A stretch of DNA of 64,000 nt from Methanocaldococcus vulcanius M7 (lineage in GTDB: Archaea; AGJL01; Methanococci; Methanococcales; Methanocaldococcaceae): assembly GCF_000024625.1 (NCBI RefSeq), contig NC_013407.1, forward strand, positions 558,001-622,000, in the 5' to 3' direction. A program made the position numbers and the translations under genes. The notes beneath the pieces were generated by a model. It was given only the letters and a program-made list of their open reading frames with translations. It was not told where the DNA came from and did no database searches. Each line of letters starts with the position of its first letter. The stretch's first letter is position 1. This document shows positions 1 through 64,000 of this stretch, in pieces.

Positions 1-26
1 CTCGGGTTCAAATCCCGACCCCCGCG
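1..26 (+). tRNA. 3' end of a tRNA gene cut by the window edge (possibly tRNA-Ser)
   Basis: Bases 2-18 fold as a perfect 5-bp T stem (TCGGG with CCCGA) around the invariant loop TTCAAAT. The next seven bases, CCCCCGC, are the 3' strand of an acceptor stem, followed by a G discriminator at 26. CCA is not encoded. The 5' acceptor strand must read close to GCGGGGG. G73 argues for Ser over Leu in archaea, but the anticodon lies outside the window, so the identity is a guess. Confidence 0.85.
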
Positions 27-230
27 TCATCTATTTTAGGTTTTTATTTATTTTTATTATTTTTTAATTTTTATTATTTTAGGTATTAAGTTTTGAAGGG
101 ATTTATTTTGCTATTTTTATAGATGAGCTAAAATCTTTGCACTTCTATCTTCATTGCAAACCAAAAACTTTTTTTATTAAAAAGGGATATTAATTATCTA
201 CAATAAAATTAACATTATGGTGAGTTCATC

Positions 231-2867
231 ATGGAGATGCCAAAGGACTATAATATAGAAGTCGAAAAACAGATACAGAAAAAATGGGAAGAAAGTAAAA
301 TCTATAAGTTTGATGAAGAGAGTAATAAACCACCTTATATTATAGATACCCCACCACCATATCCAACTGGGAGATTACACTTAGGACATGCGTTAAATTG
401 GACTTATATAGATATAATAGCAAGATACAAGAGAATGAAGGGTTTTAACGTTTTATTTCCACAGGGCTGGGATTGTCATGGATTGCCAACAGAGGTTAAA
501 GTTGAAGAGATACACGGCATAACAAAATCAGATGTTGATAGGCATAAATTTAGAGAGTTGTGTATTGAATTAACAAAGGAAAACATCGAAAAAATGAGAA
601 GACAGATGAAATCCTTGGGAATTTCTATTGATTGGGATAGAGAGTATATAACAATGACTCCTGACTATATTAAAAAATCCCAAACTGCCTTTGTTAGAAT
701 GTATAAAGATGGATTAATTTATAGAGGTAAGTTTCCAGTAAATTGGTGTCCAAGATGTCAGACAGCAATTGCCTTTGCAGAAGTTGAGTATAAAGAAAGA
801 GAAAGCAAATTAAACTATATAAAATTTCCAGCAGTTGATGGAAACGGATATTTATTGATAGCTACAACAAGACCTGAACTTATGGCGGCATGTGTTGCTA
901 TATTAGTTCATCCAGAGGATGAGAGATATAAGCATTTAATCGAAAAAGAGTTTATAGTTCCATTGTTTGGGCATAAGGTTAAGTTGTTAGCTGATGAGGA
1001 TGTAGAGAAGGAGTTTGGAACTGGAGCGGTTATGGTTTGTACATTTGGGGATAAGACAGACGTTTTATGGGTTAATAGGCATAAATTGGAGATTAAGAAG
1101 GCAATTGATGAGAAAGGAAAATTAACAGAAATAGCTGGAAAATATAAAGGGCTAAAAACAGAGGAAGCAAGAAAGAAGATTATTGATGACTTAAAGAAAG
1201 AGGGTTATTTAGTTAAGCAAGAACCAATAAAACAGAATGTTGGTGTTTGTTGGAGATGTAAAACACCAATTGAAATTATTGTTACTGAGCAGTGGTTCGT
1301 TAATGTTAGAAAGCTAATTCCAAAGGTTAGAGAGGTAGCTGATGAAATTAAATGGGTTCCAGAGCACATGAAAATTAGATTGCTGAATTGGATTAAAGAT
1401 ATGGATTGGGATTGGGTTATAAGTAGGCAGAGAATCTTTGCTACACCAATTCCAGTTTGGTACTGTAAAAAATGTGGAAATGTAGTTGTTGCTAAGGAAG
1501 AGGATCTACCAGTGGATCCAACAAAAACAAGTTATGTTTGTGATAAGTGTGGCAGTAAGGACTTAATCCCAGAAACAGATGTTTTGGATACATGGATGGA
1601 CTCTTCAATAACACCGATGGTTATAACAAAGTGGTTGGATGATGATAAATTCTTTGAAAAGCATTATCCAGTCCAATTAAGACCACAAGGGCATGACATA
1701 ATTAGAACTTGGGCATTCTATACAATAATTAAATCAGTAGCTTTAACCAATAAAAAGCCATGGGAAGAGATCGTTATAAACGGAATGGTGTTTGGAGAAG
1801 ATGGGCATAAGATGAGTAAGAGTAGGGGAAATGTTGTAGAGCCAGATGAAATTATATCTAAGTATGGAGCAGATGCTTTACGACTGTGGGCAAGCAACAG
1901 CGTTGTTGGGGATGACGTCCAATTCTTATGGAAGGAAATTGATTATGCTTACAGATTTTTGAGAAAGTTCTGGAATGCTTGTAGATTTGCTAAGATGCAC
2001 ATAAGTGATGACATTATTGATGAATTAAAAAAACCAGTTGAAATTAAAAATCCAGTTGATTTATGGATTTTGAGTAAATTGCAGAGATTAATTGAGAGAG
2101 TTGATAAGGACTTAGAGAATTATAGGTTTAATACAATAGTTGAGATTTATAAGTTTGTTTGGCATGAGTTCTGTGATAACTACATAGAAATGGTTAAATA
2201 TCGATTGTATGGAGATGATGAAGAGGCAAAGAAAGAAGCAAGATGGACATTATACTATGTAATTGATAAGATCGTTAGATTGCTGTCTCCATTTGCCCCA
2301 CACTTCTCTGACTATATGGCTGATATTTATAAAATAGACAATCTCCACTTCTCATTCCCAGAGGTTGATGAGAGATTTATAAATGAAGAAGCAGAGAAAT
2401 TTGGGGAAATAGCTAAAAATACAGTTATTTCAATTAGAAGATTTAAGGCAAATTCAGGAATGGCTTTAAACGCCCCATTAAAATACGTTGAGATTTATAC
2501 AGAGGATGAAGAGACATATTTGGCTTTAAATAAAACAGCTGAAGATATTAAAGGAACATTGAAGATTGAAGAGCTTAAAATAATTAAAGGAAAACCAGCC
2601 CTTGAATCTAAGATTGTTGAAATAATCCCAGACAAATCAAAGATAGGGCCAGAGTTTAAGAAGAATGCAAAGGCAGTTATGGATTTAATTAAAGAGGCAG
2701 ATGAAGAGACACTTGAAAAGATAATTAATGAGGGCTTAGAAACGGAATATGGGGTTATTAGGAAAGAGCATATTAAAGATGTCAAAAGAGCTTTATTCTG
2801 TGAAGGAGAGGAAGTTGATTCAGTAGATATTGAAGGAGTTTTAGCAATAGCAATAATTAGGAAATAA
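231..2867 (+). CDS. valS: valyl-tRNA synthetase
   Basis: Class I aminoacyl-tRNA synthetase of 878 residues that charges tRNA-Val in the cytoplasm. The ATP-site signatures are HLGH at residues 50-53 and KMSKS at about 527-531. Between them lies the CP1 editing domain with zinc-type CxxC pairs (NWCPRC, CWRC, CKKCGN, CDKCGS). The C-terminal third is the helical anticodon-binding domain. Length fits archaeal ValRS. The ATG at 231 has GGTGAG at 219-224, six bases upstream; a second ATG at 237 is too far from it. The gene stands alone between the tRNA and the convergent ilvE. Confidence 0.97.
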
Positions 2868-2940
2868 AAAATATAATATAAATAAATATAACGAAAAAAA
2901 ATGGGAAAATATATCAAAGACAAAAAACATTAAAATAAAA

Positions 2941-2967
2941 TAATTTTTTACTTTCTTTTTTATTTTT
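2941..2967 (+). terminator. T-rich tract after valS
   Basis: After the valS stop the + strand runs through an A-rich stretch into three runs of T (from 2943 to 2967), with no hairpin. Oligo-T tracts are the usual intrinsic terminators of archaeal RNA polymerase. The tract overlaps the stop region of the convergent ilvE. Confidence 0.4.
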
Positions 2968-3833
2968 TATTCATCATAGACCTTTATTCCCCATTTTGTT
3001 CTTATCTCTTTAAATTTCTCTTTTAATTTTTTGGTTATTTCTCCAACTTGTTTATTATTTATCACTCTACCATCTATTTCAAAGACAGGCACTATCTCAG
3101 CAGCTGTTCCTGTTATAAAGAGCTCATCAGCAGTGTATAAGTCATGTAAAGTTAATGGCTCTTCAACAACCTCTATTCCTTCTTCTTTAGCTAATTTTAT
3201 AACAACATCCCTTGTAATTCCTTTTAAAATACTTTGATAGACAGGAGGGGTTTTTAAAACTCCATTTTTAACTATAAATATGTTATCTCCAGTTCCTTCA
3301 ACAACAAAGCCCTTATCATCCAATAAAAATGCCTCATTAACTCCTGCATAATTTGCTTGGATCTTTGCTAAAACACTGTTTAAGTAGTTGAGGGACTTAA
3401 CTGCTGGATTTAAAACATCTACTGGCAATCTTCTAACTGAAACGGTTATGACTCTAATTCCCTCCTCTCCCAACAAAGGAGGCATAGGAATTGCTATACA
3501 GAAAATCGTTGGCTTTCCACACTTTCTTGGGTCTAATCCTAAATCACCGACTCCTCTTGTTATAACCAATCTTATATAAGCATCTTTTAGATTATTAACT
3601 CTCAATGTCTCTAAGACAACATCAATCATCTCCTCTTTTGTTAATGGAATATCTATGCAGAGGGACTTTGCTGAATCATACAGACGATCTATATGCTCTT
3701 TCAACATAAAAACAACGCCATCATAAGACCTAATTCCTTCAAAAATTCCATCTCCATACAACAGACCATGATCAAATACGGAAATTTTTGCATCTTCTTC
3801 TTCAACAAATTTTCCGTTTAAATAGATCTTCAT
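2967..3833 (-). CDS. ilvE: branched-chain amino acid aminotransferase
   Basis: Fold-type IV PLP transaminase of 288 residues, catalysing the last step of Val, Leu and Ile synthesis with glutamate as amino donor. The N terminus (YLNGKFVEEEDAKISVFDHG), the GDGIFEG loop, the PLP-lysine segment VKSLNYLNS and the GTAAEIVPV phosphate loop are all present. GGTGAG precedes the ATG. A TATA-like TTTATATA on the minus strand (3883-3890) lies about 50 bases before the start. IlvC is encoded at 47502-48494 of the same window. LeuB-type paralogues of this fold are excluded by the transaminase motifs. Confidence 0.94.
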   Translation of the reverse strand: MKIYLNGKFVEEEDAKISVFDHGLLYGDGIFEGIRSYDGVVFMLKEHIDRLYDSAKSLCIDIPLTKEEMIDVVLETLRVNNLKDAYIRLVITRGVGDLGLDPRKCGKPTIFCIAIPMPPLLGEEGIRVITVSVRRLPVDVLNPAVKSLNYLNSVLAKIQANYAGVNEAFLLDDKGFVVEGTGDNIFIVKNGVLKTPPVYQSILKGITRDVVIKLAKEEGIEVVEEPLTLHDLYTADELFITGTAAEIVPVFEIDGRVINNKQVGEITKKLKEKFKEIRTKWGIKVYDE

Positions 3834-3939
3834 AACCTCACCTTTGTTAAATTGTCAAAATAAAAATAAAAGAGGGACGTGGTATATAAATTTAAGTATA
3901 GGGTGAGTAATATGTTTATAGAGAGTAAATGGGTTTTTC

Positions 3940-4083
3940 CTAAATTTGATATAATTTAAGGTAATTTTTTAGCATATCCCCAAGAGCTTTTTTAATAACT
4001 ACGAAAAAAATAAAACTGTGTGGATTTTTTAATATTGATATAAATGCTTTCTTAAATAAGTCATTTTCATCCTCAAAATTCAT
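3940..4083 (-). CDS. small 47-residue protein coupled to the upstream membrane protein gene
   Basis: A short frame beginning MNFEDENDLFKKAF and ending LKLYQI. Its ATG overlaps the TGA of the UPF0132 gene at 4080-4454 as ATGA, the classic translational-coupling arrangement, which also occurs at 5930-5933 in this same run. GAGG lies eight bases before the ATG. The product has an acidic start, a short hydrophobic stretch (FIFFVVIKKAL) and a basic tail. I recognise no family. It is the last gene of the minus-strand block. It could be a chance frame, but the overlap makes that less likely. Confidence 0.5.
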   Translation of the reverse strand: MNFEDENDLFKKAFISILKNPHSFIFFVVIKKALGDMLKNYLKLYQI

Positions 4084-4454
4084 GTTATCATCCTCTCAGC
4101 AATATTTCCAATTATTGGGAGTTTAAATTTTTCTCCACCAGATGCTTTGTAAGCTCCGACAATGCACAATATAACATATACAATAAGCCAAACTATTAAA
4201 AAGCAATAAAATGCATTATCAAGCAGTGGTGGCGTGGAATACATGAGATATAATCCAAAGTAAAGATATATTGTGGCAATTCCGGTTCCAACCAGTAAAT
4301 AGATTACAACCAATAATAAGGCCTGTAAAGAATGAAATTTAATGAATCCATTTTTATTAAATATAATTAAAAACAACAACGGCACTACAAACAATAAAAT
4401 AAACGTTGAGAGGTAAGATAATGAAGCAACAATATTTTCTGTTTTAATATTCAT
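4080..4454 (-). CDS. UPF0132/Tic20-like four-helix membrane protein (paralogue 1)
   Basis: A 124-residue protein with about four hydrophobic helices. It has the family hallmark of a charged turn followed by KFHSLQALLLV (residues 39-49) and a C-terminal GAYKASGG then LPIIGNIAERMI. Function in this family is unknown. GGTGAAATT precedes the ATG. The gene follows its paralogue at 4464-4910 by 9 bases and overlaps a 47-codon frame downstream. Bases 4090-4118 are identical to 5958-5986 in the third paralogue, pointing to recent duplication or gene conversion. Confidence 0.8.
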   Translation of the reverse strand: MNIKTENIVASLSYLSTFILLFVVPLLFLIIFNKNGFIKFHSLQALLLVVIYLLVGTGIATIYLYFGLYLMYSTPPLLDNAFYCFLIVWLIVYVILCIVGAYKASGGEKFKLPIIGNIAERMIT

Positions 4455-4463
4455 AATTTCACC

Positions 4464-4910
4464 TTATTTATTTAATGAAATCATTATTTTTTCAATAATT
4501 TTTCTTATTAATGGGATTTTGAACTCATAACCTACAATCACTGCATTAAATCCTACAATAAATGGAATTATCACAACGAACAATGAAAATAATCCAATAC
4601 TTCCTATGATACTTTCAATTAACTTTGAAGAACTATGGGAATTTAAAAAATAATCAATGTAATAATAAAACAATAACCAATAAACTACTGTCCCAAATAT
4701 AAAAACTACTAAAATTATTAAAAATAAAAATAATGCCTGTAATGAGTGAAATACAATAAATCTATTTTTTCTAAACGATATAAGGAAGATTATCGGAACT
4801 ATTAAAGGAAATATTGGAACAAGAATATGAGAAACAATTATCTGAATTATCAAAGACAACAAAATTAGGAGATAAATCGATGAAGCGATAATATTTTCTT
4901 TTATTTCCAT
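4464..4910 (-). CDS. UPF0132/Tic20-like membrane protein (paralogue 2, divergent)
   Basis: A 148-residue protein with about four hydrophobic helices and the same FRKNRF-xVFHSLQALFLF turn as its neighbours. Its C terminus has diverged: the GAYKASGG motif reads GFNAVIVGYEFKIPLIRK. GAGGTGGAATT precedes the ATG. It lies in the co-oriented minus-strand run between the exported protein gene 4941-5933 and paralogue 1. No function can be assigned beyond an integral membrane protein. Confidence 0.75.
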   Translation of the reverse strand: MEIKENIIASSIYLLILLSLIIQIIVSHILVPIFPLIVPIIFLISFRKNRFIVFHSLQALFLFLIILVVFIFGTVVYWLLFYYYIDYFLNSHSSSKLIESIIGSIGLFSLFVVIIPFIVGFNAVIVGYEFKIPLIRKIIEKIMISLNK

Positions 4911-4940
4911 AATTCCACCTCAAAAATAAAAAATTAAATA

Positions 4941-5933
4941 TTATCCAGTAACATCTTCTTGATTTATGAATAGTATTTTCTTTTCGTGATATAGTTCATT
5001 AATATATTGTTTTGATAGTTTTGCATCGATTATTGCAATGGCTTTTCCTGTTGAGTAAAAGGTTATTTCTCCAGATGTATTTTTGGAGATAATTTCATAA
5101 TATGCGTTATTTGTATAATATCCATAATATTTTGGATAGTATCCTAAAAAGTCCTTTGAATATATTAAATGCCCTTTTGCCTTTTGCTCTATACTGTAAT
5201 TTTTTGGAGTTTCAACACCTGTATATTTTGTTAAAGATTTAAGTAATTCATCGACTTCATCTTCAAAAATAAACAGTTCATATTTCTTTCTAATTTTATC
5301 AAACTCTTCAGAAATGTTCTTTTTATAATTTATGACCTTTCTTTTATATTCTTCACTGTATCCTATTTTTTGTGGGATCAAAATTCTAACATAGTCCAAA
5401 GTTCCGTTAAACTCTATCTTATACTTCAATTTGTATATGTTGTTTCCAGTTTTTGTAATATTTGCTTCTATAAACTTTCCATAAGGATATACAGGAGGAT
5501 TCTTAAATATACAATACATTGGAAGAATTGTGTAGGTTTTTGAACTTAAAGAGATATTTTTAACCTCAATTATATTGTTATTAAAATTAATCATATCCCT
5601 ACTCCAATTAACTTTTACAAATTTATACCCTTTCGGAGCATAGTCCTTAACATTCGGAGATAAAAATCTATAATCAACGATTATGATTTCAGTGTTGTTT
5701 ATAATCTCTTTAGGAATTTCCTCTACTATTGGAGCAGTTCTATTAACCTCATAAGGATTGTATATGATGTATGCGATTAAACACCCATAGTTATCTAAAT
5801 ACTGATACACTACATCAAAGTGAGTTGCTGAAATTGTAGGAACTCCTCTATCAACTGGAACCGTTAGATAATAACCAATAAACACTGCTATTGAAAAAAT
5901 AAAAAGAAAAAGAAATAGGTTTTTATTCTTCAT
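4941..5933 (-). CDS. membrane-anchored or exported protein of unknown function
   Basis: A 330-residue protein starting MKNKNLFLFLFIFSIAVFIGYYL, a signal anchor (about residues 5-23), followed by a soluble extracellular part rich in Tyr, Asn and NxS/T sequons. I recognise no family. Residues 195-235 are charged and may form a coiled coil. The start ATG overlaps the stop of the paralogue-3 gene as ATGA, with GGTGG just before it, so translation is probably coupled to that membrane protein. Sitting between UPF0132 paralogues suggests a joint envelope role, which is inference. Confidence 0.75.
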   Translation of the reverse strand: MKNKNLFLFLFIFSIAVFIGYYLTVPVDRGVPTISATHFDVVYQYLDNYGCLIAYIIYNPYEVNRTAPIVEEIPKEIINNTEIIIVDYRFLSPNVKDYAPKGYKFVKVNWSRDMINFNNNIIEVKNISLSSKTYTILPMYCIFKNPPVYPYGKFIEANITKTGNNIYKLKYKIEFNGTLDYVRILIPQKIGYSEEYKRKVINYKKNISEEFDKIRKKYELFIFEDEVDELLKSLTKYTGVETPKNYSIEQKAKGHLIYSKDFLGYYPKYYGYYTNNAYYEIISKNTSGEITFYSTGKAIAIIDAKLSKQYINELYHEKKILFINQEDVTG

Positions 5934-6316
5934 GATTCCACCAATAATAGTTTGACGATCCTCTCAGCAATATTTCCAATTATTGGAAATTTGAACCATT
6001 TTCCTCCAGATGCTTTATAAGCTCCAAATAAGAGAGATATAAAAAATCCATAAACATAAATAGCACATAAAATCATTAATAAATCGAAATTTCCATTGTT
6101 TATTAAATAATTTAGAATGTATTCTTTATTCGTTAAAAGTTCCATTGCAATAATATAAAATATCAGTTGAATAAAAAATGCTTGGATTGAATGGAATAAG
6201 ATAAATTTGCTCTTTCTAAAAACAATTATAAAGATTAATGGGGCAAAGACAGGAAACACAAAGAATGAGAGATAAGATAAAGCTGATAAAATATGTTCTG
6301 TATTTAGGTTTTTCAT
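5930..6316 (-). CDS. UPF0132/Tic20-like membrane protein (paralogue 3)
   Basis: A 128-residue protein with about four hydrophobic segments, the turn FRKSKFILFHSIQAFF, and the C-terminal GAYKASGG then FPIIGNIAERIV, almost the same as paralogue 1. GGTGATAAAAA precedes the ATG. The last four bases overlap the start of the exported-protein gene (ATGA). The nucleotide identity with paralogue 1 over 29 bases at the 3' end exceeds what the rest of the two genes would suggest. Confidence 0.8.
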   Translation of the reverse strand: MKNLNTEHILSALSYLSFFVFPVFAPLIFIIVFRKSKFILFHSIQAFFIQLIFYIIAMELLTNKEYILNYLINNGNFDLLMILCAIYVYGFFISLLFGAYKASGGKWFKFPIIGNIAERIVKLLLVES

Positions 6317-6342
6317 TTTTTATCACCATTTTAAATCTAAAA

Positions 6343-6780
6343 TCATTTTTTAAAATTTATACACAATACTGTTGTATATGATAATAATATCAAAAATATG
6401 GCAGTTATTTTTATGAAAAACACAAGTAGTGGATTACTTTTTCCAATTAGATAATCACCAATTACTAAAAGAGCGGTAGATAATGACATGACAACAATTG
6501 GGATCATTACAAACAACCACGCCATTATTAAAAAATTTACAACCTCTTTTTTTCTTTCTTTATTTTTAAAATAAGTTCCAATACTTATAAGCAAAAATAG
6601 TATAAACCATCCAATTAATATACCAACAGCTTCATACAGTATGGAATAAACTCCCTTAGAAAAATAAGAAGAACCATAACCACAGGCGTAATATATAACT
6701 CCAATAAATGAAATGGTGCTTCCAATAAATTTTAAAGTTGATTTTATGCATTTTAAGTGTTGTTTTATTTCATTTAACAT
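6343..6780 (-). CDS. integral membrane protein, four helices, unknown family
   Basis: A 145-residue protein beginning MLNEIKQHLKCIKSTLKFIG. Hydrophobic stretches lie near residues 15-35, 48-70, 85-108 and 115-140. The in-frame ATG twelve bases upstream (6792) is less likely because GGTGG then sits inside the coding region, at the right distance before 6780. I recognise no family. It is co-oriented with the neighbouring membrane protein genes, 26 bases before paralogue 3. Confidence 0.65.
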   Translation of the reverse strand: MLNEIKQHLKCIKSTLKFIGSTISFIGVIYYACGYGSSYFSKGVYSILYEAVGILIGWFILFLLISIGTYFKNKERKKEVVNFLIMAWLFVMIPIVVMSLSTALLVIGDYLIGKSNPLLVFFIKITAIFLILLSYTTVLCINFKK

Positions 6781-6904
6781 TAATTCCACCATTAGATAAT
6801 TTAGAAATTAATAAAAATTATCATTTTCAATGTTCGGCAGATTTTTGCTCATTTTTACCACTCTTGCTAAGATGGCATTATTATTACGAAATTTAATTGA
6901 ATGC

Positions 6905-7036
6905 TTAGTTTTTAAAGTATTTCTTACTAAGTTTGATTATTATAAGTGCTAAACTAACAATTATCATTGAAATAATGAGGATTTGTAAAATTATTATTAA
7001 CATAAGTTGAATGACAGGCAGGACATCGTTGAGCAT
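6905..7036 (-). CDS. 43-residue single-helix membrane microprotein
   Basis: The frame begins MLNDVLPVIQLMLIIILQ, continues as one long run of Ile, Leu and Val to about residue 34, and ends in a basic tail (KLSKKYFKN). GTGAT lies five bases before the ATG. The pattern of a hydrophobic helix followed by lysines fits an N-out, C-in microprotein. It fills the gap between two membrane protein genes on the same strand, which supports a real gene, but AT-rich DNA can yield such frames by chance. Confidence 0.5.
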   Translation of the reverse strand: MLNDVLPVIQLMLIIILQILIISMIIVSLALIIIKLSKKYFKN

Positions 7037-7083
7037 ACATTATCACTATATCTAATTATTTTGGTTCATGAAAACCCCCTGCC

Positions 7084-7473
7084 TCAAACATAGTTGGCAT
7101 TTGATTTAACAAACTCCACTGCCATAAGTCCATATACGCCTAATAACCGAAACAAAAATAATGAAGAAAGATACTTGTAATATGTAACTCCTGAATGCAA
7201 ATCTAATCCATTATGAATCTCAAATAACAATATTAATATTGACCCAATCACAAATGCTATGTCGGCTCTAAAAAGGGTTTTAAGTTGTTTATTATTAGAC
7301 ACTATCAAAAATCCAGCTAAGATAGTGGTTGGAAGTATAATCTGGGTAATTTGCTCAATGAAAAAATGCAATAAACCATTGGAAATTACAAAGGAACTTA
7401 ATATTGATAATATCATTGTAGATACACATAAAAATATTGCCAACAATACTCCAATAAACAATTTTTTTGACAT
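7084..7473 (-). CDS. integral membrane protein, four helices, candidate partner or immunity protein
   Basis: A 129-residue protein (MSKKLFIGVLLAIFLCVSTM) with four hydrophobic helices and short loops, including a central NNKQLKTLFRAD basic turn. GGTGAAAAC precedes the ATG. No family recognised. It starts 46 bases downstream of the stop of the exported protein at 7519-8397, so the two are probably co-transcribed. An immunity or export role for that product is only an inference from the arrangement. Confidence 0.65.
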   Translation of the reverse strand: MSKKLFIGVLLAIFLCVSTMILSILSSFVISNGLLHFFIEQITQIILPTTILAGFLIVSNNKQLKTLFRADIAFVIGSILILLFEIHNGLDLHSGVTYYKYLSSLFLFRLLGVYGLMAVEFVKSNANYV

Positions 7474-7518
7474 GTTTTCACCTTGTCACCAAAAATAAAA
7501 AATTAAGTATGAAATATA

Positions 7519-8397
7519 TTAAGGATGGGGTTCTCCGATTCCTCCTATGTCTTTAATTACATAAGGTCCGATTCTTTCATAAGAATACCAAAAACCAAGT
7601 CCCCATACATACCAAATACATCCGTTTTCGTCTTCAATAGCGGACATTCCATGGTTCATTATAATATCAGTCACTGCACTTGAAATTCCACCATACACCA
7701 CAGCGGCAGACCCCTCCGTAGCTAGACCGACTAAAATCCCCACTATTGCCCCAATAACAGCTGGAGCATCATTTGAATATACTTGTGCAAGATGTATATG
7801 GTAAAGTCTGTTTCCGTGAATAACCTTAGTATTCCATGGTTCTATACCATAATAATCGTAGTCAGGGTGTGCATATTTAATACCTCTACCCTCTACATAA
7901 TAAACTCCATCCCACCAGTAGTGTGTTGTAGTGTATGACATTGGTAATATATTTCCTATTTTTGCATTTACTTTCATATCCTTGAGTTTCTTTTTATTTA
8001 TCTCCATTGCCTTTTTTAGTGTCATTCCTTTTTCAATAGGGTTGTAGAAGGTTTTTATTGTTTTGAATTTTTTACCATTCATATACATTTCAGTTAAATA
8101 AGTATCCTTTACTTTTTTAGTTATGAATTTGTAGTTTATTGTTTTTCCTGTTTTCTTATCTTTTATTTGAAGAGTAGCAACTTTCCCATCTGTATGGTAT
8201 TTTATTATTACTCCATTAACTTCAACTATCTGCTCTGTTGGCGTCTTTTTTAGTATTTTAATATCTACCTTCTCCACACCAACTGGCTTTTTACTTACCT
8301 CTGACAAGCTCGTTGATGTAGCAAAAACGCTCCCTACAACGCATAGCATAGCCACTAAGGCAAAAATTTTAAATATTCCTTTGCTCCATAGTTTCAT
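7519..8397 (-). CDS. exported protein with a Gly-rich hydrophobic C-terminal segment (bacteriocin-like architecture)
   Basis: A 292-residue protein with a clear Sec signal peptide (residues 1-27, cleavage after VFA). Residues 40-120 are a Lys/Thr-rich, beta-strand-like part. An aromatic segment (THYWWDGVYYVEG) lies near residue 160. Residues 211-247 form a Gly/Ala/Val-rich hydrophobic stretch (APAVIGAIVGILVGLA), followed by another aromatic segment (WYVWGLGFWYSY). Long precursors with a Gly-rich amphipathic C terminus are seen in some archaeocins such as halocin C8, but no sequence match is claimed. GAGGGG precedes the ATG. It is the first gene of the minus-strand block. Confidence 0.7.
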   Translation of the reverse strand: MKLWSKGIFKIFALVAMLCVVGSVFATSTSLSEVSKKPVGVEKVDIKILKKTPTEQIVEVNGVIIKYHTDGKVATLQIKDKKTGKTINYKFITKKVKDTYLTEMYMNGKKFKTIKTFYNPIEKGMTLKKAMEINKKKLKDMKVNAKIGNILPMSYTTTHYWWDGVYYVEGRGIKYAHPDYDYYGIEPWNTKVIHGNRLYHIHLAQVYSNDAPAVIGAIVGILVGLATEGSAAVVYGGISSAVTDIIMNHGMSAIEDENGCIWYVWGLGFWYSYERIGPYVIKDIGGIGEPHP

Positions 8398-8686
8398 AAT
8401 ACCCCTCTTTATTTGGTAGTTGGGCTTTATTTGGCTCCGCCTCTATACAGAGGCATCATCGCCAGCTATTTTTTACTTTACCTTTGTAAAGTTATATTTA
8501 TCAATCCTTTGATAGTTTTATCTTAACTTTTTAATATTTAAACCTTACTAAGTAGTGTTGTTTTAATCTGAAACAACTAAAAACAACTTAGTAAAGTACA
8601 AAAAGAGAGATATTAAAGTTCTCAATAAGATAAAAAACCTAAAAAATTAATTTTTAAAAAAATCAAAACTAAAATAGATAGTTTAT
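8398..8686 (-). promoter_or_regulatory. upstream region of the exported-protein gene with inverted repeats and a repeat-element remnant
   Basis: TTACTAAGT (8545-8553) is repeated in inverted form as ACTTAGTAA (8586-8594). Nested inside is GTTGTTT (8557-8563) with AAACAAC (8571-8577), a 7-bp hairpin. Nearer the gene, GCCTCT (8439-8444) pairs with AGAGGC (8449-8454). The 13 bases 8449-8461 are identical to 31726-31738 in the dispersed element, so this looks like a truncated copy. An AT-rich ATATTTATC stretch near 8491-8502 could serve as a TATA box in either direction. Confidence 0.5.
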
Positions 8687-8983
8687 TTATTTACAAATTT
8701 CTTTAAGTTTATTTTCTAAAAGTAGGGATATGTTTTTATCTACATCGTCTCCTTCCGCTTTATATATTACTCCTTTTTTACTAAATTTTTTGTAATTCTT
8801 TTCATTTATTTTTTTACAGATTATTGCATCGATTTTTTGTTTTATTTTTTCTCCGCAGTTATCATTAAATACTGTTTTAACGGAATCTATCTCTCCGTCT
8901 TTTATTTCAAGAATTAGAAAGTATTCGCAATTTTCAAACTCATCACTTATTTTATCTAAACGCATAGGAATTATTATTTTCAT
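8687..8983 (-). CDS. NifX/NafY-like (dinitrogenase iron-molybdenum cofactor) family protein
   Basis: A 98-residue protein starting MKIIIPMRLDKISDEFENCEYFLILE, resembling the first strand and helix of the NifX/NifB-C domain (MKIAIP then S-x-HF-G in typical members). The usual His is replaced here by Asp-Glu, and the DAIICKKIN strand follows. Such proteins carry iron-sulfur or FeMo cofactors, but free-standing archaeal members have no known role. GGAGAGG sits six bases before the ATG at 8983, which beats the ATG fifteen bases upstream. The family call is moderate. Confidence 0.6.
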   Translation of the reverse strand: MKIIIPMRLDKISDEFENCEYFLILEIKDGEIDSVKTVFNDNCGEKIKQKIDAIICKKINEKNYKKFSKKGVIYKAEGDDVDKNISLLLENKLKEICK

Positions 8984-9166
8984 TACAATCCTCTCCATTT
9001 TTCAGATAAATTTTTAGAATCTTTATTTAATATCTTTATTTAGTATACATTATAACATTCTATTTCTATTATTATCGTATTTAAGATTTTTTAATTGTAA
9101 TTAAAGTATATAAAAAATTATAAAAAATTTTATAAAATAACCGTCTAAAAATAAAAAATTAAAAAA

Positions 9167-10471
9167 TTAACTTGAAAGGTAAACGAATCTTAGTGCAAAT
9201 AAAACTGCTAATAAATAAACAAGCCAGTGAACTTCTCTCCATCTTCCAGTGAAGACCTTTAATATTGGATAGGTTATGAAACCAAGTGCAAGACCTGTGG
9301 CTATACTGTAAGTTAATGGGATAGTTAGCAGAGTTATAAACGCAGGAATTGCCTCAGTATAGTCATCAAAATCAATAAATTTAACGGATCTCATCATCAA
9401 CGCCCCTACTATAACAAGTGCTGATGCGGTAGCGTAGGCAGGAATTGCTTTAACAACAGGATAGAAGAATAGTGCAAGTAAAAACAGAACTGCGACAACT
9501 ACTGAAACAAAACCTGTTCTTCCTCCGATCGCAATTCCACTTGCGGATTCAATGTAGGTTGTTACTGTTGATGTTCCGAGTAGCGATCCAACTACTGTTC
9601 CGGTAGCATCTGCCATCAATGCTTTTTCTACTCTTGGTAGTTTTCCTTCTTCATCCAAATAACCTGCCTGAGATGCTAATGCACTTAGAGTTCCTAAGGT
9701 ATCGAACATATCAACAAAGAAGAAGGCCAATACAATTGTTAGCAATCCTAAGTTTAAAGCTCCCATTACATCAAGTTGTAAGAAGGTTGGGGCTATTGAT
9801 GGAGGCATTGAAAATATGCCATCTGGAAATGGAGAAATGCCTAAGATCATTCCTAAAAGTGATGTTATTATAATTCCTAACAGTATAGCACCAATAACGT
9901 TTCTACTTACCAATATTGAGGTTAGAAATATCCCAAACATTGCTAAGAGTGCTGATGGATTCATTATATTTCCTAAGGTAACGAGGGTTGCTTTACTTTC
10001 AACAATTATCCCTGCATTTTTTAACCCAATAAACGCAATAAACAATCCAATACCGACAGCAGTTCCGTATTTTATAGCATTAGGGATGACATTAAATATC
10101 CACGTCCTTATTTTAGTTAATGTTAAGATTACAAACAAAACACCTGAGATGAACACTGCCCCCAATGCAACTCTCCAGTCAATTCCCATTCCCAAACAAA
10201 CTCCATATGTGAAATAGGCGTTTAATCCCATTCCTGGAGCTAATGCAAACGGATACCTTGCATATAGGCCCATTATTAGTGTAGCTATTGCTGAGGAGAT
10301 ACATGTTGCAACCATAACTGCCCCAAAATCCATTCCCGTTGTGCTCAAAATTTGAGGATTTACGAATATTATATAAGCCATGGTCATGAATGTGGTTATT
10401 CCTGCAAGAACTTCAATTTTTAAGTTGGTGTTGTATTTATCAAATTCGAAATACTCTTCTATAAACCCCAT
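9167..10471 (-). CDS. NCS2-family nucleobase permease (AzgA/PbuG type)
   Basis: A 434-residue transporter with 12-14 hydrophobic helices. The start EYFEFDKYNTNLKIEVLAGITTFMTMAYIIFVNP and the motifs GMGLNAYFTYGV, FVDMFDTLGTLSAL and GTSTVTTYIESASGIAIGGRTG are typical of the guanine/hypoxanthine/adenine permease branch. It probably imports purine bases by proton symport. GAGGTGAT precedes the ATG. Single-gene unit with spacers on both sides. Confidence 0.9.
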   Translation of the reverse strand: MGFIEEYFEFDKYNTNLKIEVLAGITTFMTMAYIIFVNPQILSTTGMDFGAVMVATCISSAIATLIMGLYARYPFALAPGMGLNAYFTYGVCLGMGIDWRVALGAVFISGVLFVILTLTKIRTWIFNVIPNAIKYGTAVGIGLFIAFIGLKNAGIIVESKATLVTLGNIMNPSALLAMFGIFLTSILVSRNVIGAILLGIIITSLLGMILGISPFPDGIFSMPPSIAPTFLQLDVMGALNLGLLTIVLAFFFVDMFDTLGTLSALASQAGYLDEEGKLPRVEKALMADATGTVVGSLLGTSTVTTYIESASGIAIGGRTGFVSVVVAVLFLLALFFYPVVKAIPAYATASALVIVGALMMRSVKFIDFDDYTEAIPAFITLLTIPLTYSIATGLALGFITYPILKVFTGRWREVHWLVYLLAVLFALRFVYLSS

Positions 10472-10601
10472 TCCATCACCTCAAAAAGTTTTTAACAGCA
10501 CACAAAATAGAAAATTTGTGTTGATTAAATAATTTATGGAAATATTGAATATAAAATACTTTACACATAAATTTTGTTATATGGGGTATATCGATATTTT
10601 A

Positions 10602-11795
10602 TTACGCTTTAAAAATTATTTTTAATACTTTTTTTAGGTTCATATTTTCTTCATATAAAAGAACTCCTATTTTAAACAATTTTATTGATAGGAGGAAGGA
10701 TATAATTATGCTAATGATCATTATTGTAGTTGATAATGCAATATCTGTGGTTGGAATATTCGTAGAACTTGCTCTTAGAACAACAGTGTAGGGAGCGGTA
10801 AAAGGAATATAGGATAATATTTTCGCAAGGTAGTGATTTGGGTTAACCATGATGGTGTTCATGAACATTATTGGGAGTAGTTGTATGAGGATTATTGGAG
10901 ACATCAATTGGGAAGCGTCTTTTGGATGAGAGAAGAGGGATGATAATCCACAAAGTAGGGAGGAGTAGAATAAATACCCCATTATAAAATATGCCATTGC
11001 GAGGGTTATTGTGTATAAAGAGATTTTCACAGCATAGGTTAAAAGCAGAGGAATTCCTACCATTACCCAAATTCCAATTTGAACCAATCCTACAATTGAT
11101 ATTCCCAATATCTTTCCAAACATTAAATTTTCAGCAGAGGAGTAGCATAGTAAAAGTTCCATTATTCTATTTTGCTTTTCCTCTATCACCGAAGATACGA
11201 TAATTCCAGATAGGGACGATATAGCCATATACAATAAAAATACAAATCCAACAGGTAGTAGTTGAGATAGAAAGTTCTCTTTTTCGAATCCTTTTTTTGA
11301 TAGGGAATAGATGGTTAAATTCATAGGATTTATAACTCTTTCATATGTTTTGTTATCTACCTTTCCTTTTAAGAGTTTCTTTATTAATAGTTTATTTAGT
11401 GTTTCAGTAATAAGGGGATTTGGGGACTTAGTTGTGGAGTAGATTATGATCTTTCCTGTATCTAAATAATTCTTTGGAATTATAATTAGAGCGTTTATTT
11501 TTTCATTTATCACATCCTCTTTTCCTTTTTCTATATTTTCATATTTTAGGAAATATATTGTAGTATTCTTCCCAAGATTGTTTTCAATTACTTTATTTGG
11601 AATTTCTACTCCAAATTCATCAACATAACCGACTTTTATCTCCTTAATATCAAACATCATCATACTTCCTATTACAGAAAAGGCAATAATTACTATTGGA
11701 ACAATAATTGTGGCTATTAAAAACTGTTTTCGTTTTATATTGCTCATCACTTCTCTTTTTCCAATAGTAAGAATTTTTTTTATGCTGAGTTTCAT
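10602..11795 (-). CDS. ABC-2 type exporter permease (NatB-like)
   Basis: A 397-residue protein with an N-terminal helix (residues 20-45), a large extracytoplasmic domain (about 50-180) and five to six helices in the C-terminal half, including GFVFLLYMAISSLSGIIVSSVIEEKQNRIMELLLCYS, the ABC-2 signature region. It pairs with the ATPase gene upstream, whose stop it overlaps by ATGA. NatAB-type exporters pump sodium or drugs in bacteria; the substrate here is unknown. GGTGG precedes the ATG. Confidence 0.85.
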   Translation of the reverse strand: MKLSIKKILTIGKREVMSNIKRKQFLIATIIVPIVIIAFSVIGSMMMFDIKEIKVGYVDEFGVEIPNKVIENNLGKNTTIYFLKYENIEKGKEDVINEKINALIIIPKNYLDTGKIIIYSTTKSPNPLITETLNKLLIKKLLKGKVDNKTYERVINPMNLTIYSLSKKGFEKENFLSQLLPVGFVFLLYMAISSLSGIIVSSVIEEKQNRIMELLLCYSSAENLMFGKILGISIVGLVQIGIWVMVGIPLLLTYAVKISLYTITLAMAYFIMGYLFYSSLLCGLSSLFSHPKDASQLMSPIILIQLLPIMFMNTIMVNPNHYLAKILSYIPFTAPYTVVLRASSTNIPTTDIALSTTIMIISIIISFLLSIKLFKIGVLLYEENMNLKKVLKIIFKA

Positions 11796-12586
11796 TCTTC
11801 CACCAAAAATAACTCTTCCAACGAATATCTGACTTCAAATTTTACTACATGTTCCAAATTCTCCTTCAAAATGTTTAATGCATCTTTATATGGGAGCTCT
11901 TTTTTTACAATTTTTCCATTCTCTAAATATTCAATATAAGCCATTTTTCTACAAATATTTTCAATTGTTCCGTAATGGATTGCCTTTCCTTTTTTTAGAA
12001 TCAATATTCTATCACACAGTTTTTCTATCTTTTCCAATTGATGGGTTGAGAGGATTATTGTTTTTCCTTTTTCTTTTAGTTCCAGTATTATATTTTTTAA
12101 AAGGTTCACATTAGCAACATCTAAGCCAGAAAACGGCTCGTCCAATATCAGAATGTCGGGATCGTGTATAACTGCTACAATAAATTGAACTTTTTGCTGA
12201 TTTCCTTTAGAGAGTTCTTTCACTTTAAAATTTTTATACTGTTGGATTTTTAACTTATTTAGCCAATAATTAATACTATCAACAAGTTTATCGCCCTCAA
12301 CACCAGCCAATTTTCCAAAAAACTTTAACACATCAAAAACCTTTTCATCCCTATAAAGTCCTCTTTCCTCAGGTAGATAACCAATTTTTCCATCTGTTTC
12401 AACCGATCCATCGTAATTTTCAATTATTCCAGCAATTATTCTTAAAGTTGTAGTTTTTCCAGCCCCATTATGTCCCAATAATCCAAAAATCTCCCCCTCA
12501 TAAACCTCAAAGGATATATTGTCTAAAACTTTTTTATCTCCGAAGTATTTGGTTAGGTTTTTTACAACAATTTTAGGTTTTCTCAT
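11792..12586 (-). CDS. ABC transporter ATP-binding protein (NatA-like)
   Basis: A 264-residue ATPase with Walker A GHNGAGKTT (about residues 38-46), Q-loop YLPEERGLYRDEKV, signature LSKGNQQKVQ, Walker B LILDEPFSGLD and switch His in STHQ. The LSKGNQQ variant is typical of NatA-type exporter ATPases. It forms a two-gene operon with the permease that follows. TATA-like TTTATATAATC lies on the minus strand near 12640-12650. Confidence 0.92.
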   Translation of the reverse strand: MRKPKIVVKNLTKYFGDKKVLDNISFEVYEGEIFGLLGHNGAGKTTTLRIIAGIIENYDGSVETDGKIGYLPEERGLYRDEKVFDVLKFFGKLAGVEGDKLVDSINYWLNKLKIQQYKNFKVKELSKGNQQKVQFIVAVIHDPDILILDEPFSGLDVANVNLLKNIILELKEKGKTIILSTHQLEKIEKLCDRILILKKGKAIHYGTIENICRKMAYIEYLENGKIVKKELPYKDALNILKENLEHVVKFEVRYSLEELFLVEE

Positions 12587-12843
12587 GCTTCTCCTCTCTA
12601 AGGTTCCATTTTCATTTTATCCCAAATTTTTATGAATGATTATATAAATATTATGAACTCTCATCCTTAACTAATTTTTACTCAAATAATTGATGATTTT
12701 AATCTTTAAATAATTTGGAAGTTTTATTATAAATTTATTATTTATAAATCTTCGCTATAAACATAACGCATATAACTAATTCAATAACAAACCAATAATA
12801 AACATGATAACAACAATAAATATAGATACAATGAAGTGATAAA
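12587..12843. promoter_or_regulatory. divergent promoter region between the ABC exporter operon and arcS
   Basis: 257 bases with no convincing gene. TTTATAAA at 12741-12748 is a good TATA box for arcS, about 95 bases before its ATG. The minus-strand TTTATATAAT near 12640-12650 fits the ABC operon. The stretch is otherwise low-complexity A/T. Confidence 0.5.
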
Positions 12844-14481
12844 ATGCTTGAACCAATTGCCTATGATATTGGAAGATTGTGCAAAGAGAAAGATAAAGAA
12901 CTAACTCCAAAACTGATAAATATTGAACTAAATACTGATGAAGTAAAAATGCCCTTTGATACATTTAAAGAACTAACTCCGTTATTTAAAAAATCTTTTA
13001 CTGGAAAAACAACTTATAAAGGAGAGGAGATAACTTATCAAATACTAAACTTTGGTAAGCATATTGATCTAATTGATCTTGAAGAAGTAGATCTGTATGT
13101 CATCGCTGATGGTAGACGATTAATAGAACGAAAAGAATTACAAATAATTCCAAAAATAAGAGAAAAAATCTCTCCGAACTCATCAATTTATTTTCCATCA
13201 GTTTTTCCATGGGAAATTCCTCTGTTGGCTTATATGGGAGTGGATTACTTCGATGATTCTATGGGAAGATTGGCTTCTTCCATGGGTTATAAATTAACCA
13301 AAAACAGAATGATAAAAACAAACAATAAGATAAACAATAATATTGATGGTAATAATATTGACGATATTTATAAAGATAACATTCATATTTACAACGAGAT
13401 AATAGAAGAAGTTAGAGTAGCCATAAAAAACGGGTTTTTGAGGAATGTAGTTGAGGAAACGGCAGTATCTCATCCCTACCTCTGGGCAAACTATATTAGG
13501 TATGAGCCAGATATTAGAAATATTCCTCTATCAAAAGGTAGAAAAATCATAATAACTTCAAACATTAACACTCCAGAAGTAAAAAAATATTTAATTAGAT
13601 TGGATAAGTATGAGCCCTACTCAAATGTTATAGTTTTACTTCCCTGCTCTTCAAAAAAGCCCTACTCACTTTCTCAATCGCATCAGAAATTTATAAAGGC
13701 AATAAGATCGTCAAAAGTGATCGTGGAAGAGGTCGTGTTAACATCTCCTTATGGATTAGTGCCGAGGGCTCTTGAAAATTTAGTAAATTATGATATTCCG
13801 GTTGTAGGTGAATGGAGTTTTGAGGAAAAAGAGCTAATAAATAACTGCTTAAAAAACTTTTTAAAGAAGGTTGAGGAAAAATTTAACAATTATGTTATTA
13901 TAGCACATCTTCCGGAACACTACCTCGATATTTTGGACTTAGACGAGGTTGTCATAACTTCAAAAGAAAATCCAATATCTGAGGATGCGTTAAAGTGTTT
14001 AACTGAAACTCTTAAAAATTATAAAGAGATGACAAAAGATTTAAAACTAAGTAGAAAAGGCCAAAGAATACATAATATCCAACAACTTGCGAAATTTCAG
14101 TTTGGAGTGAACTTTCTACCAGACGAAATATTTATAAATCACAAGGGACAAATATTTACAGAAATTAAAAACAAACGACAACAGATCGCTTCAATAAATT
14201 TAAAGAATGGGTTGCTTGTATTAACCTTAAAAGGAGGAGAATTACTGTGGAACTGTGGGGGAAGGGAGATAAACTATGTTGAGGTTAGTTATCAAATTAA
14301 AAAGGGTTCACTATTTCCTCCGGGATTTGTAGATTGTAATGAAAATATCTCCTATAACGATGAACTTGTTTTAATAAAAGATGATGAATTTTTGGGAGTA
14401 GGGAGAGCATTAATGAGTGGCCTTGAAATGAAAAAAGCAAGACATGGGGCATTAGTAAATATAAGAAATGTTATAGGGTGA
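12844..14481 (+). CDS. arcS: archaeosine synthase ArcS
   Basis: A 545-residue relative of archaeal tRNA-guanine transglycosylase. It acts on preQ0 at position 15 of tRNA in the final steps to archaeosine. The diagnostic ArcS motif PC-x3-KPYS-x-S-x-SH is intact at residues 267-280 (PCSSKKPYSLSQSH). The C-terminal about 75 residues form a PUA RNA-binding domain (FPPGFVDCNENISYNDELVLIKDDEFLGVGRAL). Residues 160-185 hold an Asn/Asp-rich low-complexity insert. GTGAT precedes the ATG. The next gene overlaps the stop by GTGA. Confidence 0.93.
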   Translation: MLEPIAYDIGRLCKEKDKELTPKLINIELNTDEVKMPFDTFKELTPLFKKSFTGKTTYKGEEITYQILNFGKHIDLIDLEEVDLYVIADGRRLIERKELQIIPKIREKISPNSSIYFPSVFPWEIPLLAYMGVDYFDDSMGRLASSMGYKLTKNRMIKTNNKINNNIDGNNIDDIYKDNIHIYNEIIEEVRVAIKNGFLRNVVEETAVSHPYLWANYIRYEPDIRNIPLSKGRKIIITSNINTPEVKKYLIRLDKYEPYSNVIVLLPCSSKKPYSLSQSHQKFIKAIRSSKVIVEEVVLTSPYGLVPRALENLVNYDIPVVGEWSFEEKELINNCLKNFLKKVEEKFNNYVIIAHLPEHYLDILDLDEVVITSKENPISEDALKCLTETLKNYKEMTKDLKLSRKGQRIHNIQQLAKFQFGVNFLPDEIFINHKGQIFTEIKNKRQQIASINLKNGLLVLTLKGGELLWNCGGREINYVEVSYQIKKGSLFPPGFVDCNENISYNDELVLIKDDEFLGVGRALMSGLEMKKARHGALVNIRNVIG

Positions 14482-14966
14482 GGGATTTGGATATAGAAAG
14501 AGTAGCTGAGTTAGTATTACTCAAAGATGTAAACTTTAAAGATAAAGAAAAAGTAAGGGACTTATTGAGGGAGTATATAAAAATAAAAGATGAGATAAGC
14601 TATTTAGATAGTATACTTGAGGACTTTGAAAATTTGGATGCAAATTTAAAACATTTAAAAAGAGATGCAGACATAATAAAATCTACACTTCCAAGATTAA
14701 GCAAATTTACAAATATTCCATTTTTTATGGGTCTCGTTAAAATGCTTGATACCGTTGAAAAAATAAATATTGAAGATTTAGAGTCAGTAAGATGGAGCAT
14801 TAACAAAGAAATTGAAGAACTAAGCGAAAAATTGAAAAAAATAGAAAATGAACTTAGGGCTATAATTATCAACGAATCGATGAATAAATTAGGAACTGCA
14901 AACTTGGAAGAGTTTTTAAAATACTTAGAAAACATTAATTTTGAAGAAAAAGAGCCCACGGCTTAA
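14478..14966 (+). CDS. coiled-coil protein of unknown function, coupled to arcS
   Basis: A 162-residue, highly charged, helical protein ([32 protein letters not shown]). Heptad-like stretches span residues 35-60 and 105-145. It starts at a GTG that overlaps the arcS TGA, with GGG just before, so it is probably translated by coupling. No domain recognised. Its place between arcS and prefoldin beta says little about function. Confidence 0.7.
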
Positions 14967-15079
14967 CTATAATCAAAAATATCATAAGAAATTTGGTAAA
15001 GGGAAAAGAAAGTTTTTTATATTATTATCAGCTTTCTATTTTAATAGGTAATATCAAAATAATCATCAGGGTGAGATTA

Positions 15080-15421
15080 ATGGAATTACCTCCTCAAATT
15101 CAGGCACAATTGATGCAGTTGCAACAATTACAGCAACAGTTGCAGATGATTTTAATGCAGAAGCAGAGTGTTGAAACAGAACTAAAAGAGTGTAAAAAGG
15201 CATTAGAAGAATTAGAAAAATCGACAAGTGATGAGGTCTACAAATTGGTAGGCGGTCTTTTCATTAAAAGAAAAAAAGAGGAAGTTAAAAAAGAACTCGA
15301 AGAAAAGGTAGAAACATTAGAGTTAAGAATAAAAACATTAGAAAAACAGGAAGAAAAATTACAGGCAAGATTAAAAGAGTTGCAAGAAAAAATTCAAAAA
15401 ATGATACCAACTGCACAGTAA
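15080..15421 (+). CDS. pfdB: prefoldin beta subunit
   Basis: A 113-residue protein: [22 protein letters not shown], an N-terminal coiled coil, a central beta-hairpin part ([17 protein letters not shown]), then a second coiled coil ending in KMIPTAQ. This is the textbook beta prefoldin; with alpha subunits it forms the hexameric holdase that hands unfolded chains to the thermosome. GGTGAG at 15070-15075 sits four bases before the ATG at 15080, so the open frame further upstream (from 14993) is not used. Confidence 0.95.
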
Positions 15422-15715
15422 ATTAAATCTAATTTCTTATCAGTAATTATTTATTATTTTTAGATTTTTTAACCTAACTATTTTATTAATGAAATTTATA
15501 TTTTTTCATCATCCTTTCTATTCTAACATCCCTTCTAACAAGTTCTTTAATCCATTAAAAAGTTAAAAAGTTTTAGGAGAATTATTTAAAGAAAAAAAGA
15601 AACATCATAACACTAAATATTTTAATAATTTTAAATAATACTTTAATTCATAATGCTGACCTCCTCTCCGAGCTGAAGTTCGGAGCTTCCTTAGCGACAA
15701 CTAATGGTGAAGATT
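15422..15715. promoter_or_regulatory. intergenic region with a strong hairpin before the DHH phosphoesterase gene
   Basis: Mostly A/T. CTCCGAGC (15666-15673) pairs with GTTCGGAG (15678-15685) around a TGAA loop: an 8-bp stem with one G-T wobble, much richer in G and C than its surroundings. It lies 30 bases before the start codon of the next gene. Its GAA-containing loop recalls the dispersed hairpin elements at 24645 and 31724. It may be a related remnant or a leader structure. Confidence 0.5.
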
Positions 15716-16741
15716 ATGGCCTCATCTGAAAAACTGATAGAATACTTAAAGAGAGATGAGATTCTCTTTTTATGCCACCACAATGCAGATCCCGATGCAA
15801 TTGGAAGCTGTGTGGCTTTGAAATATCTTGCCTCATATTTAAACCCCCAGGGAACATTTAAAATTTCCGCAGATTCGGTTAGCAAAATTTCAAGAAATAT
15901 ATTAAACGAGATTGGAGAACATATAGATGTAGAGATATATCCAAAATTACCGAAAACTGTTTTTATTGTTGATACTTCTTCAATTAATCAGCTTAAAGTT
16001 AACTTTGAAGAGTTAAAGAAAAGAGACGTTATAATAATAGACCACCATAAAAAAACAGATCTGGCAGAGGTTTCTAAATTTCATATAATTGAAGAGAACC
16101 GCCCCTCAACATCAGAAATTATTGCTGAAATATTTAAAGAACTTAGTATATTTCCTCCAAAATACGTAAGAATTGCCCTTCTATGTGGAATTGTATATGA
16201 TACGAAACACTTAAAACTTGCCAATCAAAAAACCTTTGATATAATAAGTTATCTGATAAAAGGAATTAGTTTTCAAAAAATACTATATCTCCTCTCTCAA
16301 GAGAGCGATTCCAGCAAAAGAACAGCCCACTTAAAAGCATGTAGTAGAATGGAGATCAGAGAAGTTGATGGAATAAAAGTAGCATTATCATACGTGAGTT
16401 CTCACGAGGCCTCCTGTGCAAAAACGATTGTAAGTATTGGGGCGGATGTTTCTTTTGTTGTGGCAGTTAGGAAGAAAGAGAAGGAGATAAGAGTAAGTGC
16501 AAGATGTAGAAAGCACGTTTCAAAGTATGTCCACATGGGAGATCTTATGGAAGAATTGGGAAAAGAGCTTAAAGGAAGCGGAGGGGGACATAGTGAAGCA
16601 GGGGGTTTAAATGCTCCTTATGATAGATCTAAGAGTAAAGATGAGATTATAAAGGAAGTGCTGGATCTCTGTTATAGAAGATTTGTGGAGAAGTATAAAA
16701 CAGCAAAAACAAGAGATAATAAGATGTATAATAAGATGTAA
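15716..16741 (+). CDS. DHH-family phosphoesterase (NrnA/RecJ-like)
   Basis: A 341-residue protein. The DHH domain shows HHNADPDAIGS (residues about 19-29), VDTSS and IIIDHHKK. The DHHA1 domain ends in GSGGGHSEAGG. The layout matches nanoRNases and oligoribonuclease-like enzymes that degrade short RNA or cyclic dinucleotide products using Mn ions. GGTGA (15706-15710) is five bases before the ATG at 15716; the ATG at 15704 would place it inside the gene. Substrate unknown. Confidence 0.85.
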   Translation: MASSEKLIEYLKRDEILFLCHHNADPDAIGSCVALKYLASYLNPQGTFKISADSVSKISRNILNEIGEHIDVEIYPKLPKTVFIVDTSSINQLKVNFEELKKRDVIIIDHHKKTDLAEVSKFHIIEENRPSTSEIIAEIFKELSIFPPKYVRIALLCGIVYDTKHLKLANQKTFDIISYLIKGISFQKILYLLSQESDSSKRTAHLKACSRMEIREVDGIKVALSYVSSHEASCAKTIVSIGADVSFVVAVRKKEKEIRVSARCRKHVSKYVHMGDLMEELGKELKGSGGGHSEAGGLNAPYDRSKSKDEIIKEVLDLCYRRFVEKYKTAKTRDNKMYNKM

Positions 16742-16802
16742 TTATAATAGGGATGTAATAAAAATATTTGAAAATGAAAAAATCAAATATATAATTTAGA
16801 AT

Positions 16803-17147
16803 CTAAAATGTGATGACATTATCACTTTCCTTTACAAAGGCAATTAAATCATGCATTGTAGCTAATTTAGCCCCTTCAATTAAATCCTCTTCTTTTAGTC
16901 CTCTTGCCTTACAACATGGTCCACAAACTTTAACAACAGCTCCTAAGTCGATTGCATTTTTCAACAACTCTAAATAGTTAGGAACATCGGAAGGATTTTG
17001 TTCAGTTTTCGCAACATAAACACCATTTTCAAGTAAAAAAATGTTTACATCAACACCTTCCAATAAGGCAGTTAACGCAAATCTTAACGCTGAATAAGCT
17101 CTCTCTTTTCCATAAGGTGCCTCTGTGATAATTACAGTAAACTTCAT
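16803..17147 (-). CDS. DsrE/DsrF-like sulfur-relay protein
   Basis: A 114-residue protein with the DsrE fold pattern (MKFTVIITEAPYGKERAYSALRFALTALLEGVDVNIFLLENGVYVA). The cysteine motif VCGPCCKARGL lies at about residues 73-83, where DsrE-type proteins carry a persulfide. It follows a TusA-like gene (17217-17432) on the same strand, so the two probably form a sulfur-transfer pair for tRNA thiolation or Fe-S/cofactor synthesis. The exact acceptor is unknown. Confidence 0.85.
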   Translation of the reverse strand: MKFTVIITEAPYGKERAYSALRFALTALLEGVDVNIFLLENGVYVAKTEQNPSDVPNYLELLKNAIDLGAVVKVCGPCCKARGLKEEDLIEGAKLATMHDLIAFVKESDNVITF

Positions 17148-17216
17148 CCCCTCACCTGATTTTTCTTTTTTTATTTATTTTTTGATTTAATTTCTTTTTT
17201 ATTTTGTTTATTTCCT

Positions 17217-17432
17217 TTATTTTTTAATTACAATTCTGAATCCATCTTCGGTTTCTTCTGCTAATACAACAGTGTATCCGTTATTCTCAACGAATCTTTT
17301 TATATTCTCCAAAGCAGGTTTGTAATCACCTATCACTTCTAACTCCTCTCCTTCTTCTAACTCTTCTAACGCTTTTTTTGTTTTTAAAACTGGAACTGGA
17401 CAAACATCTCCTTTAACATCAAGGGTTTTCAT
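17217..17432 (-). CDS. TusA/SirA-like sulfur carrier protein
   Basis: A 71-residue protein starting MKTLDVKGDVCPVPVLKTKKAL. The CPxP motif (CPVP, Cys at about residue 11) is the sulfur-carrying cysteine of TusA-family proteins. GGTGAG stands four bases before the ATG at 17432; an upstream GTG is only part of that site. It precedes the DsrE-like gene by about 70 bases on the same strand. Confidence 0.9.
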   Translation of the reverse strand: MKTLDVKGDVCPVPVLKTKKALEELEEGEELEVIGDYKPALENIKRFVENNGYTVVLAEETEDGFRIVIKK

Positions 17433-17668
17433 AAATCTCACCTTTCATTGAACAGCAATTAGTTGATTACATTCAATTTAAATATTCACATATATGTTTT
17501 GAATTATGACGTATAAATTCTATTAAATCAAGTTTAGTCAATAATCAATAGTTTTAATAAAAATATTTCTTATAAAAAATTAATCTGAAAAAAAATTAAT
17601 CGCATATAGGTTATTTAATTTTTTAATATGATAGTTTTATAAGAAGGTAAAAATAAAAGATAAAAATA

Positions 17669-18670
17669 TTAGAATACCCCATCGATCTTTTCACCACACA
17701 CCTTGCATCTTCCAGTAGCAATATCTAACTCTATAATTTGAGTGTCAAATATATCTCTCTTTATCAGCAAAGCCCCACAGTTTGGGCAGTAGGTATTTTC
17801 CCCATCATGCCCGGGAACATTACCTATGTAAACGTATTTTAACCCCTCCTCGATAGCTAAATTTCTCGCTATCTCTAAGGTTTTTATAGGGGTTGGGGGA
17901 ACGTTGGTTAATTTATAATCGGGATGAAATCTTGAAAAGTGAAGAGGAGTTTCTTTTCCTAATTCATCTCTTACAAAATGTATAATAAATAATAAATCAT
18001 CTAAGTTATCATTATAACCCGGAACTACCAAATTGGTTATTTCTACCCAAATTCCCAATTTTTTTGCCAACTTGCATGTTTCTAAGACAGGATCTAATGT
18101 GGCTTTGCATATCTTTTTATAGAATTCAGCATTTCCTTTAATGTCGATATTCATTCCATCTATAGGGAGAGCTTTTAATGGATCTTTTTCAATATATCCG
18201 TTAGTGATCATAACATTAAATAATCCTTCCTCTCTTGCTATACTTGCAGTATCGTACATAAATTCATAGTAAACCGTTGGTTCTGTGTAAGTGTATGCTA
18301 AACCAGGACATTCATATTTTAGGGTAAGATCTACGATCTCTTCGGGAGTGGTTTCTCTATGTGGGATCTTATCTGGTGGAAATTGTGATATACTCCAATT
18401 TTGACAGTGCAAGCATCTAAAATTACAGCCACCAATTGCTAATGATAAAACACGACTTGTTGGATAGAAATGAAATAGGGGCTTTTTTTCTATGGGGTCT
18501 ATTGCCAATGAACAGACCTTTCCATATCCAACAGCATATAATACCTCATTTATATTCTCTTTATTCCAGCAGAACCCCCTTTCTCCATTTTTTATAATAC
18601 AATGCCTTGGGCAGATATTACATCTAACCTTATTTTCATCGATAACTTCATAAAACATTGCTTCTCTCAT
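17669..18670 (-). CDS. amrS: AmmeMemoRadiSam-type radical SAM protein
   Basis: A 333-residue radical SAM enzyme. The cluster motif is CNFRCLHCQNW (CxxxCxxC) at about residues 80-90. N-terminal CNICPRHC-x-GERGFCW precedes it and zinc-type CPNCG and CKVCG pairs close the C terminus. This matches the AmrS group (COG1180), related to pyruvate formate-lyase activators, with no settled substrate. GAGGGAGAACT precedes the ATG at 18670; an upstream in-frame start lacks such a site. Confidence 0.88.
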   Translation of the reverse strand: MREAMFYEVIDENKVRCNICPRHCIIKNGERGFCWNKENINEVLYAVGYGKVCSLAIDPIEKKPLFHFYPTSRVLSLAIGGCNFRCLHCQNWSISQFPPDKIPHRETTPEEIVDLTLKYECPGLAYTYTEPTVYYEFMYDTASIAREEGLFNVMITNGYIEKDPLKALPIDGMNIDIKGNAEFYKKICKATLDPVLETCKLAKKLGIWVEITNLVVPGYNDNLDDLLFIIHFVRDELGKETPLHFSRFHPDYKLTNVPPTPIKTLEIARNLAIEEGLKYVYIGNVPGHDGENTYCPNCGALLIKRDIFDTQIIELDIATGRCKVCGEKIDGVF

Positions 18671-18769
18671 AGTTCTCCCTCTTAAAAATATTAAAGTTAA
18701 AAGAGTTAATTTGCATTGATTATTAAACAATTTAGTTAAAATTTTTTAATTTTATTTAATTATTTAATT

Positions 18770-19270
18770 TTACAACTTTCCTCGAATTGCAAATACTTCT
18801 GTTATTTCCATCAATATTTTATTTTTGTAAATTATATTATATGTCCTTTTTGGTAATCTGTTATGGCTGGTTTTTAGGATTTTTTTTAGGTCGCTATTTA
18901 TTTCAGCGATCCCAATCTTGATTATCTCTCTTCTTGTTTCTAAGTTGTGTTTTCTTATAATCTTTCCAATGGGAATATCGGCAGAGAGAAGGTCTTTTTT
19001 TATCTCCTCTCTAAGATTTTCCTCCTCGATATTTTTAAATGGTGTTTTTGAAATTGCATAAACAAGAGGGATCTCATTAACTTTAAGAACCACTTCTCTA
19101 TAATTTGTATTGTTAAGAATTACTTGCTTTATCGTCTCAACTGAACAAGCATCTTCAAATAATATCTCTAAAATGTTTGTTATGCTTCCATCAGTTCCTA
19201 ATAGTATTTTTTCTTCGTTTAAGAGAGGAAATATTCTGTTTAATTTGGCAATCTCCTTATATACGATCAT
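18770..19270 (-). CDS. chorismate pyruvate-lyase-like protein (DUF98/UbiC fold)
   Basis: A 166-residue protein with the chorismate lyase pattern: LLGTDGSITNILEILFEDA, VLKVNEIPLVYAISKTPF, DIPIGKIIRKHNLETRREI, RTYNIIYKNKILMEITEVFA. In methanogens such proteins are thought to make 4-hydroxybenzoate for the aromatic part of methanopterin, which would be its role here. The ribosome site is weak (GGTAGAT). Its start codon is only 28 bases from that of the divergent peptidase gene, so their promoters must overlap coding sequence. Confidence 0.75.
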   Translation of the reverse strand: MIVYKEIAKLNRIFPLLNEEKILLGTDGSITNILEILFEDACSVETIKQVILNNTNYREVVLKVNEIPLVYAISKTPFKNIEEENLREEIKKDLLSADIPIGKIIRKHNLETRREIIKIGIAEINSDLKKILKTSHNRLPKRTYNIIYKNKILMEITEVFAIRGKL

Positions 19271-19298
19271 GATTATCTACCTTAAATGTGGTGAGATA

Positions 19299-20348
19299 AT
19301 GAATAATAGAATCAGCAGATTTTTAAAGTATATGGAAAATGAGGGTATAAAAAAGGTAGTAGTTTTAAAGAAGGAAAACATTAACTATTTTTTAGGTAAG
19401 TATTTTACAAGCTTTTCAGCCCTGGTTTTTGAAGATCAGGCATATCTTTATGTTGGAAATCTTGATAAGGATTATGCAGAAGAACTCTTCAACTTTTTAG
19501 AGGTTAGAGAATTTAAGAGTTGGAGGGATCTGTTTAACGGATGTGATGGTGTTGAAGAGTACCTTCCTATTACATATTTAAAATACCTTAAAAAAGATTA
19601 TAAAATAATATCTAAGAAAATAAAAGAGATGAGAATGATAAAAGACAGTGAAGAAGTAAAAAATATTGAAAAAGCTGCCAAGATTAGCGATAAAGCGATA
19701 GAGTGGATTTATAAAAATTTAGACGAAGTAAGAAAAATGACAGAAATAGATGTTGTGGCAGAGATCGAGTATATTATGAAAAAACATGGATCAATAAAGC
19801 CAGCATTTGATTCAATAGTAATATCTGGAAGAAAAACATCGTTTCCTCATGCATTACCAACAAACGATCGTATAAATGATATTTTATTAGTGGATATAGG
19901 GGCAGTTTATAATGGCTACTGTTCTGATATAACAAGAACATTTTTACTTGAAAATAAAAATACTGAATATAAAAATAGAGATTCTAACCTGAATATTGAA
20001 AAAACATATGAATTAGTTTACGAAGCGAAAAGATATGCAGAAGAGCATTTAAAAGATGGAATTTCAGCGAGATCTCTTGATTGTATGGTTAGGGAGTTTT
20101 TTGGAGAATATAAAGATCTGTTTATACATTCGTTAGGACATGGAGTTGGTTTAGAAGTCCACGAGGAGCCGAGAATATCTTGTAGGGTTAGCGATAAGGA
20201 AGATGTAATTTTAAAAGAAGGGATGATAATAACAATAGAGCCGGGATTGTATTTAAAAGATCATTTTGGTGTTAGGATAGAAGATCTCTACTTGGTAAAA
20301 AAACAGGGATTTAAAAAATTGTCCTCTGCCAAAATTCCAAAGTATTAA
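19299..20348 (+). CDS. pepQ: Xaa-Pro dipeptidase / aminopeptidase P family (M24)
   Basis: A 349-residue metallopeptidase. The M24 metal ligands are visible: VDIGAVYNGYCSDITRTF (two Asp), HSLGHGVGLEVHEEP (His), TIEPGLYL (Glu) and VRIEDLYLV (Glu). The N-terminal 120 residues are the creatinase-like domain. GGTGAG stands three bases before the ATG at 19299. The open frame continues 63 codons upstream into the antisense of the neighbouring gene but lacks a start site there. Confidence 0.9.
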   Translation: MNNRISRFLKYMENEGIKKVVVLKKENINYFLGKYFTSFSALVFEDQAYLYVGNLDKDYAEELFNFLEVREFKSWRDLFNGCDGVEEYLPITYLKYLKKDYKIISKKIKEMRMIKDSEEVKNIEKAAKISDKAIEWIYKNLDEVRKMTEIDVVAEIEYIMKKHGSIKPAFDSIVISGRKTSFPHALPTNDRINDILLVDIGAVYNGYCSDITRTFLLENKNTEYKNRDSNLNIEKTYELVYEAKRYAEEHLKDGISARSLDCMVREFFGEYKDLFIHSLGHGVGLEVHEEPRISCRVSDKEDVILKEGMIITIEPGLYLKDHFGVRIEDLYLVKKQGFKKLSSAKIPKY

Positions 20349-20383
20349 ATTGAATCTAAATAAAAAAACATTAAAAAATTTTT

Positions 20384-20746
20384 TCAGTTTTTATAAGTTT
20401 TTAGTAAATCAAACACGCTTAACGTTCCAACAACCTCATCTTTATCATTAACTACTGGATAAGCAACATCTTCGTTTTTTATCATCTCATTTATAAGATC
20501 ATCAGTTATCTCATCCTCCTCTTTCAAAACTTTTACCTCATCAATCAATAGCATTAAATCCTCTATCTTTGAGTGCTTACAACCCATAAGCAGATCAAGA
20601 GCAGTTATCCAGCCAACTAATTTCCCATCCTCAATAACTGGGGCGTAGTTTTTATGTTCCTCATATAAAAGTTGAACAACCTCTCCACCAATATCGTTCG
20701 GAGAGACGTTTATAAAGTTCTTATTCATAACCTCTTTAATTTTCAT
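20384..20746 (-). CDS. CBS-domain pair protein
   Basis: A 120-residue protein made of two CBS motifs: MKIKEVMNKNFINVSPNDIGGEVVQLLYEEHKNYAPVIEDGKLVGWITALDLL (first) and a second ending AYPVVNDKDEVVGTLSVFDLLK. Such stand-alone pairs bind adenosine nucleotides and act as sensors. Partner unknown. GGTGAAATT precedes the ATG. Single gene, convergent with pepQ. Confidence 0.88.
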   Translation of the reverse strand: MKIKEVMNKNFINVSPNDIGGEVVQLLYEEHKNYAPVIEDGKLVGWITALDLLMGCKHSKIEDLMLLIDEVKVLKEEDEITDDLINEMIKNEDVAYPVVNDKDEVVGTLSVFDLLKTYKN

Positions 20747-21033
20747 AATTTCACCAAATTTTTCTTTTATCTATTTTATTTTATTTCATTTTATTTCTTA
20801 GTATTTCTTATTTTACTTGCTTTACTCTTTTATCTTCTTATATATTTATTGAATATCTATTTACTCATTAAATTAAATTAGCAAATATGATGTGAATATC
20901 GTTTTTTCTAAATTTTATTAAGACGATTTCCAAACCGTTAAAGTTATTTATTCGTTCCTATATTAATGATTATCGAAAAAAATGTGTTCAAAAAAATAAT
21001 AAAATAACATAATAAAACATCATGGTGATAGGT

Positions 21034-22908
21034 ATGAAAAACTGCATTGCCAATATCCCAGAAGTTAGAGAGATGGTTGAAAAGGCAAAGTTGAAAGGCA
21101 TTGAGACACCACACACAAGATTTCCAAACCAATTCCCAAAGTGTCCTTATGGGTTAAAGGGTGTTTACTGTATATTATGTGCTAACGGACCCTGTAGAAT
21201 AACAGAAAAAACTCCTTACGGTGTTTGTGGAGCAACAGCAGATGTTATTGTAGCAAGAAACCTCTGTAGAGCAGTTGCTGCTGGAACATCATGTTATGTT
21301 CACTGTGCTGAAAACGCTGCAAGAGCTTTATTATCAGCTGGAAAAGGAGAAGGAAGCTATGAAATAAGAAATGAGAAAAAATTAAAGTTTTTAGCGAAAA
21401 AACTTGGATTTGATGCAAATAAAGACGCTAAGCAGTTAGCTGTTGAAGTAGCAGAGTTTGTATTAGATGATATGTACAAACCAAGATGGGAGAAGAGTGA
21501 ATTAGTCCCAAAACTCTGTCCAGAGAAGAGATTGGAGGTATTTAAAAAATTAGATATTCTTCCAGGAGGAGCTAAGGGAGAGATTGTCGATGCATTAACA
21601 AAAACCTCAACAAACTTAAACAGCAATCCAATGGATTTATTGGTTCACTGCCTTAGATTAGGATTACATGCTGGCTTTACAGGGCTTTTAATGACTTGTT
21701 GGCTAAATGACATCTTATTTGGATCACCAAAGATTACAGTAGTTGAGAATGGGTTTAGCTCAGTTAAGCCAAACAACGTAAATATTATGATAACAGGGCA
21801 TCAACATGCATTAATTCAGCCATTATGTGAGGTAGCGATGGAAGAGGACTTAATAAAAATGGCAAAAGAGGCAGGAGCTGATGAGATTAAAATCATTGGA
21901 GCTACATGTAACGGTCAGGATATGGAGACAAGAATTGCTCACTTACCAGAGAGTTTCGTTGGTTATATAGCAAACAACTTCACAACAGAGCCATTAGTTG
22001 CAACTGGATTAATTGATGCCGTTGTCTCAGAATTTAACTGCACATTCCATGGATTGAAGTTTGTTGCTGAAAAGACAAAGACAAAATTAATCTGTATTGA
22101 TGATGTGGCTTATGTTGAAGGAGCAGAGTTTATAGAGTGGAAACCAGAAGATGCAAAAGAAAAGGCAAGAGAGATTATTAAGAAAGCAATTGAGGCATTT
22201 AAAGAGAGAAAAGGAATGCAAAAAGATTACTACGATGAGAAAGTTAAATCAGTTGTTGGAGTTGGAGAAGAATCATTAGTTGAGTTCTTAGGAGGAAGTG
22301 TCAAGCCGTTAATTGAATTGATTGCAAGTGGTAAAATCAAAGGGGTTGTTGGAGTCGTTGGATGTTCAAACTTGGCAAGTGGAGGACATGATAACATAAT
22401 TGTTACATTAACAAAAGAACTCATAAAAAGAGATATTTTGGTCTTAGCAGGAGGTTGTGTAAATAGCCCATTGAAACACGCTGGTCTCTTTGATCCTGCA
22501 AGTGCTGAGTTAGCTGGAGAGAACTTAAAAGAGGTTTGTAAGAGTTTAGGAATTCCACCTGTCTTAAACTTTGGAGCATGTTTAAGTATTGCGAGAATTG
22601 AGCAGGTTGCAGTTGCAATCGCTGAAGAGTTAGGAGTTGATATTCCTGATCTGCCTGTCGCTGCCTCAGCACCACAGTGGTTAGAAGAGCAGGCATTGGC
22701 AGATGCAACCTATGCAGTTGATATGGGCTTTACTGTCCATGTTTCACCAGTTCCATTCGTTACTGGCAGTGAGTTGGTGACAAAGGTTTTAACTGAGGCA
22801 GTTGAGGGCTTAACGGGAGGTAAATTAATTCCAGAACCAAATCCATACAAAGCAGCTGATTTATTGGAAAAAACAATTATGGAGAAGAGGAAAAAACTTG
22901 GAATCTAA
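21034..22908 (+). CDS. cooS: anaerobic carbon-monoxide dehydrogenase, catalytic subunit
   Basis: A 624-residue Ni-Fe-S CODH of the CooS type, interconverting CO and CO2. The N-terminal cluster-binding cysteines are CPYGLKGVYCILCANGPC followed by GVCGATADVIVARNLCR. Later cysteines in GATCNGQDMETR, GVVGCSNLA and FGACLSIARI supply the C cluster. GGTGATAGGT precedes the ATG at 21034; the ATG twelve bases upstream overlaps that site. Three redox-subunit genes follow on the same strand, so the electrons are probably passed to F420 or ferredoxin through them. Confidence 0.93.
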   Translation: MKNCIANIPEVREMVEKAKLKGIETPHTRFPNQFPKCPYGLKGVYCILCANGPCRITEKTPYGVCGATADVIVARNLCRAVAAGTSCYVHCAENAARALLSAGKGEGSYEIRNEKKLKFLAKKLGFDANKDAKQLAVEVAEFVLDDMYKPRWEKSELVPKLCPEKRLEVFKKLDILPGGAKGEIVDALTKTSTNLNSNPMDLLVHCLRLGLHAGFTGLLMTCWLNDILFGSPKITVVENGFSSVKPNNVNIMITGHQHALIQPLCEVAMEEDLIKMAKEAGADEIKIIGATCNGQDMETRIAHLPESFVGYIANNFTTEPLVATGLIDAVVSEFNCTFHGLKFVAEKTKTKLICIDDVAYVEGAEFIEWKPEDAKEKAREIIKKAIEAFKERKGMQKDYYDEKVKSVVGVGEESLVEFLGGSVKPLIELIASGKIKGVVGVVGCSNLASGGHDNIIVTLTKELIKRDILVLAGGCVNSPLKHAGLFDPASAELAGENLKEVCKSLGIPPVLNFGACLSIARIEQVAVAIAEELGVDIPDLPVAASAPQWLEEQALADATYAVDMGFTVHVSPVPFVTGSELVTKVLTEAVEGLTGGKLIPEPNPYKAADLLEKTIMEKRKKLGI

Positions 22909-22986
22909 TTGAATCTTTTTTAAATCTTTAATCTTTAAACATTCTTTAAATTAACTTTAAATTAAAACATTTTAAAAGGTGGAATT

Positions 22987-23883
22987 ATGAGAATTAGGGG
23001 ATTTGAGACCTCAATGATGGGGAGAGATATTGATTTTATTCCCCCAGCAATGTCAAGGTTATGCTGTTTAAATGAAATCTCCCATGCATTGGCAGGAGTT
23101 ATGGCTGTTGAGAAAGCTCACAATATAACAGTTCCAAATGAGGGGCAGTATTTGAGAGAGATTGCACGATTGGGAGAGATTGTTGAGGTAGATGCAATTA
23201 AGTTGAGAGAATTTAAAAATACAGATGAGTTGGCAGATATTGGAAGCAAAATAAAATCAGTTTTGGGAAAGAAGGCAAAATATTTGACTGTTGGAGGGGT
23301 TTTAGAAAATATAAGCGACAAAAGAAAAGAAAAATTAATTAATTTAGCAAAAGAGGGATTAAACTTAGTTGATAAGGACTTTGTTAAATTGGTTGATGAG
23401 AGAAAGGCAAAGATTCCATTGCCAGATGTTGAGTTAATTGAGGCATATAACTTTGATGTTAATAAGGTAGAGATAAACGGCTTGCCAAAAACATCTTTTT
23501 ATGATGGAAAGGTAGTTTATAGTGGGTCTTTGGCAAGAATGTATAAGGAGGGCTTAATAAATTCAAAAAACTTGTGGGATGTGTTATCTGCAAGAATGAT
23601 TGAGATTGAAGTTTGCCTAAATAAGATTATAGAACTTTTAAACAAGTTAAAATTAACACAGCCATATATGGAGCCAATTATAAAGGATGGAAAGGCAGTT
23701 GGAGAGGTAGTTATAGAAGGAGGGGAAGGAATTGTTTATCACAAAGTTGAATTACTCGGAAGGGAGATTTTGGACTATACAATATTAACAAGTGAGAACT
23801 TTAACAAAGCAGTTTTGGATAATACAAATGAAGAAGAAGCAAAAAGAATCATCCAACTTTGTGAAAGATGCTACTATCTATAA
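22987..23883 (+). CDS. [NiFe]-hydrogenase large-subunit-like protein with a degenerate nickel site
   Basis: A 298-residue protein related to F420-reducing hydrogenase alpha subunits but much shorter. The L1 region reads RLCCLNEISHALAG (residues 24-37) where active enzymes have R-x-C-G-x-C-x3-H: the first Cys and the His remain, the second Cys is Asn29. The C-terminal L2 is reduced to CERCYYL, ending the protein without the DPC start or a cleavable tail. A structural or electron-relay role beside CooS seems more likely than hydrogen activation. Confidence 0.75.
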   Translation: MRIRGFETSMMGRDIDFIPPAMSRLCCLNEISHALAGVMAVEKAHNITVPNEGQYLREIARLGEIVEVDAIKLREFKNTDELADIGSKIKSVLGKKAKYLTVGGVLENISDKRKEKLINLAKEGLNLVDKDFVKLVDERKAKIPLPDVELIEAYNFDVNKVEINGLPKTSFYDGKVVYSGSLARMYKEGLINSKNLWDVLSARMIEIEVCLNKIIELLNKLKLTQPYMEPIIKDGKAVGEVVIEGGEGIVYHKVELLGREILDYTILTSENFNKAVLDNTNEEEAKRIIQLCERCYYL

Positions 23884-23912
23884 TCTAATTAATAACTATG
23901 AAAATGTATGGG

Positions 23913-23929
23913 GCTGAAAGCCCTTTAAC
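23913..23929 (+). repeat. GC-rich hairpin between the hydrogenase-like genes
   Basis: GGGCT pairs with AGCCC around a GAA loop, in a short AT-rich spacer. The loop and G/C content resemble those of the dispersed hairpin elements found at 24645 and 31724. It may be a small relative or a processing site within the operon. Confidence 0.4.
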
Positions 23930-23982
23930 TTAATGGACACGTTTTGATCAAGCTTTTACTAAAAAGGTTGAAGGTGATTTCT

Positions 23983-24633
23983 ATGACCGGATGCGGTTCT
24001 TGTGGCAAGATTATCAAAAACATTGAAAAGAAGTATTATGACAAATTAAAAGAAAAGGGCATTGCACTGGTTGGAGGGGCTGTAAATTTAGATGATGAAA
24101 AAGAAGTAGAAAAAATAATGGAAATTAGAGAAAACTCAAAAATATTGATAGCAGTGGGTAGCTGTGCTGTAAGTGGTGGTTTCCAAAGAATGCTTATTGG
24201 TTTAGAAAACGGCTTTCCACAGAGATTCGTTAGGATTGGAGATGTTGTTAAGGTAGATTATGCAATAATCGGCTGTCCTCCTGATGAGAAGGAAGTTGAG
24301 AGAGTAGTTAAGGCAGTTATTGAAAAAGACAAAAACGTTGTTGATTCATACTTAATATTGAAACCTTATGAAGTTATTGCTGGAAAGCCAATTATTGAGG
24401 CATATATGAAAGTTAATGATGTTTTACTAACTTCAAATAAAGAACTCTGTTTAGGATGTGATGATAAACCAATAAATGATGAGTTCTGCACTGGTTGTGG
24501 GACTTGTGTAGCTAAATGTCCAGCAAACGCTCTAACAATAGATGAAAAACCAAAAGTCAATATAAGTAAGTGTATCAAATGCGGAACTTGTTTCTTCAAC
24601 TGTATAAGAGTAAGAGAGGCATCATTACCATAA
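23983..24633 (+). CDS. [NiFe]-hydrogenase small-subunit-like protein with a 2[4Fe-4S] ferredoxin domain
   Basis: Proximal-cluster cysteines are kept: TGCGSCGK near the N terminus, VGSCAVSGG, and IGCPPDEKEVE. The C-terminal 60 residues are a two-cluster ferredoxin (CTGCGTCVAKCP and CIKCGTCFFNC), as in FrhG. It should relay electrons between CooS and the F420-binding subunit downstream. GGTGAT lies four bases before the ATG at 23983. Upstream GTG or TTG codons (23974, 23968, 23944) would add the beta strand KVIS usual before the first Cys, so the true start is open. Confidence 0.82.
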   Translation: MTGCGSCGKIIKNIEKKYYDKLKEKGIALVGGAVNLDDEKEVEKIMEIRENSKILIAVGSCAVSGGFQRMLIGLENGFPQRFVRIGDVVKVDYAIIGCPPDEKEVERVVKAVIEKDKNVVDSYLILKPYEVIAGKPIIEAYMKVNDVLLTSNKELCLGCDDKPINDEFCTGCGTCVAKCPANALTIDEKPKVNISKCIKCGTCFFNCIRVREASLP

Positions 24634-24644
24634 ATTTAAAATTT

Positions 24645-24713
24645 TAAGAGGCATTGCCGAGCGAAGCGAGGCAATGCATCCCGGGTATACCAATAGGGCG
24701 GAGCCCTATGGTT
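24645..24713 (+). repeat. dispersed two-hairpin element, copy A
   Basis: 69 bases, far richer in G and C than the surroundings. Hairpin 1 is GCATTGCC (24651-24658) with GGCAATGC (24670-24677), enclosing GA-GC-GAA-GC-GA, i.e. a tandem G-A mismatch and the very stable GCGAAGC mini-hairpin. After a CCCGGG linker, hairpin 2 is ATAGGGC (24693-24699) with GCCCTAT (24703-24709) around GGA. Copy B at 31724-31791 has the same layout with covarying stem bases. Here it sits between two genes of one operon, 24 bases before the next start codon. Confidence 0.85.
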
Positions 24714-24737
24714 ATTAAAAGTTTCGAGGTGAGATGT

Positions 24738-25523
24738 ATGAAATACCTTTCAGCAAAATCAAAATTAAACATCGAATCCCAAGATGGAGGATTTACCACG
24801 ACATTTTTGGGCTACTGCTTGGAGAGAGAAATATTAGATGCAGTTGTGGTTGTTAAAAGTAAAAATTGGAAACCAATTGCTTATTTAGCAACAAACACAG
24901 TTGAGTTGTTAGAATCTCCAAAGAGTAAATACTCTATCTCTCCAAATAACAAGTTGTTAGAGTATGCAACAGAAAACTACGATAAAGTTGGTTTAGTTGG
25001 CTTGCCTTGCCATATATTGGGAGGATTGCAGTTTGATTTGACTTTAAAGGTTGGTTTATTCTGCACTAAAAACTTCTACTATGATACAATAAAGAGCATT
25101 ATAAAAGAGAGATTTGGAGTAAATATTGATGAAGTGTATAAAATGAACATTACAAAAGGTAAGTTTGTTGTTGAAACATTAAAAAGAGAAGGATTTGCAA
25201 AAACTGAAAAAGTTGTTTATGAAATTCCAATAAAGGAGATTGAAAAACTCTGCAACTTAGGATGTAGGGTCTGCACTGACTTTTCAGCTAAATATGCCGA
25301 TGTATCAGTTGGAAGTGTTGGAAGTGAAGACGGCTGGAATACAGTAATTGTAAGAAACAAGATGGCTGAAGAGATAATAAATGATATGGTTGATAAGGGG
25401 CTGATTGAGATTAAGGAAGAGGTAGATATTAAAGCAGTTGAAAAATTGGAGGACATTAAAAAGAAAAATGAAGAGATTAACAAATGCTCTGCATACTTTG
25501 CTGTATGCCCAGCCCTCTTTTAA
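24738..25523 (+). CDS. F420-binding hydrogenase beta-subunit-like protein (FrhB/FpoF family)
   Basis: A 261-residue FrhB-family flavoprotein, expected to pass electrons between Fe-S clusters and coenzyme F420. Motifs: SQDGGFTTTFLGYCLEREILDAVVVV, VGLPCHILGG, GLFCTKNFYYDT, and LCNLGCRVCTDFSAKYADVSVGSVG with the cluster cysteines. GAGGTGAGATGT precedes the ATG at 24738. The reading frame open upstream merely runs through the repeat element. With cooS and the two hydrogenase-like subunits it suggests CO-dependent F420 reduction, which is inference. Confidence 0.85.
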   Translation: MKYLSAKSKLNIESQDGGFTTTFLGYCLEREILDAVVVVKSKNWKPIAYLATNTVELLESPKSKYSISPNNKLLEYATENYDKVGLVGLPCHILGGLQFDLTLKVGLFCTKNFYYDTIKSIIKERFGVNIDEVYKMNITKGKFVVETLKREGFAKTEKVVYEIPIKEIEKLCNLGCRVCTDFSAKYADVSVGSVGSEDGWNTVIVRNKMAEEIINDMVDKGLIEIKEEVDIKAVEKLEDIKKKNEEINKCSAYFAVCPALF

Positions 25524-25720
25524 AATATTTAAAATATGATGCTTTTTATCTGTTAGATCTTTGTTATTTTATTTTTCTATTTTTTTGAGATATAATTTTA
25601 AAGAATATAATTAATGTAATTTTAAGTTGTTTCAATAAATTAATAAAATTAATCAATAAAAAATAAAAAATTATGAAATTTCTTTTTTGTAAGTTTTTTA
25701 TAAGATTGATGGTGATAAAT

Positions 25721-26341
25721 ATGCTGATTAAAAAGATTGAGGAATTGAAAAACTCTGAAATCAAAGATGTTATTGATAAGAGAATACAAGAATTCAAGTC
25801 ATTTAAAAATAAATCTAATGAAGAGTGGTTTAAGGAGTTGTGTTTTTGCATTTTGACAGCTAATTTTACAGCTGAGGGGGGAATAAGGATTCAGAGAGAA
25901 ATAGGAGATGGATTTTTGACACTATCAAAAGAGGAGTTAGAAGAAAAATTAAAAAAATTAGGGCATAGATTTTACAGAAAGAGAGCTGAATTTATAGTTT
26001 TAGCAAGAAGATTTAAAAATATTAAAGATATTGTTAAGAGTTTTGAAGATGAGAAAGTAGCGAGGGAGTTTTTGGTAAGAAACATAAAAGGGATTGGATA
26101 TAAGGAGGCAAGCCACTTTTTAAGAAATGTTGGTTATGACGATGTTGCTATAATTGATAGGCATATTTTGAGAGAACTTTACGAAAACAACTACATTGAT
26201 GAGATTCCAAAGACGTTGAGCAGGAAAAAATATTTAGAAATAGAAAATATATTGAGAGATATTGGAGAGAAAGTGGATTTAAAGCTCTCTGAATTGGATT
26301 TATATATTTGGTATTTAAGGACAGGGAAGGTTTTAAAATAA
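25721..26341 (+). CDS. ogg: 8-oxoguanine DNA glycosylase/AP lyase, type 2 (Ogg2)
   Basis: A 206-residue HhH-GPD enzyme that removes 8-oxoguanine. The hairpin-helix-hairpin is IKGIGYKEASHFLRNVGYDD, with the catalytic Lys in IGYKEASH and the catalytic Asp in VAIIDRHILREL. Its length and short N-terminal domain fit the archaeal type 2 Ogg family. GGTGATAAAT precedes the ATG at 25721. Confidence 0.92.
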   Translation: MLIKKIEELKNSEIKDVIDKRIQEFKSFKNKSNEEWFKELCFCILTANFTAEGGIRIQREIGDGFLTLSKEELEEKLKKLGHRFYRKRAEFIVLARRFKNIKDIVKSFEDEKVAREFLVRNIKGIGYKEASHFLRNVGYDDVAIIDRHILRELYENNYIDEIPKTLSRKKYLEIENILRDIGEKVDLKLSELDLYIWYLRTGKVLK

Positions 26342-26352
26342 ATACAATAAGT

Positions 26353-26775
26353 TTATTTCATTTGCTCTAAAATAATTGCTGGACAAATCTTTTTTATTCC
26401 TTCAATTTTGCCGATTTTATTAAATATTAAGTCAGAGAACTCTTTTCCATCCTTAGCCCAGATTTCAGTCATGATCATGTGGTCTCCTGTTGAGGTAAAT
26501 ACTTTTTTAACTTCCTCAAATTTGCAGAGTTCCTTAGCGACATTTAAGAATTTATCCGGCTCTGTGTCAAATCCAGTCAAGGCAACGACATTATATCCAA
26601 TCTTTGAAGGATCAATTATTGCAGTATAGCCCTTAATAACTCCTTCCTCTTCTAATTTTTTTACTCTCTTTCTTATAGAACTCTCACTTGTGCCCAATTC
26701 TCTTGCAATATCTGTGTATGATCTTCTTCCATCTTTCATAAGAATTTCGATAATTTTTAAGTCCTTTTCATCCAT
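26353..26775 (-). CDS. ptr2: Lrp/AsnC-family transcription regulator Ptr2
   Basis: A 140-residue Lrp-type protein: an N-terminal helix-turn-helix ([47 protein letters not shown]) and a C-terminal RAM domain ([14 protein letters not shown] to ICPAIILEQ). In M. jannaschii Ptr2 is an activator that recruits TBP, known to act on ferredoxin and rubredoxin genes. Here a ferredoxin gene is divergently placed about 100 bases away, matching that role. GGTGAAAAT precedes the ATG at 26775. Confidence 0.88.
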
Positions 26776-26878
26776 ATTTTCACCGAATTTCGTATAATTA
26801 ATAATATAAAACATAACCAAAAAATATGCGAGTTAGTATTTATTTCGTTAAAATATATAAAAATTTTGGGGGAAGAGA
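26776..26878. promoter_or_regulatory. ptr2-ferredoxin divergent promoter with possible Ptr2 half-sites
   Basis: 103 bases. CCGAATTTCG near 26784-26793 and a GCGA/TTCG pair (26828-26848) resemble the core of the published Ptr2 palindrome (GGACGA then TCGTCC) but are incomplete. The call rests on position plus weak similarity. AATATATAAA at 26852-26861 is TATA-like but very close to the ferredoxin start. Confidence 0.35.
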
Positions 26879-27112
26879 ATGGCGGTTGAGATAATCGTTG
26901 ATAGAAACAAGTGTATCGGATGCGGAAGATGCTATGATGTCTGTCCAAAAGCTCCACTTATATGGAAAAAAGATGAAGATGGAAAATATTATGCTTATGA
27001 TGTTGAATACTGCCACAACTGTAAATTTTGTGCCGGTAGATGCCCGACAAAAGCAATTTTAATTAAAGTAGTTAAACCAAAAAAAAGAAAAGAAGAAAAA
27101 AGGATGAAATAA
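26879..27112 (+). CDS. fdxA: 4Fe-4S ferredoxin
   Basis: A 77-residue ferredoxin with two cluster motifs: CIGCGRCYDVCPKAP and CHNCKFCAGRCPTKA, the first and second CxxCxxCxxxCP sets. A lysine-rich tail (KPKKRKEEKRMK) follows. GGGGGAAGA precedes the ATG. Divergent from ptr2, a known ferredoxin activator in the genus. Confidence 0.93.
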   Translation: MAVEIIVDRNKCIGCGRCYDVCPKAPLIWKKDEDGKYYAYDVEYCHNCKFCAGRCPTKAILIKVVKPKKRKEEKRMK

Positions 27113-27163
27113 GAAATGAATAAAATATAAAATAAAAAAGAATAAAAAAGTAAATATTATTAA

Positions 27164-28357
27164 TTATTCTTTTATCTCAGCAAGAACATTATCTAATGCA
27201 TCAATTAAAGCATCTATATGCTCTTTCTCCACAATAAGCGGAGGTAAAAATCTCAAAACTGTGTCAGAAGTGCAGTTGATTAAAAATCCTTTTTCAAGCA
27301 TTTTTTTAACTATATCTGCCCCATTAAATTCAAGTTCTGCCCCAATCATTAATCCTAAGCCCCTAACATCTTTTATGAAGTTGTATCTCTCCACAAGGTT
27401 TTCGAGTTTTCGAATAAAGTATTTTCCTTTCTCTATAACTCTGTTATCTTTAATTAACTCCTCTATAACCTCAACTGATGCCAATGCAGCAGAACAAGCC
27501 AATGGATTTCCTCCAAAGGTTGTTCCATGATCTCCATAACTTAATGCCTTTGCTATCTCTTCTTTTAAAAGCACTGCTCCTATTGGAACTCCTCCTCCAA
27601 GGGCTTTTGCCAATGTTAAAATATCTGGTTCAACACCATAATGCTCAAAAGCAAACATCCTTCCAGTTCTTCCCATTCCACACTGCACTTCATCAAAGAT
27701 TAAGATGATATTTTTATCATCACACAGATCTCTAACTGCCTTTAAATAATCTCTATCTGCTATATGAATACCCCCCTCTCCTTGAACTGGCTCAATCATT
27801 ATAGCAGAGGTTTTGTTTGTTATTGCTTCTTTCAATGCCTCTATATCGTTGAATGGAACATATTTAAATCCTTCTGGTAAAGGATAAAAGCCCTCTTGAT
27901 ACTTTGGTTTTGGTGTAGCGGCTAATGTTGTTAAAGTTCTTCCGTGAAATGCGTTATACATACTGATTATCTCTCCTCCATCTCTTCCCAAAACCTTTGA
28001 TACATACTTCCTTGCAAACTTTATAGCTCCTTCATTTGCCTCAGCTCCACTGTTGCAGAAAAACGCCTTATCTAAACCACTCAACTCAACCAACTTTTTA
28101 GCAAGTTTTATTTGAGGAATTGTGTAATAGATGTTTGATGTATGAATTAACGTCTCTGCCTGCTTTTTTATCGCTTCAACAACCTTAGGATGGCAATGCC
28201 CTACATTATTTACTCCAATGCCAGCCAAGAAATCAAGATATTTCTTTCCATCAATATCATAGACCTCCATTCCTTTACCTTCAACTAAAACAACTGGCAA
28301 CCTTCCATAAATTTGGAGATGGTATTTTTTCTCTAAGTCAATCCAATTTTCGCTCAT
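27164..28357 (-). CDS. argD: acetylornithine aminotransferase
   Basis: A 397-residue class III PLP transaminase of arginine synthesis (possibly also acting on succinyldiaminopimelate for lysine). Motifs: YLDFLAGIGVNNVGHCHPKV, CNSGAEANEGAIKFAR, GRTLTTLAATPKPKYQEGF, LIFDEVQCGMGRTGR, and the PLP lysine in TLAKALGGGVPIGAVL. GGTGATTAA precedes the ATG. argC lies at the other end of this window. Confidence 0.93.
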   Translation of the reverse strand: MSENWIDLEKKYHLQIYGRLPVVLVEGKGMEVYDIDGKKYLDFLAGIGVNNVGHCHPKVVEAIKKQAETLIHTSNIYYTIPQIKLAKKLVELSGLDKAFFCNSGAEANEGAIKFARKYVSKVLGRDGGEIISMYNAFHGRTLTTLAATPKPKYQEGFYPLPEGFKYVPFNDIEALKEAITNKTSAIMIEPVQGEGGIHIADRDYLKAVRDLCDDKNIILIFDEVQCGMGRTGRMFAFEHYGVEPDILTLAKALGGGVPIGAVLLKEEIAKALSYGDHGTTFGGNPLACSAALASVEVIEELIKDNRVIEKGKYFIRKLENLVERYNFIKDVRGLGLMIGAELEFNGADIVKKMLEKGFLINCTSDTVLRFLPPLIVEKEHIDALIDALDNVLAEIKE

Positions 28358-28735
28358 TTAATCACCAATTTTTATTTAATGTTAAATAATTTCAATCTCA
28401 TTTTAGTTTTTAATTTAGTTTCAAGGTAATGATGTATATCCAAATTTTATACAATTTTTATTGTTTTGTTATGGTTTGTTAGTGTTTTGTTCTATACTTG
28501 CATTATCATTCGTTCTTATTCCTTCTTAATAAACTTTTAATTTTTAGATTAATAGTTTTTTTACTTAATTTACATTTGAAATATTAATGAAATATCATAG
28601 GGCTATTATCTTATAGTCCTTTGATTACCTAATCAAAAACATTTTTATTTAATATGCGGTTTATTATACTTTGCTGTTGATGATCATAAATAAGAATATA
28701 AAAAATAAAAATTTATAAAATCTTTTGGTGATACC
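28358..28735. promoter_or_regulatory. argD-leuB intergenic region with two adjacent inverted repeats
   Basis: 378 bases without a convincing gene. AGGGCTAT (28599-28606) pairs with ATAGTCCT (28613-28620) around TATCTT. Immediately after, TTTGATTA (28620-28627) and TAATCAAA (28630-28637) form a perfect 8-bp palindrome with a two-base centre. A TATA-like TTATTATACT follows near 28660, about 75 bases before leuB, so both palindromes lie just upstream of the promoter, where archaeal activators bind. Confidence 0.5.
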
Positions 28736-29737
28736 ATGCATAAGATATGTGTTATTGAAGGAGATGGAATAGGAAAAGAAGTAGTTCCAGCAACAATACA
28801 GGTTTTAGAGGCAACTGGCTTGCCGTTTGAGTTTGTCTATGCTGAGGCAGGAGATGAAGTTTATAAAAAAACTGGTAAGGCATTGCCAGAAGAAACGATA
28901 GAAACTGCCTTAGATTGTGAGGCAGTGTTATTTGGAGCTGCAGGAGAGACAGCTGCTGATGTAATCGTTAAATTGAGGCAGATATTAGATACCTACGCCA
29001 ATGTTAGACCAGTTAAAGCATACAAAGGAGTCAAATGCCTAAGACCTGATATTGATTACGTTATAGTTAGGGAAAATACAGAAGGGCTTTATAAAGGAAT
29101 AGAGGCAGAGATTGATGAAGGAATTACAATAGCTACAAGAGTTATAACAGAAAAAGCATGCGAGAGGATATTTAGATTTGCTTTTAATTTGGCAGAGGAG
29201 AGAAAGAAGATGGGCAAAGAAGGGAAGGTTACATGTGCCCACAAAGCAAATGTCTTAAAATTAACTGATGGATTATTTAAAAAGATATTTTATAAAGTTG
29301 CTGAGGAATACAACGATATAAAGGCAGAAGATTATTACATAGATGCAATGAACATGTATATTATAACAAAACCGCAAGTATTTGATGTTGTAGTTACTTC
29401 TAACTTATTTGGAGATATTCTTTCAGATGGGGCTGCGGGAACTGTTGGTGGTTTAGGTTTAGCTCCTTCAGCAAATATAGGAGATGAGCATGGATTGTTT
29501 GAGCCAGTTCATGGTTCAGCTCCAGATATTGCTGGAAAAAAGATAGCTAATCCAACAGCTACAATATTAAGCGCTGTTTTAATGCTTAGATATTTAGGGG
29601 AGTATGAATCAGCAGATAAAGTTGAAAATGCCTTGGAAGAAGTTTTATCATTAGGTTTAACAACACCTGACTTAGGAGGTAATTTAAATACCTTTGAAAT
29701 GGCTGAGGAAGTTGCTAAGAGAGTAAGAGGAGAATAA
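28736..29737 (+). CDS. leuB: 3-isopropylmalate dehydrogenase
   Basis: A 333-residue beta-decarboxylating dehydrogenase. Motifs: CVIEGDGIGKEVVPA, NVRPVKAY, VIVRENTEGLYKGIE, and the metal site SNLFGDILSDGAAG. It converts 3-isopropylmalate to 2-oxoisocaproate in leucine synthesis. Methanogens also have a close paralogue for the coenzyme B pathway (homoisocitrate dehydrogenase, AksF), so substrate is not certain from sequence alone. GGTGATACC precedes the ATG. Confidence 0.85.
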   Translation: MHKICVIEGDGIGKEVVPATIQVLEATGLPFEFVYAEAGDEVYKKTGKALPEETIETALDCEAVLFGAAGETAADVIVKLRQILDTYANVRPVKAYKGVKCLRPDIDYVIVRENTEGLYKGIEAEIDEGITIATRVITEKACERIFRFAFNLAEERKKMGKEGKVTCAHKANVLKLTDGLFKKIFYKVAEEYNDIKAEDYYIDAMNMYIITKPQVFDVVVTSNLFGDILSDGAAGTVGGLGLAPSANIGDEHGLFEPVHGSAPDIAGKKIANPTATILSAVLMLRYLGEYESADKVENALEEVLSLGLTTPDLGGNLNTFEMAEEVAKRVRGE

Positions 29738-29828
29738 ATTAAACTATTTTTCTTTAGAAAACTTTTCTATTCTTTTATTTTAAAAATTTAAAATAAAATT
29801 AGGTTTTTATTTATTAGGAGGTGATTTT

Positions 29829-31595
29829 ATGAGATTGGCTATCATTGATTATGATAGATGCCAGCCAAAGAAATGCTCTATGGAATGCATGAAATACTGC
29901 CCCGGAGTTAGAATGGGAGAAAAGACAATAGAGATTGATGAAAACACAGGAAAGCCAGTAATATCAGAGGTTTTATGTTCTGGTTGTGGAATATGTGTTA
30001 AGAGATGTCCATTTAAGGCAATATCAATTATTGGATTGCCTGAAGAGTTGAGTGAGGATAAGATAGTTCATTCCTATGGGCAGAATAGATTTAAGCTATT
30101 TGGTTTGGTTATTCCAAGAGAGGGCGTTGTTGGAGTTATAGGGCAGAATGGGATTGGTAAATCCACTGTTTTAAGAATTTTAGCTGGGGAATTAATTCCT
30201 AATTTAGGTAAGCATGATAAAGAGCCAAATTATGATGATGTCATAAAATACTTTAGAGGGACTGAATTGCAGGATTACTTTGAAAAATTAAAAAATAAAG
30301 GAGTAAAAGCCATCCATAAAGTTCAGTATGTTGATATATTACCAAAGGTTGTTAAGGGAAAGGTTGGAGATCTATTAAAGAAAGTTGATGAAAAGGGCAA
30401 GTTTGATGAGGTTGTTGAAAAATTGGAGTTAAAAAATATTTTAGATAGAGAGTTAAGCCAGTTATCGGGTGGAGAGTTGCAGAGAGTTGCTATTGCCGCG
30501 GCATATTTGAGGAATGGAGATATTTATTTCTTTGATGAGCCATCTTCATGGTTAGATATTAGGCAGAGATTTAATGCTGCGAGATTAATTAGGGATTTGA
30601 ATAAAGTTGTTGTAGTTGAACATGATTTAATTGTTTTGGATTACCTATCTGATTATATTCACATTATGTATGGAGTTCCTTCTGCCTACGGTATTGTTTC
30701 AATGCCTAAGAGTGTTAGAGTGGGAATTAATGAATATCTTTACGGAGAGTTGAGAGAAGAAAATATAAAATTTAGAAAAGAGCCCATTATATTTGAGAAG
30801 AGGGCGGTAATTGACTTTAAAAACAGACCAATTTTGTTGAGCTATTTACAGATGAAAAAGACACTTGGGGACTTTAAATTAGAGGTTAGTGGAGGAACCA
30901 TTTACAAAGGAGAAGTTATTGGTATTTTAGGGCCTAACGGTATTGGAAAAACAACATTTGTTAAGTTATTGGCAGGAGTAATTAAACCAGATGAAGGAGA
31001 AGTTATTAAGGAAGGAGATATAAAGGTCTCATATAAGCCACAGTATATTTCTCCAGATTATGATGGAACTGTTGAGGATTTATTGAGTTCAATAACCAAT
31101 ATTCACACTTCCTACTACAAATCAGAAATAATTAATCCTTTACAGTTAGAAAGAATTTTAGATATGAATGTTAAAGATCTCTCCGGAGGAGAGTTGCAGA
31201 GAGTAGCTATCGCTGCATGTTTGAGTAGGGATGCAGATATTTATTTGCTGGATGAGCCATCAGCATTCTTAGATGTTGAGCAGAGATTAATGGTTTCAAA
31301 AGTTATAAGAAGAATAGCAGATGAAAAAGAGGCAGGGATGTTTGTTGTTGATCATGATATTTTATTCCAGGACTATATCTCAGATAGATTTATTGTGTTC
31401 AGCGGAGAGCCCGGAAAGTTTGGTATAGGAAGTAGTCCGATGAATAAAAGAGAAGGAGCCAATAAATTCTTAAAAGAAATGCAAATTACATTTAGAAGAG
31501 ATCCAGAAACAGGAAGACCAAGAGCCAATAAAGAAGGAAGCCAAAGAGATATTATGCAGAAGGAGAAAGGAGAATATTATTACGTTGATGAATAA
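29829..31595 (+). CDS. abce1: ribosome-recycling ATPase ABCE1 (RNase L inhibitor homologue)
   Basis: A 588-residue protein with the ABCE1 order: an N-terminal two-cluster ferredoxin domain (CSMECMKYCPG and CSGCGICVKRCPFKAI), then two ABC ATPase cassettes. Walker A sites are GQNGIGKST and GPNGIGKTT; signatures are LSGGELQRVAIAAA in both; Walker B sites are FFDEPSSWLD and LLDEPSAFLD. It splits 70S ribosomes after termination. AGGAGGTGAT, a full anti-16S match, precedes the ATG. The last 12 codons are repeated in the DNA downstream. Confidence 0.96.
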   Translation: MRLAIIDYDRCQPKKCSMECMKYCPGVRMGEKTIEIDENTGKPVISEVLCSGCGICVKRCPFKAISIIGLPEELSEDKIVHSYGQNRFKLFGLVIPREGVVGVIGQNGIGKSTVLRILAGELIPNLGKHDKEPNYDDVIKYFRGTELQDYFEKLKNKGVKAIHKVQYVDILPKVVKGKVGDLLKKVDEKGKFDEVVEKLELKNILDRELSQLSGGELQRVAIAAAYLRNGDIYFFDEPSSWLDIRQRFNAARLIRDLNKVVVVEHDLIVLDYLSDYIHIMYGVPSAYGIVSMPKSVRVGINEYLYGELREENIKFRKEPIIFEKRAVIDFKNRPILLSYLQMKKTLGDFKLEVSGGTIYKGEVIGILGPNGIGKTTFVKLLAGVIKPDEGEVIKEGDIKVSYKPQYISPDYDGTVEDLLSSITNIHTSYYKSEIINPLQLERILDMNVKDLSGGELQRVAIAACLSRDADIYLLDEPSAFLDVEQRLMVSKVIRRIADEKEAGMFVVDHDILFQDYISDRFIVFSGEPGKFGIGSSPMNKREGANKFLKEMQITFRRDPETGRPRANKEGSQRDIMQKEKGEYYYVDE

Positions 31596-31622
31596 CCATA
31601 GAGGGGGCTACGCCCCCTCTCC
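31594..31622 (-). repeat. inverted, expanded copy of the hairpin-2 motif just after abce1
   Basis: AGAGGGGGC (31600-31608) pairs perfectly with GCCCCCTCT (31612-31620) around TAC, a 9-bp stem. The preceding AACCATAG is the reverse complement of the CTATGGTT that ends elements A and B, so this looks like a divergent copy in the opposite orientation. It could also terminate or stabilise abce1 mRNA. Confidence 0.6.
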
Positions 31623-31723
31623 CCCAAATAAGAAAATGAAGTTGCCAAAGGAACTGTTCGGAATGGGATAGAGTCCTATGGGTACGAAGGAGAAAGGAGA
31701 ATACTATTATGTTGATGAATAAC

Positions 31724-31791
31724 TAAGAGGCATCATCGAGCGAAGCGAGATGATGCATCCGGGTATCCTAATAGGGCGGAGCCCTATGGTT
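31724..31791 (+). repeat. dispersed two-hairpin element, copy B
   Basis: 68 bases with the same plan as copy A. Hairpin 1: GCATCATC (31730-31737) with GATGATGC (31749-31756), enclosing the same GA-GC-GAA-GC-GA. Hairpin 2: ATAGGGC (31771-31777) with GCCCTAT (31781-31787) around GGA, identical to copy A. Relative to copy A three stem pairs changed on both sides (T-A to C-G, G-C to A-T, C-G to T-A). Confidence 0.85.
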
Positions 31792-31823
31792 GTGGATACT
31801 TCCCCATTATGTTGATGAATGAC

Positions 31824-32202
31824 TATCTATTTTTTATTTATCTTGTTGTTTGTTTCTGTTTTTTTGATTTTTAGGTTTTTAGTTGAGGTTTCTGTTTTTT
31901 ATTTGTTTTTAGTTGGTTTCGAATGGGTGGTTTGTTTTATTATTTTGTATATTTAGATGTGTTTGATTATGGAGTTTTTTTAGAGTTTTTAATTGTTTGT
32001 AGTTGTTTTTAGAAATCCATGGTTGATTAATTATATTTTATGTTTTTATGTTTTATTTATTGTTATTTTTTAAATAGAAGTTTGAATTGTTTTGTTAAAA
32101 GGTTTATAAAGAAAAGGGGTTATTTATGGGTAGAAATTTTATAGTGTAGAAAAATATAAATATTAGTAAAAACATTAATAATAAAATAAAAAAAATTATC
32201 CT
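31824..32202 (+). other. CRISPR leader-like T-rich region
   Basis: About 380 bases of T- and TG-rich sequence without a plausible gene, directly before the first CRISPR repeat. M. jannaschii arrays are known to be preceded by a conserved long repeat of about 400 bases, and this stretch has the right place and length. TTTATAAAG (near 32103) and AAAATATAAATA (near 32152) are TATA-like and could drive the array transcript. The degenerate last repeat at the other end also puts the leader here. Confidence 0.7.
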
Positions 32203-32633
32203 ATTAAAATCAGCACGGATCGTGATGGAAACCGGACACACAACCAACGGCGGGTTCGGAGTAGGCGGATAATTAAAATCAGCACGGATCGTGATGGAAA
32301 CCAGGATAACCTCATTGAGGGACCCCTTGGGTGTGATGTATTAAAATCAGCACGGATCGTGATGGAAACCTAAATAATTATATTTATTTATTCGAGAGAT
32401 CTTCTATTAAAATCAGCACGGATCGTGATGGAAACTGATTCTTGTTGTTACTTCACCATACAACTCTTTTAATTAAAATCAGCACGGATCGTGATGGAAA
32501 CAATCATTTATTTAAAAACATAAAAAATTATATAAAAAATTAAAATCAGCACGGATCGTGATGGAAACTGTTTTAGAAATGCTTCTTTTGCTTCTAACCT
32601 GCAATTAAAATCAGCACGGATCGTGATAAAAAA
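32203..32633 (+). CRISPR. CRISPR array, seven 30-bp repeats and six spacers, no cas genes nearby
   Basis: Repeats start at 32203, 32272, 32340, 32406, 32472, 32539 and 32604. Each begins ATTAAAATCA, has the small palindrome CACGGATCGTG in the middle and ends GATGGAAAC. The first six are identical; the seventh matches for 24 bases and then degenerates into an A run. Spacers are 39, 38, 36, 36, 37 and 35 bases. The repeat ends resemble those of M. jannaschii type I-B arrays. Transcription is probably left to right. No cas gene occurs anywhere in the window, so processing must rely on distant Cas proteins. Confidence 0.97.
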
Positions 32634-32848
32634 AGGATATTAAAATCATTTTTTAGATGTTGATCAACTCTAAAAGAGAGAACTCAATTAACGTTAGCAT
32701 ATCAATAGGGCAGAGTCATATAGAACTCAGACCTCTTTAAAGGAGGGGAATATTGCGTTATTTGCATTGAAGTTTTTTCTTTAATGGTTAAAATTGGGAT
32801 GATGTTTTGAAATATTGGAAGATAAAATCTTCTTTCCATTTAACGAAA
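32634..32848. repeat. decayed array end and repeat-element remnant
   Basis: ATTAAAATCA at 32639-32648 equals the first ten bases of the CRISPR repeat, only 35 bases after the seventh repeat starts, so a repeat-spacer unit seems to have been partly deleted. CAATAGGGCAGAGTCATAT (32703-32721) matches hairpin 2 of elements A and B with about four changes. CCTCTTT/AAAGGAGG (32732-32746) is a further hairpin. No gene seen. Confidence 0.6.
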
Positions 32849-34003
32849 TTATAGATTTTTGTTTTTGAGAATTTCGATTATCACATCGTCTACTGGGCTC
32901 ATTGCGTTTGCGATTTTTCCTATATTTTTTATACATTCTTCGAAATTTTTTCCAACAATTCCGTTGTTGTATGGAACGTTTGAGAATAGAGAAAGGTAGA
33001 TAGAGAAAACACCTGAGGCAATTTTTAAAGCACATCCGATTTTTCCACCATCACATACAATTCCTGGAAGATTGGCAGTAAAACTTTTTATACTTTCTTC
33101 TATTCTATTTTCTCCAAAGATATAGTATGATAATCCAGAAACTGCTCCAATTCCTCCTCTGTTTACACATCCACACATTGCAGAGATATAAGAGGAGTGG
33201 TAAGCTGAATATATGGTAGTTAGTGCTGATAATGTTAGTGCTTTAATTAGTTTCTCTTTGTCGTTTTCTGTTATTTCATCATAGGCGATTATTGGTAGTG
33301 TGGCAGTTAGACCCATGTTTCCGCTTCCTGCAATAGCCATGGCTGGTTTATTCATGCCGATCATTCTATTATAAACTGCGGACGTTGTTTTTTTAATCAT
33401 ATGGTTTAAAATATCGTCTTTTAAGTTTAACTTCATAAAGTCCTTTGGGAGTTCAGGAGTTGATAGGTTTTTATTAACCTCTATGGTTTGCTTAATAATA
33501 TTAACAATATCCTCGGGAATATCTTCTATATACTCAATAAAATCTTTTAATTTTAGGGTTTTGTATGTGTTTTTTAACTCAGATGATATGGATTTGCCAG
33601 AATGACTACCTTTTGTTTCAGATTCATAGATTTTATCTGCTTTTATAATTGCTTTACAGTATACGTCTGAGTCGATTACTTCTATTTTTAATCTGTTTTT
33701 AATATAATCCTCTAAATTTTCGTCATATTTAATGTCTTTAAAAACCTCTAAGCCATTTTCTTTTTTTCCGAGCAATCCACCAACAACGGCAGGGATTATT
33801 CCAAATTTACCTGTATTTGGAACACCAACTGAGAAGGCATTTTTAAATGTTCCTTTATCTAAAATTAGTGTGATTTTCTCTATTGAGTAGGGATCTTTTG
33901 GCTTTGCCTTAGCAACTGTATGTCCTATTAAACCGACTTCTGTGCATCCGAGTGCTTTAACTATCTCATTTTTTAAAATCTGGGTTATTAACTCATCTTT
34001 CAT
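32849..34003 (-). CDS. cdsB: L-cysteine desulfidase
   Basis: A 384-residue member of the UPF0597/CyuA family. M. jannaschii has a characterised oxygen-sensitive [4Fe-4S] L-cysteine desulfidase that makes pyruvate, sulfide and ammonia; this protein fits it in length and features. Conserved parts: EIVKALGCTEVGLIGHTVAKA, AIAGSGNMGLTATLPI, AMCGCVNRGGIGAVSGLSYY and GIVCDGGKIGCALKIASG, with four well-placed cysteines. GTGATAGA precedes the ATG. The CRISPR locus separates it from abce1. Confidence 0.9.
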   Translation of the reverse strand: MKDELITQILKNEIVKALGCTEVGLIGHTVAKAKPKDPYSIEKITLILDKGTFKNAFSVGVPNTGKFGIIPAVVGGLLGKKENGLEVFKDIKYDENLEDYIKNRLKIEVIDSDVYCKAIIKADKIYESETKGSHSGKSISSELKNTYKTLKLKDFIEYIEDIPEDIVNIIKQTIEVNKNLSTPELPKDFMKLNLKDDILNHMIKKTTSAVYNRMIGMNKPAMAIAGSGNMGLTATLPIIAYDEITENDKEKLIKALTLSALTTIYSAYHSSYISAMCGCVNRGGIGAVSGLSYYIFGENRIEESIKSFTANLPGIVCDGGKIGCALKIASGVFSIYLSLFSNVPYNNGIVGKNFEECIKNIGKIANAMSPVDDVIIEILKNKNL

Positions 34004-34146
34004 TCTATCACTCCGAATATTTAAAATTGGGGCACATATTAATTAGTATTTTTTATTTTTTATTATCTTTTTTATATTGGTAGTGTATTTTTAGCATATT
34101 TTGCTTATTTTTGTATGATTTTTTATTTTGTTGTTTTATTGAAATG

Positions 34147-35427
34147 TTATCTCTTTCCCAACTCTTCAACCATTAACAAAGCACAATAATCCCCACAAAT
34201 AGAGCAAGCTTTTTCTTCTTTTGATGGGATCTCATCCCTCATCTTTTTTGCTTTTTCTTTATCTATTGCCAATTCAAACTGTTTTTTCCAATCATGGTTT
34301 TTCCTTGCATATGCCATTTCTATCTCTTTCTTCCAAGCAAGTTTATTACCTTTTGCTACATCCGCAGCTTGTGCAGCTATTTTGGTGGCTATAACTCCTT
34401 CTTTTACATCATCAATATTTGGCAGTCGTAAATGTTCGCTTGGAGTTACGTAGCAGAGAAAGTCAGCTCCGTAATAACCAGCTAATGCTCCTCCAATGGC
34501 GGAGGTTATATGATCATACCCAGGAGCTATATCCGTAACTATCGGTCCCAAAACATAGAATGGAGCATTTTTACATAAGCTTTTTTGCAATTTTATGTTT
34601 GTTTCGATGTAGTTTATTGGAATGTGTCCTGGCCCCTCTACCATACATTGGACTCCTTTTTCTCTACACTTATCTACTAACTCTCCTAAGATGATGAGTT
34701 CTTCAATTTGAGCTCTATCTGTGTTGTCTGCCAAGCAACCGGGTCTCATTCCATCTCCTAAACTTATGGTTACATCATGTTCTTTAAGAATGTCTAAAAG
34801 ATAATCAAAGTTTTTATATAATGGATTTTCTTCTCCGTGATATAATATATAAGCAGTCAAAAACGCTCCTCCTCTACTTACAACTCCCATTATCCTTCCA
34901 CTTTTTTTTAATCTTTCAACAGAGTGTTTTGTGATTCCACAATGTAGTGTCATAAAATCGACTCCTTCTTTTGCCTGCTTTTCTATAACGTTAAATATTA
35001 AGTCCTCATCCATATCCACGACTTTTCCATATTTTTCTCTTGCTAATTTTCCAACTTCGTAAATTGGAACTGTTCCAATTGGTATTTTTACTGCGTTCAT
35101 TATTGCTTCTCTAATTTTTTTTAAATTACCGCCGGTGCTTAGATCCATGATCGCATCTGCTCCGTATTTCTCTGCGGTTTTGGCTTTTTTTATCTCTAAT
35201 TCAATATCTACACAATCAGGAGATGTTCCAATATTTGCATTTACTTTTGTTTTTAGATCTTTGCCTATTCCGATAGGTGTTGTATCTCTGTTTTTATTTT
35301 TTGGAATAACAACGTATCCCATAGCAATATATCTCCTAAGTTTTTCAGGATCTATTTTTTCTTTTTTTGATATTGTTTTCATTTCTTCTGTAATGATTCC
35401 TTTTTTTGCATCGTCCATTTGAGTCAT
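34147..35427 (-). CDS. thiC: phosphomethylpyrimidine synthase ThiC
   Basis: A 426-residue radical SAM enzyme converting aminoimidazole ribotide to the thiamine pyrimidine. Motifs: NANIGTSPDCVDIELEIKKA, DAIMDLSTGGN, VDFMTLHCGI, MGVVSRGG, SLGDGMRPGCLADNTDRAQ, MVEGPGHIPIN, YVTPSEHL. The C-terminal cluster motif is CSICGDYC (Cx2Cx3C). GGTGAGGATA stands before the ATG at 35427; an in-frame start six codons earlier would put that site inside the gene. I saw no THI-box riboswitch upstream. Confidence 0.95.
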   Translation of the reverse strand: MTQMDDAKKGIITEEMKTISKKEKIDPEKLRRYIAMGYVVIPKNKNRDTTPIGIGKDLKTKVNANIGTSPDCVDIELEIKKAKTAEKYGADAIMDLSTGGNLKKIREAIMNAVKIPIGTVPIYEVGKLAREKYGKVVDMDEDLIFNVIEKQAKEGVDFMTLHCGITKHSVERLKKSGRIMGVVSRGGAFLTAYILYHGEENPLYKNFDYLLDILKEHDVTISLGDGMRPGCLADNTDRAQIEELIILGELVDKCREKGVQCMVEGPGHIPINYIETNIKLQKSLCKNAPFYVLGPIVTDIAPGYDHITSAIGGALAGYYGADFLCYVTPSEHLRLPNIDDVKEGVIATKIAAQAADVAKGNKLAWKKEIEMAYARKNHDWKKQFELAIDKEKAKKMRDEIPSKEEKACSICGDYCALLMVEELGKR

Positions 35428-35966
35428 TATCCTCACCACAAACAATTACTCTTGATTTGTATTTTGTTTATATTTTGTTTATACATTTTATTGAGTGTTA
35501 GAATAATTCTGATTTTTTTAATTTCGATTTGAATAAATTTAGTAAATATTTAGTTAATATTATTTAGATCGTTCTGATTTGATTTTAATTTTTTTAATTT
35601 TTATAGGGTAGATAACTTAAAATTTTGAACGACTTTTTAAATTACTCCACTTACTAATCTTATAAATAATTTGATCGGATTAGTTGTTAGATTATTATCT
35701 TCAAATTAACTATTAAGATATTTCTTTTCTCTACCTCATAATTAAAACAAAACTATATAAAAGGTTAAGGTAAATTATCATTATTAATTATGATAGATCT
35801 GGGATATTCACTAAATATTCATATCTATGGATTTATGTTTTGTTTGTTAGTTCTGTTAATATAAATTGCTATCATAAATGTTCGAATAATGAACTGTTCT
35901 CTGAACTATAAAAGTTTTGAATTAAATTAACCAAACATGTCTAAATATGAATGTAGGTGTTAAATT
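35428..35966. promoter_or_regulatory. long divergent intergenic region between thiC and ehbN
   Basis: 539 bases, very A/T-rich. TATATAAA near 35754-35761 is a strong TATA box. It is followed at 35790 by a 24-codon frame (MIDLGYSLNIHIYGFMFC then hydrophobic) with no ribosome site, which might be leaderless but is probably chance. A closer TATA-like CTATAAAAG near 35908 could serve ehbN. No other gene-like content found. Confidence 0.4.
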
Positions 35967-37088
35967 ATGAAGTGTGAAGGAGAGATTGCCATTGGGCCTG
36001 TTCATCCAACAATGCTCGAACCGCATAGATTAAGATTGTTTATTGAAGATGAAATAATAAAAGAGGCAGAACTTGTTATCGGCGTTAATTATAGGGGAAT
36101 TGAATTAATAATGGAAGGTCTTCCCCCTGAGAAGATAAGTATTATTTCTGAGAAGATCTGTGGAATATGTTCTCATATTCATGTGTGGTGTAATGTAACT
36201 GTTGCTGAAAGAGGAAGTGAAATAGAAGTGCCAGAGAGGGCAGAGTATATAAGGGCAATAGTTGAGGAATATGAGCGATTACACTCGCATATGTTGCTTT
36301 TTGGGCATGCATTTGAGGTTTTAGGATTTGAAACAATGGCATTTAGAGCATTTATGATCAGAGAACCGATTATGCAGATGTTGAAAGAGATCACTGGGGG
36401 AAGAGCTCAAAACTCATGTCCTATTATTGGAGGAATAAGACCAAGATGTAATATAAGAGATAGTATGATCCCCTCTTTATTGGAAAGATTAGAGAAATTT
36501 GAAGAAAAATTAAAAAAATTATTGGAAAGAACAGTAAATGATCCAATGATCATGTCAAGGATAAAGGATGTTGGTGTTTTGGATAAAAAAACCGCTAAAA
36601 AATTGCACGCTCTTGGACCAACTGCTCGGGGTTCTGGAGTGCATAGTGATATGAGAAAGATGGGACAAGTTCCTATCTATGATAATTTTGAATTTGAGGA
36701 GATTTTATTTGATGATGGAGATGTTTTTAGTAGATTGGCAGTTAGATTTTACGAATGTCTCGAAAGTGTTAAAATAATTAAACAAGGTCTAAATGATTTA
36801 AAAACTTTGGATAACAAAATATACAACCCAAACTATGAAATAAAGGAATTTAAACCAATAGATGTTTATAACGAAGCTCAAAGAGGGCAAGTTTACTACT
36901 CCTACGGTGTTGATGAGAATGGAAGAGTTAGACATGTAAAGATAAGAACTCCAACTGCTACGAACTTAGCGTGTATGGAAGCAATCTTACCAGATCATCA
37001 CATTTCTGACGCTGAATTAATAATAGCAAGTTGTGATCCTTGCTTTACTTGCACGGATAGGATGATAGTTGTTGAAAAGAGGGATTAA
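35967..37088 (+). CDS. ehbN: energy-converting hydrogenase large subunit (EhbN-type)
   Basis: A 373-residue membrane-hydrogenase large subunit. The L1 motif [11 protein letters not shown] (residues about 62-72) and the L2 motif [12 protein letters not shown] near the C terminus supply the four nickel-binding cysteines, so the site is complete, unlike the hydrogenase-like protein at 22987. Its length and separate location fit EhbN, which in Methanocaldococcus lies away from the main ehb cluster. Ehb uses the ion gradient to drive ferredoxin reduction for CO2 fixation. EhaO is the alternative. Confidence 0.8.
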
Positions 37089-38227
37089 ATCCAAATATTA
37101 GCAATATCTCCTTTTTCACATCTTGTAATAATTGAAGCAACAATATTTCTTGAAAATACTACTGAATTGCTCTTTTTTATGAATGTAAAAACACCCTTAA
37201 AACCTTCATCTATCAGCCCAACATCTTTAATATTTAAAATTTTTGCATTGTTTATGGTTGCCATCCTCAAAATATCTTTTGGATCGAGATGATACAGTTT
37301 ATAAATAAAGTCCATTTCCTTAAATAAAGATGGAGAATTTGCCATAAAGTTATCCGTCCCAATTCCTAAGAGCAAATTCTCACTCATCTTTTTTAAGTTT
37401 GGCATTCCAACATTAAAAGATAGATTCGCTCTAACACACACTACCACAGGGATTTTTTTATCATTAAGCAAGATAATATCTTCATCAGTTAAATGTGTGC
37501 CGTGAATTACAAAATCTGGTTTCACTCCAAGATTTATTAATCTCTCAACCTCTGTTTCTCCATAATTTTTTAAAGAAAAGTTAACCGCTCCCATATGCTC
37601 TGCAACGTGTATCGAAAATAATTTTTTATAGAGGTAGTTATTTTTTGTACTTTTTTCAAATTTTTTAAAGATTTTAAATATCATTTTAAGATCTTCATCC
37701 TTAAATTCATTTGCTCCACTCAATCCTAAACCATCAGAACTTTTTATAACCTCTTCCACATCCTTTTTTGTTAAGTTTGCTGGCCTACCCAGAATAATCC
37801 CTTTTGGACATCTCTCAATTCCCTCTTTTTTCATTGCTTTTTTCAATATGTTTATTCCTAAAATTCCGTTTTCTCTAAAATCACAAAAATATTTTATCCC
37901 GTTTTCTCTCATATCTCTTAATCCAAATCTTATTCCCTCTATTAACGTCTTTTCATCACAACCACTTAAATATTTATGTTTTAAACCGTTAGGTGGTTTA
38001 ACTAACTCATCCAAACTTTTATTAATACCTATATCCTTTATACTATTGTCAGCAATATGGGTGTGGGCGTTTATAAGTGGTGGAATTACAAATCCTTTAA
38101 ATTCAAATACATCATCTGAATTATATGCTTCGTTTGTAAATCCTTTAATCATTCCATCTTCAATTATTAGGACACCTTTCCTAAGTTTAAAATCTTCTCC
38201 ATATAGGAAATTACTTTTTAGTAGCAA
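37085..38227 (-). CDS. amidohydrolase-family metal-dependent hydrolase
   Basis: A protein of about 380 residues with a metal-site HxH in [12 protein letters not shown], a second His in [11 protein letters not shown], a third in [11 protein letters not shown], and the catalytic Asp in [12 protein letters not shown]. This is the cytosine deaminase/chlorohydrolase branch (COG0402); substrate unknown. Two TTG starts compete: 38239, without a ribosome site, and 38227, with GAGGG five bases upstream, which I prefer. The 3' end overlaps ehbN by four bases in convergent orientation. Confidence 0.8.
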
Positions 38228-38252
38228 ACTATCCCTCAAGAGAGGTTTTATT

Positions 38253-39233
38253 ATGTCAGTAAGTAAGGTTAAGTTAGGAATTAAGATTTTACTACTTGTG
38301 TTTTTATTGCATTATTTAATCTCGATCTTTAATGTTGGGAGATATGTGGATATAATTGCAGAGTATCAAAACCAGATTATCATTGTGTTTGTTATTATAT
38401 TGTCAGGTCTTATTTTTATTGATATTGCGTCTGAAATATTTAAAAAGTATGCAAGAAAGAAAGAGGAAAAAGCAGGGGAATATTTAACACTAAATTACAT
38501 ATTTAAATATATGGTCTACGTTGCTATTGCCTTAATGATATTTGGAGTTTTTTATAAAAATGTCTCTTCTCTGGTTGTCTCTGTTGGTTTAATTGGTGCT
38601 GCGATAACTTATGCATTGCAAAAGCCAATTTTGAACTTTGCTGGATGGGTAGTAATTTTATATACAAGAACGATAAAAATAGGAGATAGAATTTCTATAA
38701 AAAATATAGGGGCAGGAGATGTGTTTGATATAGACACACAGCATCTCTATCTAAGTGAACTAACTGCCGATAATTTTGAACCTACTGGAAAAGTTCTAAT
38801 AATTCCAAATTCTTATATATTCACAACTGCAATAGAAAACTTAACAAAGGGATCACCATACGTTTGGGATAGTATTGTTCTCCATTTCACCCACGATAGT
38901 GATGTAGAAAAAGCCAAACAGATAGTTTTTGAGTCGACTAACGAAGTTGTAGGAAATTTAATGCTTAAATTGTATGAAAAATGGTCTAAAAGGAAGTATC
39001 TAATCTCAAGAAAGTTGGCAAATAAACCAGTTATTAGAGTGGGAATAACAAGAACTTCATTTTATATAAAAGTGTATTATTTAGTGAACGTCTATGAAAA
39101 GGCAGAAATTAAAACAAAAATACAAGAGAGAATATTGAAAGAAATAAACAAGGAGAGATCTGTTAAACTTTCCTATCCTCACGTAAAGGCCATTGTTGAA
39201 TATGAAAAAACTTTAAATACTAAGAACTCGTGA
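38253..39233 (+). CDS. small-conductance mechanosensitive channel (MscS family)
   Basis: A 326-residue protein with hydrophobic helices at about residues 8-25, 40-60 and 82-100. The pore-lining helix and beta domain follow: [40 protein letters not shown], then [24 protein letters not shown]. It releases solutes on osmotic downshock. GAGGTTTT lies before the ATG at 38253. The start is 25 bases from the divergent amidohydrolase start, and the stop is 6 bases before priL. Confidence 0.88.
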
Positions 39234-39238
39234 TAAAT

Positions 39239-40387
39239 ATGATAAAGTTATTTAAATACATAGATGAGTTTAAAGACCTGGATTTTTTAAATGCAGTGAA
39301 AACATACAAACTACCTATCCTCTCTAAACTTAGAAGTATTTTTGAAGAAGATATTAAATTTAAAAAAGAATATAACGAAGATTTACAGAATTATTCTACA
39401 ATATATCAAACGGACATAGAAAAATTAGACGAATTAATAGATTTTCTTTTGATTGTTATTCTATCCCACACACCATACTTTAATGCATTCATCAGAAGAT
39501 ACTCCGAAATAAAAAAGAGCGAAATAGCCAAAGATCTTAAAAATTATGAAAGGGTCTGGGAGTTTATAAGAATAGCATCAAGATCTGGAAACAACGATTT
39601 GCATCTTGAAAGATTGGATTTAGAAAGGGGGGTAGTAAATATAAAAGATGTTAAAGAAATTTATGCAAGAGAGATGATCCGAGTAGAGTTAAAAGATCTT
39701 GGAGATATGGCAAAAAAAGTCCCTTTACCTGATGATTCTATTATAAAAAACATATTAGATGAGATTACAAGTTATCTCAAAGAAAAAATCAAATATAAAG
39801 CAGTTGAGAGCATACAAGCCCCGATCTATGAAGGAGAAATTCCTTTTGATTGGCATCCTCCATGTATTAGGGGAATTTTAAATGATATTCTAAGTGGAGG
39901 ATCCCCATCTCACTATGCAAGAAGGAGTTTTGTGGTTTATTGGTTTTGTGCAAGATTCAATCCAAATTTAAGACCTCTTGATAAAGATGGGAATATAATA
40001 AATGTTTCTGCCACAGATATTGCCTCAGAAGAGGAAATAGAGAGATTTATTGATGAATTAATAGAAATGCTTTTTAAGAATGTAGAGGACTTTAACGAAA
40101 AAAAGACAAGATACTATATTATGCACAATATTGGCTATAAAGTAGGACATGGACGATTAACTCATTGCGAATACTGTAAAAACTGGAAAAATGACAATGG
40201 AAAAGGTCTGAATCACTACTGTAATCCAGACGAGATCTGCAAAAAAAGAGAAATTAAACACCCTTTAGATTATCTCTGCTATAACATAAATCTCCATCTT
40301 AAAAACGAAAAAATAAAAGAAAACCTAAAAATAGAGGAGAAAGCCCAGAAAGTAGAAGAGAGGGTTGAAAATGAAAATAGACAATAA
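39239..40387 (+). CDS. priL: DNA primase large subunit
   Basis: A 382-residue Fe-S subunit of archaeal primase. Four-cysteine cluster ligands occur in PPCIRGILND, THCEYCKNW, HYCNPDEIC and DYLCYNI. The N-terminal part is helical, as in PriL structures. It partners PriS (not in this window) in primer synthesis. GTGATAAAT precedes the ATG at 39239. The C-terminal charged tail overlaps the polB start by 17 bases, so priL and polB are co-transcribed. Confidence 0.92.
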   Translation: MIKLFKYIDEFKDLDFLNAVKTYKLPILSKLRSIFEEDIKFKKEYNEDLQNYSTIYQTDIEKLDELIDFLLIVILSHTPYFNAFIRRYSEIKKSEIAKDLKNYERVWEFIRIASRSGNNDLHLERLDLERGVVNIKDVKEIYAREMIRVELKDLGDMAKKVPLPDDSIIKNILDEITSYLKEKIKYKAVESIQAPIYEGEIPFDWHPPCIRGILNDILSGGSPSHYARRSFVVYWFCARFNPNLRPLDKDGNIINVSATDIASEEEIERFIDELIEMLFKNVEDFNEKKTRYYIMHNIGYKVGHGRLTHCEYCKNWKNDNGKGLNHYCNPDEICKKREIKHPLDYLCYNINLHLKNEKIKENLKIEEKAQKVEERVENENRQ

Positions 40388-42200
40388 TAAAACAGTGAAA
40401 GAAAAAGAAATTATAAACCGATTTTTAGATGAGGAGGTTCTCTTATCTCCACAGGCATATGAGAAGATAAAAAATATTTCGAAGGAAAATTTAGAAACAC
40501 TAATTAAAAAAATCAGTGAATTTAAAAAATACAATGATTCATTTATCTTACTTGATGAAAAATTTTTAGATGTGTTTTTAAATTCAAACCTCAATACAAT
40601 AATAAAAGATTATAAAAATTTTGACTTTATTGAGTATTATACAGGAGAAAAAACGTCTTATGAGGAGAAGCAGGAAGAAAAGATAGAGGATAAAGATAAG
40701 AAAAAAGAAGAGAAAAATAAAGAATCTGAATTTTTAACATATCCTTTAGATCATAAAAAAGAGCAGTTTGTAAAGAGATCTGAAGAAGATTTAGAAGAAA
40801 AACTAAAAAATTTACTTGAAAAAGAAAAAGACAAATCCAATACTGATATAGAAAACGAAAGAAAAAAACGTTATATTGAAATCTCAAAAATAAGAGAAAG
40901 TGTAAATAATAAAATAAATTGGGTTGCAAAAGATATTGAAGAGAGAATAAAAATATACGATGATTCTGATGTTTCAGGGAAATCTACGTGCACAGGAACT
41001 ATTGAGGACTTTGTAAAATACTTTAAAGACAGATTCGAGCGACTTAAAGTTTTTATAGAAAGAAGAGCTCAAAGAAAGGGTTATCCATTAAAAAACATCA
41101 GAAAAATGAGGGGGCAGAAGGATGTCTTTGTAGTTGGGATAGTTAGTGATATAGACACTACAAGAAACGGAAACGTGATAGTGAGAATAGAAGATACAGA
41201 AGATGAAATAACCCTTATAATACCAAAAGATAAGATAGACAAGATACTGAAAGATGAACTACTCTTGGATGAAGTTATAGGAGTTAAAGGAATGGTAAGT
41301 AAGTCGGGAACATCCATCTACGTGGATGAGATAATAAGACCTGCTCTACCACCAAAAACAATAAAGAAAATAGATGAAGAGATATACATGGCATTTCTTT
41401 CTGATATTCACATCGGAAGTAAAGAATTTTTACATAAAGAGTTTGGAAAATTTATTAGATTTTTAAATGGAGATGTCGATAACGAATTAGAAGAAAAAGT
41501 TGTAAGTAGATTAAAATATATATGCATAGCGGGAGATTTAGTTGATGGAGTTGGTGTTTATCCAGGGCAGGAGGACGATCTCTACGAAGTTGATATTATA
41601 GAGCAGTATCGAGAGATTGCAATGTATTTGGAACAAATTCCAGAGCATATTAGCATTATCATCTCTCCCGGAAACCACGATGCAGTTAGACCAGCAGAAC
41701 CACAACCAAAACTTCCAGAAAAGATAACGAAATTGTTTAATAGAGATAATATTTACTTTGTAGGAAATCCATCCACCATAAATATACATGGATTTGATAC
41801 TCTCCTATACCACGGAAGGAGTTTTGACGATTTAGTAGGACAAATAAAAAATGCAAGTTATGAAAATCCAGTAACCATTATGAAAGAACTTGTAAAAAGG
41901 AGATTACTCTGCCCTACATACGGAGGAAGATGCCCCATAGCTCCAGAACATAAGGATTATCTTGTTATAGATAGGGATATAGATATTCTACACACTGGAC
42001 ATATCCATATAAACGGTTATGGTCTTTATAGGGGTGTGGTTTTAGTTAACAGTGGAACGTTTCAAGAGCAAACAGATTTTCAGAAGAGAATGGGGATAAA
42101 TCCAACACCTGCGATAGTTCCAATAATAAACATGTCAAAAGTTGGAGAAAAGGGGCATTATTTAGAATGGGATAGGGGTATTTTGGAAGTTAGATATTAA
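40371..42200 (+). CDS. polB: DNA polymerase D small subunit DP1 (proofreading exonuclease)
   Basis: A 609-residue small subunit of the archaeal D-family polymerase. After a charged, partly disordered N-terminal 190 residues come an OB-fold (KDVFVVGIVSDIDTTRNGNVIVRIED) and a calcineurin-type phosphoesterase domain: SDIHIGSKEF, AGDLVDGVG, ISPGNHDAVR, LYHGRSFDD and HTGHIHINGYG, the metal-ligand set of the 3'-5' exonuclease. GAGGG precedes the ATG at 40371, inside priL. The large subunit DP2 is not in this window. Confidence 0.93.
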   Translation: MKIDNNKTVKEKEIINRFLDEEVLLSPQAYEKIKNISKENLETLIKKISEFKKYNDSFILLDEKFLDVFLNSNLNTIIKDYKNFDFIEYYTGEKTSYEEKQEEKIEDKDKKKEEKNKESEFLTYPLDHKKEQFVKRSEEDLEEKLKNLLEKEKDKSNTDIENERKKRYIEISKIRESVNNKINWVAKDIEERIKIYDDSDVSGKSTCTGTIEDFVKYFKDRFERLKVFIERRAQRKGYPLKNIRKMRGQKDVFVVGIVSDIDTTRNGNVIVRIEDTEDEITLIIPKDKIDKILKDELLLDEVIGVKGMVSKSGTSIYVDEIIRPALPPKTIKKIDEEIYMAFLSDIHIGSKEFLHKEFGKFIRFLNGDVDNELEEKVVSRLKYICIAGDLVDGVGVYPGQEDDLYEVDIIEQYREIAMYLEQIPEHISIIISPGNHDAVRPAEPQPKLPEKITKLFNRDNIYFVGNPSTINIHGFDTLLYHGRSFDDLVGQIKNASYENPVTIMKELVKRRLLCPTYGGRCPIAPEHKDYLVIDRDIDILHTGHIHINGYGLYRGVVLVNSGTFQEQTDFQKRMGINPTPAIVPIINMSKVGEKGHYLEWDRGILEVRY

Positions 42201-42224
42201 GTTTTTATTTTTTTTATTTTTTTA
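42201..42224 (+). terminator. T-rich terminator after polB
   Basis: The polB stop codon is followed at once by G and then runs of five, eight and seven T separated by single A bases. No hairpin. This fits archaeal oligo-T termination. Confidence 0.5.
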
Positions 42225-42440
42225 AAAATTTTTAAATAGAGATATAATGTTTAAATACTTTTAATTAAGGTTTTTAAAACTTTTATATCGGAAGTGAAAA
42301 TATGTAATATGTGCCATACTGAAAATATTATACTAACTTAAAATTAAATATTTAAAATTGGGTATTATAAATATCTCATACTAACGTATTAAAATGTTCT
42401 AATGCAAATACTTTCTTTTATGAAAACTGGGAGGGAAATT

Positions 42441-44234
42441 ATGAGAAAAATTTTAGCTATACTACTGGCAATTTTCATACTAAACTCAGTAAGTGCCGTA
42501 ATAATAAAAGCTCCTGCCGTTTCTTTAACAGACATGGGTTATGTAGGTGTTCCAATAAACATACAAATAAATGTGAGTAAAGGAACAGGACACGTTTTTA
42601 TGGATACCCTTCCCTTAACTGAACTGGATATGCAAGGATCTGCAAGAATCGCTGCAAAAGTTGCAGGAGAAATAACAGGAAAAGATATGAACAAATATAA
42701 TGTATATATAACGGTTAGAAGCGATGTACCGGTTGTTGGCGGGCCATCTGCAGGAGGAACTATGACAATAGGAATAATATGCGATCTAATGAATTGGAGC
42801 TTAAACAAACATGTTATGATGACAGGAATGATAAATCCTGACGGTAGTATAGGGCCCGTTGGAGGAATTCTTGAAAAAATCGAGGCAGCTAAAAAAGCAA
42901 ACTGCACGATTATGTTGATTCCAAAAGGGCAGAGATATATTAATGTGGATGGAAATAAAGTTGATGCAGTTGCTTTTGGTAAAAAACTTGGAGTTAAAGT
43001 TATAGAAGTTGGAAGTATCTACGATGCGATTCCCTACTTTACAGGAAAGAAAATAGTTATGAAGCAATATCCTGAGAATCCTGCGATAGAAGAGAAATAC
43101 AAAGAGATAATGAAGCATTTATGTGATAAGATATTAAAAATAGCCAATGAAAAATATAACTATCTCTCAAATGCACTAAATACTCCATATATCGGTTATG
43201 AATATCAAAAAATGCTACTAAGTGAACTATCTTCTTCAAAAGCACTTTTAGATAAAGCAAACGATGAATACTTAAAAAATGATTACTACTCTGCAACATG
43301 CTCAGCATTTAATGCCCTAATTAAACTTGAAACCATAGAACATACCCTAAACTATTTGACAGGAGATGAAGATGTTAAAACATTTTTAAATAGGGTTCAA
43401 TTAGACATCAATCATGATAAAGAAATTGTCTACTCAAAGAACGTAACTACCTCCAATTTTGAAGAAGTGTTGGCAGGAAGAATAAGAATTGCAGAAGCAG
43501 AAAAACTATTAGACAATGCATGGAAATCTTACTATCTTGGAAACTATGAAAATGCAATAAAATACGGAAGTTTTGCTAAGTTAAGAGGGGAGAGTGCAGT
43601 TTGGTGGGTTTCTTTAAAAGAGAATAATACTGGAAAAGAGATAAACAACTCCACACTAAAACCACTTGCTCAGCAGTATTTAGATAATGCAGAAACAATA
43701 TCTACATATGTAGAAACAGTATTTCCGAACTTGCCAACAGATGAACTTGAAAATGATTTAGAAGCAGCTAAAAAAGCATACAAAGAGGGGGATTATTTAC
43801 TAACAATTGCTGAAAGTATAGACACATGTGTAAAGGCCGAAATTCCATTAGTGATGTTTGGAGATATTGATTATTCCAAAAAATATGCAAGAAATAAAAT
43901 AAACTTGGCTGAAAGTTTGGGAATAACTCCAATATCAGCTCTCGGATATTATGAATATGCAAATACATTAAATGACACAATATCAAAAGTTATGTATTAT
44001 AAATACAGTTCATACTATGCACAAATGGACATAGACGTTATGAGATGTTTAAATAAAACAAATTGTAGCGGAATTAGCGAAATTGCAGTAGAAAATAGTG
44101 GTAGTGAAGAACAAACAACAGTAAGTTGTGAAGGAAATTCGAATGGAAATTTCACAACCACAGTTCTTTCAGCAGTAATCGGAGGAATCGTTGGATTTGC
44201 TGGAGGTTATTTCAGCAGAAAAGTTAAAAGTTAA
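42441..44234 (+). CDS. exported, membrane-anchored Lon-like serine protease (family S16)
   Basis: A 597-residue protein with a signal peptide ([20 protein letters not shown]). Residues about 30-215 are a Lon protease domain with the Ser/Lys dyad intact: [12 protein letters not shown] (Ser) and [15 protein letters not shown] (Lys). A long helical part of repeated 40-residue units ([20 protein letters not shown]) follows, then a C-terminal membrane helix ([22 protein letters not shown]). No ATPase domain, so it acts outside the cell without ATP. GGGAGGGAAATT precedes the ATG. This fits COG1750. Confidence 0.85.
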
Positions 44235-44252
44235 CATATAAATTAAAAAGGT

Positions 44253-44282
44253 TTAAATATTTTAAACTCCTCTTTTTATTAT
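44253..44282 (+). terminator. palindrome plus T run after the exported protease gene
   Basis: GTTTAAA and TTTAAAC form a 7-bp inverted repeat around TAT (about 44251-44267), followed by CTCC and a T-rich tract. Confidence 0.4.
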
Positions 44283-44462
44283 TTATATTTAATTATTATT
44301 TAATTACATTTATGATTTTCAAGTCAATTTTACATCGCTAATACTACATTTATTGGAATTTAATACCTAATCTTCTTTAATGTTCCTATTGTTAGACATT
44401 TATTTATTAAGAAAACCATTAAAAACAGAATTCATAAAAATAAAAACATCCGAGGGATAGAT

Positions 44463-45443
44463 ATGGGAGTGCAATTTGGAGATTTTATTCCAAAAAGACA
44501 AATATCCTTAGACGATTTAAAAGGAAAAAAAGTGGCTATTGATGGAATGAATGCTCTTTATCAATTTTTAACCTCAATTCGATTAAAAGATGGATCTCCA
44601 CTAAAAAATAAAAAAGGAGAAATTACATCCGCCTACAACGGAATCTTCTATAAAACAATACATTTATTAGAAAATGATATAACTCCAATATGGGTTTTTG
44701 ATGGAGAACCACCGAAATTAAAAGAAAAAACCAGAAAAATGAGAAGACATATGAAAGAACAAGCAGAAGAAAAAATGAAAGAAGCAATGAAAAAAGAAAA
44801 TTTGGATGAAGTGGCTAAATTTGCAAAGAGGGCAAGTTATCTAACCCCAAAAATTGTGGATAATTGCAAATACTTACTTGGATTAATGGGTATTCCATAC
44901 GTAAATGCTCCATCAGAAGGAGAAGCACAAGCCAGTTATATGGCAAAAAAAGGAGACGTATGGGCAGTAGTAAGTCAAGATTATGATTCTTTGTTATATG
45001 GGGCTCCAAGAGTCGTTAGAAACTTAACAACAACTAAGGAAATGCCCGAATTGATAAACTTAGATGATGTATTGGAAGAGTTAAGAATATCCTTGGATGA
45101 TCTTATTGATATAGCGATATTGATGGGAACCGACTACAACCCCGGAGGAGTTAAAGGAATAGGATTTAAAAGAGCTTATGAACTTGTTAAAAGCGGAGTT
45201 GCTAAGGATGTTTTAAAAAAGGAGGTGGAAAACTACGAAGAAATAAGAAAAATATTTAAAGAACCAAAAATCACTGATGAATACTCTGTAAATTTGAGAT
45301 TACCAAATAAGGAAGGGATAATTAAATTTTTAGTAGATGAAAATGATTTTAACTATGAAAGGGTAAAAAAGCACGTTGATAGATTATATACTTTAATCGC
45401 AAATAAAACAAAGCAAAAAACATTAGATGCATGGTTTAAATAA
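44463..45443 (+). CDS. fen: flap endonuclease FEN-1
   Basis: A 326-residue structure-specific nuclease that trims 5' flaps in Okazaki-fragment maturation. N domain: GKKVAIDGMNALYQFL and WVFDGEPPKLK. I domain: APSEGEAQASYMAKKGDVWAVVSQDYDSLLYG and IAILMGTDYNPGGVKGIGFKRA, with the acidic metal ligands and the helix-hairpin-helix. The C-terminal QKTLDAWF is a PCNA-binding box. GAGGGATAGAT precedes the ATG. The last 8 bases overlap the convergent phosphoesterase gene. Confidence 0.96.
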   Translation: MGVQFGDFIPKRQISLDDLKGKKVAIDGMNALYQFLTSIRLKDGSPLKNKKGEITSAYNGIFYKTIHLLENDITPIWVFDGEPPKLKEKTRKMRRHMKEQAEEKMKEAMKKENLDEVAKFAKRASYLTPKIVDNCKYLLGLMGIPYVNAPSEGEAQASYMAKKGDVWAVVSQDYDSLLYGAPRVVRNLTTTKEMPELINLDDVLEELRISLDDLIDIAILMGTDYNPGGVKGIGFKRAYELVKSGVAKDVLKKEVENYEEIRKIFKEPKITDEYSVNLRLPNKEGIIKFLVDENDFNYERVKKHVDRLYTLIANKTKQKTLDAWFK

Positions 45444-45984
45444 CTTCTTTATTTATAAATAAATCATCAATCTTTTTAATATTCTGCTTTTCTTTTTTTA
45501 TCAATTTTATAATAAGATCTAAACTAATTGGCATGTAGTTAACAACTTCCACGGATACGTTTATTCTTTTCTCTTTCCAATTAAAAAAAGGATACTTATC
45601 CAAAAAATTTCCATGATGATGTCCATGAATAACCCATCCCTCAAAGTTTAAAGCATTACAGCTATCAGGATTGTGGATTAACATGAATCTAATATCTTTA
45701 TGAGATATTATTTTAAATTTATCTCCTATTTTATCATGATTTCCCCTTATGAATATAATTTCTCCATTCAATTGCTCGCAATACTCTCTAACTCTTTCTT
45801 TTTTATTTTTACTAAGAACAAAATCCCCCAAAAAATAAACTAAGTCCTTATCTCTAACAACCTTATTCCAATTTTTGATTATTGTTTCATTCATCTCCTC
45901 AACACTGGAAAACGGCCTATTACAGTATTTTATTATATTTACATGATCAAAATGAGTATCTGAGATAAAATAGATCTTTCTCAT
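45436..45984 (-). CDS. calcineurin-like phosphoesterase
   Basis: A 182-residue metallophosphoesterase with the ligand set SDTHFDHVNI, FLGDFVLS, IRGNHDK, LIHNPD and VIHGHHHGN. Enzymes of this size often act on phosphodiesters; substrate unknown. GTGAGAGT precedes the ATG at 45984, nine codons inside the longest frame. Convergent and overlapping with fen by 8 bases. Confidence 0.85.
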   Translation of the reverse strand: MRKIYFISDTHFDHVNIIKYCNRPFSSVEEMNETIIKNWNKVVRDKDLVYFLGDFVLSKNKKERVREYCEQLNGEIIFIRGNHDKIGDKFKIISHKDIRFMLIHNPDSCNALNFEGWVIHGHHHGNFLDKYPFFNWKEKRINVSVEVVNYMPISLDLIIKLIKKEKQNIKKIDDLFINKEVI

Positions 45985-46208
45985 ACTCTCACAAAAAGTG
46001 TTGTTTATCATGGCTGTTTTTATAAGTTTATAGATTATTTATATATGCCATATAAATATAAATTTGATCCGATACATATTAAGGTATAATAACAATATAT
46101 TAACACATTGCAATATTATGGGGCTAAGGATTATGTAATATATTCATTTATAACTATTTATAGTAAAAGAATCAATACAGATCAAAGATTGAATAATTGG
46201 TGATCATT

Positions 46209-47390
46209 TTGGAAAAAATAACCATATTCAATGGAATTAATAAATGTGATATTTATCTCATCGGAACGGCCCACGTCTCAAAAAAGAGTATTGAAGAAGT
46301 AGAAGAGGCGGTCTCAACTTTACATCCCGAAGGGATCGCAGTAGAACTTGATAATAAAAGATTTCTCTCCCTTTTATCTAATGAGGAGAAGAATATAGAT
46401 CTAAAAAAAGTTCTAAAAGAAGGTAATTTCATAAGATTTTTTATATATTTGATTTTAGCAAATTCTCAGAAAAAAATAGGGGAGGGTCTTGGAATAAAAC
46501 CAGGTAGCGAGATGAAAAAAGCTATTGAAATTGCAGGAGAGTATGGTTTACCAATATTTTTGATTGATAGAGACATTGATATAACATTATCGAGATTAAT
46601 TTCCAGAATGTCTTTTAAAGAGAAGATAAAAATTCTTTGGGATCTTTTAAATGCCAGCGAAGATGATCTTGAAGTAGATAGCGATCTCTTAAAGGAGATG
46701 GTAGAAAATCCAGAAAAATTTATAAAATTATTAAAGGAGATCTCACCAACTATCTATGAAGTTTTAGTAGATGAAAGAGATAGATTTATGGCTAAAAAAT
46801 TGTTTGAATTAAGCAAGGGGAAAAATTCACTGCTTGCAGTTGTAGGAGCAGGACACGTTAATGGAATAAAACAATATTTAAAGAAATTAGAAGAAGGGGA
46901 GGATATAGATTTAATAGAACTTATAAGGGTTCCAAGAAAAAAATTTTCGGTAATGAAACTCTCAACCTATGTTGTTTCAATAATTATAATAGGAATTTTT
47001 ATCTATGCAGTTTATTATGCAATTAACAATCCCGATCTTTTAAAGATGATAACATTCCAGTGGATTCTATTTACAGGGGGTTTATCAGCCCTCGGGGTCT
47101 TGTTGGCAAGAGGGAAAATAATAACTGCAATTGTTGCATTTCTATCAGCACCGATAACCACACTTGTTCCCCTACCTCTTGCAGCCGTTGGAACAATTGC
47201 TGGTTTAGTTGAATTAAAATATAGAGAAATAACAGATAAGGACTTAATTGGAATAATAAACGCTGATTCAATAAAGGAATTAATAAACAATAACTTATTT
47301 AGAGTATTGCTTGTAGCAACTCTGTCAAATATTGGAGCATCGATAGGGGTGTTTTATTGCTTGGGAAAATTTATTGGATTTTTAGGATAA
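46209..47390 (+). CDS. TraB/PrgY-family membrane protein
   Basis: A 393-residue protein with the TraB domain: YLIGTAHVSKKSIEEVEEAV, EGIAVELDNKRF, LAVVGAGHVNGI, with conserved GTAHVS His and Glu. Three to four membrane helices occupy residues about 250-393. In enterococci PrgY limits pheromone activity; in archaea the role is unknown. Start: GGTGAT (46199-46204) lies four bases before a TTG at 46209, better than the TTG at 46197. Confidence 0.85.
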   Translation: MEKITIFNGINKCDIYLIGTAHVSKKSIEEVEEAVSTLHPEGIAVELDNKRFLSLLSNEEKNIDLKKVLKEGNFIRFFIYLILANSQKKIGEGLGIKPGSEMKKAIEIAGEYGLPIFLIDRDIDITLSRLISRMSFKEKIKILWDLLNASEDDLEVDSDLLKEMVENPEKFIKLLKEISPTIYEVLVDERDRFMAKKLFELSKGKNSLLAVVGAGHVNGIKQYLKKLEEGEDIDLIELIRVPRKKFSVMKLSTYVVSIIIIGIFIYAVYYAINNPDLLKMITFQWILFTGGLSALGVLLARGKIITAIVAFLSAPITTLVPLPLAAVGTIAGLVELKYREITDKDLIGIINADSIKELINNNLFRVLLVATLSNIGASIGVFYCLGKFIGFLG

Positions 47391-47501
47391 CGTATAGAAT
47401 CAATCAAAATAGAGAAATTAAAAAGATAATAATAAGATTAATAACAAAAATAAAAAACATATCTGAAAAAATAAAAAAGAAATCCTATTAATTTATTAAT
47501 T

Positions 47502-48494
47502 TTATTCTTTCTCCAATCCACACATTTTCCTTAAATCCTTTCCGACCTTTTCTATTAAATGTTCTTTTTCTAATCTTCTTAAAGCATTTAAGTGAGGGAA
47601 GCCCGCTTCTCTCTCTAAACTCCATTCTTTTGCAAATCTTCCGTCTTGTATTTCTTTTAAAATCTCTTTCATCGCTTTTCTTGATTCTTCATTTATAACT
47701 CTTTCTCTTCTTGTTAAACCGCCATATTCAGCAGTATTTGAAACATTTTCCCACATTCCTTGCAGACCTTTCTGATAGATCAGATCAACTATCAACTTCA
47801 ACTCGTGGCATGTTTCAAAGTAAGCCATCTCTGGAGCGTAGCCCGCTTCAACCAATGTTTCAAACGCTGCCTTAATTAACTCAGTAACTCCTCCACATAA
47901 AACAACCTGCTCTCCAAATAAGTCCGTTTCTGTCTCTTCCTTAAATGTTGTTTGTATTACTCCAACTCTTGTTAATCCAATACCCTTGGCCATTCCTAAT
48001 GCAATTTGCAAAGCATCTCCTGTATAGTCCCTCTCAACAGCTACTAAACCAGGAACTCCAAAGCCCTCTTCATATGTTTTCCTAACCATTGCTCCTGGGC
48101 TTTTTGGAGCTACCATTGTTATATTAACATTTTCTGGTGGTTTTATAAACCCATAGTGGATGTTGTATCCATGAGAGAAGCTTATTGTTTTTCCTTCTGT
48201 TAGGTAGGGTTCAATCTGCTTTTTGTAAACTGCTGGTTGAACCTCATCTGGAATTAGAATGTGGATAATATCTGCCTTTTCTGCTGCTTCTTCTATACTC
48301 ATTACTTCATGTCCATCCTTTTTGGCTTTTTCCCATGAAGATCCATTTGGTCTTAATCCAACTACAACATTCAACCCACTGTCCTTCATATTAAGTGCCT
48401 GAGCTCTTCCCTGACTTCCGTATCCGATAACTGCTATTATTTTGTCTTTAACTGCATTGAAGTCAACATCTTTATCATAGAATATCTTAACCAT
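47502..48494 (-). CDS. ilvC: ketol-acid reductoisomerase, class I
   Basis: A 330-residue NADPH enzyme of Val/Ile synthesis. NADP motif [17 protein letters not shown], catalytic-domain motifs [49 protein letters not shown], and [21 protein letters not shown]. The length fits class I. GGTGAAAAA precedes the ATG. Confidence 0.96.
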
Positions 48495-48900
48495 TTTTTC
48501 ACCAACAGAACTTTTTTAATTTTAATTTTAGAGATTAATTATTTAAGCGTTTTGTATTTTATATATTTGGGGTTTCATGTATAACTTGTGTTTTATGGTT
48601 TTCTCTTTTAATAATAAAAGTTTAGGGTATATAAAAATGTGTTGAAATAGATCAAAGATTTAAAAAATTGAAAATTCATGAAATTAAAATTATAAGATAA
48701 AAATCGTTCCAAATTTGACGATTACCGAAAGCATAAATAATAAATAGTTTTAAAATAATCAAAAAATAAATAATAATGTAGTTAATCTAATAACACAACA
48801 ATATAACGCTCTATAATTAAAAGACACAAATGAATAAATTTGATCAATTAAAATTTAGAAAAATTTAGATTTGATACATAACATCAACTACGGTGAAATA
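48495..48900. promoter_or_regulatory. divergent intergenic region between ilvC and the OLD-like ATPase gene
   Basis: 406 bases of A/T-rich DNA. On the minus strand AAATATATAAAA near 48555-48566 fits the ilvC promoter, about 65 bases before its ATG; a second minus-strand TTTATATA lies near 48638. On the plus strand no clear TATA box stands out. No small gene with a ribosome site was found. Confidence 0.35.
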
Positions 48901-51267
48901 ATGAAGATAACCTCCGTTAAAGCTAAAAATTTATTATCTTTTGAAGATTTCGAAATAGAGTTTGGGGAGGGGAATGTTGTTATAATCTTTGGGCCAAACA
49001 ACGTCGGAAAGACAAACTTATTTAGGATCTTAAAACTTTTAAAAAATATAATCAATGAAAAAATGACAATTCAGGAATTGGAATTGTATTTGCATGACAA
49101 ACAGAAAAAATCAATGAGTATTGAAATTGGAGTCGAATTTGATAACCTCGATAAAAATCTCATCTCAAGATTTTTGAAGGTCTTTTTCAAACTATATGCT
49201 CCAAACTTAGTAAAGACCTGCAACAACATGAACATCAACATAATAGATGTAATAATCGATTACTTTTCCTCTGGATCATATATTTGGGAATGTTCTCAAC
49301 TAAATTGCCATAAACCTCACTTTTTAGTGCAATTAAATAATTTAGAAAGAGATATTGAAGAGATAAAATCCTACTTAAAAGAGAAAGGATATTCAACAAT
49401 GATTCCTGACTTAATAGATCATTCTAAAATCCTTCAAGAATTAGATAGAAATGTAGAAGTGATCTCTGCAATAAATGAGTTAAAAAACATAATAACTTCT
49501 ACAATAAATTCAATAATTGACGCTTATGAAAAAGGAGGGAGGATATTTTTTACAACATTGATTGAGGGAAGAAATTCTGCAATTTTAATTGAAAAAGATA
49601 AGAGTTATGAGGAGTTTAATACTGCAATAGGAGAGAATATAGAAAAGTATGGAGGATACTTTAAGCGTTTAAAAATGGAATATGTATTTTTAAAACTTTT
49701 TATTGTTCTTATTGCTCTAAAAAAATTGACAGCAAATAACATGACCATATCTCTTAAAAAAGTAGTTGAATATTCAAAAGAAAATCCTTGGGATGATGAG
49801 ATCCTCGAAGATCTTAAATATATAGCAGAATTTTTTGGTTATGAGATCACAGAGATGAATGATGTATCTTTAAATGATATTTTATTAAAAATATATGAAA
49901 ATGGGCTTATATTTTATGAAGATTACCTTCCAAATAAGGGAAAGGTCTCGATTCCAGATGGTATGATCGTTGATCTACTTGCAAGTATTGAAAATAGCAC
50001 TGAAAACTCAAAAATGAAATCAAAAATTCTTGAACTTTTTAAAAACTCGACAGTTAATAGTATGCAATTAGGCCTTTTAACAGACGATTGGGTTAGTAGT
50101 TATCTATTTTTTTTAAAAAACAACGCTGACATAAAACTTAGAAAGAAATTTTTAAAGATCAAAGAGATGTTTGAATTCATGTTTAACGGAGGAAAACTAA
50201 GCTTTGATGTGATTTTAGATGACAATAAGCCAGATATTGTAATATACTCTGAAGAAATAGAAGTCCCATTAAACATGGCTGGCTTAGGAGTTAAAAAGAT
50301 CTTAGAGATACTTACATTAATATATGGCTATGATTCGAAAGTTGTGCTATTAGATGCTCCGTTTATTCAACTTTATCAAAAATATCAGAAAAGATTTTCA
50401 AAAATATTTAGGGATATTAAAAACATCGAATCGCAGACGATCATTATACTCCACTCACTACACTTCATAGATGAAAAGATAACCTCAGATATATTTAGAT
50501 TCTATCGACCTAAAAAGTGCACAAGATATGTCCACATAGGAAATACAATAAAAAAACTTGAAAAAGAAATAAATACAAAAATTTTAGATAGAACTACAAG
50601 AAAAATGTTATTATCTGATGCAGTGATTTTACTAAGCTCCGCTTTAAGAGATCTGCCACTCTTTGATTTAGCCGACTACTTCAACATACCAATGGATGAA
50701 TTTAACATAGAAGTGGTAAGGCCCCAAAACACCCTCTGTTTCGAAAAATACTACTCTCTATTACAATACACCTCAATACCTTATTTAATAATCGTAAGGA
50801 GCTCAATACTTTACAACCTTTATGAACCCACTGAGGATGGAAAATACCGCTTACTTGAAAAAGGAAAGTTCCATAAATTAGTTGAAGAAAGATTAAAATT
50901 CTTTAAAACAAGACATCCATTCTGGCTAATTAAAGAGGAGTTTGATGAAGTTATAAGCCAGTATATAAAGACATTAGAAACTCACAGAGAAAAATTAAAT
51001 GAATTGGGATACAACTACCTATCATCAGAAGAAGATGTTGCAAAATACTGCATAAACCCACTTAGAGAGAAATTAGATCCTCTCCTAAGGAAAAAATTAT
51101 TTATATTTACAGTTCCTCACGACTTTATACTTCCTGCAAATGAAAACAAAGATCCTCAGATAAAAGAGCGTTATATATTACACAACTACTTAGCATATAA
51201 AAAAGAGACATTAGAGGAGTTTAAAGAATTTTTCGATTACTTTATTAAATTTCACAACTTGCAGTAA
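48901..51267 (+). CDS. OLD-like AAA ATPase with apparently inactive Toprim domain
   Basis: A 788-residue protein. Walker A is GPNNVGKT (residues 31-38) in an SMC/RecF-type start (SVKAKNLLSFEDFEIEFG). A signature-like AGLGVKKILEIL, a Walker B-like VVLLDAPF (481-488, with Ala for the catalytic Glu) and IIILHSLHFID follow. The next part, from MLLSDAVILLSS (569) to IPYLIIVRSS (626-635), lines up with a Toprim domain of OLD nucleases, but the Glu and both Asp are replaced. About 150 residues of unknown fold close it. GGTGAAATA precedes the ATG. Role unknown. Confidence 0.6.
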   Translation: MKITSVKAKNLLSFEDFEIEFGEGNVVIIFGPNNVGKTNLFRILKLLKNIINEKMTIQELELYLHDKQKKSMSIEIGVEFDNLDKNLISRFLKVFFKLYAPNLVKTCNNMNINIIDVIIDYFSSGSYIWECSQLNCHKPHFLVQLNNLERDIEEIKSYLKEKGYSTMIPDLIDHSKILQELDRNVEVISAINELKNIITSTINSIIDAYEKGGRIFFTTLIEGRNSAILIEKDKSYEEFNTAIGENIEKYGGYFKRLKMEYVFLKLFIVLIALKKLTANNMTISLKKVVEYSKENPWDDEILEDLKYIAEFFGYEITEMNDVSLNDILLKIYENGLIFYEDYLPNKGKVSIPDGMIVDLLASIENSTENSKMKSKILELFKNSTVNSMQLGLLTDDWVSSYLFFLKNNADIKLRKKFLKIKEMFEFMFNGGKLSFDVILDDNKPDIVIYSEEIEVPLNMAGLGVKKILEILTLIYGYDSKVVLLDAPFIQLYQKYQKRFSKIFRDIKNIESQTIIILHSLHFIDEKITSDIFRFYRPKKCTRYVHIGNTIKKLEKEINTKILDRTTRKMLLSDAVILLSSALRDLPLFDLADYFNIPMDEFNIEVVRPQNTLCFEKYYSLLQYTSIPYLIIVRSSILYNLYEPTEDGKYRLLEKGKFHKLVEERLKFFKTRHPFWLIKEEFDEVISQYIKTLETHREKLNELGYNYLSSEEDVAKYCINPLREKLDPLLRKKLFIFTVPHDFILPANENKDPQIKERYILHNYLAYKKETLEEFKEFFDYFIKFHNLQ

Positions 51268-51278
51268 AAAGAGGTGAA

Positions 51279-52538
51279 ATGTTGATACTGATAAAAAATG
51301 TTTATGTAAATGGAAAAAGGCAGGATATTTTAATAGAGGATAATATCATCAAAAAAATTGGAGAAATTAAAAAAGAAGAAGAGATGGAAATTATAGATGG
51401 GACAAAAAAAATAGCAATCCCTGGATTAATAAATACTCACACTCACATTCCAATGACCTTATTTAGAGGAGTAGCTGATGACTTACCATTAATGGAGTGG
51501 TTAAATAATCACATATGGAAGATGGAAGCGAAATTAAATGAAGAAATAGTTTACTGGGGAACACTACTTGGCTGTGTTGAAATGATAAAAACAGGAACTA
51601 CGACCTTCAATGACATGTATTTTTTCTTGGAAGGGATTGCAAAAGCAGTTGACGAAAGTGGAATGAGGGCAGTGTTAGCGTATGGAATGATAGATCTATT
51701 TGATGAAGAAAAAAGAGAGAAAGAAATTAAAAACGCTGAAAAATATATTAATTATATAAAAGATTTAAACAATAGGAGAATAACTCCTGCTCTTGGTCCA
51801 CACGCTCCCTATACTTGCTCCAAAGAACTACTCCTCGAGGTTAACAAACTGGCAAAAAAATATAAAATTCCAATACACATACATATGAATGAAACCTTAG
51901 ATGAGATAAAAATGATAAAAGAAAAGTTCGGAAAGGAACCATTTCTCTATTTAAATGAGTTTGGATTTTTTGATGGAGTTGATGTTATCGCAGCACACTG
52001 CGTTCATCTAAGCGAAGAAGAAATAAAGATAATAAAAGAGAAAAATATCTCCGTATCCCATAACCCAATAAGCAACCTAAAACTTGCTTCTGGAATCGCT
52101 CCAATTCCAAAACTTTTAAACGAAGGAATTAATACAACATTGGGAACAGACGGATGTGGAAGCAATAATAATCTAAATCTATTTGAAGAGATTAAATGCT
52201 CAGCAATACTGCACAAAGGAACAACATTAGATCCAACAATAGTTAAAGCAGAGGAGGCGTTTAATTTTGCAACAAAAAACGGAGCAAAAGCTCTGAATGT
52301 AAAAGCAGGAGATATAAGAGAAGGATATTTAGCAGATTTAGTTCTTATTAACGTTAATAAACCACAACTACGGCCAATTAGTAATATAAAATCGCATCTT
52401 GTTTATTCTTTCAATGGATGCGTAGATGATGTTATAATTGATGGAAAAATAGTGATGAGAGAAGGAGATATAATTACCTTAGATGAAGAAGAGATCTACG
52501 AAAAAGCAGAGGAAATGTATGCTATTCTTTCAGCATAA
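51279..52538 (+). CDS. dadD: 5'-deoxyadenosine / S-adenosylhomocysteine / methylthioadenosine deaminase
   Basis: A 419-residue amidohydrolase. Metal ligands: INTHTHIPMTLFRG, PIHIHMNETLDE, VIAAHCVHLSEEE and LGTDGCGSNNNLNLFEE. It matches the MtaD/DadD family, which in M. jannaschii deaminates 5'-deoxyadenosine, SAH and MTA, recycling by-products of SAM and radical SAM reactions. The ATG at 51279 is very close to GAGGTGA (51271-51277); a TTG at 51282 would have better spacing and may be the true start. It follows the OLD-like gene by 11 bases. Confidence 0.9.
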   Translation: MLILIKNVYVNGKRQDILIEDNIIKKIGEIKKEEEMEIIDGTKKIAIPGLINTHTHIPMTLFRGVADDLPLMEWLNNHIWKMEAKLNEEIVYWGTLLGCVEMIKTGTTTFNDMYFFLEGIAKAVDESGMRAVLAYGMIDLFDEEKREKEIKNAEKYINYIKDLNNRRITPALGPHAPYTCSKELLLEVNKLAKKYKIPIHIHMNETLDEIKMIKEKFGKEPFLYLNEFGFFDGVDVIAAHCVHLSEEEIKIIKEKNISVSHNPISNLKLASGIAPIPKLLNEGINTTLGTDGCGSNNNLNLFEEIKCSAILHKGTTLDPTIVKAEEAFNFATKNGAKALNVKAGDIREGYLADLVLINVNKPQLRPISNIKSHLVYSFNGCVDDVIIDGKIVMREGDIITLDEEEIYEKAEEMYAILSA

Positions 52539-52544
52539 ACTTTT

Positions 52545-52976
52545 TTAACTTTTTAATTCGTTTATCATCTTTATTAGCATTATTTTGTTGACTATTTTTA
52601 TGTTTTTGAAAAATAATCCTCCCCTAACTTCATAGCCAATTATTAAAACATCTCTTCCCCTATACTTTAAAATAAACGTTTTTTTATATTTAACAAAAAG
52701 ATCTGCGATTTTTGAAAGATTATTCAAAAAATATTTTAAGTCATCAATCTTATCAAAAAGAGATTTAAATTTTTTAAATTTTTCAGATTCCTTTGAAAAT
52801 TGAAAAATATTAAAAAATTCTTTTAATAAGGAGAGATCTTTAACATCGACAGTTAAACGATGACTTTCGATGGTTATTGTTAAGATATTTCCAAGTATCA
52901 GAGATAGATCTCCCCCTTTTATTAAGTCCTGGAATAAAATTAAATAAGTTAGGTAATAAAAAACATCTTCGTCCAA
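52545..52976 (-). CDS. protein of unknown function
   Basis: A protein of about 143 residues (MDEDVFYYLTYLILFQDL), mostly alpha-helical in composition, with a charged central part (SKESEKFKKFKSLFDKIDDLKYFL) and a strand-rich C-terminal third (KTFILKYRGRDVLIIGYEVRGG). GTGAG lies four bases before a TTG at 52976, the preferred start; a GTG three codons earlier is the alternative. It follows the 53023-53343 gene on the same strand. I do not recognise either. Confidence 0.6.
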   Translation of the reverse strand: MDEDVFYYLTYLILFQDLIKGGDLSLILGNILTITIESHRLTVDVKDLSLLKEFFNIFQFSKESEKFKKFKSLFDKIDDLKYFLNNLSKIADLFVKYKKTFILKYRGRDVLIIGYEVRGGLFFKNIKIVNKIMLIKMINELKS

Positions 52977-53022
52977 GATTCTCACTTTTTATTTTCTTTT
53001 TTTATTTTTTATTTTTAATCAA

Positions 53023-53343
53023 TTATCTCTCGCTTTTTTCTTTTTTTAGAGGAATTATTTTTAGTCCAACTTCTCCATCGATCGTTAGGTTGTTAAATAC
53101 GACTTTAACTTCACTTCCGCTACCCTCTAAGATCTTGGCTAATTTTTCAACATCAATATTCAGTTTTGGCAATTTATCTTTAACTTCATCAATAAGTTTT
53201 AACATTTCTTCAACTTTCTCTTTAGAAACCAACTCTTTTTTATCTTTTAAAGAGTTTAAAAATCCTGTAATTTTCTCTATTTTCTCAGCAATTTCTTTAG
53301 GAACTTCAACTTTTATCTCTTTAACGTCTTTTTCTTCTGTCAT
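53023..53343 (-). CDS. small charged protein of unknown function
   Basis: A 106-residue Lys/Glu-rich protein (MTEEKDVKEIKVEVPKEIAE). Residues 10-70 are probably helical or coiled coil; a strand-rich part follows (SEVKVVFNNLTIDGEVGLKIIPL). The ribosome site GGGG is weak. It lies upstream of the 52545-52976 gene, perhaps in one operon. No family recognised. Confidence 0.65.
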   Translation of the reverse strand: MTEEKDVKEIKVEVPKEIAEKIEKITGFLNSLKDKKELVSKEKVEEMLKLIDEVKDKLPKLNIDVEKLAKILEGSGSEVKVVFNNLTIDGEVGLKIIPLKKEKSER

Positions 53344-53471
53344 AGTTAAAACCCCACTTTTATGTTATTTTACTTTTAATTATCTTAATAGTTTTATTTA
53401 ACATTTAATTTAACTTATCTTAGTTGTGAATATTGCACAAATTATTATTATGATATTGGGGATATTTATAG

Positions 53472-54585
<1,114 letters not shown>

Positions 54586-54744
54586 ATGAATGTTAAAGTT
54601 CAACACATCCAAACAAATAATGAGGGACTTGAAGAACTTGCTCAAATAAAAAGAGATTTAACAAGATCATATACCGGAAGTAGATTAACCAAAATTATGG
54701 GGTATGTGTTAACTGCTTTAATCTTTGCATCTCTTTTATTTTAA
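54586..54744 (+). CDS. 52-residue tail-anchored small membrane protein
   Basis: MNVKVQHIQTNNEGLEELAQ begins a polar, charged first part; residues about 37-52 (IMGYVLTALIFASLLF) form one hydrophobic C-terminal helix. GGAGGTGAAAAT, a near-perfect ribosome site, stands before the ATG, and a TATA box lies at the right distance, so expression is likely. No family recognised. A subunit of a membrane complex is one possibility. Confidence 0.7.
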   Translation: MNVKVQHIQTNNEGLEELAQIKRDLTRSYTGSRLTKIMGYVLTALIFASLLF

Positions 54745-54800
54745 ATTACACAATTGAAATTTAAAGATTAAAAAATTTAAAATTAGAAAACTATTATGGC

Positions 54801-56210
54801 CTATCCCAATGCAACGTCCAAATACTTTATAAATTCTCTTTTATCGCTTGGAATATATGCTCCACTGGCAAATTTATGCCCTCCACCACTTCCACCAACC
54901 TTCTCAGAAGCATACTTTATTGCACTTGCTAAGTTTACATTTTCAGCAAAACATAACAGTTTAGGACATCTTGCAGAAACTTTATATCCCTCCTCTCCCT
55001 CAGAAATTGCAAATATCGGCTTCATCCAATCAACGTCCTCGATAGAATAACTCATTCCAGCAACTATTCCCACAATGTTTGGCATAATCTTATCCGTCTC
55101 AAAGTACTGGAATTTTTCTTTTTTAATAATATCTACATCGTTCTTAACGTGTTCTAATGCTTTTCTTAAATTGTTTCTATGCCTTCTTAAATTTGATAAC
55201 ATCTTTTTGTAGTATTTGTCTCTATCTCCCATTAAAACATTTAGAGCAGTTTCATAATCCCCGTATCTTGAACATGCATTGATACAAGTTGAAAACTCCT
55301 CTAAATCCCTCAAAGGAGAACCAAAATCCTCCCCTTTGAACTCATAAACCTCTCCAAATATGACCTTTGGAATATAAGAAGTCCAATGATTTGGAACATA
55401 GTTTAGACACTTTATCAAAAGTTCACTACCTATAATTCGTTTATGCTCAAAAGGAATTTCAGCCAACCTCAACGATGGATCGATCTCTATATCATACTTT
55501 TTGCTTATATTTTGGAGATATTTTATTATTCTTGAATCATTATTAAGGAGATCCGTTCTAACATCTGCCCAATATCTCATAGACACAAACAAAGGCCTCG
55601 TCTGTCTGCCATACATTTGCAGGTCTGATTTTATTAAAATATCTCCTCTTAATCTTGCATCTTCAAGAATCAACCTATTTAAACCTATTAACTTACCTTC
55701 GATATTTTGAACATCTCCAACAGCCCCTAAAACAGCATATTTAGCCAGATCAGTCCACTCTCTATTTACCTCTCTTGCAAAAAGATATGATACTCCTGCA
55801 CCACATATTTCTCCTCCACTTTTTCCAATTGTTAGAGGATTTATGTGAATAATACTCCTTGGAAGCTTTATGCTTTCTGGTTGATGATGATCTAAAATTA
55901 TTACTTTGCTGTCTTTATCCGCTAACTTTAATTCCTCTAATTTATTTTTTATCATCCTTAATTGTCCGCTTCCGAGATCTGCAAATATTGTAAGATCGTA
56001 TTCGTTAAATGGGATCTCTTCAATACTCCGCTGAGTAATCTGTTTTAAAAACATAAAATCAGCATCTAATTCCAATCTTTCAGATAATTTTTGCAGAATA
56101 GCTCTCGAAGTTAAACCATCTGTATCTATGTGAGTAGCTATCAATACTTTTCCATTAATTTTACTTTTTAAAGCATTGACTCCTTTTTTCAATTCGATCC
56201 AACTTTCCAT
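54801..56210 (-). CDS. RecJ-like DHH-family exonuclease (GAN type)
   Basis: A 469-residue DHH/DHHA1 protein. [34 protein letters not shown] and [14 protein letters not shown] are the metal and substrate motifs. Archaeal RecJ-like proteins of this size include the GINS-associated nuclease and RNA 5'-exonucleases; which one this is cannot be told here. GGGAAACT precedes the ATG. Convergent with the 52-residue membrane protein gene. Confidence 0.85.
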
Positions 56211-56495
56211 AGTTTCCCATAACTCGTTTTTATCTATCGTTAATTTATTTATTATTTTATTTTATAAAGCTTAAAGTTTTATTAATTCTATTTTTTATTT
56301 CTATTTTTATATTGTCTTCTACTTCTACATATCTTTTAATTTATTTTTTAAAAAGTAGTTAATGAGTTTATATAAATATACATTTGTAAATATATTGCAA
56401 TATACTATAACCATAATTAAATATTAGATCTTCATAATAAAAAAGTAAAATTAAGAGTAAAGATAGGAAAACATATAAAACTAATAAATCTTTTT

Positions 56496-57629
56496 TTAAA
56501 ACTCTCTTTCTGTTGAAAACTTAAACTCCTCTTCTCCAAATAATTTTTTAACCATCCAATCGGCATTAAACTCAACTAAATCCGAATATCTCTGCCCCAC
56601 ACCTAAGTAAAGTATTGGTTTTCCAATTGCATAACCGATAGAAAGAGCAGCCCCTCCCTTAGCATCAGCATCAACCTTAGTTAAGATTATTCCGTCAATA
56701 TTAACTGCTCTGTTAAATTCTTCTGCTTGATAAACTGCATCGTTTCCGGTTAAAGCATCTCCTACAAATATTACTAAATCCGGCTTTGTCACTCTAACTA
56801 CTTTTTTGATCTCCTCCATTAAATTGGCATTTGTTGCCTGCCTTCCTGCGGTATCTGCCAAAACAACATCAATCCCCCTTGCCTTAGCATGCTGTATGGC
56901 ATCGTATATAACAGCAGCAGAATCCGCTCCCTGTTTATGTTTTATAACTTTAACACCAATATTTTTGGCATGCTGTTCTAACTGCTCTATTGCACCTGCC
57001 CTAAACGTGTCCCCTGCTGCCAAAACTACACTATATCCCTTCTGTTTTAGTTTATAAGCTAATTTTGCAATTGTTGTTGTTTTTCCAGTTCCATTTATTC
57101 CTACAAAAACTATAACTGTGGGTTTTCCTTTCGCTTTGTTGGCTTTTATTATTTCTTCAAGATCGATTTTTTTCTGAGATAATATGTTTTTTATAGCAGT
57201 TCTAATCGCGTTTATTGTTATTTCTTCTACATCATCGTCAGGAGTTATTTTTCTTCCAACTAACTCTTTTTTAATATTCTCAATTAACTTTTCAACAACA
57301 TCTAATGCAACATCCGCTTCTAATAATTCAATTTCCAACTCTTCAAGAATATCTTCAATGTCATCCTCCAAGATCACAATTTCCTTTTTTATTGCCTTCT
57401 TAATAGCCCTTGTTAATCCAAATCTATCAAAAAAACTTATCTTTTTTTCTTTCTTATGTTCATCCATTTTTTCTGATTTTTTAACCTCTTCTATTTTTTC
57501 TTCAATTTTATCAACTTTATCCTCTTTTATTTTTTCTTCTATTTTTTCTTCTTCACCACCTTTTTTATAGATCCTTTCAGTGATCTTTGATGTTGTTTCT
57601 AAAAGTTTCTCTTTTAATTTTCCAAACAT
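56496..57629 (-). CDS. ftsY: signal recognition particle receptor FtsY
   Basis: A 377-residue SRP GTPase. After a Lys/Glu-rich N-terminal extension (residues 1-75, typical of the membrane-binding A domain) come the N domain and G domain: [55 protein letters not shown] and [12 protein letters not shown]. It docks SRP-ribosome complexes at the membrane. GAGGG precedes the ATG. Confidence 0.96.
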
Positions 57630-57751
57630 CTTTAATCCCTCTCTTAATTGTGATGATTTAATTGAGGATTTAATAATTTTAAATAACTTTGAAGTTGGAA
57701 GTAGAAAACAATACTACGATAATTCTTATGGTAATTTTAATATATAATTGG

Positions 57752-57781
57752 CACTAAATCTAATATTAGTGATCTAATATT
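57752..57781 (+). promoter_or_regulatory. direct and inverted repeats before a winged-helix regulator gene
   Basis: ATCTAATATT occurs twice in tandem (57758-57767 and 57772-57781), 14 bases apart. CACTAA (57752-57757) and TTAGTG (57766-57771) form an inverted repeat overlapping the first copy. It lies 56 bases before the start of a predicted DNA-binding protein, so autoregulation is possible. Confidence 0.45.
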
Positions 57782-57836
57782 GTGTAATACTATTTTGTAT
57801 TTATTTCTGTTTCTGATCTTTTGAAAAGGTGGAATT

Positions 57837-58472
57837 ATGGAAAAAGATCCGAGAATGCGGATATTAAAGGACTTAATTGAGAGGGGTAGGATAAATGATG
57901 CAATAAAACTTATAGAAATGGAAGAAGGGTTAATGGATTTAATTCATCCTTTTTTAGTATCAAAAAACGCTAAGTTAAAAATAAATTGTATTATAGTTTT
58001 AGGAAATCTTTATTTGAATGGAAAAATTGATGATTCCTGCTTTATAAAGTATCTTGAAGATCTATTTTTAGAAGAAGATCGAAATCTGGTTTTCAAAGCT
58101 TTTTTAACATTAAAAGAAATTCCCGAAATATATCGAGATGATAGTGCATGTAAATTAATCATGAAGTATATAATAAATTATGAAAAATATAAAAGGGATT
58201 TAAGAAAGTATAGCACTTTACCAAATATGAAACGAGACAAAATAATGATAATTTTTGACATATTAAGAACTATAAAGAATAATGATTTAAAAAAGACAAA
58301 TATAATGTATGCCACAAATTTGGACTGGAGAACACTTAACAACTATATGAGCTATTTAATAAAAAACGAGTTTATTAAAGAAGAAAGAGAAAAATTTTCT
58401 TTGACCGAAAGGGGAAGACAATTATTAGAAAAGATCGAAAATGTGCTTAGATTAATTTATTTTAACGAGTAA
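57837..58472 (+). CDS. winged-helix DNA-binding regulator with N-terminal helical repeats
   Basis: A 211-residue protein. Residues 1-115 are helical, HEAT-like (MRILKDLIERGRINDAIKLIEMEEG). Residues about 130-205 form an archaeal winged helix: MIIFDILRTIKNN, MYATNLDWRTLNNYMSYLIKNEFI, FSLTERGRQLLEKI. The 60784-61083 product has the same winged-helix pattern (MYAANLDWRNFSKYMDFLI), so both belong to one regulator family. GGTGGAATT precedes the ATG. Confidence 0.75.
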   Translation: MEKDPRMRILKDLIERGRINDAIKLIEMEEGLMDLIHPFLVSKNAKLKINCIIVLGNLYLNGKIDDSCFIKYLEDLFLEEDRNLVFKAFLTLKEIPEIYRDDSACKLIMKYIINYEKYKRDLRKYSTLPNMKRDKIMIIFDILRTIKNNDLKKTNIMYATNLDWRTLNNYMSYLIKNEFIKEEREKFSLTERGRQLLEKIENVLRLIYFNE

Positions 58473-58765
58473 ACGTTATCTTTATATAGGGGACTATAAA
58501 CTTTGCTATATGTGGGCATTTACTATTAATTTTTTTATTATCCTATTTACTTTATTTATTTTATTTTTTACTTTTCATAAAAAATTTAAAAAACAAGTGG
58601 GTATTACATCTATTTTCACTCTGTGCTTTACATTCATAAACTATATTAGTATATTTTGTAATATATTATAATCAGAAAACAAAAACGAGGTGATAGTAAA
58701 GGAAGTAAAATAATGGAGTAAAATAAATAGATTGCTAAACTCGATATACGTATGGGGTGATACAT
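58473..58765 (+). promoter_or_regulatory. promoter region of the microprotein/exported-protein genes
   Basis: GCTATATGTGG at 58505-58515 recurs at 60135-60145 before the second exported-protein gene. ATTATAATC near 58665-58673 is TATA-like and also has a counterpart before that gene (60163-60171). GAGGTGAT near 58688 precedes no start codon of a longer frame. No other gene seen. Confidence 0.4.
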
Positions 58766-58834
58766 ATGGCTATCGAAGGAGGCATAATATCGTGGTTATT
58801 ATCTTTAATATTCTCTCTAATGGGATGCTTTTAA
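58766..58834 (+). CDS. 22-residue hydrophobic microprotein
   Basis: The frame reads MAIEGGIISWLLSLIFSLMG and ends in Cys-Phe. GGGGTGAT lies four bases before the ATG, one of the better ribosome sites in the window. The peptide is a short amphipathic or membrane helix with a penultimate cysteine. It lies 48 bases before the exported-protein gene on the same strand, so the two probably share an mRNA. Function unknown; a leader peptide is also possible. Confidence 0.6.
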   Translation: MAIEGGIISWLLSLIFSLMGCF

Positions 58835-58882
58835 TTTATTCCAATTAATAACCATCTTAAATTAAAGAAAGAGGTGTCCAAA

Positions 58883-59890
58883 ATGAATAATTTCAAAAAA
58901 TACCTGCTTTCGTTGCTACTATCTGTAATAATGGGAATTGCAATTTTGGGCTCTGCCTCTGCAATCTCCACAACCTACGGGACAGGACAAACAACTGCAA
59001 CTGTAAGCAACCTACCTCCCGTAGTCAATAGTAGTAGTTACGAAATGACTATAAAAACTGTGCAGGGAGTTACTGTATATGAATATAGAAATACATCAGG
59101 AGTAGCTCCTAACCTATTAAGAAGTGATGCATACGTTCCATACGCTTACACTGGAGAAGGAATAACCTTCTATGTAAATGTTAGTGATCCAAATGGAGAA
59201 CAGGACTTACAAACAAACGGAGCAGGAGTTGACTTCTTATTAGTTCCAGAAGGTCAAAATCCAGCAAATCCAGCTTATGTAATACATGCAGGATTCGATC
59301 CAACAACAAGCGGAGACAGTGATTTATCCACTTTAAAATTCTACGCACAATGGACAGTCCCTGCAGGATCACACGGATGCTTTGATGTCTATGTAACTGC
59401 AAGAGATAAACATGGAGTTTGCACCGGTCCAATCTACAAAGGAAAAGTATTCCTAAACCCAATGATCGGAATAAACGTAACAAAAGATAACGATGCAACA
59501 CCAGCACCGTTCACAGGACTAAGCTTCGGAAACGTAACCCCAGGACAACAAAACGTTTCAGCAGAAGAGAACGTAGTTTCAGTCCACAACCTTGATCCTG
59601 ATAATGTAGGAACAAAAGTAGGTGTATTTGTATCTGCGACCTCATTAGCACAAGTAGGAGGAACAGGAATAATTCCAGCTGAGAATATCGAGGCAGATGT
59701 TATCAAAGTCAACAACGCAACTATCCACCACGAAATAACACTTCAAAATAACGTGAAAATATTATTATTCGAACCATTAAAACCAGGAAATGCAAATGCA
59801 TTAGAAGTTAACTTCACCCTTGATGTTCCAGAACCATTACCAAGCGGATGCTACGGCGGATCAATTACATTCTACGGAATTGGATTATAA
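58883..59890 (+). CDS. exported protein of unknown function, probably cell-surface
   Basis: A 335-residue protein with a signal peptide (NNFKKYLLSLLLSVIMGIAILGSASA, cleavage near residue 28). The mature part is rich in Thr, Ser, Gly and Pro, with eight or so NxS/T sequons and predicted beta structure (FYVNVSDPNGEQDL, VFVSATSLAQVGGTG). No membrane anchor at the C terminus. Codons are more C/A-rich than neighbours, suggesting high expression. GAGGTG precedes the ATG at 58883. I recognise no family; a surface or adhesion layer is possible. Confidence 0.75.
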   Translation: MNNFKKYLLSLLLSVIMGIAILGSASAISTTYGTGQTTATVSNLPPVVNSSSYEMTIKTVQGVTVYEYRNTSGVAPNLLRSDAYVPYAYTGEGITFYVNVSDPNGEQDLQTNGAGVDFLLVPEGQNPANPAYVIHAGFDPTTSGDSDLSTLKFYAQWTVPAGSHGCFDVYVTARDKHGVCTGPIYKGKVFLNPMIGINVTKDNDATPAPFTGLSFGNVTPGQQNVSAEENVVSVHNLDPDNVGTKVGVFVSATSLAQVGGTGIIPAENIEADVIKVNNATIHHEITLQNNVKILLFEPLKPGNANALEVNFTLDVPEPLPSGCYGGSITFYGIGL

Positions 59891-60217
59891 TTCCCAAATC
59901 CTTTTAAATTTTTCGTCCATTTAAAATCAAACAAAAATCAAAATAATCTAACAAACTTACAAAAAAATTAAATTAATTTGTAATTAAATTAAAGAAGCCA
60001 TAAATTAAATTTAGCAATACAATAGAAAATTAAAGATGACTAATTTACGCATAATAATTAATTAAAAAGTTTTTATTACAATTTTTACAGTTTTTATCCT
60101 TGATTATATTGTTGATCCTCTGTTAATATTGAACGCTATATGTGGCGTTTATTGTTTATTGCATTATAATCTTATTAATCACAAATATTCTCCAATTACT
60201 AATTTGAAGGTGAAACT
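59891..60217 (+). promoter_or_regulatory. intergenic region with a shared motif inside an inverted repeat
   Basis: 327 bases. AACGC (60132-60136) and GCGTT (60145-60149) flank TATATGTG, and this contains the 11-base GCTATATGTGG also found at 58505-58515. ATTATAATC follows at about 60163. The rest is A/T-rich and shows no gene. Confidence 0.45.
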
Positions 60218-60745
60218 ATGAAAAAATTGGCATTATTTGCAGGGCTCATACTTGCACTCTCTATACTAATCCTTCCGCAAGTTAGCGGGCTGAGTGGGGC
60301 AATATCTCCCCCAAAAATAGACATCATGGTAAATTCAAGCAACGGTCTTCCTCAAGATGTGAATAGTGTTATGTATATAAAGAACCCAAATAATTTTCCT
60401 GTTAGGGTAGAACTCACACCTACAGGAGATCTAAATAATACAAAAAAAATTGAAATTATTATCTCCAAAAATAACTTTACACTAAAACCAGGAGAGACCG
60501 TAAGGGATAATTTAACATTTATCATAAAAGAATCGGGAAAGTATAAAGGAACAATTCTGACAAAAATTAGTCCTTTAACCTACGACAACAATCAAACCGT
60601 ATTATTAAAAGCGAGCGTAGTTCTTCCAACAGAAGTAATGATAATGGCAGTTGACAGTTCTTTACCAACAAATGAGATAATAATTGCCATATTTTTGATA
60701 ATAAGCATAATAGGATTAAGTGCGGTCTTAATAAGGAAAATATAA
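60218..60745 (+). CDS. exported protein with C-terminal membrane anchor
   Basis: A 175-residue protein: signal peptide (MKKLALFAGLILALSILILP, cleavage near VSG), a beta-sandwich-like outer domain (residues 30-135, IKNPNNFPVRVELTPTGD, NFTLKPGETVRDNLTF) with several NxS/T sequons, and one C-terminal helix (EIIIAIFLIISIIGLSAVLI). The outer domain recalls archaeal NEW3/COG1470-type domains. It may interact with the exported protein upstream. GGTGAAACT precedes the ATG. Confidence 0.75.
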   Translation: MKKLALFAGLILALSILILPQVSGLSGAISPPKIDIMVNSSNGLPQDVNSVMYIKNPNNFPVRVELTPTGDLNNTKKIEIIISKNNFTLKPGETVRDNLTFIIKESGKYKGTILTKISPLTYDNNQTVLLKASVVLPTEVMIMAVDSSLPTNEIIIAIFLIISIIGLSAVLIRKI

Positions 60746-60783
60746 ACATATAAATAACTACAAAGAAAAAAGAAGTGATTAAT

Positions 60784-61083
60784 ATGATGAAAGTCCCCCC
60801 TCCGATTGTAAATGGAAAAAATAATAGAAGAAGATATAAACGCTCCCAATTTGAAGTTATATTCGAGATATTACACATCATAAAAGAAGGAGAGAAAGTA
60901 AAGACAAGAATTATGTATGCAGCAAATTTGGACTGGAGAAACTTTTCAAAATATATGGATTTTTTAATCGGCCATGGATTTATAAAGAAAGATAAAAATG
61001 AAAAATTCGAACTTACAGAATTGGGTTGTAAATTATACAATTCTTTATACGATTTATTTACAATAATAGGTTCTAAGCCATAA
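60784..61083 (+). CDS. winged-helix DNA-binding protein (single domain)
   Basis: A 99-residue protein: basic N terminus (NNRRRYKRSQFEV), then the winged-helix pattern FEILHIIKEGEKVKTRIMYAANLDWRNFSKYMDFLIGHGFI and ELTELGCKLYNSL. It matches the archaeal HTH_45-like group and the C-terminal domain of the 57837 product. GTGAT precedes the ATG at 60784, 38 bases after the anchored protein gene. Confidence 0.8.
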   Translation: MMKVPPPIVNGKNNRRRYKRSQFEVIFEILHIIKEGEKVKTRIMYAANLDWRNFSKYMDFLIGHGFIKKDKNEKFELTELGCKLYNSLYDLFTIIGSKP

Positions 61084-61096
61084 CTGAGGGGTTTTT

Positions 61097-61450
61097 ATGA
61101 GACGATTTGGTTCAGTGTTGATTTCAGATATTGTAAAAGAATGTTTAAGTGGGGATGAGTTTGCAAAAGAGATAATAGAGGATTTACTAAACTTTTTGAT
61201 AAAAATACGACTTTGGAGATGGAAATATCTTCTATCGATGAATGGAGAAAAAAACATAGATAGTTCAGATTTAATGATGTTAATAAAAGAAGAAAAAGAA
61301 GGGATAAATAAATTATTCTCATTCGTTTATAGAACGGACATTCCAACGGAGAATAGGATAGAAATCCTCTTACTTATTAAAGAGTTTATAAAAGACGAGA
61401 TTAAATGGATCTCAATGGATATAAACGATATTCCTTTACAAAAAAGATAA
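61097..61450 (+). CDS. small helical protein of unknown function
   Basis: A 117-residue protein (MRRFGSVLISDIVKECLSGD), mainly helical by composition, acidic and Lys-rich, no membrane segment. GAGGGG precedes the ATG; 13 bases separate it from the winged-helix gene, so the two form an operon. I recognise no family. A T-rich terminator tract follows at 61453-61504. Confidence 0.65.
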   Translation: MRRFGSVLISDIVKECLSGDEFAKEIIEDLLNFLIKIRLWRWKYLLSMNGEKNIDSSDLMMLIKEEKEGINKLFSFVYRTDIPTENRIEILLLIKEFIKDEIKWISMDINDIPLQKR

Positions 61451-61526
61451 TATTTTATTTTTTTATTTTTAATTTTTTATATTTTTTCTTTTTCTATTTT
61501 TTATTTCGCAACATTGATTTATCTTC

Positions 61527-61568
61527 TCATAAATATTTACTTTTATGAATTATAGAAAAATTTATATA
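61527..61568 (+). promoter_or_regulatory. small heat-shock gene promoter with inverted repeat
   Basis: TCATAAA (61527-61533) and TTTATGA (61542-61548) form a perfect inverted repeat with an 8-base spacer, ending 12 bases before the TATA box TTTATATA (61561-61568). The start codon at 61621 is about 55 bases from the TATA box. Confidence 0.5.
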
Positions 61569-61620
61569 GAACTTCAAAAACATTAAATAAATAGACGGAG
61601 TAAAAAAAGAGGTGATAACA

Positions 61621-62064
61621 ATGATAGGAAGAGATCCATTTGACTCACTATTTGAAAGGATGTTTAAAGAGTTATTTACAACCCCAATGGCAGGAACTAC
61701 AATGATACAAAGTTCAACAGGAGTTCAAATATCAGGAAAGGGCTTTATGCCAATATCTATTATTGAAGGAGACCAACATATAAAAGTTATTGCATGGTTG
61801 CCAGGAGTTAACAAAGAGGATATAATCTTGAACGCAGTTGGGGACACCTTAGAAATAAGAGCCAAAAGAAGTCCACTGATGATAACCGAAAGCGAAAGGA
61901 TTATCTACTCAGAGATTCCTGAGGATGAAGAGATATATAGAAACATAAAACTTCCTGCAACAGTTAAAGAAGAAAACGCATCAGCTAAATTTGAAAACGG
62001 GGTCTTATCAGTAATTTTACCAAAAGCAGAGTCATCAATTAAAAAAGGAATTAACATTGAATAA
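61621..62064 (+). CDS. hsp16.5: small heat-shock protein Hsp16.5 (Hsp20 family)
   Basis: A 147-residue alpha-crystallin-type chaperone, almost the same as the 24-mer Hsp16.5 of M. jannaschii in length and remembered sequence. The alpha-crystallin domain shows [31 protein letters not shown] and [16 protein letters not shown]; the C-terminal tail has the I-x-I motif (KGINIE). GAGGTGAT precedes the ATG at 61621. Confidence 0.96.
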
Positions 62065-62253
62065 TCTCCGTTTTTAATATTTATTTAAATTCCTCAACTT
62101 TTAAATTTTTATAATTTTATATTATTTATTTTTTAATTACATATATTTGTATATACTTATACATAGATTTGAATATGAATATAAAAATTAAAATTATTAA
62201 ATATAAAAATAACATCTCTAAAAAGGATATAGGTAAATCAATAAACAAGATAA

Positions 62254-63276
62254 TCATGGATTTAATCCAATATCTAATAAACCCTCTTCCTCTCTAAAAC
62301 CGCACATAATATTCATGTTTTGGATAGCTTGTCCACTTGCCCCCTTTACCAAATTATCAATACAAGAAACCACCACAACCCTTCCATGACAATCAACTTC
62401 AAAACCCCCAATATCACAAAAATTCGTCCCCCTAACATAAGTCAACCTCGGAATATCATCAGAGAATATTCTTACGAAAAACTCCCTTCCATAAAACTCG
62501 TTATAAATATCAATTATGTCATTATCAGATATATCCTCAGTTAAAAATGCATGAGCAGTTGTTAATATTCCCCTTGTTATGGGAGCCAAATGAGGTGTAA
62601 ACGAAACCTTCACCCTCCCGATCTTGTTTAACTCTTTTTCAATCTCAGGAGCATGCCTATGTTTTGTTATCTTGTAAGGCGTGATATTTTCATTCACATT
62701 TGGAAAATGCGTTGTCTCAGTAGGATTAACTCCCGCTCCACTAACTCCTGTTTTAGAATCAAATATTACTCTCTCCTCTATCAAACCCTCTTTAACCAGA
62801 GGAGCAATTGCTAAAATAGCTCCCGTTGGGAAACATCCGGGATTTGCTACAAGTTGAGCTTTTTTTATATTTTCTCGATTTAGTTCAGGAAGACCATATG
62901 CAATCTTTACATCAGGCAAACCGACATGTTTAATATTATAATATTTTTCATACAAACTCAGATCTTCAAATCTATAATCTCCACTGAGATCTATTACTCT
63001 AACCCCCCTCTCCAAAAACTTAGGGACTACACTCATAGAAACGCCGTGCGGAGTTGCAGTAAAAACTATATCAGCATCGACTTTATCAACATCTCCAACA
63101 AAATAAAGTTCTTTATACTTATCAACACCCTTTAAATGAGGATGAACCTTAAAAACATGCTTTCCTGCTTCTCTTCGTGAGGTTATATAGCAAACATCAA
63201 CATCATCATGCCTCGCTAACAACCTTAATAACTCAGCCCCAGTATATCCCGTAGCACCAACTATCGCAACATCCAT
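62254..63276 (-). CDS. argC: N-acetyl-gamma-glutamyl-phosphate reductase
   Basis: A 340-residue NADPH enzyme of arginine synthesis (possibly lysine as well). N-terminal [22 protein letters not shown], the catalytic cysteine in [33 protein letters not shown] and [17 protein letters not shown] lies four bases before the ATG at 63276; in-frame starts upstream lack such a site. Confidence 0.95.
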
Positions 63277-63386
63277 CAACATCACCAAGATCTTTTTTGT
63301 TATCATATTAAAATTATATCGAAAATGATAAATTAATTTAAAATCATGTCAAATAAAAATAAATTATTAAAAAAGTTATGAAATGT

Positions 63387-63668
63387 TTATCCTGCACCAC
63401 ATGCATCTCCTAAATCCATATCAATCAATTTTCCTTCCTCCAACTCTTCCTCCTCAATTTCTTTAACCGCCTCTTCAATCTCATCTCTCTTTTTAATTAC
63501 TTCCGATTTATCTATGACCCTTAAAAGATGAGGTCTATACATTAAATTATTATCTAAAACAACCCACACATCTCCATTTTCATCCTTTACAATATCAACA
63601 ACCCTACCCTTAGTCCCAGTGTTAATATATACAACATAATCTCCAACTTTTATATTAAGATCTTCCAT
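63387..63668 (-). CDS. DUF2098-family protein
   Basis: A 93-residue protein: a small beta-barrel-like start (KVGDYVVYINTGTKGRVVDIVKDENGDVWVVLDNNLMYRPHLLRVID) and a Glu-rich helical tail ending DACGAG. The pattern fits the archaeal DUF2098 family, which has no known function. GGTGGTGAAATT precedes the ATG. It is co-oriented with argC, 110 bases upstream of it. Confidence 0.75.
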   Translation of the reverse strand: MEDLNIKVGDYVVYINTGTKGRVVDIVKDENGDVWVVLDNNLMYRPHLLRVIDKSEVIKKRDEIEEAVKEIEEEELEEGKLIDMDLGDACGAG

Positions 63669-64000
63669 AATTTCACCACCTAACTTGATAAATAAACTCT
63701 TTGATCCTAACCCCTATTAATATCTTGCTTCCTTTCTTTCACCACTGCCTCATCTGCTCTGATAACGATAATCTTAACTTATTGCCAATAATTTTAAAAC
63801 CCGTCTTTTTTCCATTTAACTGGAAAATATTTATCTTTCGGTTGGAGTATTTGGCCTCTTTGTATATTGTTTGAAAAAATTATTATAAAACCTTGATATT
63901 AAGTTCTTTGCACGTGTAAGTATCATAATTATTACTTATATTTTTGAATTTTTTATTTTAGTTTGATTGTTTTTTTCCTAAAAACGTTTCAGTTGACAAG
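63669..64000. other. intergenic region at the window end
   Basis: 332 bases with no plausible gene. TTTTCCA (63808-63814) and TGGAAAA (63821-63827) form a 7-bp inverted repeat with a six-base spacer. No CRISPR or tRNA sequence seen. Confidence 0.4.

What the first reader, a model, noticed from the sequence alone, without database searches (positions are those of the whole stretch)
3940..8397. Accessory block of exported and small membrane proteins: possible antimicrobial/immunity or envelope system
Nine co-oriented genes: an exported 292-residue protein with a Gly-rich hydrophobic segment (residues 211-247) between aromatic-rich stretches, a four-helix protein right after it, a 43-residue one-helix peptide, another four-helix protein, three UPF0132 paralogues, a signal-anchored 330-residue protein and a 47-codon gene. 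Precursor, immunity and export genes are arranged like this in bacteriocin loci; halocin C8 is a precedent for a long precursor with the active part at the C terminus. Similarity to a known toxin is not shown.
Basis: inference. Interest (0 to 1): 0.68.

Follow-up and report, generated by a model that had tools for sequence, protein, structure and literature searches.

The report
Archaeal exported toxin with RNA-leader regulon
A heat-loving methane-producing archaeon carries a small gene island that most likely makes a secreted toxin plus a collection of membrane proteins that protect the cell from it and from rivals' versions, and a previously uncatalogued folded RNA element in front of the toxin gene marks a family of such exported toxin-like genes in related species.

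Summary
In detail: nine co-oriented ORFs lie at 3940-8397 (-) in a Methanocaldococcus-like genome. The antimicrobial/immunity reading is now well supported, with corrections. The 292-aa protein is modular: signal peptide, prodomain (to about residue 123), and a payload (158-292) with a Gly-rich hydrophobic hairpin. The same signal and prodomain occur in other genomes on an unrelated payload, and the same signal on further ones. Each payload is followed by a small multi-TM protein whose family tends to follow payload type. The window's 149-aa gene and DUF4870 genes are copies or relatives of partners sitting behind other payloads, so they look like orphan immunity genes. The 330-aa gene stands alone elsewhere; the 47-codon ORF is a likely remnant. 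The 292-aa family reaches Thermococcus. Beyond the finding, a kink-turn-like hairpin at 8429-8466 (-) in the 5' leader, with strong covariation and no Rfam match, recurs 38 times in 13 Methanococcales genomes and in none of about 261 other archaeal genomes. Of 36 copies with readable downstream sequence, 35 precede an exported leader-bearing ORF; one carries a tip related to a bacterial polymorphic toxin. I propose a translationally controlled toxin regulon. Toxicity, immunity and L7Ae binding are inferred, not shown.

The parts
8545..8594 (-). inverted repeat TTACTAAGT...ACTTAGTAA just upstream of the TATA box, candidate operator
   Evidence: coordinates; same arms in the paralogous leader L028; function inferred
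8535..8542 (-). TATA-box-like TTTAAATA
   Evidence: sequence; conserved in L028
8429..8466 (-). kink-turn-like leader RNA hairpin (GGC-GAU-GA-U-stem-loop-stem-G-GA-GCC)
   Evidence: R1 match 51.6 bits; covariation; no Rfam match
8402..8407 (-). Shine-Dalgarno GAGGGG
   Evidence: sequence
8320..8397 (-). signal peptide of the 292-aa protein (residues 1-26), near-identical in the paralogue at G000:C1:650226
8029..8319 (-). conserved prodomain (residues 27-123), predicted beta-meander
   Evidence: shared with proteins bearing another payload; AlphaFold pLDDT 58-77 over most of residues 51-110
7519..7926 (-). predicted toxin payload (residues 158-292 plus stop): HYWWDG...HPDY...DENGC domain
   Evidence: conserved in G010 and Thermococcus
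7657..7776 (-). Gly-rich hydrophobic helical hairpin in the payload (residues 208-247)
   Evidence: (low confidence); weak Gly-zipper match in the Thermococcus relative
7084..7473 (-). 129-aa four-TM protein, predicted cognate immunity
   Evidence: 45 bp downstream of the toxin; 66% homologue follows a remnant of the same payload in G016
6905..7036 (-). 43-aa one-TM peptide, possible small immunity protein
   Evidence: 91% identical copy directly behind another leader-bearing ORF in G004
6343..6792 (-). 149-aa TM protein, predicted orphan immunity for the type C payload
   Evidence: 97% identical to the gene directly behind the 241-aa exported protein at 650 kb; same partner in G004 and G001
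5930..6316 (-). DUF4870 protein 128 aa, predicted orphan immunity for the type B payload
   Evidence: 73% and 45% identical to genes directly behind type B payloads in G001 and G020
4941..5933 (-). 330-aa signal-anchored protein, probably a passenger and not part of the toxin system
   Evidence: 63-65% identical stand-alone homologues in three species
4464..4910 (-). DUF4870-like protein 148 aa, predicted orphan immunity
4080..4454 (-). DUF4870 protein 124 aa, predicted orphan immunity
   Evidence: 97% identical copy in the 650-kb toxin locus
3940..4083 (-). 47-codon ORF, probable gene remnant

Best explanation
The island is a polymorphic secreted-toxin locus. The 292-aa gene encodes a Sec-exported precursor: signal peptide, a constant beta-rich prodomain that may keep the toxin inactive or guide export, and a variable C-terminal payload whose Gly-rich hydrophobic hairpin probably inserts into the membrane of closely related archaea after proteolytic release. 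The 129-aa four-TM protein just downstream is the cognate immunity protein; the 149-aa protein and the DUF4870 proteins are orphan immunity proteins against other payload types circulating in the lineage. The mRNA leader carries a kink-turn hairpin next to the Shine-Dalgarno site, shared with other exported toxin-like genes of Methanococcales, which most likely controls their translation together (L7Ae is the obvious candidate binder). Shown here: modular architecture, payload swapping, partner pairing, and a conserved covarying leader element. Inferred: toxicity, membrane target, immunity, maturation, regulation by L7Ae.
For: (1) Payload swapping: residues 1 to about 122 are 38-48% identical to three exported proteins (G024, G001, G020) that carry an unrelated C-terminal domain; the first 38 residues are 92-95% identical to an own-genome 241-aa protein with a third payload. 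(2) Pairing: type A payload is followed by the 129-aa family (window, and G016 behind a payload remnant), a 152-aa 4-TM protein in G010, or a 105-125-aa 3-TM family in Thermococcus (L017, L018, L019, L070, L073, L078, L079); type B by DUF4870 in G001 and G020 (a 6-TM protein in G024); type C by the 149-aa family in G000, G004 and, behind a decayed leader, G001. (3) DNA identity of 96-97% between the window and the 650-kb locus in three separate pieces (leader, 149-aa gene, DUF4870 gene) with different DNA between, i.e. cassette exchange. (4) G004 has the same site with reordered partner genes and another ORF behind the same leader; 12 of 14 genus members lack the block there. (5) Leader RNA: 41 distinct sequences, 87% of cells paired, 76 double-sided changes vs 29.5 shuffled, slid controls at most 47% paired; 38 copies in 13 genomes, all Methanococcales, none in about 261 other archaea; 35 of 36 readable ones precede a leader-bearing exported ORF. 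(6) One of those, in this genome (L183:2193-2720), has a C-terminus matching the tip of a Leptospira polymorphic toxin (30%, 2e-9) and a Simkania plasmid ORF (39%, 6e-17), and is followed by a 91-aa ORF. (7) Published precedent for L7Ae repressing translation through 5'-leader kink-turns (PMC5539422, PMC6298567).
Against: No family in Pfam, NCBIfam or PDB covers the payload. The structure model is poor (mean pLDDT 43, four sequences), so membrane insertion rests on composition. The predicted immunity proteins of Methanocaldococcus and Thermococcus are not detectably related, and type A and B payloads have more than one partner family. No dedicated protease or exporter in the block. DUF4870 also occurs as a stand-alone gene in many relatives, so it is not immunity-specific. 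The RNAfold test of Shine-Dalgarno occlusion was not significant (p 0.08); the direct stem count was (14/25 vs 23/233), but that test was refined after a first version and its sequences are related. The polymorphic-toxin-like copy has a frameshifted start.
Confidence: 0.74

Rival explanations
1. The exported proteins are signalling or adhesion (self-recognition) factors and the small membrane proteins are their receptors or sensors rather than immunity proteins.
For: Variable exported protein plus variable membrane partner also fits kin recognition, a reading kept open for the Thermococcales VARTIG modules (PMC8416519). Payload and partner tend to go together.
Against: Orphan partner copies without their exported protein, decayed exported genes with intact partners (G016, G001), and a regulon sibling related to a bacterial polymorphic toxin tip fit immunity better.
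Confidence: 0.14
2. The block is a miscellany of envelope proteins (DUF4870 and others) gathered at an accessory insertion site, without a common function.
For: The 330-aa gene and the 47-codon remnant do not belong; DUF4870 is widespread as a stand-alone gene.
Against: The same families recur together at several loci in different order and behind matching payloads; the exported genes share a covarying leader RNA.
Confidence: 0.08
3. On the leader only: the hairpin is a metabolite- or ion-sensing riboswitch or a thermosensor rather than an L7Ae-dependent switch.
For: Compact, highly conserved internal loop, tandem copies in several Methanococcaceae loci, and a neighbouring stem over the ribosome-binding site.
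Against: The internal loop fits the standard kink-turn recipe (short stem, 3-nt bulge, tandem G.A pairs), the L7Ae target described in PMC5539422; no further conserved pocket was seen.
Confidence: 0.25

Closest known systems
Polymorphic toxin systems (bacterial; predicted in archaea)
   Same: Constant N-terminal part, exchangeable C-terminal toxin part, immunity gene immediately downstream, orphan immunity arrays, cassette reshuffling.
   Different: Small Sec-exported proteins of 240-390 aa, no recognised delivery scaffold, repeats or processing peptidase; payloads mostly without known toxin domains; multi-TM partners; common leader RNA.
Halocin C8 and other archaeocins
   Same: Secreted archaeal precursor with the predicted active part at the C terminus.
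   Different: From own knowledge, in halocin C8 the immunity protein is the N-terminal part of the same precursor; here the predicted immunity proteins are separate membrane proteins. No match to halocin families in Pfam or NCBIfam.
Circular bacteriocin loci (SpoIIM/DUF95 plus ABC transporter)
   Same: Short-precursor siblings under the same leader RNA lie with SpoIIM proteins (E 4e-30 and 2e-33), small TM proteins and an ABC transporter.
   Different: The 292-aa locus has no SpoIIM or transporter; the short precursors scanned do not match circular bacteriocin Pfam families; circularisation untested.
Archaeal dark-matter islands with arCOG01996 (DUF95) and SalXY-like ABC transporter in Methanococcales (PMC4158269)
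   Same: The short-precursor loci are almost certainly the same islands, predicted there as variable membrane-associated defence systems.
   Different: The passages read name no toxin precursors, pairing, leader RNA or long modular toxins.
L7Ae autoregulatory kink-turn leaders (PMC5539422, PMC6298567)
   Same: Kink-turn in a 5' leader near the ribosome-binding site.
   Different: Those regulate l7ae itself and a few other mRNAs; here one conserved element fronts a whole set of exported toxin-like genes. Binding not tested.

Membership tests
Polymorphic toxin system | constant N-terminal region with exchangeable C-terminal parts | tested here: met
   prodomain shared, C-terminus unrelated in three genomes; signal shared with further payloads
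Polymorphic toxin system | immunity gene next to toxin and orphan immunity genes in arrays | tested here: inconclusive
   arrangement met; immunity function not testable here
Polymorphic toxin system | recognisable toxin domain at the C terminus | tested here: not met
   none for the window protein; a match only for a sibling under the same leader RNA
Archaeocin / bacteriocin | secreted, ribosomally made, inhibits relatives | not testable with these tools
   signal peptide seen; activity needs an experiment
Circular bacteriocin | SpoIIM/DUF95 protein and dedicated ABC transporter in the locus | tested here: not met
   absent from 3940-8397; present at sibling loci
Kink-turn RNA | short stem, 3-nt bulge, tandem G.A pairs, second stem | tested here: met
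   sequence consensus and covariation at the level of secondary structure; 3D fold not tested
L7Ae-regulated leader | L7Ae binding and translation control | not testable with these tools
   inferred from motif and position
Known Rfam family | match to a described RNA family | tested here: not met
   nothing reaches a curated cut-off or lies on the element
DUF4870 (UPF0132) | score above the Pfam cut-off | tested here: met
   124 aa over the cut-off, 128 aa just below, 148 aa no match

The most novel reading that the evidence does not exclude
The kink-turn leader is a new class of archaeal cis-regulatory RNA that co-ordinates a whole toxin arsenal (long modular toxins, short bacteriocin-like precursors and a polymorphic-toxin tip) across Methanococcales, coupling toxin translation to L7Ae/ribosome status or another signal.
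Probability: 0.45. Interest if true: 0.85.

Novelty: new variant of a known kind. Interest (0 to 1): 0.7.

Why it matters
Weapons of methanogens and hyperthermophilic archaea are almost unknown experimentally. This gives a concrete predicted toxin/immunity pair, a set of orphan immunity genes and a genome-wide marker (the leader RNA) that finds further candidates from sequence alone. If the leader is an L7Ae or ligand switch, it would be a rare case of an archaeal RNA regulon controlling microbial conflict genes, testable in genetically tractable Methanococcus maripaludis or M. jannaschii.

Tried and rejected
Known-family searches for the payload (Pfam, NCBIfam, PDB) gave nothing above chance. 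Plasmid tblastn gave nothing, and IMG/VR gave one short chance-like match inside a large unrelated ORF. The AlphaFold model was too poor to use for a fold search. RNAfold accessibility of the ribosome-binding site did not differ significantly from controls. Homology between the Methanocaldococcus 129-aa and Thermococcus 105-aa partners was tested and not found. Two weak Rfam matches (mir-186 on the promoter inverted repeat, SCARNA11) were rejected as spurious. The leader RNA was not seen in the four Thermococcus leaders examined, so it is not a property of the 292-aa family as such. The idea that the 330-aa gene belongs to the system was dropped. The 2019 mBio paper on archaeal antimicrobial peptides and polymorphic toxins was not held, so overlap with its families could not be checked.

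Full report
What is in the window. Their GC content is lower than the surroundings (28.1% against 31.3%). Next to ilvE the block is found in only two of fourteen genus members, so it is an accessory island.

The exported 292-aa protein is modular. Its first ~122 residues (signal peptide and prodomain) are 38-48% identical to exported proteins of G024, G001 and G020, whose remaining ~150 residues are unrelated to the window protein but related to each other. Its first 38 residues are 92-95% identical to a 241-aa exported protein 84 kb away in the same genome, whose remainder is different again. The complete architecture is found in Thermococcus at 29-33% identity; the payload alone is 43-51% identical to the window's in the relatives aligned, with an invariant HYWWDGVY...HPDY motif and a DE..C motif behind a Gly-rich hydrophobic segment. 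In seven Thermococcus loci the toxin gene is followed by one 105-125-aa TM protein. The AlphaFold model gives a moderately confident beta-meander for the prodomain and a low-confidence helical hairpin for residues 208-247.

Partners follow payloads. The 129-aa protein lies 45 bp downstream of the toxin, and its 66% homologue in G016 lies directly behind a remnant of the same payload C-terminus. The 149-aa protein is 97% identical to the gene directly behind the 241-aa protein; in G004 the same partner follows a fragment of that payload, and in G001 a 70% homologue is fused to a decayed leader. The 128-aa DUF4870 protein is 73% and 45% identical to genes directly behind type B payloads. In the window these genes are without their payloads, as expected of orphan immunity genes. 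The pairing is not perfect: type A has three partner families across lineages and type B two. At the DNA level the window and the 650-kb locus share three separate 96-97% identical pieces (window 8299-8635, 6320-6814, 4045-4473) separated by unrelated DNA: cassette exchange. G004 carries a reordered set of the same genes at the same site.

What does not belong. The 330-aa protein has 63-65% identical stand-alone homologues in G013, G005 and G009, without toxin neighbours in the stretches read. The 47-codon ORF shares a 46-bp start with a 242-aa gene and is probably a remnant.

A leader RNA. The exchanged leader includes promoter-like elements, an inverted repeat and a hairpin with the signature of a kink-turn: C stem GGC/GCC, bulge GAU, tandem G.A pairs, then a variable stem. 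The variable stem is GCCTC/GAGGC here, GCCC/GGGC, GAACAT/ATGTTC and GAATAG/CTATTC elsewhere. On 13 sequences 91.7% of cells pair, with 21 double-sided changes against 6.7 in shuffles; on 41 distinct model matches 87.1% and 76 against 29.5, with slid controls at 31-47% (that alignment is fitted to the structure, the first was not). Rfam has no match. A covariance model finds 38 copies (E <= 1e-4) in 13 genomes, all Methanococcales, and none in about 261 other archaeal genomes. Of 36 copies with readable downstream sequence, 35 precede an exported ORF with the related leader peptide (a few with frameshifts) and one precedes an ORF that has lost it. Most of these ORFs are short (75-130 aa), Gly/Ala-rich and followed by a 2-5-TM protein and, in several loci, a SpoIIM protein and an ABC transporter. 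Two weak hits (E about 0.01) precede a different exported protein. A stem that would cover the Shine-Dalgarno site is enriched (14 of 25 against 23 of 233 control genes), but the thermodynamic test was not significant, the stem test was refined after a first version, and the sequences are related.

A known toxin relative in the regulon. In this genome the element at 308.8 kb precedes a 175-aa ORF with a frameshifted leader whose residues 53-171 match the C-terminal end of a Leptospira weilii plasmid protein annotated as polymorphic toxin-type HINT domain protein (30%, E 2e-9) and an unannotated Simkania plasmid stretch (39%, 6e-17); in both Leptospira and here a small ORF follows directly. This ties the regulon to toxins independently of composition.

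Mechanism. Most likely: Sec export of a precursor, proteolytic release of the payload, membrane insertion through the Gly-rich hairpin, self-protection by the adjacent four-TM protein, and defence against other strains' payloads by the orphan partners. Translation is probably held in check by the kink-turn leader; L7Ae is the candidate because archaeal L7Ae represses translation through 5'-leader kink-turns (PMC5539422; PMC6298567). Export follows from the signal peptide; all later steps are inference.

Relation to known work. The DUF95/SalXY islands of Methanococcales were noted in 2014 as possible variable defence systems (PMC4158269). A 2019 mBio survey of archaeal antimicrobial peptides and polymorphic toxins could not be read and may already list some of these protein families. 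No paper found in the searches describes the leader RNA.

Noticed in passing
window 8429-8466 (-); model R1: Kink-turn-like leader RNA shared by exported toxin-like genes of Methanococcales, sometimes in tandem; not in Rfam.
   Followed up: yes
L183 (G000:C1:306000-316000): Second island in the same genome: two short bacteriocin-like precursors under the leader RNA with SpoIIM, Yip1-like, CARDB and ABC-transporter genes, and a third element before a polymorphic-toxin-like ORF.
   Followed up: partly
L184 (G011:C1:1177000-1188000): Five successive cassettes of leader RNA, short precursor and small TM protein, several with a SpoIIM-like gene, apparently amplified.
   Followed up: partly
L129 5546-6130 (G001): Decayed toxin leader fused in frame to an intact 149-aa partner homologue.
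   Followed up: partly
L075 and L076 (Thermococcaceae genomes G107, G075): Arrays of proteins ending in Gly-zipper segments (IVGSILPGAGTGAGAVAGAVIGG...), each next to 3-5-TM proteins; possible further toxin/immunity arrays.
   Followed up: no
L196 701-729 and L200 2594-2627: Weak leader-RNA matches before a 403-413-aa exported protein that does not look like the other cargoes.
   Followed up: no
window 8545-8594: Perfect 9-bp inverted repeat upstream of the TATA box, conserved in the paralogous leader; possible operator.
   Followed up: no
L025 9701-9743 (G020): Leader RNA copy whose ORF has lost its signal peptide.
   Followed up: no
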